Under the pieces are notes generated by a model that was not told where the DNA came from, did no database searches, and worked only from the letters and a program-made list of their open reading frames with translations. From Phycisphaerae bacterium (GTDB lineage Bacteria > Planctomycetota > Phycisphaerae > UBA1845 > UTPLA1): 64,000 bases of DNA. Each line of letters begins with the position of its first letter. Position 1 is the first letter of the stretch. A program made the translations under genes and the position numbers. The stretch is from contig DATEMU010000015.1 in the NCBI GenBank assembly GCA_035275405.1, positions 124,001 through 188,000 of the forward strand, read 5' to 3'. Of the stretch, positions 1 to 64,000 are shown piece by piece.

Positions 1-1125
1 GTCCGTTTCGGTGCCCACGCGCTGGCGAAACTGGCTGACCGCCGTGTCGCGCGCCCGCGAACGAGGAACGATCCGCCACATGAAATCAAAAGTCGCCAGA
101 TCGCGGGCGATCAATCCCTCGGGACAAGTGACAAACAGGAAGCGACCATCGCTCACCGCCTGCCAGACCGGCGGGCGTGACGTCGTCTTGATCAGCCGGC
201 CGATACGACGCGATTGGATGCGTTCGCTTCCCGGCAGCCGGTCGTGCCAGGAGTCCTCCGGCGCAAATGCGGGATCAATCGCCGGCATTTGACCGCCACG
301 GCTGGGCGGACCTCCGATGATGGGCCATGCCCCGGAGGCCTCGGGGCCGCGGGCCAGGGGTTCATCCGCGGACTTGAGAAACGCCTCCAGGGTCCGGACG
401 CGCGAGGGGCCGTCCGTGGACACGGCTCCCGCAGCACTGGATTCCAGCTCCCTGAGTTGCGTGAGGGCCCGTTCCGCCGCTTCCTTTTGACCGGTCAGCG
501 CGTACGCCACGCAGTACTTGGTCAGGATCTGCTCTTGCGGGATCGTATGGCGTGGCAGGGCGGAGAGCTTGTGCAGAATGTCCAACGCCTCGCCGGCCTG
601 CCGACGATCGAGGAGCCACGCGGCCAGCAGATTCATGGCTTCCGGCGCCGGAGTCGTATAGGGAAACTTGCGTGCAATGTGGCGAAGCTCATCGAGCTGG
701 TGCCCTTTGATCGCGCGCTCCAGTCGGTGCCGAACTTCGCCGTCGAAAAGCAGCCGATAGGTCGCCAGACCCTCCTCCGGCCACTGCCCGATTTGATCGA
801 GCGCGCATCGGGAGGCGGAATAAAAGTGCTTGCCTTCATCCATGGACACCGTCTTGTCACCGTATTGGTCGATGACACGGGCCAGGGTGTCGGCGGCCAG
901 CTTCCAATCTCCGCGCGCCGACGCCTCCTCCGCGCGCTTCAGCCAATTCTCCGCATCGCGGTCGCTGAGGGGCAGCAGCGCCGCCGCCATAACGCGCGGC
1001 TGACCGCGAAACACCTGCTGAAATCCAACGGCCCGCGGCGGTGTGAGCGCAAGCATGCCGAATGCGGCAAGAACTCCGCACCAAGCCGGCCAAACCTTCT
1101 TTACTGGCCACTGATTACTGTCCAC
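1..1125 (-). CDS. Secreted TPR-like protein with start of a PQQ-type beta-propeller (3' partial)
   Basis: The frame is open from a GTG at 1125 to the window edge (375 codons), so the C-terminus is missing. The N-terminus has two lysines followed by a hydrophobic run (VLAAFGMLALTPP), a signal peptide, so the protein is exported. Residues of about 45-260 are helical with TPR-like pieces such as ARGDWKLAADTLARVI. From about residue 325 the sequence becomes beta-rich (VWQAVSDGRFLFVTCPEG), like the first blade of a PQQ/BamB-type propeller. This TPR plus propeller architecture is common in planctomycetes. The start is uncertain because no strong ribosome binding site is visible. The molecular function is unknown. 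Confidence 0.65.
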   Translation of the reverse strand, partial: MDSNQWPVKKVWPAWCGVLAAFGMLALTPPRAVGFQQVFRGQPRVMAAALLPLSDRDAENWLKRAEEASARGDWKLAADTLARVIDQYGDKTVSMDEGKHFYSASRCALDQIGQWPEEGLATYRLLFDGEVRHRLERAIKGHQLDELRHIARKFPYTTPAPEAMNLLAAWLLDRRQAGEALDILHKLSALPRHTIPQEQILTKYCVAYALTGQKEAAERALTQLRELESSAAGAVSTDGPSRVRTLEAFLKSADEPLARGPEASGAWPIIGGPPSRGGQMPAIDPAFAPEDSWHDRLPGSERIQSRRIGRLIKTTSRPPVWQAVSDGRFLFVTCPEGLIARDLATFDFMWRIVPRSRARDTAVSQFRQRVGTETD

Positions 1126-1219
1126 TGACCACTTCCTTGTACGCTATCGTAGGGTGCGTCTCTTGGGTATACAATCGCCCCTCAAGTCTTATACGTAGTT
1201 TCGAGCCCCTCGTTTCCAA

Positions 1220-2065
1220 ATGAAAACGCTATTTCTTGGATTATCCGAAGCCCTGCGGCTCCTATTTCCCGTTGCTCAAGGGTTGCCTCCGGGGCGGTCC
1301 ACCGCTTGGAGTCGATCCGCATCCTGGATCGTCCCCCTGGGGCTCTTCATCGGCCTTATCTGGGCCGGTCTCTTCCGGATCACGTGGCGCGTTTATGGGG
1401 AGGCCGGAAATGTCCGTGTAATCCCGGCCCTCGCCATCGTGCTCATCGAGTGCCTGTTGACCGGGCCGTTCCTGGCGTTGGGCTTGGCGAGAACCGCGCA
1501 CCTGCTCACCGGCATCAAACCCCTCGCCGCCACATCCGACGCCCGGGCGCCGCTGTCGCCGGTTGGGACGCTGGTGCTTTGCCTGACCGTCCTGTCGGAG
1601 TGGGTGCTGATCGCCAGTATTCGCGATGACGCGGCGTGGTGGCCGTCGCCGAAGGACTGGCGCAGCCATTTCAATTTCATGTACCCGGCCCCGATTTATC
1701 GTCCGTTGCTCCTGGCGCCGATCTGGGGACGTTGGGGATTGCTCCTGGCGGCTTCCGTGGGCCGGACCGCGCGCGGCGCGGACGAGGCGATTGTCGCGCT
1801 ATGCGAATCCATGCGCCCGGCCCGGATGCTTCGCCACGCCATTGTCCCCGTCGCCCTTACGGCAATTTATTTTTCGCGCGAAGGAAACATCTTTATCGGT
1901 TTGATCATGGCCCTGATCGTTTTCGCGGCGACGTACATCGTCGCGGTGGTGATGGCCCAGCGCGGCGGCGGACAGTCCCGGCAGACGCTCTTCGCCGCCG
2001 GTCAGATCGCCCAGTTGGCGTTCCTTGCCGTATGCCGGGCGATGTGGCCCTTAATCTACGGATAA
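1220..2065 (+). CDS. Polytopic membrane protein, divergent CobS-like
   Basis: A 281-residue protein with about six hydrophobic segments. The overall pattern resembles CobS (adenosylcobinamide-GDP ribazoletransferase, last step of the cobalamin nucleotide loop): a segment like FPLGLFIG near the start, then LLTGPFLALGLARTAHLL where CobS has its GGFHLDGLAD motif, and near the end RGGGQSRQTLFAAGQIAQ where CobS has GGQTGDTLGA. The acidic residues needed by CobS are missing at both places, so if related it is a degenerate or repurposed member. No other cobalamin gene is nearby. It is convergent with speA and separated from it by a hairpin. Confidence 0.45.
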   Translation: MKTLFLGLSEALRLLFPVAQGLPPGRSTAWSRSASWIVPLGLFIGLIWAGLFRITWRVYGEAGNVRVIPALAIVLIECLLTGPFLALGLARTAHLLTGIKPLAATSDARAPLSPVGTLVLCLTVLSEWVLIASIRDDAAWWPSPKDWRSHFNFMYPAPIYRPLLLAPIWGRWGLLLAASVGRTARGADEAIVALCESMRPARMLRHAIVPVALTAIYFSREGNIFIGLIMALIVFAATYIVAVVMAQRGGGQSRQTLFAAGQIAQLAFLAVCRAMWPLIYG

Positions 2066-2069
2066 CGTG

Positions 2070-2103
2070 GGATGTGGGAAGCCCGCTCCGGCATCCCACA
2101 TCC
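2070..2103. terminator. Inverted repeat between convergent genes
   Basis: GGATGTGGGA at 2070-2079 pairs perfectly with TCCCACATCC at 2094-2103 around a 14-nt loop. It sits in the 50 bp between two convergent stop codons. There is no clear T-run, so it may be a bidirectional transcript end or one of the region's dispersed palindromes. Confidence 0.5.
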
Positions 2104-2115
2104 GACATCTTCTTA

Positions 2116-4053
<1,938 letters not shown>

Positions 4054-4336
4054 GTCGTGTAATCCCCTGGGGTGATAATATTGTTCGTGGCTACGGGACG
4101 AATCCTCGCGCAATGCCGGCCCTTTCTTTCCCGGCGCGACGGGCTGGAATAAGTAATAAGAGCAGCTTTTCGGCGGCGAGTCAAGAAAAAACGCCTCGCC
4201 TCGCTCGTCCCCGCCCGCTGTCTTGACGCCTCCGCCGCCGGCGCTAGACTGTCCGTTCAGAGCGCCGGTCACCGGGTCCCACTTTGCGGAATCCCACCGG
4301 AGCCCCTTTCATGTCGGAGATCGCGCTTTAGCGGAA

Positions 4337-5998
4337 ATGTTGACCCTTCACACCTACCTCGCCCGCGAACTGCTCAAGACCTTCGGCCTAACCTCCGTCG
4401 CGCTCACTCTCCTGGTCGTTATGGGAGGTGGCGTCGCCAATATCTTTCGCGGCGAGGGACTGGGCGCCGAGGATGTTTTCAAAGTCTTCCTCTTCCTTAC
4501 CCCCGTGGCCATCACCCTTATCCTCCCGGTAGCGGCCCTTTTTAGTGCCGCCATTACCTACGGACGGGCCTCGGCGGACAACGAAATCACCGCTTGTAGA
4601 GCCGCCGGAATCAATATCCACAGGCTCCTGCTGTCAGCCGGATTGCTTGGTTTTCTTGTTACTGTTTTCACTTACGTTTCCTGGAACTTCATGATTCCGG
4701 GTCTGTCCCGGATGATCGAGGAGACCACCCGCCGCGAGCTGCCCGGCATTGTCATGGGCCAGTTTCAGAAGGCCCGACCGCTCTCTTTCGGCAAATACCG
4801 CATCACTGCCGGCCGCTGCGAAATCATGGAGAACCCGCCGCCCGGAATCGTCCTTCCGGATGACCACACATACCTTCTGCTCTCCAAAGTAAGCTTCCTG
4901 GAGATGGGTGACGAGGAGTACCTTCGTTATGGGACGGCGGACGCGACCATCATCGACTTCGACGGCAGCAGCGATACCCCGCGCGTGACCGTGGACCTGC
5001 AGGGCGTTCGGACCTTCGACGCCTCCCGACGGCAATATTATGACCTCGCGCACCAGGTCCTGGGCCCCTTTGACGTGCCCATGCCCATGCGTCGAAAAAC
5101 CAAGTTCGAGAACCTGGCCCGCCTCATTCATTACCAACGCCATCCTGCCGAGAGCCCGGAGATCGAAGATCGCCTTTTCGGTATTCGCCGCGAGCTGATG
5201 AGCTTTTACGTCCAACAGGAAGCGATTGACCGTCTCGCCCAGGACGCCGTCATCCGGTGGAAAGGGCCCGGCGTGCAATACGAAATCACCGCCAAGCAAT
5301 ATGCCGTCGATCCCGACGACGGTCGGACCACGCTGCGCGACGTTCGTGTCGTGGAAGTTGAAGATCCGCCTGGGCGGGAGGGGGAAGGATTCAAGCAGGT
5401 CATGACGGCGGAGTCGGCCACGCTCGACCTGCGCAGTGCCATGGACAAGAACCGCCCACTGATCATGGTTGAGCTGATCGGCAACGTCGAAACCCGCTCA
5501 GTCGCTCCGGCTCGCCGGGACAACGACCGGGCCGTCCGAAAGACGAAGGAGTCACTCAAGCCTCTTGAGTACATGGATCAGCCGGGCCTCGTTGACCGCC
5601 TGGCGCGGTTTGACACCAAGTCGTTCCTCCAGGCGACCCCGATCGTCGGCCTCCCTCGAAAGCAGTACAAGCAGTGCGAACGATTTTGGCAGCGGCTGGA
5701 CACCTTCCGCGCCGAAGTCACCGGCGAGATCCACTTCCGCGGTTCATACGCCCTGACGCCGGTGGCCGTCGTCCTGATGGGAGCCATCTTGGGGATCATC
5801 ATCCGCGGCGGCCAGGTCCTTACGGCTTTCGGCATCAGTTGCGTGCCATCGCTTTTTGTCGTTCTCATCAGCATCGTGGGCCGCAACCTGGCCGACCGGC
5901 CCGATTATTCCACGGCGAGCCTCTTCGTCATGTGGGGTGGCACCGCGGTCATGTATCTCGCGACGGCCTTCGTCGCCTTTAAGGTACTGAAGCGTTGA
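4337..5998 (+). CDS. LptF/LptG family permease (LPS export), enlarged
   Basis: A 553-residue inner-membrane protein of the YjgP/YjgQ family. Three membrane helices lie in the first 110 residues, followed by a long periplasmic jellyroll-type region and three C-terminal helices (for example ALTPVAVVLMGAILGIII). Family members form the LptB2FG complex that extracts lipopolysaccharide from the inner membrane. Usual LptF/G length is 360-390, so the periplasmic part is about 170 residues longer. The start at 4337 gives the family-like beginning MLTLHTYLARELLKTFGLT. It is followed after 13 bp by a second permease of the same family, and together they would be the F and G pair. Confidence 0.85.
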   Translation: MLTLHTYLARELLKTFGLTSVALTLLVVMGGGVANIFRGEGLGAEDVFKVFLFLTPVAITLILPVAALFSAAITYGRASADNEITACRAAGINIHRLLLSAGLLGFLVTVFTYVSWNFMIPGLSRMIEETTRRELPGIVMGQFQKARPLSFGKYRITAGRCEIMENPPPGIVLPDDHTYLLLSKVSFLEMGDEEYLRYGTADATIIDFDGSSDTPRVTVDLQGVRTFDASRRQYYDLAHQVLGPFDVPMPMRRKTKFENLARLIHYQRHPAESPEIEDRLFGIRRELMSFYVQQEAIDRLAQDAVIRWKGPGVQYEITAKQYAVDPDDGRTTLRDVRVVEVEDPPGREGEGFKQVMTAESATLDLRSAMDKNRPLIMVELIGNVETRSVAPARRDNDRAVRKTKESLKPLEYMDQPGLVDRLARFDTKSFLQATPIVGLPRKQYKQCERFWQRLDTFRAEVTGEIHFRGSYALTPVAVVLMGAILGIIIRGGQVLTAFGISCVPSLFVVLISIVGRNLADRPDYSTASLFVMWGGTAVMYLATAFVAFKVLKR

Positions 5999-6011
5999 TA
6001 GGCGTGCAGCC

Positions 6012-7154
6012 ATGATCAAAACCCTTGACCGTTACATCCTGCGGGCGTTCTTCACGAACTACCTGATCGCCCTGGCCGTCATGGTCGGTCTCTATGTCAC
6101 GCTCGACCTCTTTGTGAACTTGGATGAGTTCACCTCGGTGCAGGGCGCGACCAAAGTGCAGGTCGTGGCCAAGATCATCGATTTCTACGGCTACAACCTC
6201 TTGCTCTACTTCGCCCAGCTCGCCGGCGTGATCCTCCTGGTCGCCGCCTGTTGCACCCTGGGGCGCTTCCATCGGACCAATGAACTCACCGCCATCCTCG
6301 CCTCCGGCACATCGCTCTACCGCGTGGCCACCCCCGTCCTGCTCGCGGCCCTGGCCATGAACGGACTTTGGTTCATCGACCAGGAGTTCCTGATCCCCCG
6401 TTTTGCCGACAAGCTGGCGCGCACTCACAAAGACGTCGAGGGGCGAAACTCGTTCGCCGTCTGGTTTCAGCCGGACCGCGACAACGCCCTGGTCTCCGCC
6501 TCGATGTTCCACCCCCGCGCCAAAGAGATGCGCGGAGTGATTGTCCTGAAACGCGACGAGGACGGCCGCATGACCGAGGTCATTCGCGCCGATCAGGCCC
6601 GTTGGGACGAGGAGCGGGAGGGTGAGGGCAAGTGGCGGCTGGAAAACGGATTGCGGATGATCTTCGAAGCACCTGCGACCGCGACTCGCGCCGGGACGAC
6701 CGCAATGCCCCTTGTGGCCGGCGACGAGGAGCTGGGTGCGATCCCTGTCCGGGACTATGCGTCGGCCCTTACTCCCAAAGAACTCGCCCTCCAGCAGGCC
6801 TCGCTCTGGATCAACTTCCTTAGCCTCGCCGAAGTGGAGCAGCTCCAGACCCGTTTCGCGGAATCCGGGTCCGGTGAGTTCATCCGCATCAAACACCGCC
6901 GACTCACGACGGTCATTATCAACATGATCCTCCTTTGCCTGGGGATCCCTTTTTTCCTCAACCGCGAGCGGCCTTCCGTTATCGTTGCCGGCGGACAATG
7001 CCTCTTCACCTGCGGCCTGTGTTATGTGGTCGCCTTCCTTTGTCACAGCGTAAACATGTCCGGGCTGGGCTTGAGTCCCGCGCTGCCGGCGTGGCTGCCG
7101 GTTCTCTTGTTCGGACCCCTGGCCGTCTACCTACTCGACGCGATTAAGACCTGA
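6012..7154 (+). CDS. LptF/LptG family permease, second partner
   Basis: A 380-residue, six-helix permease of the YjgP/YjgQ family with typical size and the typical start MIKTLDRYILRAFFTNYL. It carries three N-terminal helices, a periplasmic domain at about 130-270 and three C-terminal helices. It is expected to pair with the preceding permease in LPS export driven by LptB, which is not in the window. Its stop codon overlaps the start of the next gene (TGATG at 7152-7156), so the three genes are probably co-transcribed. Confidence 0.85.
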   Translation: MIKTLDRYILRAFFTNYLIALAVMVGLYVTLDLFVNLDEFTSVQGATKVQVVAKIIDFYGYNLLLYFAQLAGVILLVAACCTLGRFHRTNELTAILASGTSLYRVATPVLLAALAMNGLWFIDQEFLIPRFADKLARTHKDVEGRNSFAVWFQPDRDNALVSASMFHPRAKEMRGVIVLKRDEDGRMTEVIRADQARWDEEREGEGKWRLENGLRMIFEAPATATRAGTTAMPLVAGDEELGAIPVRDYASALTPKELALQQASLWINFLSLAEVEQLQTRFAESGSGEFIRIKHRRLTTVIINMILLCLGIPFFLNRERPSVIVAGGQCLFTCGLCYVVAFLCHSVNMSGLGLSPALPAWLPVLLFGPLAVYLLDAIKT

Positions 7155-8908
7155 TGAACGCCGTCGTAGCGACCCACTTCGAAAACCGAAGGGGCCCGGC
7201 GTGTCTGCGCGTTATGGTCGCCGCCGCCACCTCGGCATTCGTCATTTGGATTGTGACCGGCGCGTATGGATGGAGAGGATATCCCGCTGAGCATGATGGG
7301 GGACGACTCGTCGCGGCCGTACTCGGGCTGCTGTGCCTCGTAATCCTCCTGACAATTGCATGGACCACGATTGCGCCGCAACCCCCCTCGCGGCGGACGC
7401 TGCTGATCGCGATAGTCTGCTGGAGCACGGCGCGGCTGGTCACGACTTCGCTTTTCCCCCTTGGCAGTGACGAGGCCTATCACTGGCTCTGGGCGGAGCA
7501 TCTGGACCTGTGCTACTACGACCACCCCGCCATGGTCGCCTGGCTGGCTCGTCTCTTCGCCCCGTTCGGCGGCGAGGCCACGGCGCTGGTCCGGTTCAGC
7601 CCCATTGTCCTCGGGGCGCTTTTGCCCGCGGCAACGGCCTATCTGGCCTGGATGACGCTGCGGGATGTCGGCATTGCCGTGCGCAGTGGCTTATTCTTCA
7701 TGCTCACCCCGCTCCTCTCCGGTAGCACGTTTCTGATGCCTGCGCTGCCGGTCATCTTCTTCTGGACACTGGCCGCGATTCAATTCTGGCGTGCCGCTGA
7801 ATCCGGCCGACATCGAGACTGGCTACTCCTGGGTCTGGCCTTTGGTGCGGCCCTGAACTGCAACTTCACGACCCTTCTATTTCCCCTGTGCATTCTTACC
7901 TATCTATTGCTCACCCCGTTCCATCGAAGGCATCTGATCAAGCCCGGCCCCTACCTCGCACTTGCAGTAGCCGCAGCCTGCTTTCTCCCGGTCATCGTCT
8001 GGAACGCCGACCACGAGTGGCGAACTTTCGGCTTCAACTTCTTCCGCCGTCATCGCGACTTGGCCTTCCACGCCGATCAACTCGCCTTGTATTTGGGCCA
8101 ATTGCTCCTCTTTGTCTCGCCGGTACTGGCTGTGGGCATTATCGTTGCAGGGTGCTCTTCTCTTTATTCCGCATTCCGAATTCCGCATTCCGAATTCGAT
8201 CGGTCGCCGGGTCTGCGCTACCTCGCCATCATGGGCCTCGCCCCAATCTTCGCCTTCCTTGTCACCAGCGCCGCCCTCAAGGCTCGCGCTCACTACGCCG
8301 CCCCCGCCTTCATTCCGCTCATTGTCCTGTTCGTTTGGCAAGTTCATTGTGGTGTCCTGCGTCGATGGCTTCGTCCGGCGGCCATCGTCGGACTTGTCAT
8401 GACCATCGGCTTCTGGTGGGTGCTCGTGCTGACGGCGATTGTTCCTTATTCGCCGATGCACATAGTCCTCACCAAGCTCGATCCGAAGAACCCGGACAAA
8501 CCCACCGCTGAACTCTATGGCTGGCCCGCGCTCGGAAACTATCTCGACTCCTTTGGACAGCGCATGGACGCCCAGAGCCAGACCGTGGTCATTGCGCTTT
8601 CATACGCTCAGGCCTCGCTTGCCATGCACTACTCCCGCAACCTTGATTACGCCTTTAGTCTCGACGAAGGCAAGAGCCCTTACGGTCAACAATTTGAACA
8701 ATGGGGACCACTCAAAGATATTCCCATTGGATGCGACGCTATCCTTTTCCGTGCGGGTCAAATTCCTGACGAAGTGACCTACCGTATCGACTTGGAGAAG
8801 CATTTCCAACGCGTCGAACGAGTGAACACCCGCCGAAAGTTTCTGGCGGAGTTATATTATTTTTCAATCTGGCGGGGCTACGGTTATCGTGGAGGCTATG
8901 GCAGATAG
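7154..8908 (+). CDS. ArnT/PMT-like membrane glycosyltransferase
   Basis: A 584-residue polytopic protein with about 10-12 hydrophobic segments. The first periplasmic loop holds the PMT/ArnT-type signature SDEAYHWLWAEHLDLCYYDH, with the acidic residues that bind a lipid-phosphate sugar donor and metal in this clan, followed by PAMVAWLARLF. Such enzymes transfer a sugar from an undecaprenyl- or polyprenyl-phosphate donor to lipid A, a glycan or a protein outside the cytoplasm. Its coupling to the LptF/G-like pair suggests LPS or lipid A decoration. About residues 336-348 (SLYSAFRIPHSEF) are encoded by a 7-nt periodic repeat inserted in frame, so that loop is probably not conserved in homologues. 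Confidence 0.8.
   Translation: MNAVVATHFENRRGPACLRVMVAAATSAFVIWIVTGAYGWRGYPAEHDGGRLVAAVLGLLCLVILLTIAWTTIAPQPPSRRTLLIAIVCWSTARLVTTSLFPLGSDEAYHWLWAEHLDLCYYDHPAMVAWLARLFAPFGGEATALVRFSPIVLGALLPAATAYLAWMTLRDVGIAVRSGLFFMLTPLLSGSTFLMPALPVIFFWTLAAIQFWRAAESGRHRDWLLLGLAFGAALNCNFTTLLFPLCILTYLLLTPFHRRHLIKPGPYLALAVAAACFLPVIVWNADHEWRTFGFNFFRRHRDLAFHADQLALYLGQLLLFVSPVLAVGIIVAGCSSLYSAFRIPHSEFDRSPGLRYLAIMGLAPIFAFLVTSAALKARAHYAAPAFIPLIVLFVWQVHCGVLRRWLRPAAIVGLVMTIGFWWVLVLTAIVPYSPMHIVLTKLDPKNPDKPTAELYGWPALGNYLDSFGQRMDAQSQTVVIALSYAQASLAMHYSRNLDYAFSLDEGKSPYGQQFEQWGPLKDIPIGCDAILFRAGQIPDEVTYRIDLEKHFQRVERVNTRRKFLAELYYFSIWRGYGYRGGYGR
8166..8198. repeat. 7-nt periodic repeat inside a coding region
   Basis: Units ATTCCGC, ATTCCGA, ATTCCGC, ATTCCGA, ATTCG follow one another without spacers. 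The tract lies in frame inside the ArnT-like gene and resembles the intergenic AATGCGG-type tract at 28349-28383 read on the other strand. Confidence 0.85.
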
Positions 8909-9014
8909 TCGGCCCTCATTGACGTCTCATGCCTTCCCGTCGAATATTGACCGCGTAGATCGTAATAACCCTTCGTCGGGCCGTCCGCCCGGCGCATAAC
9001 CTCGGCGTCTGCCC

Positions 9015-10712
9015 ATGTCTCTTGTCACTCTGCCCCGGACCGTCAAGACCTTTGCCCGGCTTCGCGTCATCGCCCAAGTCCTTTCCAAGCACGGCTTCGG
9101 TCATTTTGTCGATCGCCTGCAACTCGGCCGGTACATGCCGTCCCCGGCGTGGCTGAGACGCGAAAAGGAGGAGGAGCACGAGGTCGATCCGCTCGCCGCC
9201 ATTGGCACACGGCTCGTTCGCGTTTGTGAAGAACTCGGGCCGACCTTCGTCAAGCTGGGGCAAATCGCTTCCACGCGCCCCGATATTCTGCCGCCGCAGA
9301 TCCTCACCGCGCTCGAAAAGCTTCAGGACGATGTCGGCCCATTCCCCGCCGACCAGGCCCGCCGCATCTTCCTCGAAGACACCGGCGTGCCCGTCGAAAA
9401 AGCCTTCCGCCACTTCACGGAGCAACCCTTCGCCAGCGGCTCCATCGCCCAGGTCCACCGCGCGACCACCACCGACGGTCAGGAGGTCGTCGTCAAGATC
9501 AAGCGCCCCGGCATCGACCACGTCGTGCAACTTGACATCTACGTCCTCCAATGGATGGCGGAGCGGGCCGAGGCGCTGTTTCCGGAGATGCGGCCGTATC
9601 ATCCCAGGACGATCATCGACGAATTCGCGGACACCGTTCGCCGTGAACTGGATTTCGTGAACGAGGCTTCGACGACGACGCGTTTCTACGAGGCCTTCAA
9701 GGACGATCCACACATCCAAACTCCTCAAGTTCGCTGGGACCTCACGGGCAACAGCGTCCTCACGATGGAGTTCATGGACGGAGTAAAACTGCGCGATGCC
9801 CTGGACGGCGATGAACCCATAGACAAAAAGGCCCTCGCCCGGCACCTGTCCGAGTGCTTCCTGCACCAGTATTTCGAAATGGGCCTGTTTCATGCCGACC
9901 CACACCCCGGCAACCTCTTAATCCGACCGCCGGACGGCATCGTGCTCTTCGATTTCGGCATGGTCGGCCAGATCGACGACGAACTCGTCGGCCGACTCGT
10001 GGTCGGCATCATCGCCACGGTCAACAAAGAAATCGACGTCCTGATCGACGTGCTTGCCGATCTGGGGGCGCTGGGTCGGGCCGTGGATCGGCCGGTGCTC
10101 GCTCGCGACCTGCGGCTGTGGCTGGAGAAGTATTACGGCCTGCCGCTTAAGCGCCTCGAACTCGGCACGATTCTCCGGGAGTTGATCGAGACGGTCCGCC
10201 GTAACGATGTCGTGCTCCCGCGCGACTTCGTGGCGATCTTCAAATCTCTGGCGACGGCGTGGGGCGTTGTGCTTCAGCTTGACCCCGAACTGGTGCTGCT
10301 CGACCTCCTCCAACCCAAGCTCTCCAAGTTGCTTCGCGAGCGCTTCAGCCCCAAGCGGCTCCTGCGGATTGCCGGTCTCTCCACCTGGCACCTCGCGTCG
10401 GTCCTGCGCGATGCCCCCCGGATGCTCCGCGACGTCATGCGTGGTATCGGACGTGGGCAATTCCAGATCAACATCAAGCACGAAAACCTCGACTACCTGG
10501 CCAGCGAACTCGACCGTTCCAGTAATCGTCTCGCGTTTTCGGTCCTCGTGGCCTCCACGATTATCGGCAGCACCATGCTTCTTTCCATGGAAGCCCAATT
10601 CACGGTCTTCGGTGTGCCGATTCGTTATCTGGGCTTCGTCGGCTACGCCATCACGTTCTTCATGGCGGCGTGGCTGCTGATCGCCATCCTGCGCAGCGGC
10701 AAGATGTCGTAA
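9015..10712 (+). CDS. UbiB/AarF/ABC1 family atypical kinase
   Basis: A 565-residue protein with the full ABC1 (ADCK/UbiB) motif set. KLGQIASTRPD near residue 75 is the family's KxGQ motif. ASGSIAQVHRA is the alanine-rich nucleotide loop, VVKIKRPG carries the ATP-contacting lysine, and HADPHPGN and LFDFGMVG are the catalytic and metal-binding motifs. Two hydrophobic segments at the C-terminus anchor it in the membrane. Members support isoprenoid quinone synthesis or lipid homeostasis through ATP-dependent activity. No quinone gene is adjacent, so the exact role here is inferred from family only. The ATG at 9015 yields the normal family length. Confidence 0.9.
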   Translation: MSLVTLPRTVKTFARLRVIAQVLSKHGFGHFVDRLQLGRYMPSPAWLRREKEEEHEVDPLAAIGTRLVRVCEELGPTFVKLGQIASTRPDILPPQILTALEKLQDDVGPFPADQARRIFLEDTGVPVEKAFRHFTEQPFASGSIAQVHRATTTDGQEVVVKIKRPGIDHVVQLDIYVLQWMAERAEALFPEMRPYHPRTIIDEFADTVRRELDFVNEASTTTRFYEAFKDDPHIQTPQVRWDLTGNSVLTMEFMDGVKLRDALDGDEPIDKKALARHLSECFLHQYFEMGLFHADPHPGNLLIRPPDGIVLFDFGMVGQIDDELVGRLVVGIIATVNKEIDVLIDVLADLGALGRAVDRPVLARDLRLWLEKYYGLPLKRLELGTILRELIETVRRNDVVLPRDFVAIFKSLATAWGVVLQLDPELVLLDLLQPKLSKLLRERFSPKRLLRIAGLSTWHLASVLRDAPRMLRDVMRGIGRGQFQINIKHENLDYLASELDRSSNRLAFSVLVASTIIGSTMLLSMEAQFTVFGVPIRYLGFVGYAITFFMAAWLLIAILRSGKMS

Positions 10713-10858
10713 GAGGTGGGGCGGGCGTCCCTGCCCGCCGCGAAGCCGGATGCCGAAGAGCAAAATATCAAGAGATGATCCAAATCGTAGACGCGAAATC
10801 GCCGCCACTTAGCCGTGATTCCGCGCGGGTGCGCGCGCCGACTGTGCGATCTACCGCT

Positions 10859-10882
10859 GGTGCGAGAATCACTTCTCGCACC
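10859..10882. repeat. Perfect 10-bp hairpin upstream of glycosyltransferase gene
   Basis: GGTGCGAGAA (10859-10868) and TTCTCGCACC (10873-10882) pair around the loop TCAC. It lies 12 bp before the chosen start at 10895. The arm sequence GGTGCGAGAA recurs in the hairpin at 62984-63016, so this is a dispersed palindrome and could also affect translation initiation. The adjacent stretch 10714-10745 (GCGGGCGTCCCTGCCCGC) has a relative at 63078-63103. Confidence 0.75.
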
Positions 10883-10894
10883 CAGGCCCCGCTG

Positions 10895-13024
10895 ATGCCC
10901 GGCGCTGAGCGGAAGTCGCCCCTGCGTGCGATCGATTACGTCCTCGCCATCGCCCTGTTCCTCGCCGCCATCGCCGTCCGCTGGCCGCTCATCTCCCGCG
11001 GCGAGACGCTCCTGCACTCCGACGAGGCCATCGTCGGCCTCATGGCCCAGGACATCGCCGCCGGCGAGCGCTTCCCCATCTACTTCTACGGCCAGCGCTA
11101 TATGGGCGCCCTCGAAGCCTACGTGATCGCCGCGATTTCGCCGTTAATCGACAATCCCATTACCGCGTTGCGCATGGGCCCCGCGCTCTTCTTCGCTGCC
11201 CTCGTAGCCGTTCAATACCTGATGCTCACCCGCTTGTTCGGTCGCCACGGCGGCCTTATCGGCGCCGCCACATTGCTGGTGGGCTCGCCGATGTTCGCCC
11301 AATGGTCCATCTCCGCCCGCGGCGGCTACATCGAAGTCCTCCTCTGGGGTTCTCTGCTGTTGTGGTCCTATTCTGAATGGTTCTCGCGCGGGGCTTTTAC
11401 TCCCTCCGCTGGCGAAGGGGAAGGGGGGGGTGGGGTTGGCCATCCGACGGCTTGCAAGCTGATGTTCGGCCTCCTACTCGGCTCCGGCTTCTGGCTGAAT
11501 CCGTCCATCGTCCTCTTCGCCGCCCCCATCGCCCTGCACTCTTTCCTGATACGAGCCGTGCCCCATCTCAAGAACGCCTCACCCGTGGCTTGCCGTTTGG
11601 CGGATCGCTTGGGAGTCGCGACGCTGCCGACGCTGGCCCTCGCCGCCATCCTCGCGATGAACTGCCTCTACGCCGTCTGGGTCGAAAACGGCCGCGTTCA
11701 CCAAATGCTCCTGCTCAATCTCCTCCCCAAACCCGCCGCGGTCGCTGTCATTGCGTTTCTGTTTGCCGGTCTTGCGTACTACCTTCGCCGCTTGCTTTCA
11801 GTCGCGGTCCCGATTGCGCTCGCCCCAACGGGGCGAAGGATCGTTGCCGCGGGTGAAGCCGCCGATAGCGGCGCGACCCGTGGGAAGCGTTCCAATAGAA
11901 ACACGCCCCGCCCCGAAGGGGCGGAGGAAATTCCGCGCACCGCGAAGATTCTCGCCGCCGCAGGCCCCTTGATCCTCGGCGCCCTTCTCGGCGCGGCCCC
12001 TGCCGCCCTGTACGCAGCCCGCACCGCGCTCGGCCTGCAACCGATGGAACCGTCGCTGCCCCTCGGCCTGCGACCCCTTTGGGAGACCGGCCCGACACTC
12101 TCCATCCTTTGGCACGGTCTGCCACTTCTCTTCGGGGCCGACGCCCGGCCGTTCCTGGAACTCGTCACCATCGGCCGCCCCACGCCGCTGACGAGTCTCG
12201 GACTTGTCGAATCCGCCGTCGTCTCCGCCGCAAACCTCGTCGTACTCGGCGGCGGCCTGACCTGCGCGATGGTCCTCGTAATTGCGTATCGACGTCCGCT
12301 CGCCAAGCTGCTCCGCGTGGATGTCGCGCCCGGCCCCGTTCCTCTTCTGGCCTTGTGTTTCGGCACCACCCTTGCCCTATTCCTCCTCGGCGGCTGCACC
12401 CACGACTTCAACACCATCCGCTACCTGATCCCGCTCTGGGCCATCCTGCCCGGCCTTCTCGCCGCGATCTTCGTAGCGTCCCCGCTCAGCGGGGGACGGC
12501 GGATTCGATTCGTGTTCGCTGCCCGCATGGCCCCACTCTGTCTCCTCGCCGCCTGGGCCGTCGGTCAGGCCGCGATGGCAGCACAGCTTGGCAGACCGCA
12601 CCCGCTCCGAACGCTCTCCGATGCGTTGGTCGAAAAAAAGATCGATCATGCCGTCGCCGAAATCTTCGACGCCCATCTGCTTTCGTACCTAACCGGCCAG
12701 CGCTGTCGCGTCGCCGAATTCGACCCCTTCTGGTCGCGGTTGTCGCATTATGGAGAGCAGCCGCCCCCGGCTGCTTCCCCGGCCGCCGGAACCGGCGCCT
12801 CTCAAACGGTGGACTACATCGTCCGCACCTCGCCGATCCCCGCCGACTCCACGCCCTGGCAGTATCCCGGCCCGCCGCCTCCCGAAACGACCCATCCTCT
12901 CTGGCCGCGCCTGTGCGAGGCGATGGCCAAAGACCAGACGCTGTGCCTACTCCGCGAACCGCTCGTCGGCGGCTACGAGCGGATCCGGCTGGCCAAGCCG
13001 TTATCCAGCGGCCCCCGTCGCTGA
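10895..13024 (+). CDS. GT39-like polytopic glycosyltransferase
   Basis: From ATG 10895 it encodes 709 residues with about a dozen hydrophobic segments. The first external loop has LLHSDEAIVGLMAQDIAAGE followed by YFYGQRYMGALEAY. This resembles the DE-type donor-binding motif of the GT39/ArnT clan, which uses polyprenyl-phosphate sugars. An upstream ATG at 10775 is possible, but the sequence between looks like repeat DNA. The coding sequence contains several in-frame palindromic inserts (11821-11924, 12477-12498, 12757-12774) and a G-rich insert near 11391-11445 that yield non-membrane loops such as GEGEGGGGVG. The acceptor is unknown. Confidence 0.7.
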   Translation: MPGAERKSPLRAIDYVLAIALFLAAIAVRWPLISRGETLLHSDEAIVGLMAQDIAAGERFPIYFYGQRYMGALEAYVIAAISPLIDNPITALRMGPALFFAALVAVQYLMLTRLFGRHGGLIGAATLLVGSPMFAQWSISARGGYIEVLLWGSLLLWSYSEWFSRGAFTPSAGEGEGGGGVGHPTACKLMFGLLLGSGFWLNPSIVLFAAPIALHSFLIRAVPHLKNASPVACRLADRLGVATLPTLALAAILAMNCLYAVWVENGRVHQMLLLNLLPKPAAVAVIAFLFAGLAYYLRRLLSVAVPIALAPTGRRIVAAGEAADSGATRGKRSNRNTPRPEGAEEIPRTAKILAAAGPLILGALLGAAPAALYAARTALGLQPMEPSLPLGLRPLWETGPTLSILWHGLPLLFGADARPFLELVTIGRPTPLTSLGLVESAVVSAANLVVLGGGLTCAMVLVIAYRRPLAKLLRVDVAPGPVPLLALCFGTTLALFLLGGCTHDFNTIRYLIPLWAILPGLLAAIFVASPLSGGRRIRFVFAARMAPLCLLAAWAVGQAAMAAQLGRPHPLRTLSDALVEKKIDHAVAEIFDAHLLSYLTGQRCRVAEFDPFWSRLSHYGEQPPPAASPAAGTGASQTVDYIVRTSPIPADSTPWQYPGPPPPETTHPLWPRLCEAMAKDQTLCLLREPLVGGYERIRLAKPLSSGPRR
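11821..11924. repeat. Cluster of three palindromes inside a coding region
   Basis: CGCCCC-AAC-GGGGCG at 11821-11835, a nested hairpin at 11850-11880 (CGGGT/ACCCG outside GCCGC/GCGGC), and CCGCCCC-GAA-GGGGCGG at 11908-11924. All are read through in frame in the glycosyltransferase gene, encoding a charged loop. A related CCCCAACGGGG sequence lies in the repeat mosaic near 29083. Confidence 0.75.
12477..12498. repeat. Palindrome inside glycosyltransferase gene
   Basis: CGTCCCC (12477-12483) pairs with GGGGACG (12492-12498), with an inner GCT/AGC extension. It reads through in frame as ASPLSGGRR. Confidence 0.65.
12757..12774. repeat. Palindrome inside glycosyltransferase gene
   Basis: GCAGCCG (12757-12763) and CGGCTGC (12768-12774) flank the loop CCCC. 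It lies in frame in the C-terminal soluble part of the protein. Confidence 0.65.
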
Positions 13025-13082
13025 CGGCCGCTCCCGGTATCGCCCCGAACCGATACAATTATCTCTCCTGGGAGCAATATTC

Positions 13083-13697
13083 ATGGCTTGGATCGACACC
13101 ATCGCCGCCGACGACGCCCGCGGTCCGCTTAAGCAGCATTACGACGACGCGATTCGTCGGGCCGGACGCGTCTACAACATCGTCCGCCTCATGAGCCCCA
13201 ACCCCGCCGTACTCAAGGCCTCGATGGACCTCTATCTCGCCTTGATGTATGGCCCATCTCCGCTCTCCCGCGCCCAGCGTGAACTCCTCGCCACCGTCGT
13301 CAGCCGCGCCAATCGGTGCCGATACTGAGTACAGGCCCACGCGAACGACCTCCGTGCCGAGGTCGCCAAGGATTGGCCTTCTCTTGTGGACGCGAGCGCC
13401 GTCCCGGCGCCCGAGGATCGCAAACTGGACGCCTTTGTCCACCAAATCGTCGACAATGGACATGCGGCCGCGCTCTCTGCGGCGGTTGTTCAGCTACTGA
13501 GGTTTGCCCAACAGGTAACCGAGTCCCCGGCTTCATGCACGGCCGACAATATCGCCGGCCTCCGCGCCGCCGGCTGGTCAGACGCCGCGATCCACGACGC
13601 CGTCCAGATCGCGTCCTATTTCAACTACATCAACCGCGTCGCGGACGCACTCGGCGTCGAGCCGGAGCCCGGCATTCCCCAATGGGGCCGCTCATAA
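13083..13697 (+). CDS. AhpD-like peroxidase-related protein, candidate selenoprotein (CxxU)
   Basis: Reading from ATG 13083 through an in-frame TGA at 13326-13328 gives one continuous 204-residue protein of the carboxymuconolactone decarboxylase/AhpD superfamily (peroxidase-related group). The AhpD active site is C-x-x-C-x-x-x-H, and here the translation is RANRCRY-(TGA)-VQAHANDL, so TGA takes the place of the second redox cysteine (residue 82) and His86 is kept. The frame is identical before and after the TGA, so this is not a frameshift. The C-terminal half (LLRFAQQVTESPAS, AAYFNYINRVADALGVE-like) is normal for the family. A bacterial-SECIS-like hairpin follows at 13346-13365. The likely role is thiol/selenol-dependent peroxide reduction in the cytoplasm. 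A TGT-to-TGA point mutation or sequencing error is the main alternative. Confidence 0.75.
13346..13365 (+). promoter_or_regulatory. Putative bacterial SECIS hairpin
   Basis: A perfect 7-bp stem (CGACCTC 13346-13352 with GAGGTCG 13359-13365) closes the 6-nt loop CGTGCC. The loop starts 24 nt after the TGA at 13326-13328 and has a G at its second position. Bacterial SECIS elements are known to place a small apical loop with an early G roughly 16-37 nt after the UGA, and this fits. SelB would be the binding partner; selB is not in the window. Confidence 0.65.
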
Positions 13698-13729
13698 TTC
13701 ATTGTCTGAGCATATCTCGGGCATATTAG

Positions 13730-13880
13730 AGGGAGCGCTGAGCAAGGATAAACAGCAGACGGCAAGAAGAGGCAGCGAAGCGGCCGCCTCCGTTAGGTTA
13801 CGGCTCATGGCTTGTAAGTTCGGAGAATCCGCGCGCTGCCAGCCTTGATGTTGAATTTCAAGAGTTTCAGGCAATTTCAA
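13730..13880 (+). repeat. Dispersed repeat element, copy 1
   Basis: It begins with AGGGAGCGCTGAGCAAGG (13730-13747) and ends with GAATTTCAAGAGTTTCAGG plus CAATTTCAA. The same 18-bp core is present on the minus strand at 58140-58157 and 28648-28665. The 58-kb copy also shares the far end (GAATTTCAAGCGATTCAGG). The rest of the 249 bp between the AhpD-like gene and the phosphoesterase holds no recognisable gene. Confidence 0.7.
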
Positions 13881-13946
13881 GCACAAAAATTGACTGTCGG
13901 AGGATTTCGATCCGCTTGTGGAAAGAGAGGTAACGTATTCCGTTTG

Positions 13947-14918
13947 TTACGCCACCGCCACGAACTTGCGGATATTTCGGATCAAGTCATCCGCCGTCTG
14001 CGGCTTCGAGAGGTCAAAGGGAAGGAATGTCCCGTGATTGTGGTCACTGGCCAGGATGATGAGCCGATCGTACATGTAGTCATAGCCCATCTCCTGCGGC
14101 TGGTGACCGACGATGAAGACGTCGACGCCGAGCAGTTCCGCCAGCTTGTCGAGCTGCTCCTTCGATTGCCGCCGGCCCCAGACGAGGTTGAAGATGGTCT
14201 TGTTGTCCTTCAGGTCCTCCAGGCTCGGCGGTCGCTTGAACACCTCCAGGTCAAATTCGCCCATCTCCGCGGCATTCGGCAGGGAGTGCGACATCCAGAT
14301 TCGGTTTTGCGTGACGATCGCCAGGGGAAACGACGCGATGAACTCGTTCATCGCCGTCAGCACCTCGCCGCCGCTCGAGTTTCCATACGCGCGAAGCACT
14401 GCGTCGTTGTAGTCCTGGATGACGAGCCGCCCGTTCTTGGCGATCTGGTAGCCCGTCAACTGGGCCAGCTCGTGGTTCGATTGGAGGAAATGAACCTGCT
14501 CCGGATACTGTACCTTGTACTCGGCCGCCATCAGAAGGACTTCGTGCGAGTGATCGATCTCGTCGCCGTGCTTTTCGGCGTGGACCATCTCGTGCAGGAT
14601 GACGTGCCGCGCCGACACCCGATCGAGCATCGCGTACTTCTGCAGCTTTTCCAGATTCTTCTTGTGCCCATGGATGTCGCCGGTCATGACGGCTTGGCCG
14701 TACCCCGGCAGCCGGATGATCGCCCCCTCGCGGGCGGTTTCCTCCAGATTGAAGCGCGCAGCCTGGCGAAACGTCTCGATGGCATGCTGGGCATCGTATT
14801 GAATCGTCGCTGCGGGCACGGCTTCTCCGGGGTGGCGGCCGCCGTCTAGGCGGTCGACAATTTCGTCGGGCGGGCTCAAATCTCGGTACGGAGGCTCTGA
14901 CCTTCGATCATCAGGCAT
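13947..14918 (-). CDS. Calcineurin-like metallophosphoesterase
   Basis: A 323-residue protein with the phosphoesterase motif series in order: TGDIHGH (about residue 78), a divergent second metal site, SNHEL in place of GNHE (about 146), and FIVGHQPQ (about 267). These residues bind two metal ions in PPP/MPE-type phosphatases. The substrate cannot be told from sequence. It is the last gene of a tight minus-strand set (RNase D, HTH-EIIA, this gene) with gaps of 34-37 bp, so co-transcription is likely. Confidence 0.75.
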   Translation of the reverse strand: MPDDRRSEPPYRDLSPPDEIVDRLDGGRHPGEAVPAATIQYDAQHAIETFRQAARFNLEETAREGAIIRLPGYGQAVMTGDIHGHKKNLEKLQKYAMLDRVSARHVILHEMVHAEKHGDEIDHSHEVLLMAAEYKVQYPEQVHFLQSNHELAQLTGYQIAKNGRLVIQDYNDAVLRAYGNSSGGEVLTAMNEFIASFPLAIVTQNRIWMSHSLPNAAEMGEFDLEVFKRPPSLEDLKDNKTIFNLVWGRRQSKEQLDKLAELLGVDVFIVGHQPQEMGYDYMYDRLIILASDHNHGTFLPFDLSKPQTADDLIRNIRKFVAVA

Positions 14919-14955
14919 GATAGAAGTGTGGACCGACAGGCGTCAAGATCGGCCG

Positions 14956-15642
14956 TCATTGGCCGCAAAGCGATTCTTCGGCGGTGCGGATCGCGGCCAG
15001 GAATTCGTCGGCATCGCCCGCCTCACGCAGCTCCGCCTGGAGCTTCTTCTCGATGAGCAGACGGCACAATCGTCCCAGATAAAGCAGGTGATCGACGGGC
15101 TGCGGGCAACATACGAGAAAAAAAAGATCGCTCAGACCGCCCCCGCGCTCGCCAAAGGGAATGGGCTGCACGGTGCGCGCCGCGGCGAGGAGCGGGCCCT
15201 CCGTATAGAACTGACGCGCCGGGTGGGGAATGGCCACGCCGTCCTGCAGCGCCGTCGGGCCCTGTGCTTCCCGCTCCGTCACTGCCTCGATCAGCGCCGG
15301 CGCATCGAGGTTCGGCTCCACAGCCTGTGTCAGCGCGACGAGTTCTCGAAGAACCGACGTCTTGGTCTTCGCAGGAATGTCGATGCCCACGGCCGCAGGC
15401 TGCAAGGCTGCGCAAATGAGCACGTCTCCCGTCGGGTGCGGGTGCTTGTCTTTCCGGCGGCGCTGCGGCAACGACGCCAGATTCTCTTCGATCCAGTTCC
15501 AAACTTCCCCCGTGCGGAATTGCCAATTCCCCTTGACCAGTTTTCCGGGTAGGACGCGTTGTTCAGCCATCCGTACCACTTCGCGCGTGGAGACGTGCAA
15601 CGTTTCAGCCACCTGTTGCACGCTCATGAGCGAACGGGACAT
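14956..15642 (-). CDS. HTH (excisionase/MerR-like) fused to PTS EIIA-type domain
   Basis: A 228-residue two-domain protein. Residues 1-55 (MSVQQVAETLHVSTREVVRM, then GNWQF) form an excisionase-type winged helix that normally binds DNA. Residues 70-225 form a fructose/nitrogen-type EIIA domain, with the phosphorylatable histidine in GVAIPHPA (about residue 141). It is probably a regulator that couples phosphotransfer state (PTS-Ntr-like) to DNA binding rather than a sugar transporter. No EIIBC is nearby. It lies in an operon-like arrangement with rnd upstream. Confidence 0.8.
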   Translation of the reverse strand: MSRSLMSVQQVAETLHVSTREVVRMAEQRVLPGKLVKGNWQFRTGEVWNWIEENLASLPQRRRKDKHPHPTGDVLICAALQPAAVGIDIPAKTKTSVLRELVALTQAVEPNLDAPALIEAVTEREAQGPTALQDGVAIPHPARQFYTEGPLLAAARTVQPIPFGERGGGLSDLFFLVCCPQPVDHLLYLGRLCRLLIEKKLQAELREAGDADEFLAAIRTAEESLCGQ

Positions 15643-15676
15643 GAGGAGTTCTCGGGGGTGATCGGCGACAGGCCAG

Positions 15677-16855
15677 CTATTCTATCGTCAGCCGGGCCTT
15701 GGGTCCGGCAAGGGCGATGCGAACCGCCGCCTGGCCGGTCAGAAGACGTTCCAGAAGGCGGCCGATGAATTCGCCGCGCCAGCCGATTCGCAGGGGAGTG
15801 ACCGCATCGGTTTCGGTAGGAGCCACATAAGAGCGGACCGTCGCGCGTAACTCTTCCTTGTTGCTGAGAAGCCCGTACGCCACGCCGTGGTGCTTGCAGT
15901 GATCGCGCAGGACCGCACTAAGCAGCGTGATAATGGCGTCTTCGTCGCGGTCCTGATCCTCGTCCTTGGCGGTAGGCCACAATTCCGGCGGTGAAGACTT
16001 GGCCGTCGAAATGGCGGCCGCCAGTTTTTCCAAATCCGCGTTGGAGAGGTTCATGCCGCGCAGCGTTCGCATCCGACTCGGATCGGTCCAGCCGCGGCGC
16101 GCCAGCTCCACGAGCAGGTGGTCGCGGAGCACGGTGCGCGGAGGGCGGTTGTAGCGTTTGGCCAGCCGTTCACGTTCGTCCAACAGGGCGTCCGCGACGG
16201 CCAGTTCCTGACGGTTCAGCCCCGCAAGGCCGCGCAGTCTTCGAAGCTGGCGAGGTCCGGCCGCCTCGAAGACGGCCGGTGCGCACATCGCCGAACATTC
16301 TTCGATCACCCACGCCCACCGCCCCCTCGTTTCCAGCCGCCCGCGCATGTGGTGATACATGGGCGGCAGATGGATGACATCCTCAACGGCGTAGGCAAGC
16401 TGTTCGTCGTTCAACGGGCGCCGCCGCCAGTCGGTCAGCGTCTGCGATTTGTGCAGCTTCGCACCGATCGTCTCGCGGGCCAGCCGCGATAGCGCCGTGG
16501 GATAGCCCAGGCCGATGAACCCGGCGGCCACTTGAAGGTCGATGACGGCCGACGGCGGACGGCCCAAAAACTTCCAGCAAAGTGTCAGGTCCTCGCTGCC
16601 GGCATGGACGATCGTTTCCACCGTTGGATCGGCGACCAATTCCCAGAAAGGCCGCGCATCCAGCCCCGCGAGGGGATCGATGATCGCCTGGAACTCATCG
16701 GTCGCGACCTGGATCAGGCAGACTTCCGGCTGATAGCTGTCCTCCCCGACGAATTCGGTGTCAAACGCAAAGCGACCCACGGCGGACACGCTCGCGCAAA
16801 GTTCGGCGAGGCCGGCCTGGGAAGTAATAACTCGATCATGAGGGCCGTCGGTCAT
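15677..16855 (-). CDS. rnd: Ribonuclease D (3'-5' exoribonuclease)
   Basis: A 392-residue DEDD-family exonuclease. ExoI motif AFDTEFVGEDSYQP (about residue 29), ExoII region VHAGSEDL (about 103) and ExoIII region YAVEDVIHLPPMY (about 175) supply the metal-binding acids. The C-terminal half has HRDC-like helices (for example PPRTVLRDHLLVELARRG). The length matches RNase D (about 370-390). The role is tRNA 3' maturation and RNA turnover in the cytoplasm. It is the first gene of a probable three-gene minus-strand operon. Confidence 0.9.
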   Translation of the reverse strand: MTDGPHDRVITSQAGLAELCASVSAVGRFAFDTEFVGEDSYQPEVCLIQVATDEFQAIIDPLAGLDARPFWELVADPTVETIVHAGSEDLTLCWKFLGRPPSAVIDLQVAAGFIGLGYPTALSRLARETIGAKLHKSQTLTDWRRRPLNDEQLAYAVEDVIHLPPMYHHMRGRLETRGRWAWVIEECSAMCAPAVFEAAGPRQLRRLRGLAGLNRQELAVADALLDERERLAKRYNRPPRTVLRDHLLVELARRGWTDPSRMRTLRGMNLSNADLEKLAAAISTAKSSPPELWPTAKDEDQDRDEDAIITLLSAVLRDHCKHHGVAYGLLSNKEELRATVRSYVAPTETDAVTPLRIGWRGEFIGRLLERLLTGQAAVRIALAGPKARLTIE

Positions 16856-16969
16856 GCCGAATGCGTCTTTCTGTGTCGTGGCGGTCCCTCGGCCGGTCCA
16901 ATGGCCGACATGGATGCGAACCGGTCCCGAGTATATCGCAGAATGGACCAGGCGACAGAAATGAGAAGA

Positions 16970-17716
16970 TCAGCGGCGACGCCGGGAACGGCGGACCATG
17001 AGCAACGAGCCGGCGATTAGCGAAATCGTCGCAGGCTCCGGGACGTAATGGTATTCCACTTCGATGAGTACCGACATCCGCAGCGTGGCCTGGGCGTTGT
17101 AGTCGCCGGCGTTGCTGTTGACCGTGAAGTCGGACTCGCCCGTGACGTTGAAGCCGTCGGGGAGGTTGCCCACTCCCGTGAAACTGGGGAAGCCCGGGTC
17201 CATGGCATTGAATCCGACCGATGCCAGCGGAACAATCCGCGGATTCTCGGGCAGGAAACTGAACATCTCGGTATCTGTTCCGACAAACGAAAAGGCCGGG
17301 CCGTTGTCCCACGCCGTCACGTTCTTTGTCGTTGGCGGGATCGTCTCGTCTGCGTTCAGGATGTCGCCCAGGACCGGTGTGAAAAACCCCGGTACGTCGA
17401 CGTTGACGGTTTCGGTGGCGGACACCGTAATGAAGGAACCCGTGGCGGCCATGTTCTCCACTTTGATCAGCGCGTCATAGCTGGCGGTGACGCGGACGAG
17501 GGCGAAGCACAGTTGCCCCGTCGCGGGATTGAACTGCGGAATTTGGACGAGCTGCGTGGGAACCGCCGTCTGCATGACGGTGTAGGAGGCAACGGCTTTG
17601 CAGCCGCCACCGGCGCGGAGTTCGGCCGGCGATGACACAAGGGTCAACGACAGAATCACCGCCATCCCAATCGCGCTGGAAAACTGACTTCTCACCACTG
17701 CTCCGTCCATTTGCAC
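16970..17716 (-). CDS. Secreted PEP-CTERM protein
   Basis: A 248-residue exported protein: hydrophobic signal peptide (about residues 12-36), a beta-rich body, and a classic PEP-CTERM tail VPEPATISLIAGSLL followed by RRSRRRR. Such tails are recognised by an exosortase (EpsH/XrtA type), removed, and the protein is passed to the envelope or exopolysaccharide matrix. The body resembles choice-of-anchor domains of PEP-CTERM proteins, with no catalytic motif. The 271 bp upstream to the next gene holds no other feature I recognise. Confidence 0.8.
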   Translation of the reverse strand: MQMDGAVVRSQFSSAIGMAVILSLTLVSSPAELRAGGGCKAVASYTVMQTAVPTQLVQIPQFNPATGQLCFALVRVTASYDALIKVENMAATGSFITVSATETVNVDVPGFFTPVLGDILNADETIPPTTKNVTAWDNGPAFSFVGTDTEMFSFLPENPRIVPLASVGFNAMDPGFPSFTGVGNLPDGFNVTGESDFTVNSNAGDYNAQATLRMSVLIEVEYHYVPEPATISLIAGSLLMVRRSRRRR

Positions 17717-17987
17717 AACAAGACCGCTCGCGTGGGGATTTGGCAGATCCCTATCCGCCTCGCGAACGGTCCATGCTCTTGGCGGACCATTTTACGCTAC
17801 AGAATGTGGCAAAGTCAATCAGACGGGTCGCTTTCAGCTTCAAAAGCGGGGTGCGGCAGGAAAGTCGATTCAAGAGTCTGCACCTGTGCTTGGGTACACA
17901 AGTCCGCTACGATCACGGTTTAACTGCAGGTTATGGACCGAAAACGTGCGTGGTTCGACGTGATCACAGGTTGAGGAGATTCAATTT

Positions 17988-19139
17988 ATGGATGGAGAGA
18001 GATATCCTTGCGGAACTCCGCGATCAGGCGCGGCGGCGCCTGGGGAGCCCAGGCAACAAGAGTTGCTTGGCGGGCGTCAGGTCGAACCGATCCGCCTGAA
18101 AGGCAACGAAAACCTCGCCGACCTTGTGGACCATTGTTACGCCGGAAGCGGCTTCAACGGCCGCCGCCTGGCCGAGGCGTGTCAACTCTATTCACGGATG
18201 CTCAAGGCCGGCGCGACCGTCGGAATGACCCTCAGCGGGGCGATGACGCCGATCGGCATGCAGGGCATCATCATTGATCTAATGCAGGCAGGTTATGTCG
18301 ATTGGATTGTCTCCACCGGAGCGAACCTCTACCACGACCTGCACCGCGCGTTCGACTGCCCGGTCGCCCAGGGACATTGGGCGACAGACGACAACGAATT
18401 GGCGGATGTCGGCGTCGCGCGGATTTACGACACTTACATCGGCGAGGACAGTACGCTGATCGCCACGGACAAGGTCATACTCGACGCCGTCCGGCAGATG
18501 ACGGGAAAAGGGTTTGTATCCACGGCGGAGTTTCATTGGGAGCTGGGACGAATTCTCGGCAAGATGGCCCCGCACCCCGAAAAGTCCATGTTGATCGCGG
18601 CCCAGCGCCTAGACGTGCCGGTCTATACCTCCAGCCCCGGCGACAGCTCCATCGGGATGAACCTCGTCGTGCCGCAGCTCTTCGGCGAGGCGGTGCGGCT
18701 GGACCCGGTCAAGGACGTCATCGAAACGGCGGCGCTCGTGCGGGCCGCGAAGGAAAATGGGGTGATCCACGTCGGCGGCGGCAGCCCGAAGAATTTTTAC
18801 CTGCAAACGCAGCCGACGCTGCACCAGATCCTCGCGGACGAACACGGCGGGGGCCACGATTATTTCATCCAGCTCACGACGGACGCCCCGCACTGGGGCG
18901 GGCTGTCCGGCGCGACGCCCAGCGAAGCGCGAAGCTGGGGAAAGATCGCCGACGCGAACGTCAATAATGTGGTCGTCTATAGCTGCGCGAGCTTGACGCT
19001 GCCGATCCTGGCACAGTACGTCCTGATTCGCAGCCAGCCGCGCCCGCTGCGGCGCCTATATCAGACTATCGGTCCCGCCGTAGAGGCGCTACGGTCGCAT
19101 GCCGCCAAAAACCCCGCGCTCAAGGACAGCGTGAAATAG
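17988..19139 (+). CDS. Deoxyhypusine synthase-like protein (bacterial DHS family)
   Basis: A 383-residue homologue of deoxyhypusine synthase. The catalytic lysine region SEARSWGKIAD matches the SWGK active-site motif of DHS, and the NAD-binding region (TLSGAMTPIGMQG), ANLYHD and HVGGGSPKNF blocks are recognisable. In eukaryotes and archaea DHS transfers the aminobutyl group of spermidine to eIF5A. Bacteria lack eIF5A, so the bacterial branch probably acts on small amines (homospermidine-synthase-like) or another protein, and the exact reaction here is unknown. GAGGAG 9 nt before the ATG supports this start. It is followed after 27 bp by the YgfK-like gene on the same strand. Confidence 0.85.
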   Translation: MDGERYPCGTPRSGAAAPGEPRQQELLGGRQVEPIRLKGNENLADLVDHCYAGSGFNGRRLAEACQLYSRMLKAGATVGMTLSGAMTPIGMQGIIIDLMQAGYVDWIVSTGANLYHDLHRAFDCPVAQGHWATDDNELADVGVARIYDTYIGEDSTLIATDKVILDAVRQMTGKGFVSTAEFHWELGRILGKMAPHPEKSMLIAAQRLDVPVYTSSPGDSSIGMNLVVPQLFGEAVRLDPVKDVIETAALVRAAKENGVIHVGGGSPKNFYLQTQPTLHQILADEHGGGHDYFIQLTTDAPHWGGLSGATPSEARSWGKIADANVNNVVVYSCASLTLPILAQYVLIRSQPRPLRRLYQTIGPAVEALRSHAAKNPALKDSVK

Positions 19140-19166
19140 CCGCCACGTTGGATAGAATTGGCGTTA

Positions 19167-21167
19167 ATGGCCGAACTGGTCCCCGCACCCCTTCCTGATC
19201 TCATCAACCGCATGCGCCTGGAGTACGCGCGGCAGGGGGAGATTTTTCATCTGCCTCAGCGAAAATGGTGGACGCCAGACCCGAACGGGCCAAACCTTTC
19301 GGTGACATTTCACGGGCAGGCTGCGGGCACGCCGGTCGGGCCGGCGGCGGGGCCCCAGACGCAGATGGCCCAGAACCTCGTGCTCTCCTGGCTGGCGGGC
19401 TCGCGGATTCTCGAACTCAAGACGGTCCAGATCAACGACCGGCTGAAGATCGGCCGACCCTGCATCGACGCGACGACCATCGGCTACAACATCGAATGGT
19501 CGCAGGAGCTGCGGATCGCCGAGGCCCTGCGCGAGTACGTCGCCGGGGCGATGCTAGTCCACATGCTCATTCACGGCGGGATCATCCCCGATTCGCCGAT
19601 CACGTCGCACGCGACCGAGACGATCTGGGATTTGAGCGTCGGGTACGACCTGGCGGGCATCTCGTCCGCGCCGGTGCGGTCATTTATCGATCAGATGAAG
19701 GATGCACGTAAGGAGGTCGAGCGACTGCGGGCCGAGATCCCGCGGGACTTGAGCCGATTGCGTGACTTGGACTACCCGACGCACCTGTCACAGAGTATCA
19801 CGCTTTCCACGTTTCACGGCTGTCCGGCAGCAGAAATCGAGAAGATCTGCGAATTCCTCCTGCGCGATTTAGACTGCGATGTTGTAGTGAAGATGAACCC
19901 GCCGATGCTGGGCAAGGAGCGGCTGGAGCATCTGCTCTACGACGTGATGGGATACACCGAGCTGCGCGTGAACCAGGCGGCATACACGAATGGATTGCAA
20001 TTTCAGGAAGGGGTCGAATTGTGCGGTCGGCTGGCGACGCTGGCGGCGTCTCGAAAGCGCGGATTCGGCGCAAAATTCTCCAATACGCTGGAGGTAGAGA
20101 ACCACCGCACTTTTTTCACGCCGGACAGCAAGATTCAGTATCTTTCCGGCCAGCCGCTGCACGTCATTACGCTGATGCTTGCCGATGAGTTTCGCAAGGC
20201 GGTGGGGCCGGACTCGCCGTTTACGTTTAGTGCGGGAGTCGACCGCCAAAACTTCGCGAACATGATTGCCTGTGGGTTCTGTCCGGTTACGACTTGTACG
20301 GATTTGTTGAGGCCCGGTGGTTATGGCCGCTTGCCGCCGTATTTGACGGCGCTGGCGGGGGAGATGCGGCGCGTCGGAGCGAGAATGATCGATGAGTATG
20401 TCGTGCTTGCACGGCAAGCGGGAAATACGAATGACAAATTACCAATGGCGAAAGAAATCGCGGCAGCGCGAAATCTTTCGGTGATCGCGGAGGAGACGCA
20501 GAAGGATGCGCGGTACCACGCGGCGGCAAACCGCAAGGAGCCCAAGCGGATCGATTCGCACCTCGACACGTTCGACTGCATCACATGCGACAAGTGCCTG
20601 CCGGTCTGCCCGAACGCGGCAAACTTTCTGTATTCGTGCGAGCCGCAGCGGGTGACGTTCACCGACCTCGTCGTAGCGAACGGTCAGCTGAAGGCGGGAG
20701 AAGCGCATCAAATCGTCGTGGAAAAAGACGCCCAAATCGCGAACTTCGCCGACTTCTGCAACGACTGCGGCAACTGCGACACCTTCTGCCCGGAGTACGA
20801 CGGGCCGTTTATCAAGAAGCCGAACTTCTTCGGCAGCTTCGCGGCATGGTCCGCGTTTGCCGGGCGGGACGGGTTCTACATCGACGTGACGGGTGCGACC
20901 CCGCGAATGCAGGGGCGGATTAAGGGACGGACATACTTGTTGGAGCACGAGGCCGGGTGGGGGGGCTACAGATTCGAGGACGGTGAAGTCTGCCTATTTC
21001 TACGTAATGCGGACCACTCCGTTGAACGATGGTTCGCGTTCGGCCCACACGACGCGACGGGGCATGTTGTTGACATGAGGGCGTACCACACGATGCGGAT
21101 ACTGCTGACATCGCTTCTGCGGACCGATCGTGTTCATCAGGTCAACATTAGTGCCGGGCTGTGCTGA
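19167..21167 (+). CDS. YgfK-like iron-sulfur protein lacking the flavin/NAD domain
   Basis: A 666-residue protein. The N-terminal 400 residues match the dihydroorotate/dihydropyrimidine dehydrogenase-like part of E. coli YgfK (TPVGPAAGP, QMAQNLVLSWL, ELKTVQI, TLSTFHGCP, TDLLRPGGYGR). The C-terminal third carries two ferredoxin-type motifs, CITCDKCLPVCPNAAN and CNDCGNCDTFCPEYDG. E. coli YgfK has about 1030 residues because a pyridine-nucleotide/FAD domain lies between these parts; that domain is absent here, so electrons must come from a partner. YgfK is associated with selenium-dependent molybdenum hydroxylase systems. ATG 19167 is chosen over a TTG at 19158. It ends one base before the convergent nth stop. 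Confidence 0.8.
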   Translation: MAELVPAPLPDLINRMRLEYARQGEIFHLPQRKWWTPDPNGPNLSVTFHGQAAGTPVGPAAGPQTQMAQNLVLSWLAGSRILELKTVQINDRLKIGRPCIDATTIGYNIEWSQELRIAEALREYVAGAMLVHMLIHGGIIPDSPITSHATETIWDLSVGYDLAGISSAPVRSFIDQMKDARKEVERLRAEIPRDLSRLRDLDYPTHLSQSITLSTFHGCPAAEIEKICEFLLRDLDCDVVVKMNPPMLGKERLEHLLYDVMGYTELRVNQAAYTNGLQFQEGVELCGRLATLAASRKRGFGAKFSNTLEVENHRTFFTPDSKIQYLSGQPLHVITLMLADEFRKAVGPDSPFTFSAGVDRQNFANMIACGFCPVTTCTDLLRPGGYGRLPPYLTALAGEMRRVGARMIDEYVVLARQAGNTNDKLPMAKEIAAARNLSVIAEETQKDARYHAAANRKEPKRIDSHLDTFDCITCDKCLPVCPNAANFLYSCEPQRVTFTDLVVANGQLKAGEAHQIVVEKDAQIANFADFCNDCGNCDTFCPEYDGPFIKKPNFFGSFAAWSAFAGRDGFYIDVTGATPRMQGRIKGRTYLLEHEAGWGGYRFEDGEVCLFLRNADHSVERWFAFGPHDATGHVVDMRAYHTMRILLTSLLRTDRVHQVNISAGLC

Positions 21168-21905
21168 TTATAATGACTTCGGACCAAATGTGAACGCCGA
21201 CGGGCAGTGCGGAGCGAGCTTGCACCTGTCGCAGGCGGGGCTTCGGGCGGAACACACCTGGCGGCCGTGGAAAATGAGCGCGTGACCGATGAAGGTCCAA
21301 TCCTCGCGCGGGATGATCTCCATCAGGTCCTGCTCGATCTTGACGGCGTCCTTGTCGTCGCGGGATCGCCATGTAAGCCTGAGCCGGTGCGCCAGCCTCC
21401 CGATGTGCGTATCCACAACGACACCTTCGTTCTTCTTGAACCACGTGCCGAGGATGACGTTGGCGGTCTTGCGGGCGACGCCCGGGATCTCAAGGAGTTC
21501 AGCCATTGTACCGGGAACCTCGCCGCCGAATCGCTCCACGATGGTCTTGCCCGCGCCGATCAGGCTCTTGGTCTTGTTGCGAAAAAAGCCCGTCGATTTG
21601 ATGAGCTGCTCCAGCTCGGCGGGCTTCGCGTTTGCGAAGTCGCGGGCCGTCTTGTAGAGCTTGAAGACTTCCGGCGTCACCATGTTGACGCGTACGTCCG
21701 TACATTGGGCGGAGAGGACCGTCGCCACGAGCAGCTCGAGCGCCGATTTGCGATCCAGGGCGCACTCGGCATCGGGATAGAGCTCATGCAACAACTTCAG
21801 GATCGACTTTGCACGCCGTATCCGATTGTCGGGGGACTCCCGGAATGCCGGACGCTTCTTTTTGGCCGCCCGCGTTGGCTTGAATCGGACTTTTTTCTTA
21901 GACAT
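21168..21905 (-). CDS. nth: Endonuclease III (DNA glycosylase/AP lyase)
   Basis: A 245-residue base-excision repair enzyme for oxidised pyrimidines. It shows LLVATVLSAQCTD, the helix-hairpin-helix LEIPGVARKTANVIL with the catalytic lysine, VVDTHIGRL with the catalytic aspartate, and a C-terminal [4Fe-4S] motif C-x6-C-x2-C-x5-C (in CSARSPACDRCKLAPHC). The basic N-terminal extension (KKKVRFKPTRAAKKKR) is about 25 residues longer than E. coli Nth. It is the last gene of the minus-strand group with the DUF4149-like gene, the MoaD-MoaE fusion and the kinase. Confidence 0.95.
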   Translation of the reverse strand: MSKKKVRFKPTRAAKKKRPAFRESPDNRIRRAKSILKLLHELYPDAECALDRKSALELLVATVLSAQCTDVRVNMVTPEVFKLYKTARDFANAKPAELEQLIKSTGFFRNKTKSLIGAGKTIVERFGGEVPGTMAELLEIPGVARKTANVILGTWFKKNEGVVVDTHIGRLAHRLRLTWRSRDDKDAVKIEQDLMEIIPREDWTFIGHALIFHGRQVCSARSPACDRCKLAPHCPSAFTFGPKSL

Positions 21906-21914
21906 GCAAAATAC

Positions 21915-22403
21915 TCAGGCCCGGCGCGCCAGAGGTAACGCCATTTCGATGGTAATGGCCGCGACGACGACGAGCAGCGCTTGTGAAACCCGCACGGCGG
22001 TCCGATGGAATTCCTGAAACGCGGCTCGAATGGCTTCCTCCGCGTCAGGCCGCGCCAGGAGCGGCTGGAAATCAACAATCTTCGGCGTCAATAGGGCGAC
22101 GTGGTACGCCAGAAGTCCCGTCGCCAAGACGATCAGCGAAATGCGAAACCAGTCGCGGGGCCCTTGGCGGCGATGCGCCAGCGCGGCGCCCTGCCAAAGA
22201 AGCAGTGCCGCGGCACAACTAATCTGGACGACGTTAAATCGGCCGAAGTTGCGGGCCATGACCTGGCCTGCGACGGCGTTCGGCCTCTCCACGCCGCTGT
22301 TGCGCATTTCGCTGAACGTGGTCTGCGCGACAATGGCGATCACAATGATCCCGCCGAGCCAGATGCCCGCTGCCGTATGCGCCAGGGCCCGAATTACATT
22401 CAT
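21915..22403 (-). CDS. DUF4149-like four-helix membrane protein
   Basis: A 162-residue protein with four hydrophobic helices (IRALAHTAAGIWLGGIIVIA, then ISCAAALLLW, ISLIVLATGLLAYHVALL, SQALLVVVAAITIEMAL). The pattern resembles the DUF4149/TMEM205-like family of unknown function. The ATG at 22403 overlaps the stop of the upstream MoaD-MoaE gene by 4 bp (ATGA), showing translational coupling. No catalytic residues are recognisable. Confidence 0.65.
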   Translation of the reverse strand: MNVIRALAHTAAGIWLGGIIVIAIVAQTTFSEMRNSGVERPNAVAGQVMARNFGRFNVVQISCAAALLLWQGAALAHRRQGPRDWFRISLIVLATGLLAYHVALLTPKIVDFQPLLARPDAEEAIRAAFQEFHRTAVRVSQALLVVVAAITIEMALPLARRA

Positions 22404-23074
22404 GATCCTGTGGGATCCACCCATTCAGCCTTCCCGTCCGTCCAGAGGTTCTTTTTCCAGATAGGCACGTCGGTCTTGACGGTATCGACGATCCAGCGGC
22501 AGGCGTCGAAGGCGTCCGCGCGGTGTGCCGCGGAAACGACCACCAGGATCGACGTCTCGCCCAGTTCCAGCCGCCCCAGTCGATGCACGATGATCGCATC
22601 GAGAATCGCAAAGCTCTTGAGCGCCCGTTGCCGGACGCCTTCCAATTGCTCGGCGGCCATGGTCTCGTACGCCGCATATTCTAGGCCGACGAGACGTCGA
22701 TACTCTTCGGCCTCGGCGCGAACCGTCCCCATGAACGTCGCCATCGCCCCCGATTCGTTGCGACTGAGCCGAGCGAGATGCGGCGCCGGTTCAATGACCT
22801 CGCGAGTAAGAAACGCGCTGGGCTCCGGCGCCCCGCCGGAAACGGGCGGAATCACGGCAATTTCGTCTCCGTCGTTCAGAACATGATCCAGTGCGACATA
22901 CGCCCGGTTCACTGCCAATCGAATCCCTAGCGCCTTGCCCAGTCCGGGAAACATTTCCGCCAGCCGCCCCGCCAACAATCCGACGGTAGCGCCGGCCTCG
23001 ACGTCCAGCGTCATCGAGTCCTTCCCGGCCATTTCGATCGCGGGGCCGAAGAATCTGATGGTGATCTTTGCCAT
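22400..23074 (-). CDS. MoaD-MoaE fusion, molybdopterin synthase (MoaX-like)
   Basis: A 224-residue protein. Residues 1-81 are MoaD (MAKITIRFFGPAIEMAG to IPPVSGG), a beta-grasp sulfur carrier ending in the Gly-Gly that becomes the thiocarboxylate. Residues 85-224 are MoaE (ESGAMATFMGTVRAEAEE, VVVSAAHRADAFDACR, DVPIWKKNLW with the catalytic lysines). Together they convert cPMP to molybdopterin. Because Gly-Gly must be free at a C-terminus, the fusion needs cleavage after residue 81, as described for M. tuberculosis MoaX. No other moa gene is in the window. Start ATG 23074 gives a canonical MoaD N-terminus. Confidence 0.9.
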   Translation of the reverse strand: MAKITIRFFGPAIEMAGKDSMTLDVEAGATVGLLAGRLAEMFPGLGKALGIRLAVNRAYVALDHVLNDGDEIAVIPPVSGGAPEPSAFLTREVIEPAPHLARLSRNESGAMATFMGTVRAEAEEYRRLVGLEYAAYETMAAEQLEGVRQRALKSFAILDAIIVHRLGRLELGETSILVVVSAAHRADAFDACRWIVDTVKTDVPIWKKNLWTDGKAEWVDPTGS

Positions 23075-23128
23075 GGGACTGTGCGGCGACTCTATGCCGC
23101 GCACGCGACTCCTTCAAGTCACGCGCCG

Positions 23129-24181
23129 TCAAGACTCCCGGTTCTCCAATTCAAGCTCGGCTCGGTTGGCTTGCAGCCATTCTATTTTTCGTATGACCGT
23201 CTGGAGAAACAAGAATCCGTCCAGTCCGGCGAAAGTTCCCGATTTCATGATCCGCGGCACCGTCTGGGCGATCAGCGCCTCCTGCATGAGGAACGGCACG
23301 GCGGCGAGTTCCGCCTGCGAGACGACATTCATCTCATCGTACCCGCGAAGAAATCGCCGGGAGCGGGCGGTGTCGGTTCGGTCTTCCCACGCAGTGACGT
23401 CGCGCCCGCCGGTGACCATCGAAAACTGGAGACAGCCGTTGGCGATATCGACCACCCGCGCCGCGACCCGCGCGGCATCGTAGTCGATGACCGCCGCGAC
23501 GTGTCCGCGATCGAAGATCATGTTTCCCGGGTGCCAATCGGAGTGGACAATCTGCGTTTGCCAGCCAGCGAGGCCGAGTTCATTGACCGCCCGTGCGGCT
23601 GACGCGTAGGCCTTTCGAACGGTCGCAACGACATGAGCCACTTCACGCTCGCGTCCCGTGGCGGAAGGTAGTTTTTCGAGGATCGGCGCCATTCGATCGA
23701 AAGCCTCGTGGACACCCTTGGCGTCGTGATAATGGCCGGGTGGCGGGTCGTACTCCGGGTGGTAGTCCTGAATCAGCTTGTGGTAAAGACCGAGGGTCTT
23801 GCCCGCTTCGTAGGTGGGAACAAGCCCTCCGTCGTAGTGGACGCCTTCGATAAACTCGAAAACCTCGTAGATGGAATCCTCGATCTTGAGCATCGAGTTG
23901 TTGTTTTCCCTGGTCCCGATCAAGTGCGGGAGGGGGAAATGCTTGTGGGCGAGGAAGTTCTGCAGGGCGTGGGCGAAAGCGACCCGGTAAGGGTCCTCCT
24001 TCCCACGTGGGCGGCGCTTGAGAAGGAATCGTCCTTTGGTTGTCGTGACGACGACTTTGGCCGCGGCGTGTGAGCCTTTGGGGAATTCGACGATATCGGT
24101 GACGATACCGAGATCATAGTGGCTGAGGACGATCGCCAACTCGGCGGCGACGAATTGTTCCCGCGGCGCCTTCATCGACAT
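23129..24181 (-). CDS. APH/choline-kinase-like phosphotransferase
   Basis: A 350-residue protein kinase-like-fold enzyme. The catalytic loop HSDWHPGNMIFD (about residue 239) and metal site AVIDYDAAR are those of the aminoglycoside phosphotransferase/homoserine kinase II clan. RFLLKRRP near residue 56 has the nucleotide-binding lysine. It acts on a small-molecule alcohol or amine in the cytoplasm; the substrate cannot be assigned. It is divergent from mtnP (101 bp apart) and upstream of the MoaD-MoaE gene by 54 bp. The start at ATG 24181 or the adjacent ATG 24175 is equally possible. Confidence 0.75.
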   Translation of the reverse strand: MSMKAPREQFVAAELAIVLSHYDLGIVTDIVEFPKGSHAAAKVVVTTTKGRFLLKRRPRGKEDPYRVAFAHALQNFLAHKHFPLPHLIGTRENNNSMLKIEDSIYEVFEFIEGVHYDGGLVPTYEAGKTLGLYHKLIQDYHPEYDPPPGHYHDAKGVHEAFDRMAPILEKLPSATGREREVAHVVATVRKAYASAARAVNELGLAGWQTQIVHSDWHPGNMIFDRGHVAAVIDYDAARVAARVVDIANGCLQFSMVTGGRDVTAWEDRTDTARSRRFLRGYDEMNVVSQAELAAVPFLMQEALIAQTVPRIMKSGTFAGLDGFLFLQTVIRKIEWLQANRAELELENRES

Positions 24182-24282
24182 AGTGTAAGCGCCCGCGGCG
24201 GATTGACGCCACGCAGCCGGTGGGCGATAGTCAGGGTGGTGGCGCCCGGAAAGCGTCCGACCGGACAAAGGAGCAGGTGAGC

Positions 24283-25173
24283 GTGGCAGAAATGATGATC
24301 GGCTTAATCGGCGGCTCCGGCCTCGGACACGCCCTCTTGCAGGAAGTGAAGGGGCAGGAGCGGAGGTTCAGCACTCCCTTCGGCGAGCCCAGTTCGGCGA
24401 TCATCATGGCGGATTGGGAGGGAGCGAAGATCGCATTCCTCCCGCGGCACGGTCCCGGCCACACCATCCCGCCGACGGCGGTGCCGTATCGCGCCAATAT
24501 CTATGCCCTCAAGTCCGTCGGCGTGACGCACATCATCGCCAGCGGGGCAACGGGGAGTCTCCGCGAGGAGATTCGCCCGCGCGACCTGGTCGTCGTCGAT
24601 CAGGTGATCGACAAGACCACGCAAAGGGCGTCGTCCTTTTTCGACGAACAGGGCATCGCGGCGCACGCAGAGTTTTCCGAGCCGTTTTGCCCGACCTTGC
24701 GGAAGGCGCTGTTGGCGGCGGGCGAGGCGCTGGAACTTACCATCCACGACGGCGGCACCTATGTCTGCATGGAGGGACCGGCGTTCTCGACGGTCGCCGA
24801 AAGCCGGATGCACCGATCGTGGGGCGGCGATCTGATCGGGATGACCTGCATGCCGGAGGCCAAGTTGGCCCGCGAAGCGGAGATCTGTTACGCGATGCTG
24901 GCCCTGCCGACGGACTACGATTGCTGGCGGCCGCACGAGCCCGGCGTTGACAAGCGGGCGCTGCTTGCCGAGATCCTCCACAACATGGAGGCGGCCACGG
25001 AGAACTCCATCCGGCTCATCCGCTCCGCCGTGCGCTCCCTCGTCAGCATTCCCCCGCCGGCCTGCGCCTGCCAATCGGCGTTGGAACTGGCGATCTGGAC
25101 GGCCAAAAAACAGGCCTCGCCCGCCGCCATCTCGCGACTGGGGCCGATCGTGGCGCGGTATTTTGCTACATGA
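24283..25173 (+). CDS. mtnP: 5'-methylthioadenosine phosphorylase
   Basis: A 296-residue purine nucleoside phosphorylase-fold enzyme. IGLIGGSGL at the start, PRHGPGHTIPP (phosphate/ribose site), YVCMEGPAFSTVAESRM and TDYDCW (the MTA-specific base loop) identify the MTAP branch. It cleaves MTA, a by-product of spermidine synthesis, to adenine and methylthioribose-1-phosphate for methionine salvage. GTG 24283 is chosen because AAAGGAG ends 9 nt before it; ATG 24292 is the alternative. Its stop overlaps the pgpA start (ATGA), so the two are coupled. Confidence 0.9.
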   Translation: MAEMMIGLIGGSGLGHALLQEVKGQERRFSTPFGEPSSAIIMADWEGAKIAFLPRHGPGHTIPPTAVPYRANIYALKSVGVTHIIASGATGSLREEIRPRDLVVVDQVIDKTTQRASSFFDEQGIAAHAEFSEPFCPTLRKALLAAGEALELTIHDGGTYVCMEGPAFSTVAESRMHRSWGGDLIGMTCMPEAKLAREAEICYAMLALPTDYDCWRPHEPGVDKRALLAEILHNMEAATENSIRLIRSAVRSLVSIPPPACACQSALELAIWTAKKQASPAAISRLGPIVARYFAT

Positions 25174-25685
25174 ACGATACCCCTCGGAATGCAACGGTGC
25201 GCTCACCGGCTAACCGGTTGTTTCACTTTGTGGGCACCCTGGCTTACCTCGGCTATGTGCCGTTCGCGTCCGGGACCGTCTCCGTGGCGCTCGTGGGCAT
25301 TCCCGTTTACTGGGTTCTCGTGGGTTTTTTCGAAATAGGCACGCCGGCGTTTATAGTCGTGACCGCGGCGCTGACGGCCATCGCTGTTTGGATAGCGGGA
25401 CGAACGGATCTCTTTTTGGGAGAGAAGGACAGCAAGAAAAACGTCATCGACGAGATCCCCGGCTATTGGATCGCGCTCATCGGCCTGCCGGCGACGTGGC
25501 AGATCATCACGGCGGCGTTTTTTCTGGAGCGGGCGATTGACATCGCCAAGGTCTGGCCGGCCAATTGGATTGAGCGGAAGCTTCCGGGCGGTTGGGGGGT
25601 TGTTTTCGATGACGTAGTGGCGGGCCTTTATGCGCTGGCCATCCTGCACGGGGCCGTTCGGTTCCTTCCCGGATGGTTCGGATAA
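25170..25685 (+). CDS. pgpA: Phosphatidylglycerophosphatase A
   Basis: A 171-residue inner-membrane phosphatase with three to four helices. VIDEIPGYWIAL (acidic catalytic motif at about residue 93) and GGWGVVFDDVVAGLYA (about 140) are the PgpA signatures. It dephosphorylates phosphatidylglycerophosphate to phosphatidylglycerol. It shares a 4-bp overlap with mtnP, an unusual partner, so co-expression rather than pathway logic seems to link them. Confidence 0.9.
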   Translation: MNDTPRNATVRSPANRLFHFVGTLAYLGYVPFASGTVSVALVGIPVYWVLVGFFEIGTPAFIVVTAALTAIAVWIAGRTDLFLGEKDSKKNVIDEIPGYWIALIGLPATWQIITAAFFLERAIDIAKVWPANWIERKLPGGWGVVFDDVVAGLYALAILHGAVRFLPGWFG

Positions 25686-25709
25686 CGCACTAATTGCCGG
25701 CGCTGCGGC

Positions 25710-25744
25710 GAAAAGAAAACCCGCTCCGTTGATACGCAGCGGGT
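25710..25744 (-). terminator. Rho-independent terminator of the 6S RNA transcript
   Basis: On the minus strand ACCCGCT (complement of 25738-25744) pairs with AGCGGGT (complement of 25719-25725) around a 12-nt loop, followed directly by TTTTCTTTT (complement of 25710-25718). This is a textbook intrinsic terminator about 15 bp beyond the 6S RNA 3' end. Confidence 0.85.
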
Positions 25745-25759
25745 GATCCCAAAGCGAAA

Positions 25760-25955
25760 CAAGTCTCCACCGTAATGCCGGTCGAAGGCGGCCTTCTTGA
25801 ACCCTTGCTGACAAGGTGGGTCGCTTCGCGGGAAGTCTGGACCTCTCCGAGTTTTCGGAGTACGCCCGGAAATCATGCACCGGCCGGCGCCCTGGGTTCA
25901 AACGCATCGGTTCAAAAAATGCGTGCCTCCGTGATCGAACATGGCAGAGACAAAC
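25760..25955 (-). ncRNA. ssrS: 6S RNA
   Basis: The minus-strand transcript of about 196 nt matches E. coli 6S RNA in order. The 5' part has CTCTGCCATGTTCGATCACGG (E. coli CTCTGAGATGTTCGCAAGCGG-like), the 3' part has ACCTTGTCAGCAAGGGTTC (E. coli ACCTTGAACCAAGGGTTC) and ends GGTGGAGAC, which pairs with the 5' GTCTCTGCC as the closing stem. An apical hairpin CTCCGA-AAAC-TCGGAG sits in the middle. A possible -10 (TATTAA, complement of 25965-25970) lies upstream, and a terminator follows. 6S RNA binds RNA polymerase holoenzyme and modulates stationary-phase transcription. Ends are approximate. Confidence 0.85.
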
Positions 25956-26076
25956 ATCGCTTTGTTAATAACTCTTACCACATTCGAACGCGAAAAGCAA
26001 ATCACGTCCGCGTTATGCGGCGCTTCGCAGCGCTGCGCGCAGCACAAGAAATTGCATTATTGAAGAAAGTCGGGGA

Positions 26077-26655
26077 TTACTTGCGACCCGCCGGCGCTGT
26101 CTCGAAGATGGACTGCGTCCGCAGGATGCGCCACTCGCCGGGGAAGGCGTGATACGCGTGGACGTGCAGCTCCGTGTGCCGCGTCTCGAAGTCGATGAAG
26201 GAGAACGGCTCCAGACCGTTCGTCGCCCACTGGCTGTAGGGGACGTACAGACCCTTCTGCTTCGCGTAGCGAACGAGGTCGCGGTAGGTCGTCCGGAAAA
26301 TGTGCTCGGTCATCTCCTCGACCTGGCTGCTGAAGATGTAGCGCATGTTGTCGCTGAAGCGATACTGGAAATCGCGCTCGCCGCGGAAGCGGAATTGCGT
26401 CACCAGGTTGCGGTCGGTCAGGAGTTCGCTGGGCATCGCCGTCAGCTCGGTCACCATCGTTCCGTTGCTTTGGACGGTCACAAGGTGGGAGAGGCCGATG
26501 ATCCAGATGTCCGCTTGGAAGTTTCCGTATTTAATATGCTTATCGAGATAGATGTGGAAAAGTTCCGGGTGCAGCGCGCGGCGATAGAGGTAGAAATTCA
26601 GATCGGTGCTGCGCTGTTTGGTAAGTCCAAGTTCCAACTGAGAATCCTTCGGCAC
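26077..26655 (-). CDS. DUF2617-like protein
   Basis: A 192-residue soluble protein. The N-terminal part (LNFYLYRRALHPELFHIYLD, then DIWIIGLSHLVTVQ) resembles DUF2617, a family of unknown function found in planctomycetes and actinobacteria. No catalytic motif is visible. The protein is rich in aromatic and acidic residues in its C-terminal half. A sigma70-like promoter lies 48 bp upstream (26704-26733). The gene is divergent from nadA and lies upstream of the 6S RNA on the same strand. Confidence 0.6.
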   Translation of the reverse strand: MPKDSQLELGLTKQRSTDLNFYLYRRALHPELFHIYLDKHIKYGNFQADIWIIGLSHLVTVQSNGTMVTELTAMPSELLTDRNLVTQFRFRGERDFQYRFSDNMRYIFSSQVEEMTEHIFRTTYRDLVRYAKQKGLYVPYSQWATNGLEPFSFIDFETRHTELHVHAYHAFPGEWRILRTQSIFETAPAGRK

Positions 26656-26703
26656 GGCTTTAGGCTCCTACCCATTTGTACGTACGACGCAAGCGTTCGG
26701 ACC

Positions 26704-26733
26704 ATTATATCTGGCTGAAAAGGGCCATCGCAA
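26704..26733 (-). promoter_or_regulatory. Sigma70-like promoter for the DUF2617-like gene
   Basis: On the minus strand TTGCGA (complement of 26728-26733) and TATAAT (complement of 26704-26709) are separated by 18 nt. The -10 is a perfect consensus, and the gene starts 48 bp downstream. Confidence 0.6.
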
Positions 26734-26832
26734 CGAAATTGTGAAAATATCCCCAACTTACTCCCAGCCACGCCGGAAACAGCGCAATCTATTGCCTACA
26801 TGAAGATTAGAGATGTCGCCTTCCCCTGATCT

Positions 26833-28098
26833 GTGGCCCGTTTTCCCCGCTTTGACGCAGAATTGCGTACGGTGGAAGCTCGGCTAGAATTCGGAGCCAC
26901 CCCTCCGGAGATTGACGTGCTTTACCAGCCCCCCTTGCCTCCGAAATACGCAGCCATGAGCGAAGAGGAGTTCGGGGACCGTATCCGCGCCCATAAAGCC
27001 TTATTCGGCAATCGCTTAGTCATCCTCGGACACCACTATCAGCAGGATGATGTCATCGAATTTTCCGACTTCACCGGCGACAGCCTAAAGCTCTCGCAAC
27101 TGGCGGCGGAGCAGAAGGATGCCGAGTTCGTGGTCTTCTGCGGCGTCCACTTCATGGCCGAGTCGGCCGACATCCTGACGGCTGATCGCGTCAAGGTGAT
27201 CCTGCCCGACCTGACCGCCGGGTGCAGCATGGCCGACATGGCGGGGATCGACCAGGTTGAGGAAGCCTGGGACTTCCTGACCGACGCTGCCGATGGAGCG
27301 ACGATCGTCCCGATCACCTACGTCAACTCGTCGGCCGCCGTGAAGGCCTTCGTGGGGGGGCACGACGGGGCCTGCTGCACCAGCTCCAACGCCCGGCGGG
27401 TTCTGCAGTGGGCCCTCGAGGGTGAAGACCCGGCCCGACCGAGCGGTCGGCGGAAGGTGATCTTCCTGCCCGACCAACACCTCGGCCGCAACACGGCCTA
27501 CGCGATGGGCTGGCCGCTGGATGCAATGGTCGTGTACGACCCCAAACAGCCGACCGGCGGTCTGTTGCCCGAAGGGGTCCGCCGCGCGAGCGTCATCCTC
27601 TGGAAGGGCCATTGCAGCGTCCATCAACTCTTCACTGCGAAACAGGTCGATGAAATCCGCGCGATCGATCCGGCGTACCGCGTCATCGTGCATCCCGAGT
27701 GCGACTGGTCGGTCGTGCAGAAGGCCGACCTCGCCGGGAGCACGGAGTACATCATCAAGACGATCGAGGCCGCGCCGCCGGGCAGCAAGTGGGCCGTCGG
27801 GACGGAGGTGCACCTGGTGCATCGGCTGGCGAAACGCTTCGAAGGCGTCAAGCACATCCGGCTCCTCTCCGGCATCCAATGCCTCTGCACGACGATGTAC
27901 CGCATCGACCGCAAGCACCTGCTCTGGGTGCTGGACGAACTCGCCGCCGGTCGCGTGGCGAACCAGATCCGCGTCGACCCCGAGACGCGGTCGCTGGCGC
28001 GGATCGCGCTGGACCGGATGCTCGCCCTGGTGGGGACAGGCGAGACCAAGTCGACCGGCCCCGCCCCGGCAGCCGCGCTCGCGGGCGTGGTCGATTAG
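26833..28098 (+). CDS. nadA: Quinolinate synthase A
   Basis: A 421-residue [4Fe-4S] enzyme that condenses iminoaspartate with DHAP to quinolinate in de novo NAD synthesis. Family blocks are VILGHHYQQDDVIEFSDFTG, DLTAGCSMADMA, TYVNSSAAVKAF, FLPDQHLGRN, IVHPECDWSVV and GIQCLCTTMYRI; cysteines in GCSM, HPEC and CLCTTM can ligate the cluster. It is longer than E. coli NadA (about 347) through N-terminal and C-terminal extensions. GTG 26833 is the start that keeps the N-terminal part. No nadB or nadC is adjacent. Immediately downstream a repeat mosaic begins. Confidence 0.95.
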   Translation: MARFPRFDAELRTVEARLEFGATPPEIDVLYQPPLPPKYAAMSEEEFGDRIRAHKALFGNRLVILGHHYQQDDVIEFSDFTGDSLKLSQLAAEQKDAEFVVFCGVHFMAESADILTADRVKVILPDLTAGCSMADMAGIDQVEEAWDFLTDAADGATIVPITYVNSSAAVKAFVGGHDGACCTSSNARRVLQWALEGEDPARPSGRRKVIFLPDQHLGRNTAYAMGWPLDAMVVYDPKQPTGGLLPEGVRRASVILWKGHCSVHQLFTAKQVDEIRAIDPAYRVIVHPECDWSVVQKADLAGSTEYIIKTIEAAPPGSKWAVGTEVHLVHRLAKRFEGVKHIRLLSGIQCLCTTMYRIDRKHLLWVLDELAAGRVANQIRVDPETRSLARIALDRMLALVGTGETKSTGPAPAAALAGVVD

Positions 28099-28123
28099 TG
28101 GGAAGTCGATTTCCACAGATGAC

Positions 28124-28186
28124 GCAGATGGAATCAGATAGGGATTCAGGGAATGAGGGATTAAGGGATTGAGGGGAGGAGCGGCG
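28124..28186. repeat. 63-bp direct repeat, copy A
   Basis: It starts GCAGATGGAATCAG and ends GGAGCGGCG. It differs from copy B by one base. Its inner part has an 8-nt period (AGGGATTC, AGGGAATG, AGGGATTA, AGGGATTG). Confidence 0.9.
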
Positions 28187-28348
28187 AGACAAGATTCGAT
28201 GGTGGTCGTGTTCATGGCGGGGAATCTTTGGGACGGTAAATAGTGGAAAATAGTGGAATCGGCGGGACGGCAACGGCTGCCGATCATCGCTCGCCGCGGC
28301 TCCTTTTTTTTGTTGGTGGAACAAGGCAGAACAAGACGGAACGGTTCC

Positions 28349-28383
28349 AATGCGGAAGTCGGAATGCGGATTGCGGAATGAAG
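28349..28383. repeat. 7-nt periodic repeat tract
   Basis: AATGCGG, AAGTCGG, AATGCGG, ATTGCGG, AATGAAG run in direct succession. They resemble, on the opposite strand, the units inside the ArnT-like gene at 8166. Confidence 0.85.
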
Positions 28384-28393
28384 AGATGAAACC

Positions 28394-28456
28394 GCAGATG
28401 GAATCAGATAGGGATTCAGGGAATGAGGGATTAAGGGATTGAGGGGGGGAGCGGCG
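28394..28456. repeat. 63-bp direct repeat, copy B
   Basis: Near-identical to 28124-28186, with the start points 270 bp apart in the same orientation. Confidence 0.9.
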
Positions 28457-28501
28457 TTCAGGAGGGCCCCCCCACCCCCTGAACGAGGCTGAATGAGCCG
28501 G

Positions 28502-28665
28502 AATGAGCCTGAACAGCCGCCGGAGTCGGCGGCGAACGGGCGTTTCGATGGGGTGTTTGCGAACATGGCGCGGAATCTCCGGGGCGGCGTTCGTCGGCGT
28601 TGCGACGGAACACGCGGCCTGCCTTTCTTTTTTGCCTCTGAGTACAACCTTGCTCAGCGCTCCCT
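28502..28665 (-). repeat. Dispersed repeat element, copy 2
   Basis: On the minus strand it opens with AGGGAGCGCTGAGCAAGG (28648-28665), then AAAAAAGAAAGGCAGGCCGC, a GCCCCGG-type segment and TTCCGGCTCATTCAGCCTCG. The order of blocks matches copy 3 at 58023-58157 and its extension. The 5' core is also in copy 1. Confidence 0.7.
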
Positions 28666-28672
28666 CTGATCT

Positions 28673-28722
28673 GAGCAGTAGAGCAGGGGAACAGTTGAGC
28701 AGGTGAACGGGGAACAGGGGCG
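28673..28722. repeat. 8-nt periodic repeat tract
   Basis: Units GAGCAGTA, GAGCAGGG, GAACAGTT, GAGCAGGT, GAACGGGG, AACAGGGG. The same kind of units occur at 57811, 58243 and 62802. Confidence 0.8.
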
Positions 28723-29426
28723 GGGGAGGGAGGAATGCCCCAAAACGGGACTTGGGCTTGAGGACAACAACGCCGTTGGCGTTGGTTCGGTGGGGTGGGG
28801 GAGGCTAGGGCGGAACCGCCTCAAAATCCGCGCCGCCTACGGTCTCACTGAGCGCCCGCGCGAAAGCCACTGGATCGACCCCGCGCTCATCGCCGAGTAC
28901 GACCTCAGCCCCAACGCCCCCGACGAACAGCTCTCACCTGACCAACTCCGCTGCCGCGACCTCCGCCGCGCCCTCATCGCCTTCGGCGTCTTCCCGGAGA
29001 CCCGCCGTGGCGGGAATCCCGACAGCCCGCCCCCGACTCCTCGTAGCGGCCCCGCTATGTCGGGGTCGACCTGGCGCAGTTGCCCCAACGGGGCCTTGTC
29101 ACTGGCCCAAGGTCTTCCCCGCGCGCCGGGACTGCCCTGAGTAATCGTCGTTGCCTGTCAGGGTTGCGTCACAACTCCGTTGAGGTGGTTGATTTGCCTG
29201 GTCTTTGCACCCAGGGGTTGGCCGCAGCGGCGACCAATCCTATGCTAAAGGACATCAACGCGGTTGGCGTTGGTTCGGCGGAGCGCGTCGCGGTGCCGTG
29301 CGCCTCAGGAGGCCTTAGGGAGTGTGCCGCGGGACCGATCGCAAACGGATTACGCCTTGTTCACAATATCCGTAGCGTTGTACCCTTTGCTCGCTTATTA
29401 CCAGTAGCGCCTTTTCTGTGATTCTG

Positions 29427-29441
29427 GTACCATTGTGGTAC
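29427..29441. promoter_or_regulatory. Operator-like palindrome before the ATPase gene
   Basis: GTACCA (29427-29432) and TGGTAC (29436-29441) are perfect inverted arms around TTG. The site ends 22 bp before the ATPase start, where a repressor could block transcription. AAGGA at 29451-29455 is the likely ribosome binding site. Confidence 0.4.
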
Positions 29442-29463
29442 GGCCGTTAGCAAGGAACGGAAC

Positions 29464-30582
29464 ATGAGTAGTTGCCTTAAGTCGATAACCATTCGGGGGT
29501 TCAAATCGATCCAGAAACTCGATCGATTTGACCTTTCCGATCTAAACGTCCTGATCGGGGCTAACGGTGCAGGCAAAAGCAATCTCGTTGATTTCTTCCG
29601 GATGCTACGGGCGATGGCGGATGAGGGCTTTCAAAAATTCGTGAACCAGCAGGGAGGTGGAGACGGCTTTTTCTTTCTGGGTCCACAGCAAACTCGTCAG
29701 ATTTCATCGCGGTTGGAGTTTGGATCTAATGTATATGAGTTTGACCTCGAGCCAACTGCGGACGGTAGTATTCAAATCGCTGACGAACGAGTGCAGTACA
29801 CTGGGGGCTACGGTCTTGGGATGCTTCGTTCAATAGGGAAGGGCCTACGCGAATCAAACCTCCGGACAAGAAAAAATGATCCCGCGCGCATGGGCCAAGG
29901 GCAAGGCGTGCCAGGATACGTTTACGATGCCGTTTCAAGCTGGACGGTCTATCATTTTCACGATACTGGTCTCCTCGCGCCTATGCGACGAGAGCAATCT
30001 GCGGGTGACTTTGAACAACTTCGGCCTGACGCGTCAAACATCGCCGCATTCCTCTGGAAGTTACGACACGAGCACAAGCAAAGCTACGAGCTAGTTCGGG
30101 ATACCGTTCGGCTAATCGCTCCGTTTTTCGATGATTTTCTGTTTCGCTCGCGCGAGAAAGCTGGCGACGAAAAACTCAAACTGGAATGGCGGCAAAAGGG
30201 TAGCGATTATCCTTTTCAGCCGTCCAATCTATCTGACGGGACAATTCGCTTTATTTGTTTGGCGACCGCATTGCTGCAGCCAACGCCTCCCTCGGCCGTG
30301 GTTATCGATGAGCCTGAACTGGGCTTGCATCCCTTTGCAATTACATTGATCGCCGAACTCATTCAGTCGGCAGCGGCGAAGACTCAGGTACTCATCTCGA
30401 CCCAATCGCCGACGCTCTTGGACCACTTTCAACCTAAGGACATAGTTGTGGTGAATCGCGATGGAGGTAGTTCTACCTTCGATCGCCTTGATGAGACAGA
30501 ACTTACTGAGTGGCTTCGAGAATATTCCGTCGGCGAACTTTGGCAGAAGAACGTAGTTCGTGGGGGACCGAGCCATGAGTGA
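29464..30582 (+). CDS. AAA15/21-type ATPase (SMC-like), defence-type module part 1
   Basis: A 372-residue ABC/SMC-type ATPase. ITIRGFKSIQ at the start and the Walker A motif IGANGAGKSNLVDFFRML (about residue 30) are typical of OLD-like/AAA15 ATPases. The signature LSDGTIRF, Walker B AVVIDEPELGLHP (about 285) and ISTQSPTLLDHF (switch residue Q rather than the usual H) follow. The gene is visibly richer in A/T at third positions than its neighbours and is preceded by a repeat mosaic, which suggests transfer. It overlaps the DUF4276 gene by 8 bp, so the two proteins are made together and probably work together. Confidence 0.85.
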   Translation: MSSCLKSITIRGFKSIQKLDRFDLSDLNVLIGANGAGKSNLVDFFRMLRAMADEGFQKFVNQQGGGDGFFFLGPQQTRQISSRLEFGSNVYEFDLEPTADGSIQIADERVQYTGGYGLGMLRSIGKGLRESNLRTRKNDPARMGQGQGVPGYVYDAVSSWTVYHFHDTGLLAPMRREQSAGDFEQLRPDASNIAAFLWKLRHEHKQSYELVRDTVRLIAPFFDDFLFRSREKAGDEKLKLEWRQKGSDYPFQPSNLSDGTIRFICLATALLQPTPPSAVVIDEPELGLHPFAITLIAELIQSAAAKTQVLISTQSPTLLDHFQPKDIVVVNRDGGSSTFDRLDETELTEWLREYSVGELWQKNVVRGGPSHE

Positions 30583-31348
30583 AGGTCCCCCAGAAACACT
30601 CAACACCGAAGAACAGGAGGGTGTTGAGCCGAATTCACTACGTCGGGGCCGTAGTCGAGGTGTTGAAATTGTTGCCATTGTAGAGGGCCAAACTGAACAG
30701 ACATTTGTACGCGATCAACTTGCCGAACATTTGGGAAGCTTCGGATTCGCTATCTGGGCGATCCTGTCGGGTAAGACGCAAAGACAGGGCGGCGTAAAGA
30801 AATGGGATTCTGCTAGGAATGATATCATCCGGCCACTGAGGGCAGGACGCTTTTGCACTACGATGTTCGACTATTACGCGATGCCTTCTGATTGGCCTGG
30901 GCGACGCGAAGCCTCCAAACTAGCTTGGGCCAAGCGAGCGGCCTATGTCGAGGCTATGATGGCTGAGGACATCGGCGAAACTATCGGCGTTTCGTTTAAT
31001 CCATCGCAGTTCATTCCGTATGTCCAGCTTCATGAATTTGAGGCGCTACTTTTTTCAGATACGGGAGTACTTGCTGCTGCCGCAACCGCCATATCGCCCA
31101 TTACTGAGACGTACTATCGGAAGCAGTTTGACGCAATCATCACCGCCGCAGGCCATCCCGAGGCCATCGATGATGGGTTTGAAACCTGTCCGTCACGACG
31201 GATCAAGGGCATCGTGGCTGGCTTTCGCAAAGGGTTACACAGCCCGATCGTTGCTCGGCGAATTGGGCTTGATAGACTTGTGTCGGACTGTTCTCATTTT
31301 GGTTCGTGGATAAAGAAGCTTGAATCGTTGGCGCTAACGCCGAAGTAG
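30575..31348 (+). CDS. DUF4276 family protein (TOPRIM-like), defence-type module part 2
   Basis: A 257-residue protein. EIVAIVEGQTEQTFVRDQL carries the EGxTE motif of DUF4276, and MFDYYAMPSDWPG supplies downstream acidic residues, a layout like the TOPRIM nuclease domains of OLD-type proteins. VQLHEFEALLFSD is also typical of the family. With the upstream ATPase this resembles two-gene ATPase/TOPRIM systems such as AbiLi/AbiLii or RloA/RloB, which act in abortive infection; this comparison is inference. The ATG at 30575 lies inside the end of the ATPase gene (ATGAGTGA). Confidence 0.75.
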   Translation: MSEGPPETLNTEEQEGVEPNSLRRGRSRGVEIVAIVEGQTEQTFVRDQLAEHLGSFGFAIWAILSGKTQRQGGVKKWDSARNDIIRPLRAGRFCTTMFDYYAMPSDWPGRREASKLAWAKRAAYVEAMMAEDIGETIGVSFNPSQFIPYVQLHEFEALLFSDTGVLAAAATAISPITETYYRKQFDAIITAAGHPEAIDDGFETCPSRRIKGIVAGFRKGLHSPIVARRIGLDRLVSDCSHFGSWIKKLESLALTPK

Positions 31349-31754
31349 GGAAGGCGTTCATATACCTTTCAAGGTTGGTCAATCTGGCGTGGATAGCGAA
31401 TCTTCGAGACACGGTGCCGGACGCAATGGCAAACCTAGTCGGTACAGAAACCCGACCGTTCCGACTGTCGTCACCCACAAGGGGTGACGCAATGGGATAA
31501 CGACGATATTTCCGAAGAAGTCGCCTTGTTCCATCTGGCGATTGGTGTCGGGGACTTGGGTGAGGGGCCAGGTCTTGGCGATGATCTGCCGGGTGCGTCG
31601 CCTTGCCAAATCGGAAAAGACGTTCGGCACAGGGACACGGACGCTTCTTCGTCCCCCACAGAGGGGGGGCGCTACGGGTCGGCGGGAGCCTCGCCCTGCC
31701 CAGCCAAAAAATTCCCTTGCTTGCGCGTCGGGCTGGTTAAGGGAGAGGGGGTTG
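31349..31754. other. Intergenic region with hairpins, no convincing gene
   Basis: The 406 bp after the DUF4276 gene contain a 7-bp hairpin (GTCACCC 31470-31476 with GGGTGAC 31482-31488), a GGCGGGAGCCTCGCCCTGCC-type repeat near 31681-31701 and CCAGCC...GGGCTGG near 31700-31736. A minus-strand reading frame at 31379-31630 has no recognisable homology. It may mark the distal border of the acquired ATPase/DUF4276 cassette. Confidence 0.5.
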
Positions 31755-32903
31755 CTACGACACCGGAGCAGGTTTCTTGCCCATGCCGAATTTGGCGAGC
31801 CAGCCGCTCGTGGCCTTTTTCGGGGCGCGGCCGGCGAGGTTGAAGGCCAGTTCCGAGATGGCGCGATAGACGGGGTTGTCGCTGGTCATCGGCGTGCCGA
31901 GGTCCATGGCGCTGGAGACGGCCTTGAAATCGTTGGGGATCGTGCAGAGCAGTTTCTTGCCCAGGTTCTGTTCGATCGCGTCGGGCGTCAGGGTGTGGAT
32001 GTTCTTGCGGTGGCGGTTGAGGACGAATTCGATCCGACCGGAGTCCATGCCCGCCTTGATGAGCGCGTCGGCGAGACGCTTGGCGTTGTCGATGGCAGGG
32101 ACGGTCGCCTGGGTGATGAGGAGCGTCCGGGCGCACTGTTCGAGTGCCGCGCCGACGACGGCGTCCAATTTGCGGGGGAGATCGAGCACGATATACGGGT
32201 ACATGCCGCGGGCGCACTGCACGATCATCCGGACCATCGTATCGTCGATGGCATGGGCTTCGTCCATGCGATTGGGCCGCGCCAGGATCGCAATTCCGCG
32301 GGCAATCTCGCAGGTCGCCTTCTTGAGCAGCAGCGCATCGACCGAGCCGCTGCCGGCGAGATCGGCGATGGTGAAGCTCGGCGAGAGGTCCCATGCCCGG
32401 GCCACGCCGCCGAACTCGAAGTCCATGTCCATCAGGAGCGGGCCGGACTCGAGAATGTCGGCGAGGGCCTGCGCCAGGTGGCAGGCGACCGTGGTGCCGC
32501 CGGCGCCGCCGACGGCGCTGATCACGCCGATGATCTGACCGGCCTGTCGCGACTCCGAACTTTCATTGAGACCGCGGCGAATGGCCACGATCAGGTCGTT
32601 GGGGTCGACGGGCTTGGTGGCGAGTTGTTTGCATCCGGCGCGGACCGCCTCGACCATGGCCTGGGGATTGGATTGATCGGTGACACCGATGATGCAAAGG
32701 TTGGAGACGAGTTCGATGGCGCGGATGATGACGTCGGCGGCCTTTGTCTCGTCGAGGTCCATGATGAGGACGCGGGGCCGGAGCGTTCCCAGGGTCTCAA
32801 AGAGGTCCGTGCGATCCTTGGTGCGGGCGGCAATGACGAAGCCGGGCAGCTCATAGGAGGCGAGGTCGTCGAGATTGTGCAGGCAGACCGTGTTGTCCTT
32901 CAT
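31755..32903 (-). CDS. TadZ/CpaE-like atypical MinD-type ATPase
   Basis: A 382-residue protein. Residues 1-115 look like a degenerate receiver domain (RVLIMDLDE, ATKPVDPNDL), followed by a MinD/ParA-type fold from about residue 120. The deviant Walker A reads SAVGGAGGTTVACHLAQAL, so both signature lysines of the KGGxGK motif are missing, and LLMDMDFEFGG is the second switch. TadZ/CpaE proteins localise the Tad/Flp pilus machinery at the pole. No other tad gene is in the window. The ATG at 32903 is the family-like start. Confidence 0.75.
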   Translation of the reverse strand: MKDNTVCLHNLDDLASYELPGFVIAARTKDRTDLFETLGTLRPRVLIMDLDETKAADVIIRAIELVSNLCIIGVTDQSNPQAMVEAVRAGCKQLATKPVDPNDLIVAIRRGLNESSESRQAGQIIGVISAVGGAGGTTVACHLAQALADILESGPLLMDMDFEFGGVARAWDLSPSFTIADLAGSGSVDALLLKKATCEIARGIAILARPNRMDEAHAIDDTMVRMIVQCARGMYPYIVLDLPRKLDAVVGAALEQCARTLLITQATVPAIDNAKRLADALIKAGMDSGRIEFVLNRHRKNIHTLTPDAIEQNLGKKLLCTIPNDFKAVSSAMDLGTPMTSDNPVYRAISELAFNLAGRAPKKATSGWLAKFGMGKKPAPVS

Positions 32904-33166
32904 GGCGGTACCTTCATCCCTCATGCCGCACGTTTTGCGCTGCGGCAGTCTCTTGGCGCATCTACCCTATCGCCCGGAGTGCGGGGCGATATGAGTTATC
33001 CGGCTTTGGCCGGGGCTATCCGAGACAGGGGGTCGGGAATGCGCCGGCGATTGGGGCGCTGGGACCTGATTATCGGGACGAGATGGCCTCGGGGACAAGA
33101 TAAATCGTAACGTTTCTGAACCGCCACGCCGATATCATCGAGGGCCATGGATAAAGGGAAACGTCC

Positions 33167-33532
33167 ATGAATCCGACCGCTGAAATGATACCGACCTCCC
33201 GCGACGAATGGTCGAAGGTCGTCTCCACTGCCAGCCTTGCGGAAATGGAGCCCAAGGTTCGCCGGAGCACGCGCCGGTATTCCTGTGACGGGGAGATAAA
33301 AGTCAGCGGCGAATTCGACGATGAGCCGTTCCGAGAGACGTGGAACCTGTTACAGGTCTCGATGACCGGGATCAGCGCTCGCGCACCTCGCGAGATTCCA
33401 GATGCGACGAAAGTCACAATCCGGTGGCAGTGGGGACGTCAGGAGATTCTTCTGCGCGGCCGCGTCATGCACAGCACGCAAACGGTAGGGGGCTATAAAG
33501 TAGGCGTCCGGTTGGACTTTCCGGACGCGTAG
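33167..33532 (+). CDS. PilZ-like domain protein
   Basis: A 121-residue protein of PilZ size. RRSTRRYSCDGEIKV resembles the RxxxR c-di-GMP binding motif, and LLQVSMTGISARAP resembles the following (D/N)xSxxG motif, with Q in the first position. Beta-rich predicted body (VTIRWQWGRQEILLRGRV). It is probably a c-di-GMP-responsive or structural adaptor. It is divergent from the TadZ-like gene by 263 bp, which fits a surface-motility context. The intervening sequence shows no clear promoter to me. Confidence 0.65.
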   Translation: MNPTAEMIPTSRDEWSKVVSTASLAEMEPKVRRSTRRYSCDGEIKVSGEFDDEPFRETWNLLQVSMTGISARAPREIPDATKVTIRWQWGRQEILLRGRVMHSTQTVGGYKVGVRLDFPDA

Positions 33533-33691
33533 AACGCTTTCCAGACCCTGGCGTCGATTCGTGCGGCGGTTTTGCGTGGCGAAAGGGTTTGGCACTTCAC
33601 AGATTGAATCGTAGATTTGGATTGAGCGGCAGTGCGTCGAGGCCGCGTCGGGTTATTCATCTTACACAAACGGGAAGGCAGGGGGCAAACG

Positions 33692-34609
33692 ATGGGCCTC
33701 TTTACGCAGTTTTTTGGGCACAAGAAAGTCGTCATTGAAAACGGACCGTTGATTACCGCCATGCAGCGGGCCGAGGCGAATCCGATGCCTCAGTCGGTCC
33801 GCGCGGTTCACCAGGCGCTGCTGGAGAGCAAGCTGCTGATCCCCACGACGCGGGCCGTCGGCGAGGCCAGCGGATGGCTTGGCCACCGCTCGGAGAAGGA
33901 GCTGACCGTGCCGATGGTGTCGTCCCGGAAGGACGACGGGCAGGTCGACATGATCGTGTTCACGGACGAGCAATCGCTCAAGGCCTGGGCGGCGAAGGAC
34001 TGCGGGTGGGTCGCGATGCGCGGGCCGGACGTCTTCGCCGTCGCGCTGGAGACGCGCGTCGATCACATTGTCATCAACCCGAATGGACCGACCGGCCGGA
34101 CGCTGGATCGGCCGCAAATCGCGTCGCTGGCCGAGGGGCTGGCGGCCGCGAACTGGATTGCGCCCGAGGGCGGCAATTCCGAAAGTATGCAGGCGGAGGA
34201 GTCCGCGGTCCCCGAACCTCGGAAGGCGCCAACGGTCACTCTGTCCGTTACGGTGCGCCCGCTTCTGGGCCCGGTCGAACCATCATTGCAGGACCGGTTT
34301 CACAAGGCGCTGGCCGAACGACCAGAGGTTTCCGCCGGCTATCTCTTTAACGTGACAGTCGGCGGGGCCGCGCCGCAATTGGGTGTCGGCGTGGAATTCG
34401 CCGGTCCGATGTCTCCGGAGGCAGTGAATGAAACGCTTGGCCGGTTGCGGGCGCAGACGCGCGAGGCCGTGACCGGCGGAGTGGAATTCGAATTCCTGCC
34501 GCTGACTCGGGAAGATCTGAGAGGCTCGGCGCGCGAGCACGGATTGCGATTCTACTATGCCCCGCTGACTGCCTGCGACCATAGCGGGGCGCATTCGGAT
34601 GAGTGGTAA
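33692..34609 (+). CDS. SseB family protein
   Basis: A 305-residue protein. Residues 20-160 match the SseB N-terminal domain (ALLESKLLIPTT, VDMIVFTDEQSLKAWA, VINPNGPTGRTLDRPQI). The C-terminal part from about 185 resembles SseB_C (VRPLLGPVEPSLQDRFHKAL). E. coli SseB alters serine sensitivity when overexpressed, and the family also appears with type III and type VII secretion genes; the function is unclear. Start ATG 33692 has a G-rich site (GGGAAGGCAGGGGG) upstream. Confidence 0.75.
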   Translation: MGLFTQFFGHKKVVIENGPLITAMQRAEANPMPQSVRAVHQALLESKLLIPTTRAVGEASGWLGHRSEKELTVPMVSSRKDDGQVDMIVFTDEQSLKAWAAKDCGWVAMRGPDVFAVALETRVDHIVINPNGPTGRTLDRPQIASLAEGLAAANWIAPEGGNSESMQAEESAVPEPRKAPTVTLSVTVRPLLGPVEPSLQDRFHKALAERPEVSAGYLFNVTVGGAAPQLGVGVEFAGPMSPEAVNETLGRLRAQTREAVTGGVEFEFLPLTREDLRGSAREHGLRFYYAPLTACDHSGAHSDEW

Positions 34610-34671
34610 TGCACACCGGTTATTAACGCGGTAGACTTCGCCGCTCGCGCGGGCAAGAATCCTGCGTGTCG

Positions 34672-36303
34672 ATGCGAGCCTCCCCACCCCTTCGTCTAAC
34701 AATAATTGCCGCCTTGGTTGTTTGCAGCCAGGCGGCTAATTCTTTGCGCGCGGCGGACTACCACGTCGGCGACGGGCAACCATACGCAAACATTGGAGCC
34801 GTCTCGTGGCATACGCTGGCCCCCGGCGACACGGTTTGGATTCACTGGCGGGCGACGCCTTATCGGGAAAAGTGGGTGATCGGGAGGCAGGGTACGCAGA
34901 CCGCGCCGATCAGCGTGCGCGGCGTGCCGGGGCCGGGCGGCGCGTTGCCGGTGATCGACGGACAAAACGCAACGACGCCCGCGCCGCTGAATTACTGGAA
35001 CGAGAACCGGTCGGTGATCAAGATCGGCGGGTCGAATACACCGAATAATACAATTGCGAAGTGGATTTTCGTGGAGGGATTGGATATTCGCGGGGCGCGG
35101 CCGCCCAATACGTTCACCAATGACAGCGGCGGTGTGGAGACCTATGCGATGAATGCCGCCGCGATTCACGTCGGACTTGGCGAGGACATTACGATTCGGG
35201 GGTGCATCCTGCGCGATTGCGGGAACGGGTTGTTCGTCACCTCGTTCGGCCCGGATGTCTCCCGCAGGATTATCATCGAGGGAAATTACATCCACTCCAA
35301 CGGCAATTCGGGAAGCCTGTTTGAGCACAACACCTACACGGCGGCGATCGGCATCCTTTACCAGTACAACCGGTTCGGGCCGCTGCTGTCGGGGGCGAGT
35401 GGAAACAACCTGAAGGATCGCTCGGCGGGGCAGGTAGTGCGATACAACTGGATCGAAGGGGGCAACCGTCAGCTCGATCTGGTCGATGCGGAAGACAGCA
35501 CGCTCATCCGCGACGATCCGTCATATCGGCGGACAGACGTGTACGGCAATGTGCTCATCGAGCCGGCGGGGGCGGGGAACCGGCAGATTCTTCACTATGG
35601 CGGCGACAGCGGGACACTTGGCGATTATCGCAAGGGCAATCTCTATTTTTATCACAACACGGTCGTCTCAACGCGGGCCGACCGGACGACGCTGATGCGG
35701 CTGTCGACGAATGACGAGCACTGCGACGCGCGAAACAACATCGTTTATGTCACGACGGCGGGCACCGAGCTGGAGATGATCGATGACATGGGTGTGCTCG
35801 ACCTATCGCACAATTGGATGAAACCGGGCTGGGTGGATTCGTTTTTCGGCAACTCGGGGACGGTCAACGATGACGGGACGTCAATCGAGACGGCGACGCC
35901 GGGGTTTGTGAACGCGGGAACGCAGGAGTTTGGGCTGGCGGTGGGCTCGCCGTGCCTTGATGCGGCGACCGCGTTGCACCCGGCGGTCTTGCCGGATGGG
36001 GCGGTCACCCGGCAATACGTGAAGCATCAATCGAGCGAGGCTCGGACGGTTGCGGGCGCGGCGAGCGATGTGGGGGCGTTTGAGCGGCAGACGGCGGCCT
36101 GCGCGGGCGATCTGGACTGCGACGGGGATCGGGACATGGCGGATGTGCCGGCGTTTGTGCTCGCGCTGATCGATGAAGACCTCTATTCGGCCACATACGT
36201 GGGCTGCCCGGCGATAGGGGCGGATTTTAACGGGGATCAGAACAAGGATGGTCGCGATGTTCCGGGCTTTGTAGCCCTGCTCACCTCTGGCGGTTGTCCG
36301 TAG
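34672..36303 (+). CDS. Secreted right-handed beta-helix protein with dockerin-like C-terminus
   Basis: A 543-residue exported protein. The signal peptide covers residues 1-27 (LTIIAALVVCSQAANSLRA). Residues 30-450 form parallel beta-helix repeats (DITIRGCILRDCGNGLFVT, RIIIEGNYIHSNGNSGSLF), the fold of many polysaccharide lyases and hydrolases. The end has two EF-hand-like Ca sites, GDLDCDGDRDMADVPAFVLA and DFNGDQNKDGRDVPGFVALL, as in dockerin type I. It is probably a glycan-binding or degrading protein; catalytic residues cannot be named. The start is ATG 34672 or GTG 34666. Confidence 0.75.
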   Translation: MRASPPLRLTIIAALVVCSQAANSLRAADYHVGDGQPYANIGAVSWHTLAPGDTVWIHWRATPYREKWVIGRQGTQTAPISVRGVPGPGGALPVIDGQNATTPAPLNYWNENRSVIKIGGSNTPNNTIAKWIFVEGLDIRGARPPNTFTNDSGGVETYAMNAAAIHVGLGEDITIRGCILRDCGNGLFVTSFGPDVSRRIIIEGNYIHSNGNSGSLFEHNTYTAAIGILYQYNRFGPLLSGASGNNLKDRSAGQVVRYNWIEGGNRQLDLVDAEDSTLIRDDPSYRRTDVYGNVLIEPAGAGNRQILHYGGDSGTLGDYRKGNLYFYHNTVVSTRADRTTLMRLSTNDEHCDARNNIVYVTTAGTELEMIDDMGVLDLSHNWMKPGWVDSFFGNSGTVNDDGTSIETATPGFVNAGTQEFGLAVGSPCLDAATALHPAVLPDGAVTRQYVKHQSSEARTVAGAASDVGAFERQTAACAGDLDCDGDRDMADVPAFVLALIDEDLYSATYVGCPAIGADFNGDQNKDGRDVPGFVALLTSGGCP

Positions 36304-36314
36304 CAGGGACGGCT

Positions 36315-36689
36315 CTAATCGTCGCCTTGATGCTCCTGCCCGTCGATCTTCGTTTCCTCCACGACGACTCGCCCGTCGTCGATGTCGAGCTTCAGGCGAA
36401 CGTGCTTTTCGGGCGGGAGCGTATAGACCGTCGGGGGGCCGGGGCGGTCTTTTGGCTCGAACCACGCCTCGACTTGTGCGTCCGTATCGTCGACGCGGCG
36501 GTCCCAGACGAACTCCGTGTCATTGCCGGTCAGCTCGGTGTAGTAAAGCCGATGCGGCTCGCCGTGGCCGGTTTTCATAATGCTGACGGCGATGGCTTTG
36601 CTGGTGTCGGACTCGCCGACGATCATGTAGCGATGACCGCAGCCGGCGAACATGGCAAGCGGAACGATAAGCAGAATTGGACGGGACAT
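36315..36689 (-). CDS. Small lipoprotein
   Basis: A 124-residue protein with lipoprotein signal LLIVPLAMFAGCGH, so Cys18 would be acylated. The rest is hydrophilic (VEAWFEPKDRPGPPTVY) without recognised motifs. The start is well supported by GGAGG 6 nt before the ATG. It is convergent with the beta-helix gene (11 bp). Confidence 0.75.
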   Translation of the reverse strand: MSRPILLIVPLAMFAGCGHRYMIVGESDTSKAIAVSIMKTGHGEPHRLYYTELTGNDTEFVWDRRVDDTDAQVEAWFEPKDRPGPPTVYTLPPEKHVRLKLDIDDGRVVVEETKIDGQEHQGDD

Positions 36690-36768
36690 CTGAGACCTCC
36701 ACTTCTTTGGCCGCGAGCGCTGCACGTATCCCCGCCTCCATCACTTTAATCGTAAGACGCCGGCGGCG

Positions 36769-37467
36769 TTACGGGGTAAAGGTCGCGATCGCGATCGGCC
36801 GGGCGCTCGCATCGTTTTGATTGGCGGCGAAAAACACCTGGTCGAAAACGCCGTCGAGGGAGGGCGCGTTCGTGAACTGAAACCGGAAAGAGGAGATAGG
36901 CCGTCCGGCGGCGAGGTCGGCCTGGACCTGAGCGGTCACATCCAGTGCCACGGTCTGCTGCATAAGGCCGCCGGGAAGCGTGTCGATGGTTGCAATATTC
37001 GCCGTGAGCGTTTTTCCCAGGAAAGCGGTGGCGCCAATGTTGGCGACAACGTCAATGTGATCGACCGTCATGAAACCGAAATCGTCGAAGGGGTTGCCTT
37101 CCGGGGCAGAGCCCATGATCTGGAGAATCACGCTTTCGACGTTGGCACCGGCGGGGATTTGATTCAGCACGACGCTGACGATGCCCCGTTGTGCGAGGTT
37201 GGTGTTGCCCTCGTCGCCAACGATGACGAAGTTGTTGATCAACATCGAGGTGAAAATGCCGTCGCTTCGCAGCGTGCCTGTGCGGTCGAACGCCGTGTCG
37301 CATTGAACCTCCTGGCCACCGCCACCGGCCGATCCCCCGGCCCCGGGTGTTGTCGGGGGCATGACGCCGGCTACGGGCAAGCACGCGCCCAAGCATGCGC
37401 CAGAGCATAAGAGTCCCGCAGAAATGGAGAGACAAATGAACAGAACCGTCAAAAAGCTGCGCTTCAT
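36769..37467 (-). CDS. Exported hypothetical protein, probable lipoprotein
   Basis: A 232-residue protein. The N-terminus MKRSFLTVLFICLSISAGLL is a signal peptide, with CSGACLGAC offering lipobox cysteines. The low-complexity linker TTPGAGGSAGGGGQE follows. The body is beta-rich (RGIVSVVLNQIPAGANVESV, TVALDVTAQVQADLAAGR) and resembles DNRLRE/adhesive beta domains, but I cannot assign a family. It has only a few cysteines after the linker and no enzyme motif. Confidence 0.6.
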   Translation of the reverse strand: MKRSFLTVLFICLSISAGLLCSGACLGACLPVAGVMPPTTPGAGGSAGGGGQEVQCDTAFDRTGTLRSDGIFTSMLINNFVIVGDEGNTNLAQRGIVSVVLNQIPAGANVESVILQIMGSAPEGNPFDDFGFMTVDHIDVVANIGATAFLGKTLTANIATIDTLPGGLMQQTVALDVTAQVQADLAAGRPISSFRFQFTNAPSLDGVFDQVFFAANQNDASARPIAIATFTP

Positions 37468-37944
37468 CGATACACCCTTTCTTCATGGACCTCTGCGGTG
37501 ACCCTGCGAGAGAATCTGCGGCCCAGTTCTCGGGCTGGCCTTTGAACTCGGGCTCAAATGGGCGGCGGGTCTAATCGGCCGTCCTTCGAGACCAATTGGT
37601 CTAATTACTATTGCGTGCGATCACGCGGAACATTCACGCGCTCTTGGGCGGAAAATTCGGAAAAATTGTCAAATTTTTGGACTCGGCCAGTATTGCAACG
37701 ATACGAAATTCCGGCAAAACCGCGGTTTGGGGGCTTTCCAAGCGGGATCGGGCACTGGAACGGCCTGCCGAATTATCCCAGCGCAAGGTTGGAGCCCTCG
37801 ATCCTGAAACGACCCTGAACAGTTGTTTTCGCCGACTCCGCCGAAGAAACGTAGCGTTGTAGTACCAACAGCCCGTGGCAAGAGACGGTGACACCACTCC
37901 TGGTGGGATCAAGAGCGCCAGTTTTGGATTTTTGCGAAAGGCTG
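37468..37944. other. 477-bp intergenic region, no gene seen
   Basis: No coding sequence is convincing. Noted are a perfect 12-bp palindrome GACCAATTGGTC (37590-37601), an AT-rich inverted repeat AAAAATT/AATTTTT (37662-37668, 37673-37679) and a short CACCA/TGGTG hairpin near 37891. The palindrome could be an operator for the minus-strand gene starting at 37467. Confidence 0.5.
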
Positions 37945-38919
<975 letters not shown>

Positions 38920-39003
38920 TCAGACGCAAGCATAATAGCGGGGTCGGTCCGGCGCGCATAGCGGGCGGATGGCAAATTCAAGGCCCTGCGGCAATGACAC
39001 CGG

Positions 39004-39864
39004 CTAAAGGAGTTCCAACCGGGCGATGGCCTTTACGAAATCGGTTTGCGTGATGATGCCGCGCAGGCGGCCGCCCTCGTGGACCGGCAGCGAGTGGATG
39101 TGGTGTTCGAACATTTGATCCAGTGCGGCGGCGAGGGTGTCGGAGACGCCGATCGACCGTACGGGTTGTTGCATAATCTCCATGGCCAGGAGCGGGCCCT
39201 CGAACGTCCGCGCCGCTTCCTGGGCTTGCATGTCGTGTATTTGCGACCAACCGAAAGTCCGCCGCACGTCGCGGTCAGAGACGATCCCCAGGATATCGTC
39301 TTCCAAGGTGACGGGGAGGTGTCTGAATCGATAACGACGGAACAGACCAACGATATCCGCGATGGGGCACCTCGGACCGACGCTGATCACATGGGTGCGC
39401 ATCCACTCGCGTACCGGCGCAGACAAAAGGGCACGCACGCTTTCGTTGGACTCCGCCTGGCGCCGCAGATTACCCGTCAGGTCCGTCTCCGTCACGAGCC
39501 CGACAAGACTGTTCCCGGTCATGATGGGTAGGGCGCCAAACTTTCTCTCCACCAAGCGTGTGGCGGCCTCTTTGGCATTCGCGTGGGCGGTCAGGGTCTC
39601 GACGGGCCGAGACATGATCTGTTCAATCCGGCAAGGGCCCATGATCGGCCGGCCATGGCCTGTCGGGTCCCGGCGTTCGATCTCCAGCATCCATCCCGTA
39701 CTGACCAGGATGTCGCGGTCAGACAACATCCCGACGACTTTCGACCCGTCTGTCACGACGAGATGGTGAATGCCGTGTTCTTCCATCAGGGAGATCGCCC
39801 GATCAATCGAATCCGCCGGCGCGACGGTGAGAACATCGCGAGTCGCAATCTTCAGAATCTGCAT
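39004..39864 (-). CDS. Four-CBS-domain protein
   Basis: A 286-residue protein made only of CBS motifs in two Bateman pairs. The domains are residues 1-60 (HHLVVTDGSKVVGMLSDRDI), 80-135 (GALPIMTGNSLVGLVTETDL), 148-205 (RHLPVTLEDDILGIVSDRDV) and 222-286 (HSLPVHEGGRLRGIITQTDF). CBS pairs bind adenylates such as AMP, ATP or SAM and act as energy sensors. The target is unknown. The neighbours are mdh (downstream) and the SpoIIE phosphatase (upstream), all on the minus strand. Confidence 0.85.
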   Translation of the reverse strand: MQILKIATRDVLTVAPADSIDRAISLMEEHGIHHLVVTDGSKVVGMLSDRDILVSTGWMLEIERRDPTGHGRPIMGPCRIEQIMSRPVETLTAHANAKEAATRLVERKFGALPIMTGNSLVGLVTETDLTGNLRRQAESNESVRALLSAPVREWMRTHVISVGPRCPIADIVGLFRRYRFRHLPVTLEDDILGIVSDRDVRRTFGWSQIHDMQAQEAARTFEGPLLAMEIMQQPVRSIGVSDTLAAALDQMFEHHIHSLPVHEGGRLRGIITQTDFVKAIARLELL

Positions 39865-39991
39865 ATGGTGCGTCCTACCACTCCCGAGTGCACGACATAC
39901 GCCGTGAACCGATGATGTGTGGCATCATACCGGCGGGAAAAGATGTGCAAAAGCCCGCCCTGCGAGAGGGTTCAATTGCGACAGTCGGCTG

Positions 39992-41116
39992 TCAAAGGGC
40001 GCGGGCGAGAAGCAGCGTCTGGTCGTCGCCGGCGGGACCGTGGGCGTTCACGGCGGCTGTGAGTGTTTCGTAGACAAATGGCAGCGGCCTGTCACCATTC
40101 CGAACGATCAGCTCCTTGATCCTCTCCTCGCCGAATTGTTCGTCGCGGCCGTTCAATGTCTCCATGAAGCCATCGGTTAAGAGCACGAAGAGGTCGCCGG
40201 AATCGTACGCAACGGTCTTGGCCGTGTAGGACTCCTCGCCCATGACGCCAAGGGGGAGATGATCGTTCGGCAGCTCTTCGACGGCGGATGATCGGCAGCG
40301 ATAAACGAGGATGGAGAGGTGACCGGCAATCGCGTAGGCGGCCTTTCCCGGCTCCGAAAAACGGAGGCAGGAAAAGGTCGCAAAGGCATCCGGACGAGTG
40401 AGTTCGTGCACGACGCGATTGAGGTCGTTGACCACGGCGTCGAGCGTACCGCCTTCGCGCAGGCGCATGCGAATCGCGCTCTTGATCATGGCCATGAGGA
40501 CGCCGGCTCCCACGCCGTGGCCCGAGACGTCGGCGATGAAGAGCGTCGCGGATTTGCCGTCGTTCACGGCGTCGAGCAGGTCGCCGCCGACGGCGCTGCT
40601 GGCCACGCTTCGACCGAAGACTTCGATTTGCGGCGTCTTGAAGGCGATGGGCGGGACGAGGGAATCGTGAATCCGCTTGGCGAGGGCCATTTCAGTTTCG
40701 AGACGCTCGTGACGCTTGGACTCGTTGCGGATAAAGCTGACGATCAGCGAATAGCCGCCGACCAACATCACGCCGACGGCAAGGGCGTCGGCGGCGTGGC
40801 GCGGGCTGAAGCCGCCGCGAATCTGATAGGACACGGCATGTCGCGGCAGGGCAAAATCGAAAAGCATCGGCGCCAAGATGCTGAACGGCAGTATGACGAT
40901 GATCCAACGAAAAGTGGATTGAAAGGCGTGGCACCAGCCGACGGAGATAAGGCCGGTCAGCACCGCCATGACCGCGACGCCCAGCGGCGGTCGCGAGCGC
41001 AGAAGGCAGAGGTCGAAGAGCAGGCCGATCGTCCCGAACATCAGGAAGACGCCGGCGTAGAGACGGAAGCGGAGGGCCGGAGGCATCGGGGGAATGAAGG
41101 GATTATCCTTTGGCAT
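39992..41116 (-). CDS. SpoIIE-type PP2C serine phosphatase, membrane-bound
   Basis: A 374-residue protein. The N-terminal third has about four to five hydrophobic helices with no extracellular sensor domain. A short coiled segment (NESKRHERLETEMALAKRIH) follows, and then a PPM phosphatase domain: SSAVGGDLLDAV, FIADVSGHGVGAGVLMAM, LFVLLTDGFMETLN and AGDDQTLLLARAL give the metal-binding aspartates. It probably dephosphorylates an anti-sigma-factor antagonist in a partner-switching pathway; no such partner is in the window. Start ATG 41116. Confidence 0.88.
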   Translation of the reverse strand: MPKDNPFIPPMPPALRFRLYAGVFLMFGTIGLLFDLCLLRSRPPLGVAVMAVLTGLISVGWCHAFQSTFRWIIVILPFSILAPMLFDFALPRHAVSYQIRGGFSPRHAADALAVGVMLVGGYSLIVSFIRNESKRHERLETEMALAKRIHDSLVPPIAFKTPQIEVFGRSVASSAVGGDLLDAVNDGKSATLFIADVSGHGVGAGVLMAMIKSAIRMRLREGGTLDAVVNDLNRVVHELTRPDAFATFSCLRFSEPGKAAYAIAGHLSILVYRCRSSAVEELPNDHLPLGVMGEESYTAKTVAYDSGDLFVLLTDGFMETLNGRDEQFGEERIKELIVRNGDRPLPFVYETLTAAVNAHGPAGDDQTLLLARAL

Positions 41117-41183
41117 GGTCGGGCGGGATTGTATCAAACTCACTGTCGTCGAATAGCAACGATCCGTCCGGCTGTCGAAACCG

Positions 41184-42203
41184 ATGCGCGGCTGCTACAC
41201 TGCCGACGTGACCGTGACTGAAAAGAAGTACGACTTCGCGGGGATTTGCTTTGTCACCGGGACGCTCCTCGGCTGGGCGAGCATCCTGCTGTTTCTCAAG
41301 CACCTCGTTCCTTACATCGACGCGTGGACCGCGAACGGCTGGCGGTATGGCGTCTCGGCCCTCCTGTGGCTGCCGCTTCTGCTAGTGGGGGCGCGGCGGG
41401 GGACGCTGCCGAAGGGGATCTGGTGGCGGGCGCTGCCGGCGACGTTTTTCAATCTCATGGGCCAGATGCTCTACGCGAAGATGCCCTATTACATCGGGCC
41501 GGGGCTGGGCGGGTTTCTGATCCGCGTCGCGCTGGTTTCCTCGATGCTGGGAGCGTTCGTTCTCTTTGCCGATGAACGTGTGCTGCTACGCAGCAAGTTA
41601 TTCTGGGCGGGAATGTCGGCGATTGTGGCGGGCTCCATCGGCACGGTTTTCCTCGGCCATGCGCCAATCGGGCACATGACCGCGACGGGGATTATTCTTG
41701 GGGCGTCGTCGGGAGCCTTTTTCGGGCTGTACGGCGTGTGCGTGCGCTATTACATGCGGGGCATCCCGTCGATGACCTCGTTTTCGGTCATCTCGCTGTA
41801 CACGGCGACGGGACTGGTCGTGATGATGCTGTTGTTCGCGGACGGCCGCGGCCGCCAAGTCTTCGATCTGAGTGCCTACAACTGGTTCATTCTCATCCTC
41901 TCGGCTCTGATCGGGATCGCGATCTGTCACGTGTCGTATTATGCGGCGATCGCGCGGCTGGGGGTGGCGATCAGCACGGCGATAGTGCAATTGGCCCCGT
42001 TCCTTTGTGCGATCGGCGCCTATGTTTGGTTCGAAGAGGTGTTGTCGCGCTGGCAATGGACCAGCGGGTTCGTCATGATCGCCGGGGCGATGATGCTGCT
42101 GGTGGCGGAGCAGCAGCGGCCGAGGCCAAAGCGAGAGGAGCCCGCTTTGGATGTCGGCGAATTGGGCGAGGCGGTGGCGGGTCCGGTGGGGGCGAAGGCC
42201 TAG
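41184..42203 (+). CDS. EamA/DMT family transporter
   Basis: A 339-residue inner-membrane protein with ten hydrophobic helices in two EamA repeats (first repeat about 20-150, second about 165-315). It is a drug/metabolite exporter-type carrier; the substrate is not predictable. The C-terminal tail is charged. The start may be ATG 41184 or GTG 41208 or 41214 (VTVTEKKYDFAG). It is divergent from the SpoIIE phosphatase gene (67 bp). Its stop is followed at once by the 7-nt repeat tract that leads into the sirtuin gene. Confidence 0.8.
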   Translation: MRGCYTADVTVTEKKYDFAGICFVTGTLLGWASILLFLKHLVPYIDAWTANGWRYGVSALLWLPLLLVGARRGTLPKGIWWRALPATFFNLMGQMLYAKMPYYIGPGLGGFLIRVALVSSMLGAFVLFADERVLLRSKLFWAGMSAIVAGSIGTVFLGHAPIGHMTATGIILGASSGAFFGLYGVCVRYYMRGIPSMTSFSVISLYTATGLVVMMLLFADGRGRQVFDLSAYNWFILILSALIGIAICHVSYYAAIARLGVAISTAIVQLAPFLCAIGAYVWFEEVLSRWQWTSGFVMIAGAMMLLVAEQQRPRPKREEPALDVGELGEAVAGPVGAKA

Positions 42204-42205
42204 AA

Positions 42206-42240
42206 ATGGCGAATAGCGAATGGCGAAGAGCGAAAGGAGA
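42206..42240. repeat. 7-nt periodic repeat at the sirtuin start region
   Basis: ATGGCGA, ATAGCGA, ATGGCGA, AGAGCGA, AAGGAGA follow without spacers. The last unit supplies AAAGGAG, which looks like the ribosome binding site of the following gene, and another unit contains an alternative ATG (42220). Confidence 0.85.
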
Positions 42241-42249
42241 GGGCGAGTC

Positions 42250-43005
42250 GTGCGGGTTGATGGAGGACAGGCGATTGCGACGCTCGCCGAGTGGCTGCGC
42301 GAGGCCAAGCGCGGCGTCGCGTTTACCGGGGCGGGAATCAGCACCGAGAGCGGGATCGACGATTTTCGAAGCCCGGGAGGGCTCTGGACACGGCACACGC
42401 CAGTCATGTTCGACGACTTCGTCCGCGACGCCGAGGAGCGCAAACGTTTCTGGCGGCAGCGGCGCGAGATGATGCCGACGCTGCTGGCCGCGAAGCCGAA
42501 CGCGGGTCACGCAGCATTAGCGCGGTTGGAGGAAGAGGGCCGGATTCGCGGCGTTATCACGCAGAACATCGACGAGTTGCACCAGCGGGCGGGCAGCCGC
42601 CGCGTCCTGGAGCTGCACGGCACGGCGATGAAGGTGCATTGCCTGTCGTGCGACAAACGCTGGGGCTGTGAGGAGATTCAACAACGTCTCGACGCGGGCG
42701 AGGAGGAACTGCGCTGCGACGCCTGCGACGGCTACCTCAAGTCGATGACAGTCTCCTTCGGCCAGGCGATGCCCGCGACGGTCATGATGGAGGCGGCACA
42801 ATGGGCGCGGGACTGCGACCTGTTCATCGCGATGGGATCGAGCCTCGTCGTGTATCCGGCCGCCGAGTTGCCGGAGATCGCCAAGCGGCGCGGGGCACGG
42901 CTGGTCATCATCAACCGCGAGCCGACGCCGCTTGATGAGATGGCGGAGCTGGTGATTCGAGCGCCGATTGGGGAGACGATGCGCACGGTTCTTGAACCGC
43001 CATAA
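42250..43005 (+). CDS. cobB: Sir2-family NAD-dependent protein deacylase
   Basis: A 251-residue sirtuin. AFTGAGISTESGIDDFRSP is the NAD-binding motif, TQNIDELHQRAG and LELHGTAMKVHC carry the catalytic histidine, and two CxxC pairs (CLSCDKRW and CDACDG) bind zinc. AMGSSLVVYPAAELP and IINREPTPLDE follow as expected. The sequence suits a deacetylase or deacylase acting on protein lysines. GTG 42250 is chosen because the preceding DNA is a 7-nt repeat whose AAAGGAG lies about 10 nt upstream; ATG 42220 inside the repeat would add 10 residues. It is convergent with the channel gene (20 bp). Confidence 0.9.
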   Translation: MRVDGGQAIATLAEWLREAKRGVAFTGAGISTESGIDDFRSPGGLWTRHTPVMFDDFVRDAEERKRFWRQRREMMPTLLAAKPNAGHAALARLEEEGRIRGVITQNIDELHQRAGSRRVLELHGTAMKVHCLSCDKRWGCEEIQQRLDAGEEELRCDACDGYLKSMTVSFGQAMPATVMMEAAQWARDCDLFIAMGSSLVVYPAAELPEIAKRRGARLVIINREPTPLDEMAELVIRAPIGETMRTVLEPP

Positions 43006-43025
43006 CGAATGCCGCCGTGTCGGCC

Positions 43026-46000
43026 TCAGACATTCACCTTCGCGGTCGCTCGCGGCGGCTGGGGCACACTGCCGTCGAAGAGCTGAACCTGGATCGGGCG
43101 ATCGCTGGCAAAGTTAAACGCCCGCTGCGGGATCGGGATGTCGATATTGTTCTCGCGGAACTTCTCCATAATCGCATATCGCATGCTCAACATGCCAAAC
43201 CACCGCTCGGCGGGATTGTTGAACCAGCAGGCCAGCGAGAAGTTCAGGCTGCTGTCGCCGAATTGTGTGAAAAAGACATCCGGGGGCGGGTCCATCAGGA
43301 CCTTCGGCTCGGCGAAGGCGATCTCCAGCAGGAGTTCCTTCACGCGCTTGGGATCGGCCCCGTACGAGACGCCGACATCCACCAATCCGCGGATGGGCTT
43401 GCCCTCCAGCGTCCAATTCTCGACCTTTTGATTGATGAACTCGCCGTTGGGAATGACGAGATAAACCCCGTCCGGCGTTCGGATGGTGGTGGAGCGCATG
43501 CTCACCCGAGTGACTTCCCCCATCTTGTCGTGGACGATGACGACGTCGCCCACCTTGACGTGCCGTTCGAAGAGCATGAACAGGCCGCTGACGAAATTCA
43601 CGACGAGCGGCTGGAATCCCAGACCGATGCCGAGTCCCAGTCCTCCGAACAACACGGCCATGGCGCCGAAATCCAGCCGGAGCGTCTGCAGCGCGATGTA
43701 CACACCGATGGCGATGATCAAATAGTGCAGCAGTGTGTCGATCGCCGCCTGGGCGCCGCGATCGATGCTCTTATGGTGGGGATAAAAACGCGCGTTGAGA
43801 GTCTGCCTTGCGGTGCGCGAGATCATGACCGCCACGAGGATCGCGAGCACCGAGCCGGCGATTCTCCAGAGCGTGATGGAGTGATCGCCCCGATGCCAGA
43901 GTGTGTAGTCGAGGATCAACTTGATTTCATAAGGCCGGATGCCCCAAATGCTCAGGGATGCCATGAGCACAAGAAGGACCAGCGCCCATCGAACCGCCGT
44001 GACGACGGCGCGGGCCAGCGGAGGCTCCTCCGGTGCACCGGTCGGCTTTGTCGGCGCGGCCGTGCCTGCGTCGGGGGCCGCCGACTCGCCGGTCGGCTTC
44101 TTTGCTTCGGACTCGTCGGGCGCGTAGATCTTGTGCAAGTGGCGGATGCGCGCCGTACACCATCGAATCAGCTCCTTGGAGAGTTGATACGCCAGCATTC
44201 CCGACAGGACGTAGGCCAGCGTTGCCCCCAAGCCCACGACGATATAGGCCGCCAACGCCCTGTAGCCGATCAGGTTCATTATCAGCAGCAGGACAAACAA
44301 GGCGATGCCGAAGGGATGAACGGCCCGGAAAAAGGTCACCAGTCCGGCCAGTTGTCCGCGGACGTTGCGGGGAAAGACATTGAGGACGGTGTTCCGCCGG
44401 ACCATGAACACCAACATTACCGCTGTGGTCGCAAAAACAAACCATCCCGTGAGCTGTTCGGCCGTCGCGGGGGCGACGTCGAGCGACTGCAACAGGATCG
44501 CCGAACCAATTAAGAGCATGGCCAGCACAACCAGCGTATACCCAAAGCGGCGGTAATAGCGGGCGACCGTGGTACTGCACGTAATAAGGCGATAGCGCGG
44601 CTTGGGAGCCTTGAAGGCCGCGTTCAACACGGCGAACGCCAGCACGGAACCGGACACCAGAATTCCGACGGTGCGAAAGAGCCTCGCGGGAGGTCCCGAG
44701 ATTTCGGCAATCTGGATCAACACCTCGAGATACGCCGCGACCAGTACGATGGGAACGACTGTGAAGGCGACACGGGCCGCGTGAAAGCGCAACCGGCGGC
44801 CGAAGCGCGGCGGCGCGAGTTCTTCATCGGAGCTCTTTTCGTCGCCATCTTCGAGCCCCTCACGATAGATGCGCCTGGATTTTCGCAAGACTCGATATCC
44901 CAGGAACAGCGCCCCGGCCAGCGCAATACTCAGGATCACACCATCGACCCACGTAACAACCTGCCAGCGCCGGCGAGCCGCTTGCCGTGCTTCGTTGAGC
45001 GCTTTCGCAAGTCCTCCGGCGTACAGCATCTCGACTTCCGCGCTTATGGCGTGATACTCCTCCGGCTCCAGGATGGTCGGACCGCGCGTAATCAGACGCG
45101 CCCAATAAAGTCGGCTCTCGGCCTCTTCCCAAAGCGCCACGTTGGCCTGGGCGAAGTCGACGCCTTTGCGCACGCGTTCGATGACTTCCTGCTCCAACTT
45201 CAGCATCTCGTCAAAGGCGTTACGAAGCTCCAGCCGAAACTGGCCGACTTGTTGTTTGCGCTTGATGGTCTGCTCGTCATCCGCCTGCCCCGCAACTTCG
45301 CGGAATTTCGATTCGATCGACTTGAACTCGTCCAGCGCCTTGAGCGAGAGCAACTCGATCTTGCGCTCCTCGATGAAGCTCTGATCGAGGAGTCTCAGCA
45401 GCCGCTCCCGAACCCGCCTGGCGTCGACCAGCTCCTGGCCAGCCTCGCGGTAGGCGGTCAGCACTTCGGCGGAGGACCGGCGCGAGAGCGAGTGGCTCAA
45501 ATCGGCCCAATAACGCTTGTCGCGCTTGACCATACTCCCCAAGGTCGTCAGGGCTGATGCGGGAAAACGGTCGCGGATGGCGTTCGCAAAGTCCGCCTGC
45601 AGCGTGGCGATGTTTTCGTCGCGGAGAAGCTGAAGCTGGTAGAACGCCTTCATCAGGGGGGATAGGTCAGGGTCCTGGATGCGTTCGCGAAGCCTCGTGA
45701 CGCTGGCAGCGCTCCTGGCCTCGATCAGTTCGTTCATCCGCTTCCGCAGTGCGACGACGTAGGGCCGAAGGGCGTCGAGGCGGAGTTTGGATTGCTCCAA
45801 CTCCTGCTGCGTTCGTTTTTCGCGGAGTTCGACGACTACGCGGGCCGTTTCCAGCGCCGCCTCCCGCGCGGCCGACGCGCGCAGTCGGGCTGCGACCATC
45901 GAACGGCTCACTTCGTTCTCCGCCGCCTTGGCTTCTACTTCCGCGCCGGCTTCGAGCTTCTGGCGATGCGCCTGCGCAGACTTAAGCTCAGCGGCGAGTC

Positions 46001-46628
46001 TGCCCCGCTGCGCGGTGAAGCCTTCGCGAAGCAGTGCCTCTTGCTGAGAGAGTGTGGCCAAGAGGGCGTCGAGGGCCTGGTTGTTGGTTTCATAAAGCGA
46101 GCGGGCTTCCGCGATTTCCTCCTCCAAAATGTCGTCGGGGACCGCCAGCCCCTCCACGGCCGCGGTCTTTCGCTTTAGCTCGGTGATGTACTCGGTGAGC
46201 TTCGCGATCTCGCCGTCCTGAGAAAGCTGCTCAACCGCGAGTATTTGCGTGCGGAGTTCTTCCAGCTGCCCCTTGAACTCCTGAAGGGCGTTCCACTGCT
46301 CAATTCGCCACGCATCGAGTTGCGCCGAGGGTTCGGCGTCCGGTTGAGTCGTCGGCTGGGTGGTCGCGGGCTGCGTCGTGGGTGCGAGGGCGGCCACCTC
46401 CTCTTCAATCTGCTGAAGGCACTTGCCGATGTCGGCCGGAATTCGCGGGACGGTAGTGAATCGCAATTCGAGCGGCTTCTCGTCATCAGAAGGAGCCTTC
46501 GAAGTTGCGGGCTGGGTCGTCGCGGGATCGGCGACATGGGTTGTACTTGACTGGGCAAGCGCAGCCGAGTTCGTCGCCAGGACAAGAAGGAGAAAAAGGC
46601 GAGCGGGCCCGATTCCGATGGGCGGCAT
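43026..46628 (-). CDS. Large mechanosensitive channel (MscK/MscM-like)
   Basis: A 1200-residue exported membrane protein. The signal peptide is at 1-26 (LFLLLVLATNSAALAQ), followed by a T/Q/P-rich linker (TTQPATTQPTTQPD), a periplasmic coiled-coil region of about 500 residues, then about 11 membrane segments, and a C-terminal MscS domain. The MscS domain has the pore helix (LFGGLGLGIGLGFQPLVVNF) and the beta domain VGDVVIVHDKMGEVTRVSMR. It gates under membrane tension in hypo-osmotic shock. The size matches MscK/YjeP (about 1100). Start ATG 46628 puts the signal peptide at the N-terminus. Confidence 0.88.
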   Translation of the reverse strand: MPPIGIGPARLFLLLVLATNSAALAQSSTTHVADPATTQPATSKAPSDDEKPLELRFTTVPRIPADIGKCLQQIEEEVAALAPTTQPATTQPTTQPDAEPSAQLDAWRIEQWNALQEFKGQLEELRTQILAVEQLSQDGEIAKLTEYITELKRKTAAVEGLAVPDDILEEEIAEARSLYETNNQALDALLATLSQQEALLREGFTAQRGRLAAELKSAQAHRQKLEAGAEVEAKAAENEVSRSMVAARLRASAAREAALETARVVVELREKRTQQELEQSKLRLDALRPYVVALRKRMNELIEARSAASVTRLRERIQDPDLSPLMKAFYQLQLLRDENIATLQADFANAIRDRFPASALTTLGSMVKRDKRYWADLSHSLSRRSSAEVLTAYREAGQELVDARRVRERLLRLLDQSFIEERKIELLSLKALDEFKSIESKFREVAGQADDEQTIKRKQQVGQFRLELRNAFDEMLKLEQEVIERVRKGVDFAQANVALWEEAESRLYWARLITRGPTILEPEEYHAISAEVEMLYAGGLAKALNEARQAARRRWQVVTWVDGVILSIALAGALFLGYRVLRKSRRIYREGLEDGDEKSSDEELAPPRFGRRLRFHAARVAFTVVPIVLVAAYLEVLIQIAEISGPPARLFRTVGILVSGSVLAFAVLNAAFKAPKPRYRLITCSTTVARYYRRFGYTLVVLAMLLIGSAILLQSLDVAPATAEQLTGWFVFATTAVMLVFMVRRNTVLNVFPRNVRGQLAGLVTFFRAVHPFGIALFVLLLIMNLIGYRALAAYIVVGLGATLAYVLSGMLAYQLSKELIRWCTARIRHLHKIYAPDESEAKKPTGESAAPDAGTAAPTKPTGAPEEPPLARAVVTAVRWALVLLVLMASLSIWGIRPYEIKLILDYTLWHRGDHSITLWRIAGSVLAILVAVMISRTARQTLNARFYPHHKSIDRGAQAAIDTLLHYLIIAIGVYIALQTLRLDFGAMAVLFGGLGLGIGLGFQPLVVNFVSGLFMLFERHVKVGDVVIVHDKMGEVTRVSMRSTTIRTPDGVYLVIPNGEFINQKVENWTLEGKPIRGLVDVGVSYGADPKRVKELLLEIAFAEPKVLMDPPPDVFFTQFGDSSLNFSLACWFNNPAERWFGMLSMRYAIMEKFRENNIDIPIPQRAFNFASDRPIQVQLFDGSVPQPPRATAKVNV

Positions 46629-46783
46629 CGCCTGGCGCTTCAATAGTCTGCATTCCGAATCGTGCGAATCAAGAATTGTTACAGCCGATTCCATGCCCGC
46701 GTGAGTATACCCGATCATGGGCATTGCTTCACGGGTTACTGCGAATTAAGAAGGGTCGCGGGAATTTGAGCGCACCGCGCGGC

Positions 46784-47317
46784 TCAACCGTCCTTCCGCG
46801 TCCAATCGTACGGGATATCGTTGTCGTGCGGCGGCGCGCGGAATTCGTCGGGGTTCTTGTAGTTGTAGCACTCGGTCGTCATGTTCACCACGATGGTCTC
46901 GACGTCGCACACATTCATCCAGCCGTGATAAACGCCGGGAGGGATCCGAACGAGCGAGGGGAGATGCTCGCTCATGAAAACCTCGTTGACCTCACCCATC
47001 GTCGGCGAGCCGTCGCGGGCATCGTACATCGCCAACTTGATGGTGCCCCGAAGGCAGTAGAAGTGGTCGGTCTGCAATTTGTGGTAGTGCCAAGCCTTGA
47101 CCACGCCGGGAAAGGTCGTCGTGAAATAAACCTGGCCGAATTTTTCGAACCAGGGATCGTCGGCGCGGATGATCTCGCCCAGCCGACCGCGTTCATCGGG
47201 CAGGACGCGGGCTCGCCGGGCACGCACGCCGTCAATCACCGCCTTGCGACCGCGCAGGAGGAGCGCTTCGTCGGCAAAGACAGTCTTGAGCGGCGGGAGG
47301 TCGGATTTATTGCTCAT
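46784..47317 (-). CDS. dTDP-4-dehydrorhamnose 3,5-epimerase-like cupin
   Basis: A 177-residue RmlC-family cupin. RGRLGEIIRADDPWFEKFGQ (binding region), HYHKLQTDHFYCLRGTIKLA (cupin core with the catalytic histidine region) and RIPPGVYHGWMNV are typical. It acts on a nucleotide-sugar, probably a 4-keto-6-deoxyhexose epimerisation for LPS or capsule. No rmlABD gene is nearby, and the C-terminal part is divergent, so the substrate is uncertain. It is separated from the RluA-like gene by a periodic-repeat inverted structure. Confidence 0.8.
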   Translation of the reverse strand: MSNKSDLPPLKTVFADEALLLRGRKAVIDGVRARRARVLPDERGRLGEIIRADDPWFEKFGQVYFTTTFPGVVKAWHYHKLQTDHFYCLRGTIKLAMYDARDGSPTMGEVNEVFMSEHLPSLVRIPPGVYHGWMNVCDVETIVVNMTTECYNYKNPDEFRAPPHDNDIPYDWTRKDG

Positions 47318-47381
47318 GGGCGGAGGCCTCTTGTCGAAGCGGGTAAGTTTCTAATTGGGAACCACCGAGCCGTCAAGCAAC

Positions 47382-47470
47382 AATTACGAATAACGAATAA
47401 CGAATGATGAATGTCGGGGCGACGCGGGCGCTCTTCTCTTTGTAATTCGTAATTCGACATTCGTCATTCC
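47382..47470. repeat. 7-nt periodic units arranged as inverted repeat
   Basis: The left arm is AATTACG, AATAACG, AATAACG, AATGATG, AATGTCG (47382-47416). The right arm, read on the opposite strand, is AATGACG, AATGTCG, AATTACG, AATTACA (47441-47470). The arms can pair into a long imperfect hairpin, which may act as a transcript end for the RluA-like gene. Confidence 0.75.
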
Positions 47471-48297
47471 CGTTTCCCACCTGGGACTCTGCCGAACCGA
47501 TCGAGCTGATGCAGCGTCGCGCGGAAATCCTTGGGTAGTTCGGCCTCGAAGGAAAGCGGCTGATGTGTTGTCGGGTGCTCGAACACGAGCCGCAGGACAT
47601 GCAGCGTCGGGCGGTCGATCAGGGCGTGCTCGGGTCGGCGGCGGCTGGGACGATAGCCGGCCTTGAAAGAGGAGAGCATCAGGGATTCAGCGCCGCCATG
47701 GGGCGGATCGACGACCAGCGGCATCCCTGCGGCGGGCAAGTGCGCGCGGACCTGATTGGGCACGGCCAGACTCGGCATGCACTCCACGAGGGCAAAGCCG
47801 ACAAAGGTATCGCGAACGCGCCACTGCGTAACCGCCTGAAGATTGCCACCTGCCTGGGCTTGCAACAGTTCCTCTCCCCGGGGGTGCGGACGGAGCGGCA
47901 TGTCGATTCGACCCGAGGCGCCGGAGACGTACGCGCGAACCAGCGCCAGGCAGGTCAGCGTCAACTCGCCCGCCGCGATTTGTCCTTGCAACACGGCAGA
48001 CGCATCTGCACTGCGGACTAAAACCGCCAACCCGCTCAACGCGGCATCGAGGTGATACAGAGAGGTCGCCGAGTCATCCGCTGCGAGGTGTCCCGTACGA
48101 CGGAGTTGCAGTTCCACCGAGGGCTCATCCGGAAAAGTCGCCAAGAGTTCGACCACGGGCGGCTTGTTGACCACGATCAGTTCGGCATCGGCGTGGAGCA
48201 CCTCCGCCAGAAGCGAGCCCTTTCGCCGGTAGGATTGATCGGTCGAACCCCGCTCGTCGGAAGGAAACTCATCGTCATGAAAAGATCGTCTGCTCAT
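47464..48297 (-). CDS. RluA-family pseudouridine synthase, divergent
   Basis: A 277-residue protein of the RluA fold. The catalytic motif reads YHLDAALSGLAVLVRS, so the aspartate of HRLDxxTSG is present while the second residue and the T differ. ELIVVNKPPVV (about residue 39) and FVGFALVECMP (LxxG.tHQIR position shifted to NQVRAHLPA) are family blocks. MPLVVDPPHGG stands where HPLVGDxxYGG is usual. It probably isomerises uridine in rRNA or tRNA; the target is unknown. No S4 domain is visible. It lies 44 bp downstream of mreC. Confidence 0.7.
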   Translation of the reverse strand: MSRRSFHDDEFPSDERGSTDQSYRRKGSLLAEVLHADAELIVVNKPPVVELLATFPDEPSVELQLRRTGHLAADDSATSLYHLDAALSGLAVLVRSADASAVLQGQIAAGELTLTCLALVRAYVSGASGRIDMPLRPHPRGEELLQAQAGGNLQAVTQWRVRDTFVGFALVECMPSLAVPNQVRAHLPAAGMPLVVDPPHGGAESLMLSSFKAGYRPSRRRPEHALIDRPTLHVLRLVFEHPTTHQPLSFEAELPKDFRATLHQLDRFGRVPGGKRE

Positions 48298-48341
48298 GGC
48301 GGATATTTTAAGGGCAAAGGGCGGAATTGGCTTGCTTCGAT

Positions 48342-49289
48342 TCAGGGAGCCGTGTTCGGCTCCGGTGGCACGATTGGGACAATGAACACATCGCGAAGTT
48401 CGCCCATGTCAACCAGCGGCTCGACGCTCAAGTGGTAAACGAGTCGCTTGCTGGGATTTTCTTCGATCGCGGCAATCCTGCCGATGGTCAGCGGGAGGGG
48501 CAATCCGAGTTGACCGGGTGCGGTCAGAACCAAGTCGCCAACGGAAATCCGCATAGGTTTCCCTTCGGGTTCGGCGGCCTCCGGTTGAACGTATTGCGCC
48601 TCGACGTTTTCGATGGTCATGCGGCCCCGACCGGCTCCACGCAGGCTGCACGCGTAATCAAAAAGTTGGACGCGGCCCTTGTTGACGCGGGCCACGCGCA
48701 CTTCGACGCGCGGGCTGTCGATGTCGGAGAGAAGTTGCACGCGCGACATATAGGGGCTGACCTGCTCGACGACGCCGAGAAGGCACTGGCGTGCGAGGAC
48801 GGCCTGGCCCTCGTCAACCCCGCTGGCCCGGCCGCGATTAACAAAAAGCCGCGAGGCGACCCAGTCGTGGCGTCGGACGCCGCGGGTCGAGCCGCGCGCG
48901 ACCAGCATCGCGTCGCGCCACAGCGCGACGTCGCGGGCGATGATCTTGGCGTCGAGCAGCGGGATCGCTGGGGGGAGCTGTTGGTCGCGCAGGGCGCGGA
49001 GGCGGTCGTTCTCTTCCCGAAGCTGGGCGGTCAACGCCCGTTCCGACGCCAATTCGCGGATCAATGCCTCGGTATCGCCGGCGGCATCCATTCCGGACGC
49101 GGTGCTGCGCAAGGGCTGCAGCGCGACATCGCCGGCGCTCCTCGCCAGGTCGGAGGCCGGCACAAGAAGCTGGGCCACATGCTTGAGGGAATCCGTCCAC
49201 GCCGGGGGAAGGAATAGTGCGATCGCCGACAGCGCGAGGAGCAGGGTAAAGACGCCGCCCCGCGTCGGTTGGAATCGATTCCAGGCCAT
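48342..49289 (-). CDS. mreC: Rod shape-determining protein MreC
   Basis: A 315-residue protein: N-terminal transmembrane helix (VFTLLLALSAIALFLPPAW), a coiled-coil (about 75-105, LIRELASERALTAQLREEND) and the periplasmic beta-barrel domain (ALWRDAMLVARGSTRGV to GLVLTAPGQLGLPLPLTIG-like end). MreC organises the elongasome with MreB, MreD, RodA and PBP2 in cell-wall elongation. MreB and MreD are not adjacent. The sequence is divergent from proteobacterial MreC but the architecture is intact. Confidence 0.8.
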   Translation of the reverse strand: MAWNRFQPTRGGVFTLLLALSAIALFLPPAWTDSLKHVAQLLVPASDLARSAGDVALQPLRSTASGMDAAGDTEALIRELASERALTAQLREENDRLRALRDQQLPPAIPLLDAKIIARDVALWRDAMLVARGSTRGVRRHDWVASRLFVNRGRASGVDEGQAVLARQCLLGVVEQVSPYMSRVQLLSDIDSPRVEVRVARVNKGRVQLFDYACSLRGAGRGRMTIENVEAQYVQPEAAEPEGKPMRISVGDLVLTAPGQLGLPLPLTIGRIAAIEENPSKRLVYHLSVEPLVDMGELRDVFIVPIVPPEPNTAP

Positions 49290-49390
49290 GGCGGCATCAT
49301 AGAGAGATTGTCGTATTTCGAATAGCGAAGGGAGATTGTTCCGCGTTGCAGCCTCGCGAACTGGCGCGCGCCGACGTAGAATCGGAGTCG

Positions 49391-50371
49391 ATGAAAGCGC
49401 GCCGGAAGTGGCTGGATTATCTGATTTACCTGGTGGTGCGGTCGGCGGCCATGATGCTGGCCGTCTCCCCCCTGGAGGCGAGCCTGCGCGTGATGCGCCG
49501 GCTCGGCTGGCTGTGGTTCACATTACCCCACGCAATTCCCGGCCGCTCCAGGCTCCTCCTGAAGTTTCGCGAACATCGCAACAGGGCCGAGGGGCACATC
49601 CGCCTGGCTTTCCCCCATTTGAGCGACGCGGCGGTGTCGAAAATGGCTCTCGCCTCGATGCAAAACCTGGCCATGCTGGCCGTGGAAGTGCTTATGACGC
49701 CGCGAATGATCACGCCGTGGACGTGGGCGCATTACATCAAGCTGCGAAGGCTCGATGACGCGGTGCGCGTGCTCCTGGGCCGCCGTGGCTGCATTATGCT
49801 GACCGGCCATTACGGAAACTGGGAACTGCTCGGGTACACGCTGGCGACGCTGGGCTTCGAGATCGTCGCCGTCATGCGGCCGCTGGACAACGAATACCTG
49901 AATCGCTTCTTGCTCGATCGGAGGGAGCAAGGCGGACTGCGCCTTCTCTACAAGAAAGGCGCCACCCAATCGGCGGGCGACGTTATTCAATCGCGGGGGG
50001 CGCTCTGCTTCATTGCCGATCAGAACGCCGGATCAAAGGGGCTGTTCGTCGACTTTTTCGGCCGCAAGGCCTCCACGTACAAGTCCATCGGGCTATTGGC
50101 GATGGAACACGATGTTCCCATTATCGTAGGATGCGCGCGGAGAATCGGCGAAGGATACCGGTATGAACTTTGCGTGAACCGCATCATCCGGCCGGAGGAA
50201 TGGCGCGATCGCGAGGATCCCCTTATGTGGATTACCCAGGAATATTCGCGGGCGATGGAAGAGTTCATTCGTGTCGCCCCGGAGCAATACTTGTGGATGC
50301 ACCGGCGATGGAAGAGTCGGCCCAAAGAAGAGCGAGTCGAGCGCAAGGAAACCGTCGCGATAGGGGCATGA
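49391..50371 (+). CDS. LpxL/HtrB-family lysophospholipid acyltransferase
   Basis: A 326-residue inner-membrane protein with an N-terminal hydrophobic anchor (YLVVRSAAMMLAVSPL) and a catalytic HX4(D/E) site in MLTGHYGNWELLGYTLATLG (about residue 133). GVCFIADQNAG-like GALCFIADQNAGSKGLFVDF follows. Members add secondary acyl chains to lipid A or related lipids. The LptF/G-like genes in this window agree with an LPS-type outer membrane. ATG 49391 gives the usual start; an upstream ATG at 49346 is possible. Confidence 0.82.
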   Translation: MKARRKWLDYLIYLVVRSAAMMLAVSPLEASLRVMRRLGWLWFTLPHAIPGRSRLLLKFREHRNRAEGHIRLAFPHLSDAAVSKMALASMQNLAMLAVEVLMTPRMITPWTWAHYIKLRRLDDAVRVLLGRRGCIMLTGHYGNWELLGYTLATLGFEIVAVMRPLDNEYLNRFLLDRREQGGLRLLYKKGATQSAGDVIQSRGALCFIADQNAGSKGLFVDFFGRKASTYKSIGLLAMEHDVPIIVGCARRIGEGYRYELCVNRIIRPEEWRDREDPLMWITQEYSRAMEEFIRVAPEQYLWMHRRWKSRPKEERVERKETVAIGA

Positions 50372-50447
50372 CGAATACGGATTGCGGTTTTACGAAGGTG
50401 GATTACCCTTGAACGAGGGCATCAAAGGAAAATAACGAGGTAACGAC

Positions 50448-51047
50448 ATGGCCGATCAAGATCGGATTGAGAAATTGCGGCGAATGACGGAGGCGGACCC
50501 GAGCGACGAGATGGCCCATTTTTCGCTGGGTACAGCGCTCCTGGAGGCGGGACAGGCGCAGGACGCCGGCCCCTATCTGCAGCGCGTGCTTGCCCTCAAC
50601 AGCCAGAACTCCAAGGCGTATGAGCTGCTGGGCAAGGTACAGATCGCGACAGGGCATCGCGACCTCGCGGTGCGGACGCTGATGGACGGCTATCGCGTCG
50701 CCCATCGCAAGGGCGACATGATGCCGATGCAGGGCATGGAAACAATGCTGAAGGAACTCGGCGCGCCGGTGCCCAGCGTGGCCGAGAAAAAAGAGCCGAC
50801 GACGATGGCGGCCGGGCCTGGCGGCTTCGTGTGTCGCCGCTGCGGAGGCGGCGGGCCCAAACTCAAAGAACGGCCGTTCAAAGGCGAACTCGGCGAGAAG
50901 ATCCTGGCGACGGTCTGCGAATCCTGCTGGAAGGAATGGGTCGGCATGGGGACGAAGGTGATCAACGAGCTTCGCCTACCGATGTTCGACCCGCAGGCGC
51001 AGGAGATGTACGACAAGCACATGAAGGAGTTTCTACTTATCGAGTAG
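50448..51047 (+). CDS. TPR domain fused to a YggX/Fe(2+)-trafficking-type domain
   Basis: A 199-residue protein. Residues 5-90 are two to three tetratricopeptide-like repeats (EMAHFSLGTALLEAGQAQDA). A linker with the knuckle CRRCGGGGPK follows, and the C-terminal 65 residues (KGELGEKILATVCESCWKEW to MFDPQAQEMYDKHMKEFL) match YggX ([20 protein letters not shown]-like), a small protein implicated in iron handling and oxidative-stress protection of Fe-S clusters. The end overlaps the convergent glycosyltransferase gene by 15 bp. The fusion suggests a scaffold role; function is inferred. Confidence 0.8.
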   Translation: MADQDRIEKLRRMTEADPSDEMAHFSLGTALLEAGQAQDAGPYLQRVLALNSQNSKAYELLGKVQIATGHRDLAVRTLMDGYRVAHRKGDMMPMQGMETMLKELGAPVPSVAEKKEPTTMAAGPGGFVCRRCGGGGPKLKERPFKGELGEKILATVCESCWKEWVGMGTKVINELRLPMFDPQAQEMYDKHMKEFLLIE

Positions 51048-51977
51048 AGGCGCCGGGGCTGCGGCTAGTTCAGGTTTGGGGGATGGACCCGCGAACCGAA
51101 AGCAGGCGCTAGCAGCAATTTGCAGCATGAGCGGTCGCAACGCGCCGCGCCTAAACGAGCGACTCGTGCGGAACATGTCGATCGCCTGTGAGTAATCCCC
51201 TTCTCGTAGGGCGGCGCGCCCGGCTACGAAGAATGCCCGTGCCAGACGAGGGTGCGCTGTGCCTTCGCTCAACGCGCCGCTTCGCTTGTTGTTTTCATAG
51301 AATCGCAGGAGTGTTTGTGCACGAATGGCAAAGTTCCGCCCCATGGTGGACTTGCTGAGCCGATCATCGTGCAGCCTCCGCTTGGCCAACGGCTCCTCAA
51401 TCAAACCAAAGGGCTCGGTCAGGCTCACGCGCAGCCAGAGGTCGTAGTCCTCGCAGACGGGCAGCGTGGCATCGAAGCCTCCGGCGCGTTTCAGCACGTT
51501 CTTCCGACAAACGACGGTCGGAACGTCGACGAAACAACTATTGAACAAGGCCTCGGTAATACGCCCGGAGTGGCGCGGTTTGGTCCGCCCGGACACCTCC
51601 TGTCTCGAAGCGTCGATGGGCGTCATCGGTCCGTAGAAAATCGAGACGGCGGGGTTGTCGCGAAGCGCCCCGACGAAGCGCTCGAGCTTGGTCGGCATCC
51701 ACAGGTCATCGCTGTCAAGAAACGCCACGATTTCGGCTTTTGCTTCGGCGATGCCGCGGTTCCGCGCCGCGCCGGGGCCCTGGCGGTTTTGGCGGATAAT
51801 CTTCGGCCGGACCGGATGGTCCTCCACGGCGTCGGCGATCGGCGGCGTCGAGCCATCATCCACGACGATGACTTCGTAATCGCGAAACGTCTGCGCGGCG
51901 ACGGAGTCCAGTGCCTCGCGGAGCAGTTCCGGGCGGTTGTAGGTCGGGATGATGATGCTGACGGCGGGTGGGGTCAT
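51033..51977 (-). CDS. Family 2 glycosyltransferase
   Basis: A 314-residue GT-A fold enzyme. VSIIIPTYNRPELLREALDS at the start, VIVVDDGST and VAFLDSDDLW (DxD metal site) mark GT2. VCEDYDLWLRVSLT holds the ED acid of the acceptor side. No membrane helix is obvious, so it is a cytoplasmic or peripheral sugar transferase for polysaccharide or LPS synthesis. Donor and acceptor are unknown. The nearby second GT2, methyltransferase and LpxL-like gene form a loose envelope cluster. Confidence 0.88.
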   Translation of the reverse strand: MTPPAVSIIIPTYNRPELLREALDSVAAQTFRDYEVIVVDDGSTPPIADAVEDHPVRPKIIRQNRQGPGAARNRGIAEAKAEIVAFLDSDDLWMPTKLERFVGALRDNPAVSIFYGPMTPIDASRQEVSGRTKPRHSGRITEALFNSCFVDVPTVVCRKNVLKRAGGFDATLPVCEDYDLWLRVSLTEPFGLIEEPLAKRRLHDDRLSKSTMGRNFAIRAQTLLRFYENNKRSGALSEGTAHPRLARAFFVAGRAALREGDYSQAIDMFRTSRSFRRGALRPLMLQIAASACFRFAGPSPKPELAAAPAPLLDK

Positions 51978-52059
51978 TAGCGTATCTGCCCTTGCGGGTT
52001 GCGCTTAGTGGTAGGCAAAAAGGGCCGGTCGGTCAAGAGTGCGGGGATTTTTCATCGAA

Positions 52060-52533
52060 TTATTCGGAGAATAGGAAGATGGCAGGCAAAGCGACCTTCA
52101 GGTATTCCTCCGTGGGCATGACGATCGAGTCCGTGAGGCTTCCGGCATTAAAGGCGATGCGATCATTCTTCACGATCGATTCGTCGACAAAAAGTTCGAA
52201 CGGCAGTATCGGGCGGCCGAAAGGCGGCACAGAGCCGGGAACGAGACCCGTCAGATCGGCGAGTTCCTGTGCCGATGCAAAGCGTATCTTTTTGACGCCG
52301 AAGCGAGCCTTCAGCGCGGAGGAATCGAGTTTGCAGGCCGCGCTGAGCACGAAGAGTCGAAACTCCTCGCCCGTCTTGACCAGCAGGGCCTTCCCGCCGA
52401 CGCGGACTTCCTCGCCACGGGCCTTCGCGGATTCCTCCGACGTATGCGTGGGCTCATGATGAACGGTGCGGTAGGAGACGCCCGCTCCGTCCAGCCATTG
52501 GCAAATCGATGGAAAGCTCGAAGCAGGGTTCAT
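52060..52533 (-). CDS. YbaK/ProX-type aminoacyl-tRNA deacylase
   Basis: A 157-residue single-domain protein. The YbaK fold is seen in VSYRTVHHEPTHTSEESAKA, GKALLVKTGEEFRLFVLSA, AKRFASAQEL-like KKIRFASAQELADLTGLVPG and SVPPFG. Family members hydrolyse mischarged Cys- or Ala-tRNA(Pro) and similar tRNAs. ATG 52533 overlaps the upstream glycosyltransferase stop by 4 bp (ATGA), so the two are coupled. Confidence 0.8.
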   Translation of the reverse strand: MNPASSFPSICQWLDGAGVSYRTVHHEPTHTSEESAKARGEEVRVGGKALLVKTGEEFRLFVLSAACKLDSSALKARFGVKKIRFASAQELADLTGLVPGSVPPFGRPILPFELFVDESIVKNDRIAFNAGSLTDSIVMPTEEYLKVALPAIFLFSE

Positions 52534-53561
52534 TCCTTGCCCAGTCGAACACGCTCGGCCTTGCGAATTCCGAGTCGCAGACGGCACGCTTCAAACAGGT
52601 ATCCCGCAAGCCGCACGTGATAATAGACAAGGAGCAGGGGGAAACCCATCAGGGCCTCGCCCGGCGACTTGGCTTTGCGTGCTATTTCGTTGTAGAGCAG
52701 CGCGGCGACCGTCGCCAGCACGAATACGCAAGGAAGAGCCCACAGCCGCGAATCGAAAGCGACCAATGGAATGCTAACGTAGGTCAGTAAGAGCGGCAGC
52801 AAATCCAACCGCGGCGGCAGGAAGTATTTATATACCATGAAGGCTGCGGCTTTTCCTCCCGCCCACGCATGGCGAAAAAAAGACACTCGATCGTAGTGAT
52901 GGTCGTGGAGGACGACCGCCTGGGGAGCGACGCGCTGGGACCAGCCCCGTGCCCGGAGCGAAAGAAAAATGCTCTCTTCATCGCAAACGGGCGAGGCGAC
53001 CGCGGCGGATGAGCGATGGGATTTCCAGCGGGCATCTTCGTCAAATCGCAGCGAGGTCAGCCGCTCCCTCCGCACGGCCATGTTTCCGCCGACCAGCCGC
53101 GGAGCCTCGCCGCGACCGTGTACGCGGGCGATGCCGCGTAGAATCAATTCGTAGATATTGTGCGACGGGGGATCGATCACGAGCCCAGTCACGGCGGCCA
53201 CGCGCGGATCGGCGAATTCGGCGATCAGCTTCTCCAGCCAATCCGGCTCGGCGATGCAATCGCTGTCCAGAAAGGCGACGATGTCGCCGCGGGCCTCGCG
53301 GATGCCGCGATTGCGGCTGACGTTGGCGCCGGCGTGCCGCTCGTTACTGAAAGGTCGCACGTCAACGTGCTCATGCCGGGCGGCGAAATCCGCCAGCATG
53401 GCCGGAGTGTCATCAGTCGATCCGTCATCGACGACAATAATCTCGAATCGCGGGTACGATTGAACGGCCAACGCTGCGAGACAGCGAGCCAGGACCTCCC
53501 GGCGGTTGCAGGTGGGGATCACGATGCTGACGAGCGGCGCCTCTGTTGCGGACATTGTCAT
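52530..53561 (-). CDS. Family 2 glycosyltransferase with C-terminal membrane helices
   Basis: A 343-residue protein from ATG 53561. LVSIVIPTCNRREVLARCLA, IIVVDDGSTDDTPAML and IVAFLDSDCI are the GT2 nucleotide and DxD motifs. VCDEESIFLSLRARGW holds the acceptor-side ED-type motif. The last 110 residues have two hydrophobic segments (YVSIPLVAFDSRLWALPCVF and so on), so it sits at the membrane. It is probably involved in extracellular polysaccharide or glycolipid synthesis. Open reading continues upstream of 53561, but that part is antisense to the methyltransferase gene and is not used. Confidence 0.85.
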   Translation of the reverse strand: MTMSATEAPLVSIVIPTCNRREVLARCLAALAVQSYPRFEIIVVDDGSTDDTPAMLADFAARHEHVDVRPFSNERHAGANVSRNRGIREARGDIVAFLDSDCIAEPDWLEKLIAEFADPRVAAVTGLVIDPPSHNIYELILRGIARVHGRGEAPRLVGGNMAVRRERLTSLRFDEDARWKSHRSSAAVASPVCDEESIFLSLRARGWSQRVAPQAVVLHDHHYDRVSFFRHAWAGGKAAAFMVYKYFLPPRLDLLPLLLTYVSIPLVAFDSRLWALPCVFVLATVAALLYNEIARKAKSPGEALMGFPLLLVYYHVRLAGYLFEACRLRLGIRKAERVRLGKE

Positions 53562-53600
53562 CGGATCGGATATTACCGCGTGAGGGACGGGTTTGTCGTC

Positions 53601-54233
53601 ATGCGGACCTTTCGACACTGGACGCCGAGGTATCTGATCAATCGATTCCGTCTGGGCGTCTATGAGGTTCTGCACCCCAATGCGCCGTGGCTGACGCCCG
53701 CGGCCGTTGGTTTCCTGGATGCGCATCTCAAGAAATCCGACGTAGGATTGGAGTTCGGCTCGGGCCGCAGCACGGCCTGGTTCGCCGGACGGATCGCGCA
53801 CCTCACCAGCATCGAGCATGATCGCGCCTGGTACGAAAAGGTCGCGCCGCGACTGGCCGCCGAGGGCCTGACCAACGTCGAGTATCATCTGTGCGAATCG
53901 GACCAGGGCGACGAAGGGGCCGACCGGACCGACTACGTGCGATGCATCGACCGATTCGCGGATAAGAGCTTGGACTTCGTACTCGTCGATGGTATCTATC
54001 GCTCGGCCTGCGCCGTTCGCGTGATCCCGAAACTCCGGCCCGGCGGAATGTTGGCGGTGGACAATATCAACTGGTATCTGCCTTGTTCCTCCCACGCCCC
54101 CAACAGCAGGCGGGCTTCGCAAGGCCCCGTTTCGTCGGAATGGGGCCGGTTTCACGAGGCGACTCGAAACTGGCAGTGCGTCTGGACCACCAGCGGCGTC
54201 ACGGATACCGCGATCTACCTTAAGCCGTTGTAA
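53601..54233 (+). CDS. Class I SAM-dependent methyltransferase-like protein
   Basis: A 210-residue protein. VGLEFGSGRSTAWFAGRIA resembles the GxGxG SAM-binding loop, TSIEHDRAWYEKV is the following acidic strand, and FVLVDGIYRSACAVRVIPKL with GGMLAVDNINW are the later Rossmann strands. The acceptor is unknown; a sugar or glycan is plausible next to two glycosyltransferases. It is divergent from the GT2 gene (39 bp), which is a tight promoter space. ATG 53601 is chosen. Confidence 0.75.
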   Translation: MRTFRHWTPRYLINRFRLGVYEVLHPNAPWLTPAAVGFLDAHLKKSDVGLEFGSGRSTAWFAGRIAHLTSIEHDRAWYEKVAPRLAAEGLTNVEYHLCESDQGDEGADRTDYVRCIDRFADKSLDFVLVDGIYRSACAVRVIPKLRPGGMLAVDNINWYLPCSSHAPNSRRASQGPVSSEWGRFHEATRNWQCVWTTSGVTDTAIYLKPL

Positions 54234-54330
54234 TCTTGCGCATTTCCCAAGGTTGAAAAAGCGCATTTAATGGGTGCGGTCGATCCAGCCTCCGATGCAT
54301 GGGCTGGGGCCAAAGGAAAGGGTTAACTCC

Positions 54331-55707
54331 ATGATTCACCTCAAATCGTCGACAGCATTCGGCGGCGTGGTTGCGGTGTTGGTCGGCGGAATGATCGGCG
54401 GTTGCGTAGACGCCGGCGCATTCTCGGATGCCCTGGCGCCGCGGACCGGTGCCGATCGGCCGCTCAACCTCACCTCCACCAAGGAGGAGCTGCACGACAA
54501 GCTCGATCAATTCGAAGACCTCTTTGAGGCCGTTTTGGCGCAGGCGGGTGATGATCTCGTCCGCGCGGAGAACACGCGGCGCGTCAAACGCCTCGTCCTC
54601 ATCTGGCAGATGCGCATGGTCCCGATGATGCGCGATGCCCTCTCCCAGGACAACGCCCTTGGCGGCTTTCTGGACAGCTGGACCCTCTGCGTCCGCATGC
54701 GCCAGTTCCTGACCGAGGGCGAGGGCCGCGGCCTCTTCGGCAAGAACCAGGCCATCGCTACCAAGGCTGCTCTTCATTGTGAGACCGAGATCGAAAACAT
54801 CGGCCGGACCGTCCTTTCTCGGGACGTGCTCGCCAGCGCGCGGAATCGCGTACAGGCCGTCGCCAAGGAACATCCCCTGCGCGGCGAGTTCAGCGGCGGC
54901 GAGGTTCGCGCGGCCCTGCAGACCGGGGAACAGGACAAAGTCTTGCAGACCATTCTCGAAGCTCCGCTCACGCCGTTTCGCTGGCTGGGCGGCGTGGATG
55001 AAGGGGCCCAGGCCATCAAGGGCTTTACTGTCGTCGCCAGCCGCCTGACGGATGTCGTGCAAGGTCTGGCCGCCGATGCGCGGCTTCAAACCCAGCTCCT
55101 GTTGCTGGAGACGGAGGATCTGGACACGGTCAAGTCGACGGTGGCGAGCCTGGATCGCGCGTCGAAGAGCGCCGATCGGCTGGCCACTTCGGCGGAGCGG
55201 CTGACGGGTGGTCTCGAGGAACCGGGGCCGATGCACGAGGAAGTCCGCAAGACGGTCGGCGAAACTCGCGAGCTGGTCGATGCGCTCAAGCCGGCGGGCC
55301 AGAGCGTGGCGACGGCGGGCGATGCGTGGGCGGGTACGGCCAGGGCGATTCAGGAGATGGTGGCGTCGTTTCGCACCCCGGCACCGGGGCAACCCAAACC
55401 TGCCACGCAGCCGAGCGTAAAAAAAGAGACGCCGCCTTATGACATCAATGACTATCGCCGGACGGCCGAAGCGCTGACGCAGACGGCCAAAGAGTTGCAG
55501 GTGCTGATCGCGGATCTGCGCGGTCTGACCGAGTCGGATCGGGTCACCCAACGTCTGGAGGAAATGTCGAAGTCGTTTGACAACGTACTCTCCGAGAGCA
55601 CCGACCGGGCGACGTGGCGGGCGATTCAGGTTGCGATCATCGTTCTGGGGCTGGCGATTGCGTACCGCGTCGTGGCGGTGCGGTATATTCGACCGCGCGC
55701 CTCCTGA
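54331..55707 (+). CDS. Predicted lipoprotein with C-terminal membrane helix
   Basis: A 458-residue protein. The lipobox is in VLVGGMIGGCVDAG (Cys about 21). The body is helical with long coiled-coil segments (DLDTVKSTVASLDRASKSAD, ESDRVTQRLEEMSKSFDNVL), and a P/K-rich linker (PAPGQPKPATQPSVKKE) lies near residue 355. The final 25 residues are a membrane helix (AIQVAIIVLGLAIAYRVVAV). I do not recognise a family; the heptad content resembles methyl-accepting or tether proteins. The ATG has AAAGGAAAGGG upstream. Confidence 0.7.
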   Translation: MIHLKSSTAFGGVVAVLVGGMIGGCVDAGAFSDALAPRTGADRPLNLTSTKEELHDKLDQFEDLFEAVLAQAGDDLVRAENTRRVKRLVLIWQMRMVPMMRDALSQDNALGGFLDSWTLCVRMRQFLTEGEGRGLFGKNQAIATKAALHCETEIENIGRTVLSRDVLASARNRVQAVAKEHPLRGEFSGGEVRAALQTGEQDKVLQTILEAPLTPFRWLGGVDEGAQAIKGFTVVASRLTDVVQGLAADARLQTQLLLLETEDLDTVKSTVASLDRASKSADRLATSAERLTGGLEEPGPMHEEVRKTVGETRELVDALKPAGQSVATAGDAWAGTARAIQEMVASFRTPAPGQPKPATQPSVKKETPPYDINDYRRTAEALTQTAKELQVLIADLRGLTESDRVTQRLEEMSKSFDNVLSESTDRATWRAIQVAIIVLGLAIAYRVVAVRYIRPRAS

Positions 55708-55709
55708 AT

Positions 55710-55794
55710 CTCTCGCAGAGGCGCGGAGGCGCAGAGGGGTGGGAAGCGAACCATCACACGCTTCCGACTCAGCGCCTCTGCGCCTCTGCGTGAG
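55710..55794. terminator. Long inverted repeat of 8-nt units between convergent genes
   Basis: The left arm CGCAGAGG, CGCGGAGG, CGCAGAGG and the right arm CGCCTCTG, CGCCTCTG, CG pair with about three mismatches in 27, and an inner stem GGAAGCG/CGCTTCC closes the loop. It lies directly after the + strand stop and covers the last codons of the minus-strand gene, encoding its tail APHAEAQRR. Probably a bidirectional transcript end. Confidence 0.75.
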
Positions 55795-57718
55795 GCGCAT
55801 CTTCAATCTTCATTTCGCACAGGAGATACTTCCCGTGCCACCACGATCGTTTCACGTGGCCGCGAGCCCAATCGGCGGCGGCCGTGGGGAAAAAGTAGCG
55901 GGCGTCGTACTTGCGGAACAACTCGCGGCGCTGGTCCCACGGCGTGTCCTTGTGCAGCAGGAGGATGAGGTCTTTGCGGCGCTCCACCCAGTCGGTCACT
56001 CCGTTGCTGGCGCTGGCTGAAGAGATGACGAAGCAGTCCGTCAGCATGATCAGATCACGGGCCATGGGGAGCGCGGCGAGGACCGTGCTGCCGGGCGGCA
56101 GACTCTCGCGCAGGAAGCCGGCCAGTTCGCGGATCTCGCGGACGTTTTTGATTCGTTCCTGGTAGGGGAGCCGTGCATCGTCCTTGAGGCGATCCCACGT
56201 CCATGGGTGCGTCTGTTCGGCGAAGGGGATGGCGAGGAACAGCGCGCCGAGTGCGACGACGCCGCGGAGGACGTGGACGGAAAGGGACCTAAGGGACCAA
56301 AACGACCTAAAGGACTTTGCCGCGTCGCGAGGCGCGGGGAACCGATACTCGACCAGATACGCAATGGAAGGGGCGCAGAGGACCATGAAGGTGATCGGAA
56401 AGATGAACTCGATGCGTTGCAATACCCAGGCTTCTTTCGCGTGGTGCAGGAGGAACGAGCAGATCGGGGGCGTGTAAAGCATGATCGCCACGAGCGCGGG
56501 AGCGACGAGGAGCATTGCTACCTCGCGTCGCCGCCGCTCCATGAGTCCGGCGATCAGGCCGGCGGCGACGGCCAGCGTCCCCCAGGCGCCGCCGCCGAAC
56601 AGGTTCAGGACGTTGGCGGGGTCGCGAACCCGTCCACCGCTTTCCGCTGAGATGAAGTAATGCTCGGGGTCCTTGATCTGGGCCGCGAGGTGGGCGGGCA
56701 GGGCTTCGGCGGCGGTGTTGCCTCTCTTGGAAATCAGAATAAACGGCAGACCGACGGCCAGGGACGCCAAACAGATCCCGCGGAGGAGCGCGTCTGCCCG
56801 GCGGCGTCTCCATAGCGCGGTTGCTATGCCGCCAATCAATAGCGGGGCGGTCACCACCGCAAGGAAGAGCACATAGAGACCGTGGAACTGGCCCAAAACG
56901 AGGGAGACGCAGGCCAGCTTGAAGGGAACAGGGAACAGGGAACGGGGAACAGGGGAAGAGGTAGAGGTGTCGCAGGTCGTTCTGCGGCAGGCCTGCATCG
57001 CGAAGGCGAGGCCCAGTGGGGCGAGCCAGAAGGGCGAGAGCTGGTTGGGGTAGATGAGGAAGCTGACCGGCCCGCGGTGACCGATGCAGGCGAGGGCGGC
57101 GACCCAGGCGGGCCAGTGGCGGTCGAAGACGGTCCAGGCGAGGTAATAGACGCCGGAGACGACGAGGAGCTTGGCCCAGGCGAGGCTGATGAACCAGACG
57201 CCGAAGAGGTCCTGGCGCGTGATCTGCACGCAGGCGGCGAAGAGGGCGTGGTGCAGGTTGGTGTGGTAGATCGGGAAGAAGTAGGGGACGGCGATGGAGG
57301 GATCGTTGTTGGAGAAGCCGCGATCGAGCAGGAAGCGGATGCGACCGAGGTGGGCCTTGGCGTCTCCGCCGAAGAAGGAGCCGGTCCACGCGCCCAGCGC
57401 CACGTCGGCGAGGACGATGAGCAATTCGATTCCCACCGCGGCGAGAAAGAGCGAACCGAGCGGCCGCCAGCCTTTGCGGAGGGTGATGTCGAGCGCGGCG
57501 ACGACGATGAGCAGGACGCAGGCGATGGAAAAGAGCGCGACCGGCGCGCGGAGGAGGTAACAGAGGATCGAGATGGGTGAAAGCAGTGCGAGGGAGGCGA
57601 GATAGGAGACGGAGATCGTTCCCAGTAGGCCGGAATGGAGGTCGTCGGTCCAATAGCGACGGACGAAGGCATAGCCGGGTAGCGCGAGGGCGAGCCAGAA
57701 GAGGAGGGAGAGGTACAT
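55769..57718 (-). CDS. Large polytopic membrane protein, GT39-like or related
   Basis: A 649-residue protein with about 12 hydrophobic segments from ATG 57718 (MYLSLLFWLALALPGYAF). Its topology and loops (FFGGDAKAHLGRIRFLLDRG, an acidic first external loop) are like lipid-linked sugar transferases, but the DE motif is not clear, so the assignment is weak. About residues 250-266 (SSPVPRSLFPVPF) derive from an inserted GGGAACA tract, and about residues 463-474 (SFRSFWSLRSLS) from a 9-nt repeat (GGGACCTAA type). The C-terminal tail is written by the hairpin at 55710-55794. It probably acts in envelope glycan synthesis. Confidence 0.55.
   Translation of the reverse strand: MYLSLLFWLALALPGYAFVRRYWTDDLHSGLLGTISVSYLASLALLSPISILCYLLRAPVALFSIACVLLIVVAALDITLRKGWRPLGSLFLAAVGIELLIVLADVALGAWTGSFFGGDAKAHLGRIRFLLDRGFSNNDPSIAVPYFFPIYHTNLHHALFAACVQITRQDLFGVWFISLAWAKLLVVSGVYYLAWTVFDRHWPAWVAALACIGHRGPVSFLIYPNQLSPFWLAPLGLAFAMQACRRTTCDTSTSSPVPRSLFPVPFKLACVSLVLGQFHGLYVLFLAVVTAPLLIGGIATALWRRRRADALLRGICLASLAVGLPFILISKRGNTAAEALPAHLAAQIKDPEHYFISAESGGRVRDPANVLNLFGGGAWGTLAVAAGLIAGLMERRRREVAMLLVAPALVAIMLYTPPICSFLLHHAKEAWVLQRIEFIFPITFMVLCAPSIAYLVEYRFPAPRDAAKSFRSFWSLRSLSVHVLRGVVALGALFLAIPFAEQTHPWTWDRLKDDARLPYQERIKNVREIRELAGFLRESLPPGSTVLAALPMARDLIMLTDCFVISSASASNGVTDWVERRKDLILLLHKDTPWDQRRELFRKYDARYFFPTAAADWARGHVKRSWWHGKYLLCEMKIEDAPHAEAQRR
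56924..56951. repeat. 7-nt periodic repeat inside a coding region
   Basis: GGGAACA, GGGAACA, GGGAACG, GGGAACA occur in direct succession in the membrane-protein gene. The same units open the tract at 62802. Confidence 0.9.
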
Positions 57719-58302
57719 TTCGAGGGGGCGAGTATAAGCGGCGAGGCCTGAGGCGTGAGGCCTGAGGCTTGAGGGAATGCGGAATGGCGGAGCGGGCGAA
57801 CAAGGGGGCCGATGAACAGGTGAACAGGTGAACGAAGGGGAGGGGTGGGGGGCGAAAACGAGCGAAAAAATGGACACGATTTACAAGATGGACAAGATTG
57901 GGGCGAATTCGGAATTGGAGGACATCCACCACAGAAGCACAGAGATTGTTTTTGTTTGGTGGAACGAGGCGGAACAGGCCGGAACGAAGCCCGAGTGCGG
58001 CGGCGCGACGAAGGGCGCGAGGTTGAAAATGCCTGAATCGCTTGAAATTCGCCGTCATCGCGCGGACCGTCCGGGGCCGCGGGCGTCGGAGATTCGACGG
58101 GACGCGCGGCCTGCCTTTCTTTTTTCCTACCGACCCCAACCTTGCTCAGCGCTCCCTGTAATCCTGGGGCCAGGGGCTGGGGATTAGGGGCCAGTGACAG
58201 GTCGGAAGGCACGAAAGCACTGAGTCACGAAGGAGGAGGACTGGAGAGCAGGGGAGCAGGTGAACAGGGGAGTGACGGGAACGGAGAACTGGGGAGGGCC
58301 GT
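57719..58302. other. Intergenic repeat cluster
   Basis: 584 bp without a convincing gene. It holds a 7-nt tract AGGCCTG, AGGCGTG, AGGCCTG, AGGCTTG (57744-57771), AGGTGAAC units (57811-57833), a 9-nt ATGGACA...GATT tract near 57870-57900, a GTGGAACGAGGCGGAACAGG-type segment near 57958, dispersed element copy 3 (58023-58157), 7-nt CTGGGGC units near 58163 and 8-nt units GGAGAGCA, GGGGAGCA, GGTGAACA (58243-58274). The layout parallels 28099-28725. Confidence 0.75.
58023..58157 (-). repeat. Dispersed repeat element, copy 3
   Basis: On the minus strand: AGGGAGCGCTGAGCAAGG (58140-58157), AAAAAAGAAAGGCAGGCCGC, a GGCCCCGGACGG segment, GCGATGACGGCGAATTTC, CAAGCGATTCAGG. The middle block is shared with copy 2 and the last block with copy 1. 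No transposase is encoded; it may be a non-autonomous element or structured RNA. Confidence 0.7.
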
Positions 58303-58866
58303 TTAACTTGGGCTGAGGTCGGCGTGGGCTTCGATGTCGAAGGTGACGAGGGTTCCGGCGGAGTCCCGGCCGCCGTACTCCTGGCTGCGAACAAACTCGA
58401 TATTGCCCGTGCTGGGGTGGTAGATCACCCTGTCGGTCTGGGTTCCCGTGAACTCGCCGCTGACGTCGCCGAGGTCGGCCGCGACCGTCAAGTCAAAGCG
58501 AAGCACAATTTGATGAGAGGTGACCGTGATGGAGTTGGCGAACAATGTACTCATGTACGGATTCGCGTTGGATTGATAAGTTCCGCGGATCAGGAAAGGA
58601 TTTCCTTCGCCGTCCAGAAGCCGGCCGTCCTGATCGATGACGATCGAGAAGGAAACCGATTGCATGTCGGTCGCGGGTACGCCGTCCTCTTCGACGGTGA
58701 CGGACACCTCGAGCGAGCCTGAGTAGGTTCCGGCGGGGATGTCACTCGGCTCCGGCAGGACGGGCTTGGTAGGCAGGTCGGCGGGGTTATCGACGCCGGG
58801 GCAGCCGGCGATGAGAGACGCAAAGGGGATTGCGAAGAGGATGAGCGATTGGGTCGTGCGTGGCAT
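58303..58866 (-). CDS. Predicted lipoprotein
   Basis: A 187-residue protein. The signal LILFAIPFASLIAGCPG ends in a lipobox (Cys22), followed by a proline-rich stretch (TKPVLPEPSDIPAG) and a beta-rich domain (GTYSGSLEVSVTVEE, QSVSFSIVIDQDGRLLDG). No family is recognised. Start ATG 58866 puts the signal peptide at the N-terminus; upstream codons are repeat-derived. Confidence 0.7.
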   Translation of the reverse strand: MPRTTQSLILFAIPFASLIAGCPGVDNPADLPTKPVLPEPSDIPAGTYSGSLEVSVTVEEDGVPATDMQSVSFSIVIDQDGRLLDGEGNPFLIRGTYQSNANPYMSTLFANSITVTSHQIVLRFDLTVAADLGDVSGEFTGTQTDRVIYHPSTGNIEFVRSQEYGGRDSAGTLVTFDIEAHADLSPS

Positions 58867-58930
58867 TGGAAGCGGCTCCCTTCCGTGAGCGTCCGTGGTC
58901 GCAGTTGAATTGTAAACGAGGGTCCGGTGA

Positions 58931-58957
58931 ATGGACATGATTGACAAGATTGACAGG
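58931..58957. repeat. 9-nt periodic repeat
   Basis: ATGGACATG, ATTGACAAG, ATTGACAGG in direct succession upstream of the lipoprotein gene, related to the tract near 57870. The remaining 270 bp between the two secreted-protein genes hold nothing else recognisable. Confidence 0.8.
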
Positions 58958-59136
58958 ATGGGGCAAGGCGAAACGAGAACTAGGCGCATTCTCATTGAGT
59001 CGGGAATCGGGAATGGTTAGAATGAAAGTGACGGCCGATTGGTCGCGAAAGCCGGCGCATCGGTAACCGCTCTCAACTTGGCGCTATGGGAGTGGAAGAC
59101 GCCGCGTCTTCCCGTTGCAGCGCAGGAGGCTTAATC

Positions 59137-59985
59137 ATGAAGCCAGTGTTCCTGGCGGCGGTGTGCATGGCTATGGCCGCGTCGTCGGCCATGGCCGGGT
59201 TGACGCCGGAAGCGCTGGATTCTGGCGGGATGGTTCCTGCCACCGACGGTGTATCGCGTTCCGGGGCGTACGCGCCAAACGATTCGGATCATGTCTACGA
59301 CATGATGAGCCTTACGTACGGTGGACCTGACGACCTGCAGTTCCAGATTACCCAGCAGCCCGCGACGGGGGGGTTTTGCAACAGGATTCATCTTCGACCG
59401 GGAGCGACATCGATCTCCTCGATCCACATCGTGATCGACCAGCGAATAGCGACAGCCGCTTGGACGTTTTCGATTGCGTTCCGGAACGATACGGGGCCCT
59501 TCAACTATCCGATCGGTGCCTTTCTGACGACGCAGTCGATGGGCCTTAACGCCTGGTACGTATTCGGCGGAATGCCATTCGGAGGAGCCAGTCCGACACT
59601 GTTCCAGTTCGACCTTGGTGCGCAGGCGGCGAATGTAACGCAGGGCGCGATTTGGACGTGTGTGCAGGGCAACCAACCGTTCCGAGTTCGCACGGGGGGC
59701 AATTGGATCTTAGGCCCTTCAACCCACGGCCAGCCCGGCCGTGGCACCCCTACTTCGCTTTACATTGGTAGCGGCTTTGGAATTTATGCTTCAAGCTACG
59801 GCATTGGTATCGGCTCGGCGAGCTTGATGTCGTCTTTTTCCTTTGATGGCGCGGGCAGTAATAATCCCACCAACTGGCACATGGCCCTTGGGGGCATGCC
59901 GGAGCCCGCGACGATTAGCTCGTTGGTTCTTGGTGTTCTTGTTTTGCGACGCCGCCGAACTCATCAGTGCTTCACACACCTCTGA
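59137..59985 (+). CDS. Secreted PEP-CTERM protein
   Basis: A 282-residue protein. Signal peptide at 1-22 (FLAAVCMAMAASSAMA), a beta-rich body without enzyme motifs, and a C-terminal PEP-CTERM (MPEPATISSLVLGVLVLRRRR). AGGAGG lies 7 nt before the ATG, a strong ribosome binding site. It should be processed by an exosortase, which is not in the window. Ten residues follow the basic patch, a longer tail than usual. The 151 bp after it before the next gene hold no recognised feature. Confidence 0.8.
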   Translation: MKPVFLAAVCMAMAASSAMAGLTPEALDSGGMVPATDGVSRSGAYAPNDSDHVYDMMSLTYGGPDDLQFQITQQPATGGFCNRIHLRPGATSISSIHIVIDQRIATAAWTFSIAFRNDTGPFNYPIGAFLTTQSMGLNAWYVFGGMPFGGASPTLFQFDLGAQAANVTQGAIWTCVQGNQPFRVRTGGNWILGPSTHGQPGRGTPTSLYIGSGFGIYASSYGIGIGSASLMSSFSFDGAGSNNPTNWHMALGGMPEPATISSLVLGVLVLRRRRTHQCFTHL

Positions 59986-60136
59986 TCTGACATTTCCGGT
60001 GAATGCGAGAGCGAGCTGAAGTTGTAGGGCAACGACGCGGTCTTTCGACGCCGGGGCAGCCGGCGAGCAGAGGCACGAATAAGGTTTCAAGAAAATGAGC
60101 GACCGGGTCGTGCTCAGCATTGGAACCGAAGAAGGG

Positions 60137-62473
60137 CTAGGGACAGTTGTTTGAAATCAGGCAATCTACAAATACAGGGACGTCAAGCCCGTCGAGCTTG
60201 GATACTCCGGCCGAGTCGACATCCTCGTTCACATTTGCGGTAAAGGCATTGCAGGCGGTGGGGGGCGAGAGGCTCGTCAGGCTGCTGGCAAATGGCCCGA
60301 GATCATTGACGTCGACCGATTGATCGCAATTCATATCACCTCGGGGACAATTTGGGATCCACTGAGCCAGGTAGCGAGGTACGCTGACGTCGGAACTCGA
60401 GAACTCACCGCCGACGAATAGTCGGGAGTCTCGCGGGCAAAGCGTACGAACCGTGTTGTTGAAGGGGGCATTTGTTGTTAGCCAACTGAATCCGTTCCAT
60501 CGGGCAAAATAACTCGCGCCCTGGCCGCCGGCAAATGAAAAAGTACCTCCGACGACAAGTTGCCCATTGTAATTGCAAAGCGCGTAAGCGACGTTATCCA
60601 CTCCTGTTCCAAGGGGTTGCCAGGCTGTGCCTGTCCAGCGAGCAATTCCCTTCACCAAGGTGACGCCCGAGTGAGTAAAAGCGCCGGCGGCGACAAGTTG
60701 GCCAGCAAAGGTAGTCAGAGCGTGTACGGTTCCGTTTAAGCCAAGTCCTAAAGGTTGCCACGCCGCCCCGTCCCAGCGGGCAACGCGATTCGCACCGATG
60801 CCTCCCGCGACCGTGAACCGTCCACCCGCAATAAGCTCGCCGGAATGAATGGTCAAAGCATAGACGTCGTCGTTCATGCCCGAACCAAATGGGTGCCAAG
60901 CCGCGCCGTCCCATCTCGCGATTCGATTCGTACTTATGCCGCTTGCGGAGGTGAACTCTCCCGACGCGATCATGTTGTTATCAAATTCCTTGAAGGCGAG
61001 AACCGCGCCATTCATCCCCGTGCCTACCTCCAGCCATTGAACGCCGTTCCATTGCGCGATGTTTTCTGTAATTGCCTCACCTGCGGAGGAAAAGAACCCT
61101 CCGGCAAAGAGGACCGCGCCTTGCGACGCTAGAGCGTCGACCTGGCCCACGATGCCTGAGCCTAATGGCGTCCAAGAAATTCCATCCCAACGTGCTACCC
61201 CATTTGCGAAATCGTTGTCGATCGTTGTAAATGTGCCACCCGCAACAAGGTTTCCGTCGAAGTTGGTTAATGCGGTGACAAAACTATTCATGCCCTTGGC
61301 AAAAGCCTGCCAATTCGTACCTGTCCACCAGGAGACATAGTTGGAGATAAGGCCATCTGCCAACGTAAAGGCCCCGCCTGTTACTAAGCGATCGCCATGA
61401 ATCGCGAGCGAATAGACATTTCCGTTCGTTCCGGAGGAAAAGGGCTGCCAATCTACCCCGTTCCAGCGAGCTACGTTTTGCCCCGGGTCGGTAAATAAGC
61501 CGCCGACGAGAAGTTCGTTATTGAAAACAGCCAAAGTATTTACAACGGGAATTAGGCCGTGTATATCCTCGCCAAGTGGCTCCCAACTTGTACCATCGAG
61601 GCGCTTGGCAATGAAATAGTCTCCGGACGATGGGTTGTAGAAACTCCCTCCGGCTACCAGCTCCCCATTGTAGATCGCCAAAGCGCGCACCCACCCCGAA
61701 CCTATGTTGTTTCCGATGGGCTCCCAATCGGTGCCGTTCCAGATTGCAATGTTCGGCCCCGCTGCTGCTCCAGCAGTCTGAAAGCCCCCGCCCGCTATTA
61801 GCTTTTCACCAAAGACAATTAGAGAATAAACGGCAGGTGTGGCTGCCGGAAATGCCACTCCGCTGCCCAGCGGCTGCCAGATCGAACCGTTCCAACGAGC
61901 GATGCAGCTTGCCGATGTGTTGCCTGCTGTCGCAAAGCGTCCAGATACAATCAATTCACTGTCGTACGTGGTCATCGCATAAACAAAAGGGGGATTCGAA
62001 TTGACCCATCCCGTAATTCCATCCCCAAGAGGATTCCAATTAACACCGTCCCATCGTGCAACCTGGTTTGCACTAATCCCGCCTGCACTCGTGAAGGTCC
62101 CACTCGCTATCAGGTCGCCTTCGAAAACCGAGAGGCAGTAAACATCAGTCGTGGGATATCCCCCAGTCACTCCGGTTCCAAACGGCTCCCAATTTGTTCC
62201 GTCCCAGGCAACGATTCCGTTTACCTGTCGGCCGTTCGCGATCGTAAAACTGCCTCCCAAAACAAGAAGTTCTGCCAGTGGACCGGGACCGTCGCGATCC
62301 CACGTTGCTGACGCGCGAACGGGACCATTGATATCCTCGATTGCAGGGTCCAATGGCCATTGGAACGGACATTGGGCATTAGTCGGATTCGAAGTTGAAG
62401 CTGCGATCAAGAAGGCGCAAAGAGGGCTAAGGACGTAACCAGGCATCAAACGAAAATCAGGTCGTAATAACAA
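60137..62473 (-). CDS. Secreted WDG-repeat (kelch/propeller-like) protein with dockerin-like end
   Basis: A 778-residue exported protein. After a signal peptide (about 1-34) come roughly 14 repeats of about 45 residues with the pattern IARWDGxxWxPLGxG, then LxAxGxFxxAGG (for example RVARWDGAAWQPLGLGLNG), a beta-propeller-like architecture of the cortical-marker type. The last 65 residues have a dockerin-like Ca motif, RGDMNCDQSVDVNDLGPFAS, and a second acidic loop (DGLDVPVFVDC). It is probably a large surface or matrix protein. The gene is noticeably poorer in GC than its neighbours. Confidence 0.7.
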   Translation of the reverse strand: MLLRPDFRLMPGYVLSPLCAFLIAASTSNPTNAQCPFQWPLDPAIEDINGPVRASATWDRDGPGPLAELLVLGGSFTIANGRQVNGIVAWDGTNWEPFGTGVTGGYPTTDVYCLSVFEGDLIASGTFTSAGGISANQVARWDGVNWNPLGDGITGWVNSNPPFVYAMTTYDSELIVSGRFATAGNTSASCIARWNGSIWQPLGSGVAFPAATPAVYSLIVFGEKLIAGGGFQTAGAAAGPNIAIWNGTDWEPIGNNIGSGWVRALAIYNGELVAGGSFYNPSSGDYFIAKRLDGTSWEPLGEDIHGLIPVVNTLAVFNNELLVGGLFTDPGQNVARWNGVDWQPFSSGTNGNVYSLAIHGDRLVTGGAFTLADGLISNYVSWWTGTNWQAFAKGMNSFVTALTNFDGNLVAGGTFTTIDNDFANGVARWDGISWTPLGSGIVGQVDALASQGAVLFAGGFFSSAGEAITENIAQWNGVQWLEVGTGMNGAVLAFKEFDNNMIASGEFTSASGISTNRIARWDGAAWHPFGSGMNDDVYALTIHSGELIAGGRFTVAGGIGANRVARWDGAAWQPLGLGLNGTVHALTTFAGQLVAAGAFTHSGVTLVKGIARWTGTAWQPLGTGVDNVAYALCNYNGQLVVGGTFSFAGGQGASYFARWNGFSWLTTNAPFNNTVRTLCPRDSRLFVGGEFSSSDVSVPRYLAQWIPNCPRGDMNCDQSVDVNDLGPFASSLTSLSPPTACNAFTANVNEDVDSAGVSKLDGLDVPVFVDCLISNNCP

Positions 62474-62615
62474 GGCGGGCCCTCCTTATGGTGCGTATCG
62501 TACCGCATTCCGAGGTTTTTCTGCAACCCAACCAGTGGGGGCATCGAGGGAGGATTCTCACAAGAGTGGGTCGCGGCGGGTTCCGTCGGGCCTGCGATCG
62601 GCGATAATACTCCGC

Positions 62616-62798
62616 ATGAAAGAGGAAGCCTCCTACACTTGCGGCGCGTGCGGGGAGCGGATTGTGATCCCTGTCGATCCTTCGGCGGGGGCGCGGCAGG
62701 AGTATGTGGAGGATTGTCCGGTGTGCTGCCGGGCGAATGTCATTCATGTGGAGATCGATGCGGAGGGGGAGGCGCGGGCTTGGGGGGAGGCGGAGTAG
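62616..62798 (+). CDS. CPXCG-motif zinc-ribbon protein
   Basis: A 60-residue protein. The pair CGACGER and CPVCCRAN forms a CxxC...CxxC zinc-ribbon-like unit typical of the CPXCG-motif family, followed by an acidic tail (IDAEGEARAWGEAE). The role is unknown. ATG 62616 is chosen because upstream codons are low-complexity. It is divergent from the WDG-repeat gene. Confidence 0.75.
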   Translation: MKEEASYTCGACGERIVIPVDPSAGARQEYVEDCPVCCRANVIHVEIDAEGEARAWGEAE

Positions 62799-62801
62799 GA
62801 A

Positions 62802-62970
62802 GAATAGGGAACAGGGAACTGGGAACAGGGAACAGGGGAAGAACAGAGCAGGTGAGGAGCTGAGCAGGGGAATAGGTGAGCAGGTGAGCAGGAGAGCAGG
62901 TGAGAAAGTGAGAAAGTAAGAAGGTGAGAAGGGGAGAAGGGGAGCAGGGGAACAGAGCAGGAGAAAAGGG
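62802..62970. repeat. Long tract of 7- and 8-nt periodic units
   Basis: It starts with 7-nt units (GGGAACA, GGGAACT, GGGAACA, GGGAACA) and changes to 8-nt units (AGGTGAGC, AGGTGAGC, AGGAGAGC, AGGTGAGA, AAGTGAGA, AAGTAAGA, AGGTGAGA, AGGGGAGA, AGGGGAGC). The longest such tract in the window, purine-only on the + strand except for T and C at fixed positions. Confidence 0.9.
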
Positions 62971-62983
62971 ATTCCCGCGGAGG

Positions 62984-63016
62984 GGTGCGAGAATCCCGGC
63001 GCGCCGGGATCGCACC
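62984..63016. repeat. Hairpin with GGTGCGA arms
   Basis: GGTGCGAGAATCCCGGCG opposes CGCCGGGATCGCACC with a small bulge. The outer arm sequence is shared with the hairpin at 10859. The following 60 bp (63020-63079) contain a GGGCTCGG/GCCGGACG-type repeat and no gene. Confidence 0.75.
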
Positions 63017-63079
63017 AACGGGCAACCCGCTCGCTTGCGCTCGGGGCTCGGATCGTCCGGCAGGGCGCCGGACGCTACG

Positions 63080-64000
<921 letters not shown>

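Follow-up and report, generated by a model that had tools for sequence, protein, structure and literature searches.

An ATPase-DUF4276 gene pair of the HEC-01 type in a planctomycete: a probable anti-phage module with a predicted Toprim nuclease

The two overlapping genes described here, A and B, lie in a stretch of 64,000 nucleotides from a Phycisphaerae bacterium (the window, by which the whole of the DNA that was analysed is meant), and judged by their profile matches they are a member of HEC-01, a candidate defence system that is already catalogued by PADLOC. An earlier note on this DNA had proposed a two-gene module of an ATPase and a DUF4276 protein with a possible anti-phage role, an idea that is right but not new. 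This role, which the pair very probably has as far as sequence comparison and structure models can tell, is supported by the HEC-01 match, by a near-universal pairing of the two genes, by a Toprim fold in B like that of OLD and AriB proteins, and by copies of the pair in restriction operons and on plasmids. New here are a likely nuclease mechanism for HEC-01, an exact insertion of the pair at a seam between two housekeeping genes, and alleles at this seam that look like mosaics; the system itself was already listed. HEC-01 is widespread, and with B placed beside OLD and AriB, a domain of unknown role becomes an enzyme that can be tested at named residues.

Results

Identity and Composition of the Pair

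Both reading frames are intact and co-directional, and they overlap by 8 bp, in agreement with the overlapping layout described before; the ATG of B (30575) falls within the last codons of A, which has its stop codon at 30580-30582.

29464..30582, + strand: gene A, 372-aa ABC-type ATPase (AAA_21, SMC/Rad50-like head), HEC-01A
30575..31348, + strand: gene B (HEC-01B), DUF4276 protein of 257 aa, predicted to be a Toprim nuclease like OLD and AriB

When the two proteins are compared with the PADLOC models, a check that the earlier note had suggested, HEC-01A and HEC-01B are the best matches by far. Protein A matches HEC-01A over residues 3-369 of 372 (E 5.2e-139), its next-best model outside the HEC group being AriA (1e-34), while B matches HEC-01B over residues 31-253 (E 3.7e-62) and meets only HEC-01B models at E ≤ 1. 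HEC stands for Hma-embedded candidate, and activity is ascribed to HECs "including HEC-06" (PMC12988326). In the literature searched, HEC-01 appears only in a list of systems, with neither an anti-phage activity specific to it nor a mechanism, and DUF4276 is named in no paper found.

The GC content of the pair is 52.0%, compared with 61.4% for the window, and this is the minimum among all 622 windows of the same size, so the lower GC noticed earlier is real. The GC3 of the pair is 51-53% and that of three neighbouring genes 78-86%, a gap which points to horizontal arrival of A and B.

Surroundings in the Window

The pair has nadA on one side and a convergent gene for a CpaE-like ATPase on the other. 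It stands in no defence island, as no other PADLOC matches were found among the flanking genes scanned, and no helicase gene adjoins it. Since nadA and the CpaE-like gene are adjacent in none of the relatives searched, no empty site can be defined for the copy in the window.

Upstream of A, a repeat of 64 nt and another of 38 nt each occur twice.

28123..28456, no strand assigned: 64-nt repeat in two copies (28123-28186 and 28393-28456), upstream of the pair, part of a dispersed repeat

The repeat mosaic pointed out in the earlier note is thus present, but the core of the first repeat recurs, in near copies, at five further genomic locations, from which follows that the repeats are dispersed and do not mark a boundary of the pair; we judge them unrelated to its function. 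The palindrome GTACCA-ttg-TGGTAC (29427-29441), which had been called operator-like, is also there, but with about 0.4 comparable 6-bp inverted repeats for every 130 bp of the window, its presence is not above chance. A scan for a consensus promoter ahead of A found none, with results at chance level, and neither Rfam families near the pair nor tRNA genes in the window were found. Elsewhere in the window, positions 57001-58000 show an unusually strong purine skew over one kilobase (GC skew 0.33, AT skew 0.35).

The start of B lies within a GC-rich hairpin, which has a folding energy of -24.3 kcal/mol (z -3.65, 0/200 shuffles) and contains GGGGGA, the Shine-Dalgarno-like sequence of B.

30561..30592, + strand: 9-bp perfect hairpin (arms 30561-30569 and 30584-30592) around GGGGGA and the ATG of B

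By covering the ribosome site of B, the hairpin may couple the two genes in translation, in such a way that B is translated only when A is; it is not conserved, being present in 1/77 relatives.

Gene A

The best Pfam match of A is AAA_21 (4.8e-36), which outscores AAA_15 (2.2e-14). The previous description was of an OLD/AAA15-type ATPase. The structure model of A matches the heads of SMC, Rad50 and PtuA, and on this model A has an ATPase head of that type. Invariance of its columns was judged across 20 homologues.

29557..29580, + strand: Walker A GANGAGKS, A residues 32-39; G32, N34, G35, G37 and K38 invariant
29791..29943, + strand: poorly conserved segment, about residues 110-160, candidate sensor region
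30229..30243, + strand: ABC signature LSDGT, A residues 256-260; S257, D258 and G259 invariant
30298..30333, + strand: Walker B and D-loop VVIDEPELGLHP, A residues 279-290; D282 to P290 invariant

Among the same 20 homologues, there are no invariant columns between E108 and D167.

The Toprim Fold of Gene B

The match of B to DUF4276 (PF14103, 2.1e-40) spans the whole protein and is its sole Pfam match; PHROGs gave nothing convincing, and sequence and profile searches against solved structures returned only chance matches and no link. The relation to known enzymes comes instead from the AlphaFold model of B, which was built on an alignment of 59 rows and has a pLDDT of 95.2. With this model, the only Foldseek matches below 1e-3 are C-terminal regions of OLD proteins (best E 4e-4), and in VIA-align the OLD C-terminal Toprim regions have Z values of 9.6-10.3, with 6NK8 at the top (Z 10.3), followed by AriB of PARIS (Z 8.6, rmsd 4.3) and by GajA at Z of about 7, a range that can be unspecific. 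The fold matches are moderate, with Z 8-10 at an rmsd of 4.3-4.8, and they make B a probable, predicted Toprim nuclease of the OLD/AriB type.

The metal ligands of the OLD protein BpOLD are E400, D455 and D457 together with E404, T506 and E508, and its lysine is K562 (PMC6755086). Residues of B were paired with these by register, not by residue-level superposition. The structural alignment of B with 6NK8 starts at residue 1 against 393, which places E8 and E12 on E400 and E404, provided that the first strand is ungapped.

30683..30697, + strand: EGQTE of B, with E8 (invariant) and E12 (almost invariant), domain residues being counted from 30662; they are proposed to correspond to BpOLD E400 and E404
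30869..30877, + strand: DYY of B; D70, almost invariant, is proposed to correspond to D455, and Y72 replaces the second Asp of DxD
31031..31042, + strand: HEFE of B (H124-E127), invariant; E125 and E127 proposed equivalents of T506 and E508
31229..31231, + strand: K190 of B, invariant Lys, proposed equivalent of the catalytic K562

The EGxTE motif that had been read in the DUF4276 protein is accordingly present as EGQTE. The second Asp of the Toprim DxD is a Tyr in the clade of B, while several distant DUF4276 proteins retain DxD. Because the single substitution D457A in BpOLD has no discernible effect (PMC6755086), the loss of this Asp need not abolish the activity of B. In a divergent DUF4276 branch (loci L080, L092 and L065), motifs of the EEPS/EEQS type replace EGxTE, and both DxD and the upstream ATPase are kept.

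Pairing and Distribution

The earlier note had named two observations that would speak against its proposal: lack of co-occurrence of the two genes in other genomes, and a conserved housekeeping context. The first did not arise. In a sample of the phylum, where DUF4276 was searched alone in 392 genomes and found in 73, an A-like ATPase gene is immediately upstream in 59/60 fetched loci, some of these partners being fragments at contig edges or with broken frames; the single exception begins at a contig end. In loci from named genomes and viruses, among the matches listed, a script found the ATPase adjacent in 75/82, while 5 had no room upstream. At a further locus (L126) the start of B is extended in error, and when this is discounted the ATPase is adjacent there too; with this locus and a fusion (L137) included, the ATPase lies directly 5' of B in 77/77 evaluable loci among those matches. 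The two sets share some contigs and are not fully independent. In relatives the two genes usually overlap, and judged by these loci the pairing is obligate or near-universal. The fusion, from Candidatus Electrothrix aarhusensis (L137:6885-8681), is a natural single reading frame of 598 aa; it suggests that A and B share a complex, but it could stem from misassembly where the two genes overlap.

When one genome of each species was scanned, at least 562 relatives were confirmed. By record titles, and among the matches listed, the carriers are Planctomycetes, Proteobacteria, Chloroflexi, Acidobacteria, Cyanobacteria, Verrucomicrobia, Nitrospirales and others. No phage record encoding a relative was found; two viral contigs do encode one.

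Plasmids of five genera were examined, and each has the ATPase-DUF4276 layout. In Aeromonas pE31A the pair lies between methyltransferase and DEAD/DEAH helicase genes, an arrangement like that of type III restriction operons. On an Ideonella plasmid it stands in such an operon, behind the helicase and methyltransferase genes and before Mrr; in Piscirickettsia and Acinetobacter plasmids it stands alone. In three chromosomal loci (L124, L149 and L168), the pair belongs to a type I restriction operon, downstream of HsdM-like and specificity-like genes. Outside the window, its immediate neighbours are defence genes only sometimes. The Acinetobacter plasmid pTR11_2 (L034) is an 11-kb mobilizable plasmid with VapBC and tet(39) in addition to the pair. 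On the Nostoc plasmid pCENA543b (L035:1-8700), a gene for a Piwi-domain protein lies a few kb from the pair, with a PD-(D/E)XK nuclease gene beside it.

A Fixed Insertion Site with Diverged Alleles

In the order to which genome G388 belongs, 36/148 genomes have a B relative and 122/148 have a particular acyl-CoA dehydrogenase (ACAD) gene; by coordinates, the pair is just downstream of this gene in about 11 of the 148. The site is a seam inside a conserved etf/acyl-CoA dehydrogenase/HAD operon. When the seam is occupied, A and B stand exactly between the ACAD and HAD genes (9/10 fetched genomes, the tenth being without a HAD match), and B is separated from the HAD gene by no more than a few bases. 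When the pair is missing, the ACAD gene is directly followed by the HAD-hydrolase gene in 17/20 sampled genomes, and two show no HAD gene. From the exact occupied and uninterrupted seams follows that the mobile unit is the two genes and nothing else: at this seam, A and B come and go as one unit in the relatives. The conserved housekeeping context is thus seen in a single lineage, where, however, the operon carries the pair only as an optional insert. As a fixed, optional site the seam was observed in loci L188-L217 of this order and also in L101, L102, L105, L106, L109, L110 and L112. In one of the 20 pair-less genomes (G440, L202:1999-2868), a pseudopilin-like gene occupies the seam in place of the pair.

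To exemplify how alleles at the seam differ, consider loci L211 and L212, where the flanks are 92% (ACAD) and 82% identical, A is 70% and B 46% identical; in L214 and L215, A is 98% and B 79% identical, with a flank at 87%. Between several alleles the variable segment of A is 7-50% identical, as compared with 80-97% for other parts of A. When identity is taken blockwise, L211 and L212 have 89% to the left of aligned position 146 and 52% to the right, while L210 and L215 show the reverse, with 45% to the left and 81% to the right; such differences between seam alleles were reached in 0/500 shuffles. Because the direction is opposite in different allele pairs, a simple variation of rate from site to site is a poor explanation. 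Since the seam dehydrogenase gene shows some heterogeneity too, recombination is the likely, not formally proven, cause of these mosaic-looking alleles, which on the aligned sequences would be intragenic mosaics.

Discussion

The layout and the folds of A and B support a sensor ATPase that controls a nuclease. The reading that we consider likely is that the pair, as a member of HEC-01, is a split nuclease of the OLD type that works much like PARIS: A senses and cages, B cuts on a phage trigger, and the cell is halted. In an uninfected cell, A, an ABC-type ATPase, would be both sensor and scaffold, and B, a stand-alone Toprim nuclease, would be held inactive by A in a putative complex. When a phage product touches the variable segment of A, an ATP-dependent rearrangement of A would free or activate B. 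By metal-ion catalysis through E8, E12, D70, E125/E127 and K190, B would then cut RNA (perhaps tRNA) or DNA, and the infected cell would be halted in an abortive manner.

A wider reading, which we put forward tentatively, is that HEC-01 forms a lineage of its own among the split OLD-type systems, with an exchangeable recognition segment in its ATPase, and that in one planctomycete order the pair sits at a fixed housekeeping seam where its alleles swap sensor and nuclease segments. If this is true, chimeras that occur in nature would make it possible to assign each phage trigger to the part of A that recognises it. Together, the mosaic-looking alleles and the exact empty sites amount to a natural experiment on sensor recognition.

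The substrate of B bears on another reading, in which A and B are always assembled and nick or degrade phage or plasmid DNA in the way of OLD and Gabija, with neither release of B nor killing of the cell. This would go well with the natural A-B fusion, with restriction genes as companions, and with the best structural matches of B, which are OLD proteins that cut DNA (PMC6755086). However, the best matches also include AriB, a tRNase (PMC12409363), so that the fold does not separate a DNA from an RNA substrate, and a stand-alone B resembles the layout of PARIS; we regard such a direct DNA nuclease as rather unlikely.

Two overlapping genes with the ATPase first, which are carried on plasmids, move as an exact two-gene unit, and have a hairpin that could couple B to A, could also be a toxin-antitoxin or selfish maintenance pair, where the nuclease toxin B is restrained by A and the pair is kept since its loss is harmful, phage defence being incidental or absent. 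The line between the two is thin, and PDB entries name the PARIS ATPase "AriA antitoxin". Recognition is nevertheless the better fit both for the recurrent embedding in restriction-modification operons and for the diversified candidate sensor region with its mosaic-looking alleles, and a maintenance pair is in our judgement improbable. A chromosomal housekeeping or repair function in RNA or DNA metabolism, unrelated to phage, could draw on the operon seat in about 11 of the 148 genomes of one order and on an archaeal OLD-family ATPase with a reported role in the cell cycle and apparently none in antiviral defence (PMC12796447), but it is already weakened by the empty sites and is most improbable, as the pair is absent from the seam in about 111 of the 122 genomes with that ACAD gene, the seam is intact in most pair-less genomes sampled, the divergence of the pair is out of step with its flanking genes, and the distribution in the window's own family is patchy (1/17 genomes).

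Comparison with Known Systems

With HEC-01 the pair shares the best-matching models of both proteins, the gene order and the overlap; it differs in that the window copy stands alone and is not embedded in another defence system.

Protein A resembles the Mad3 ATPase of MADS (NCBIfam 7e-34; PADLOC 2e-28), but its NCBIfam score of 117.6 bits compares with a cut-off of 420, and there are no other PADLOC matches among the neighbouring genes scanned, so the pair was not assigned to MADS.

AbiL (AbiLi/AbiLii) and RloA/RloB have a two-gene layout of an ATPase and a Toprim-like protein. The parallel to them in the earlier note is apt in layout, which the pair shares, but the profiles assign HEC-01 instead: A reaches only 3e-24 on AbiLi, and B has neither an AbiLii nor an RloB match at E ≤ 1.

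Like OLD proteins of class 1 and 2 (P2 Old, GajA), the pair combines an ABC ATPase with a Toprim domain that has acidic residues and a Lys at proposed matching positions; unlike them, it has separate chains (with one fusion seen) and a Tyr at the second Asp of DxD. Membership in OLD classes 1-3, where ATPase and Toprim are in one polypeptide, does not apply to the two genes of the window.

PARIS has two genes, an ATPase and a Toprim effector, with occasional fusion (PMC12409363, PMC10568477), and in both respects the pair is like it, as it is in the match of the B model to AriB. It is unlike PARIS in that A matches AriA (1e-34) far less well than HEC-01A (5e-139), and in that B, which carries DUF4276, matches no AriB model at E ≤ 1. 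In PARIS, AriA senses and AriB cuts tRNA (PMC12409363), and by analogy this is the closest worked-out model for how A and B may act together.
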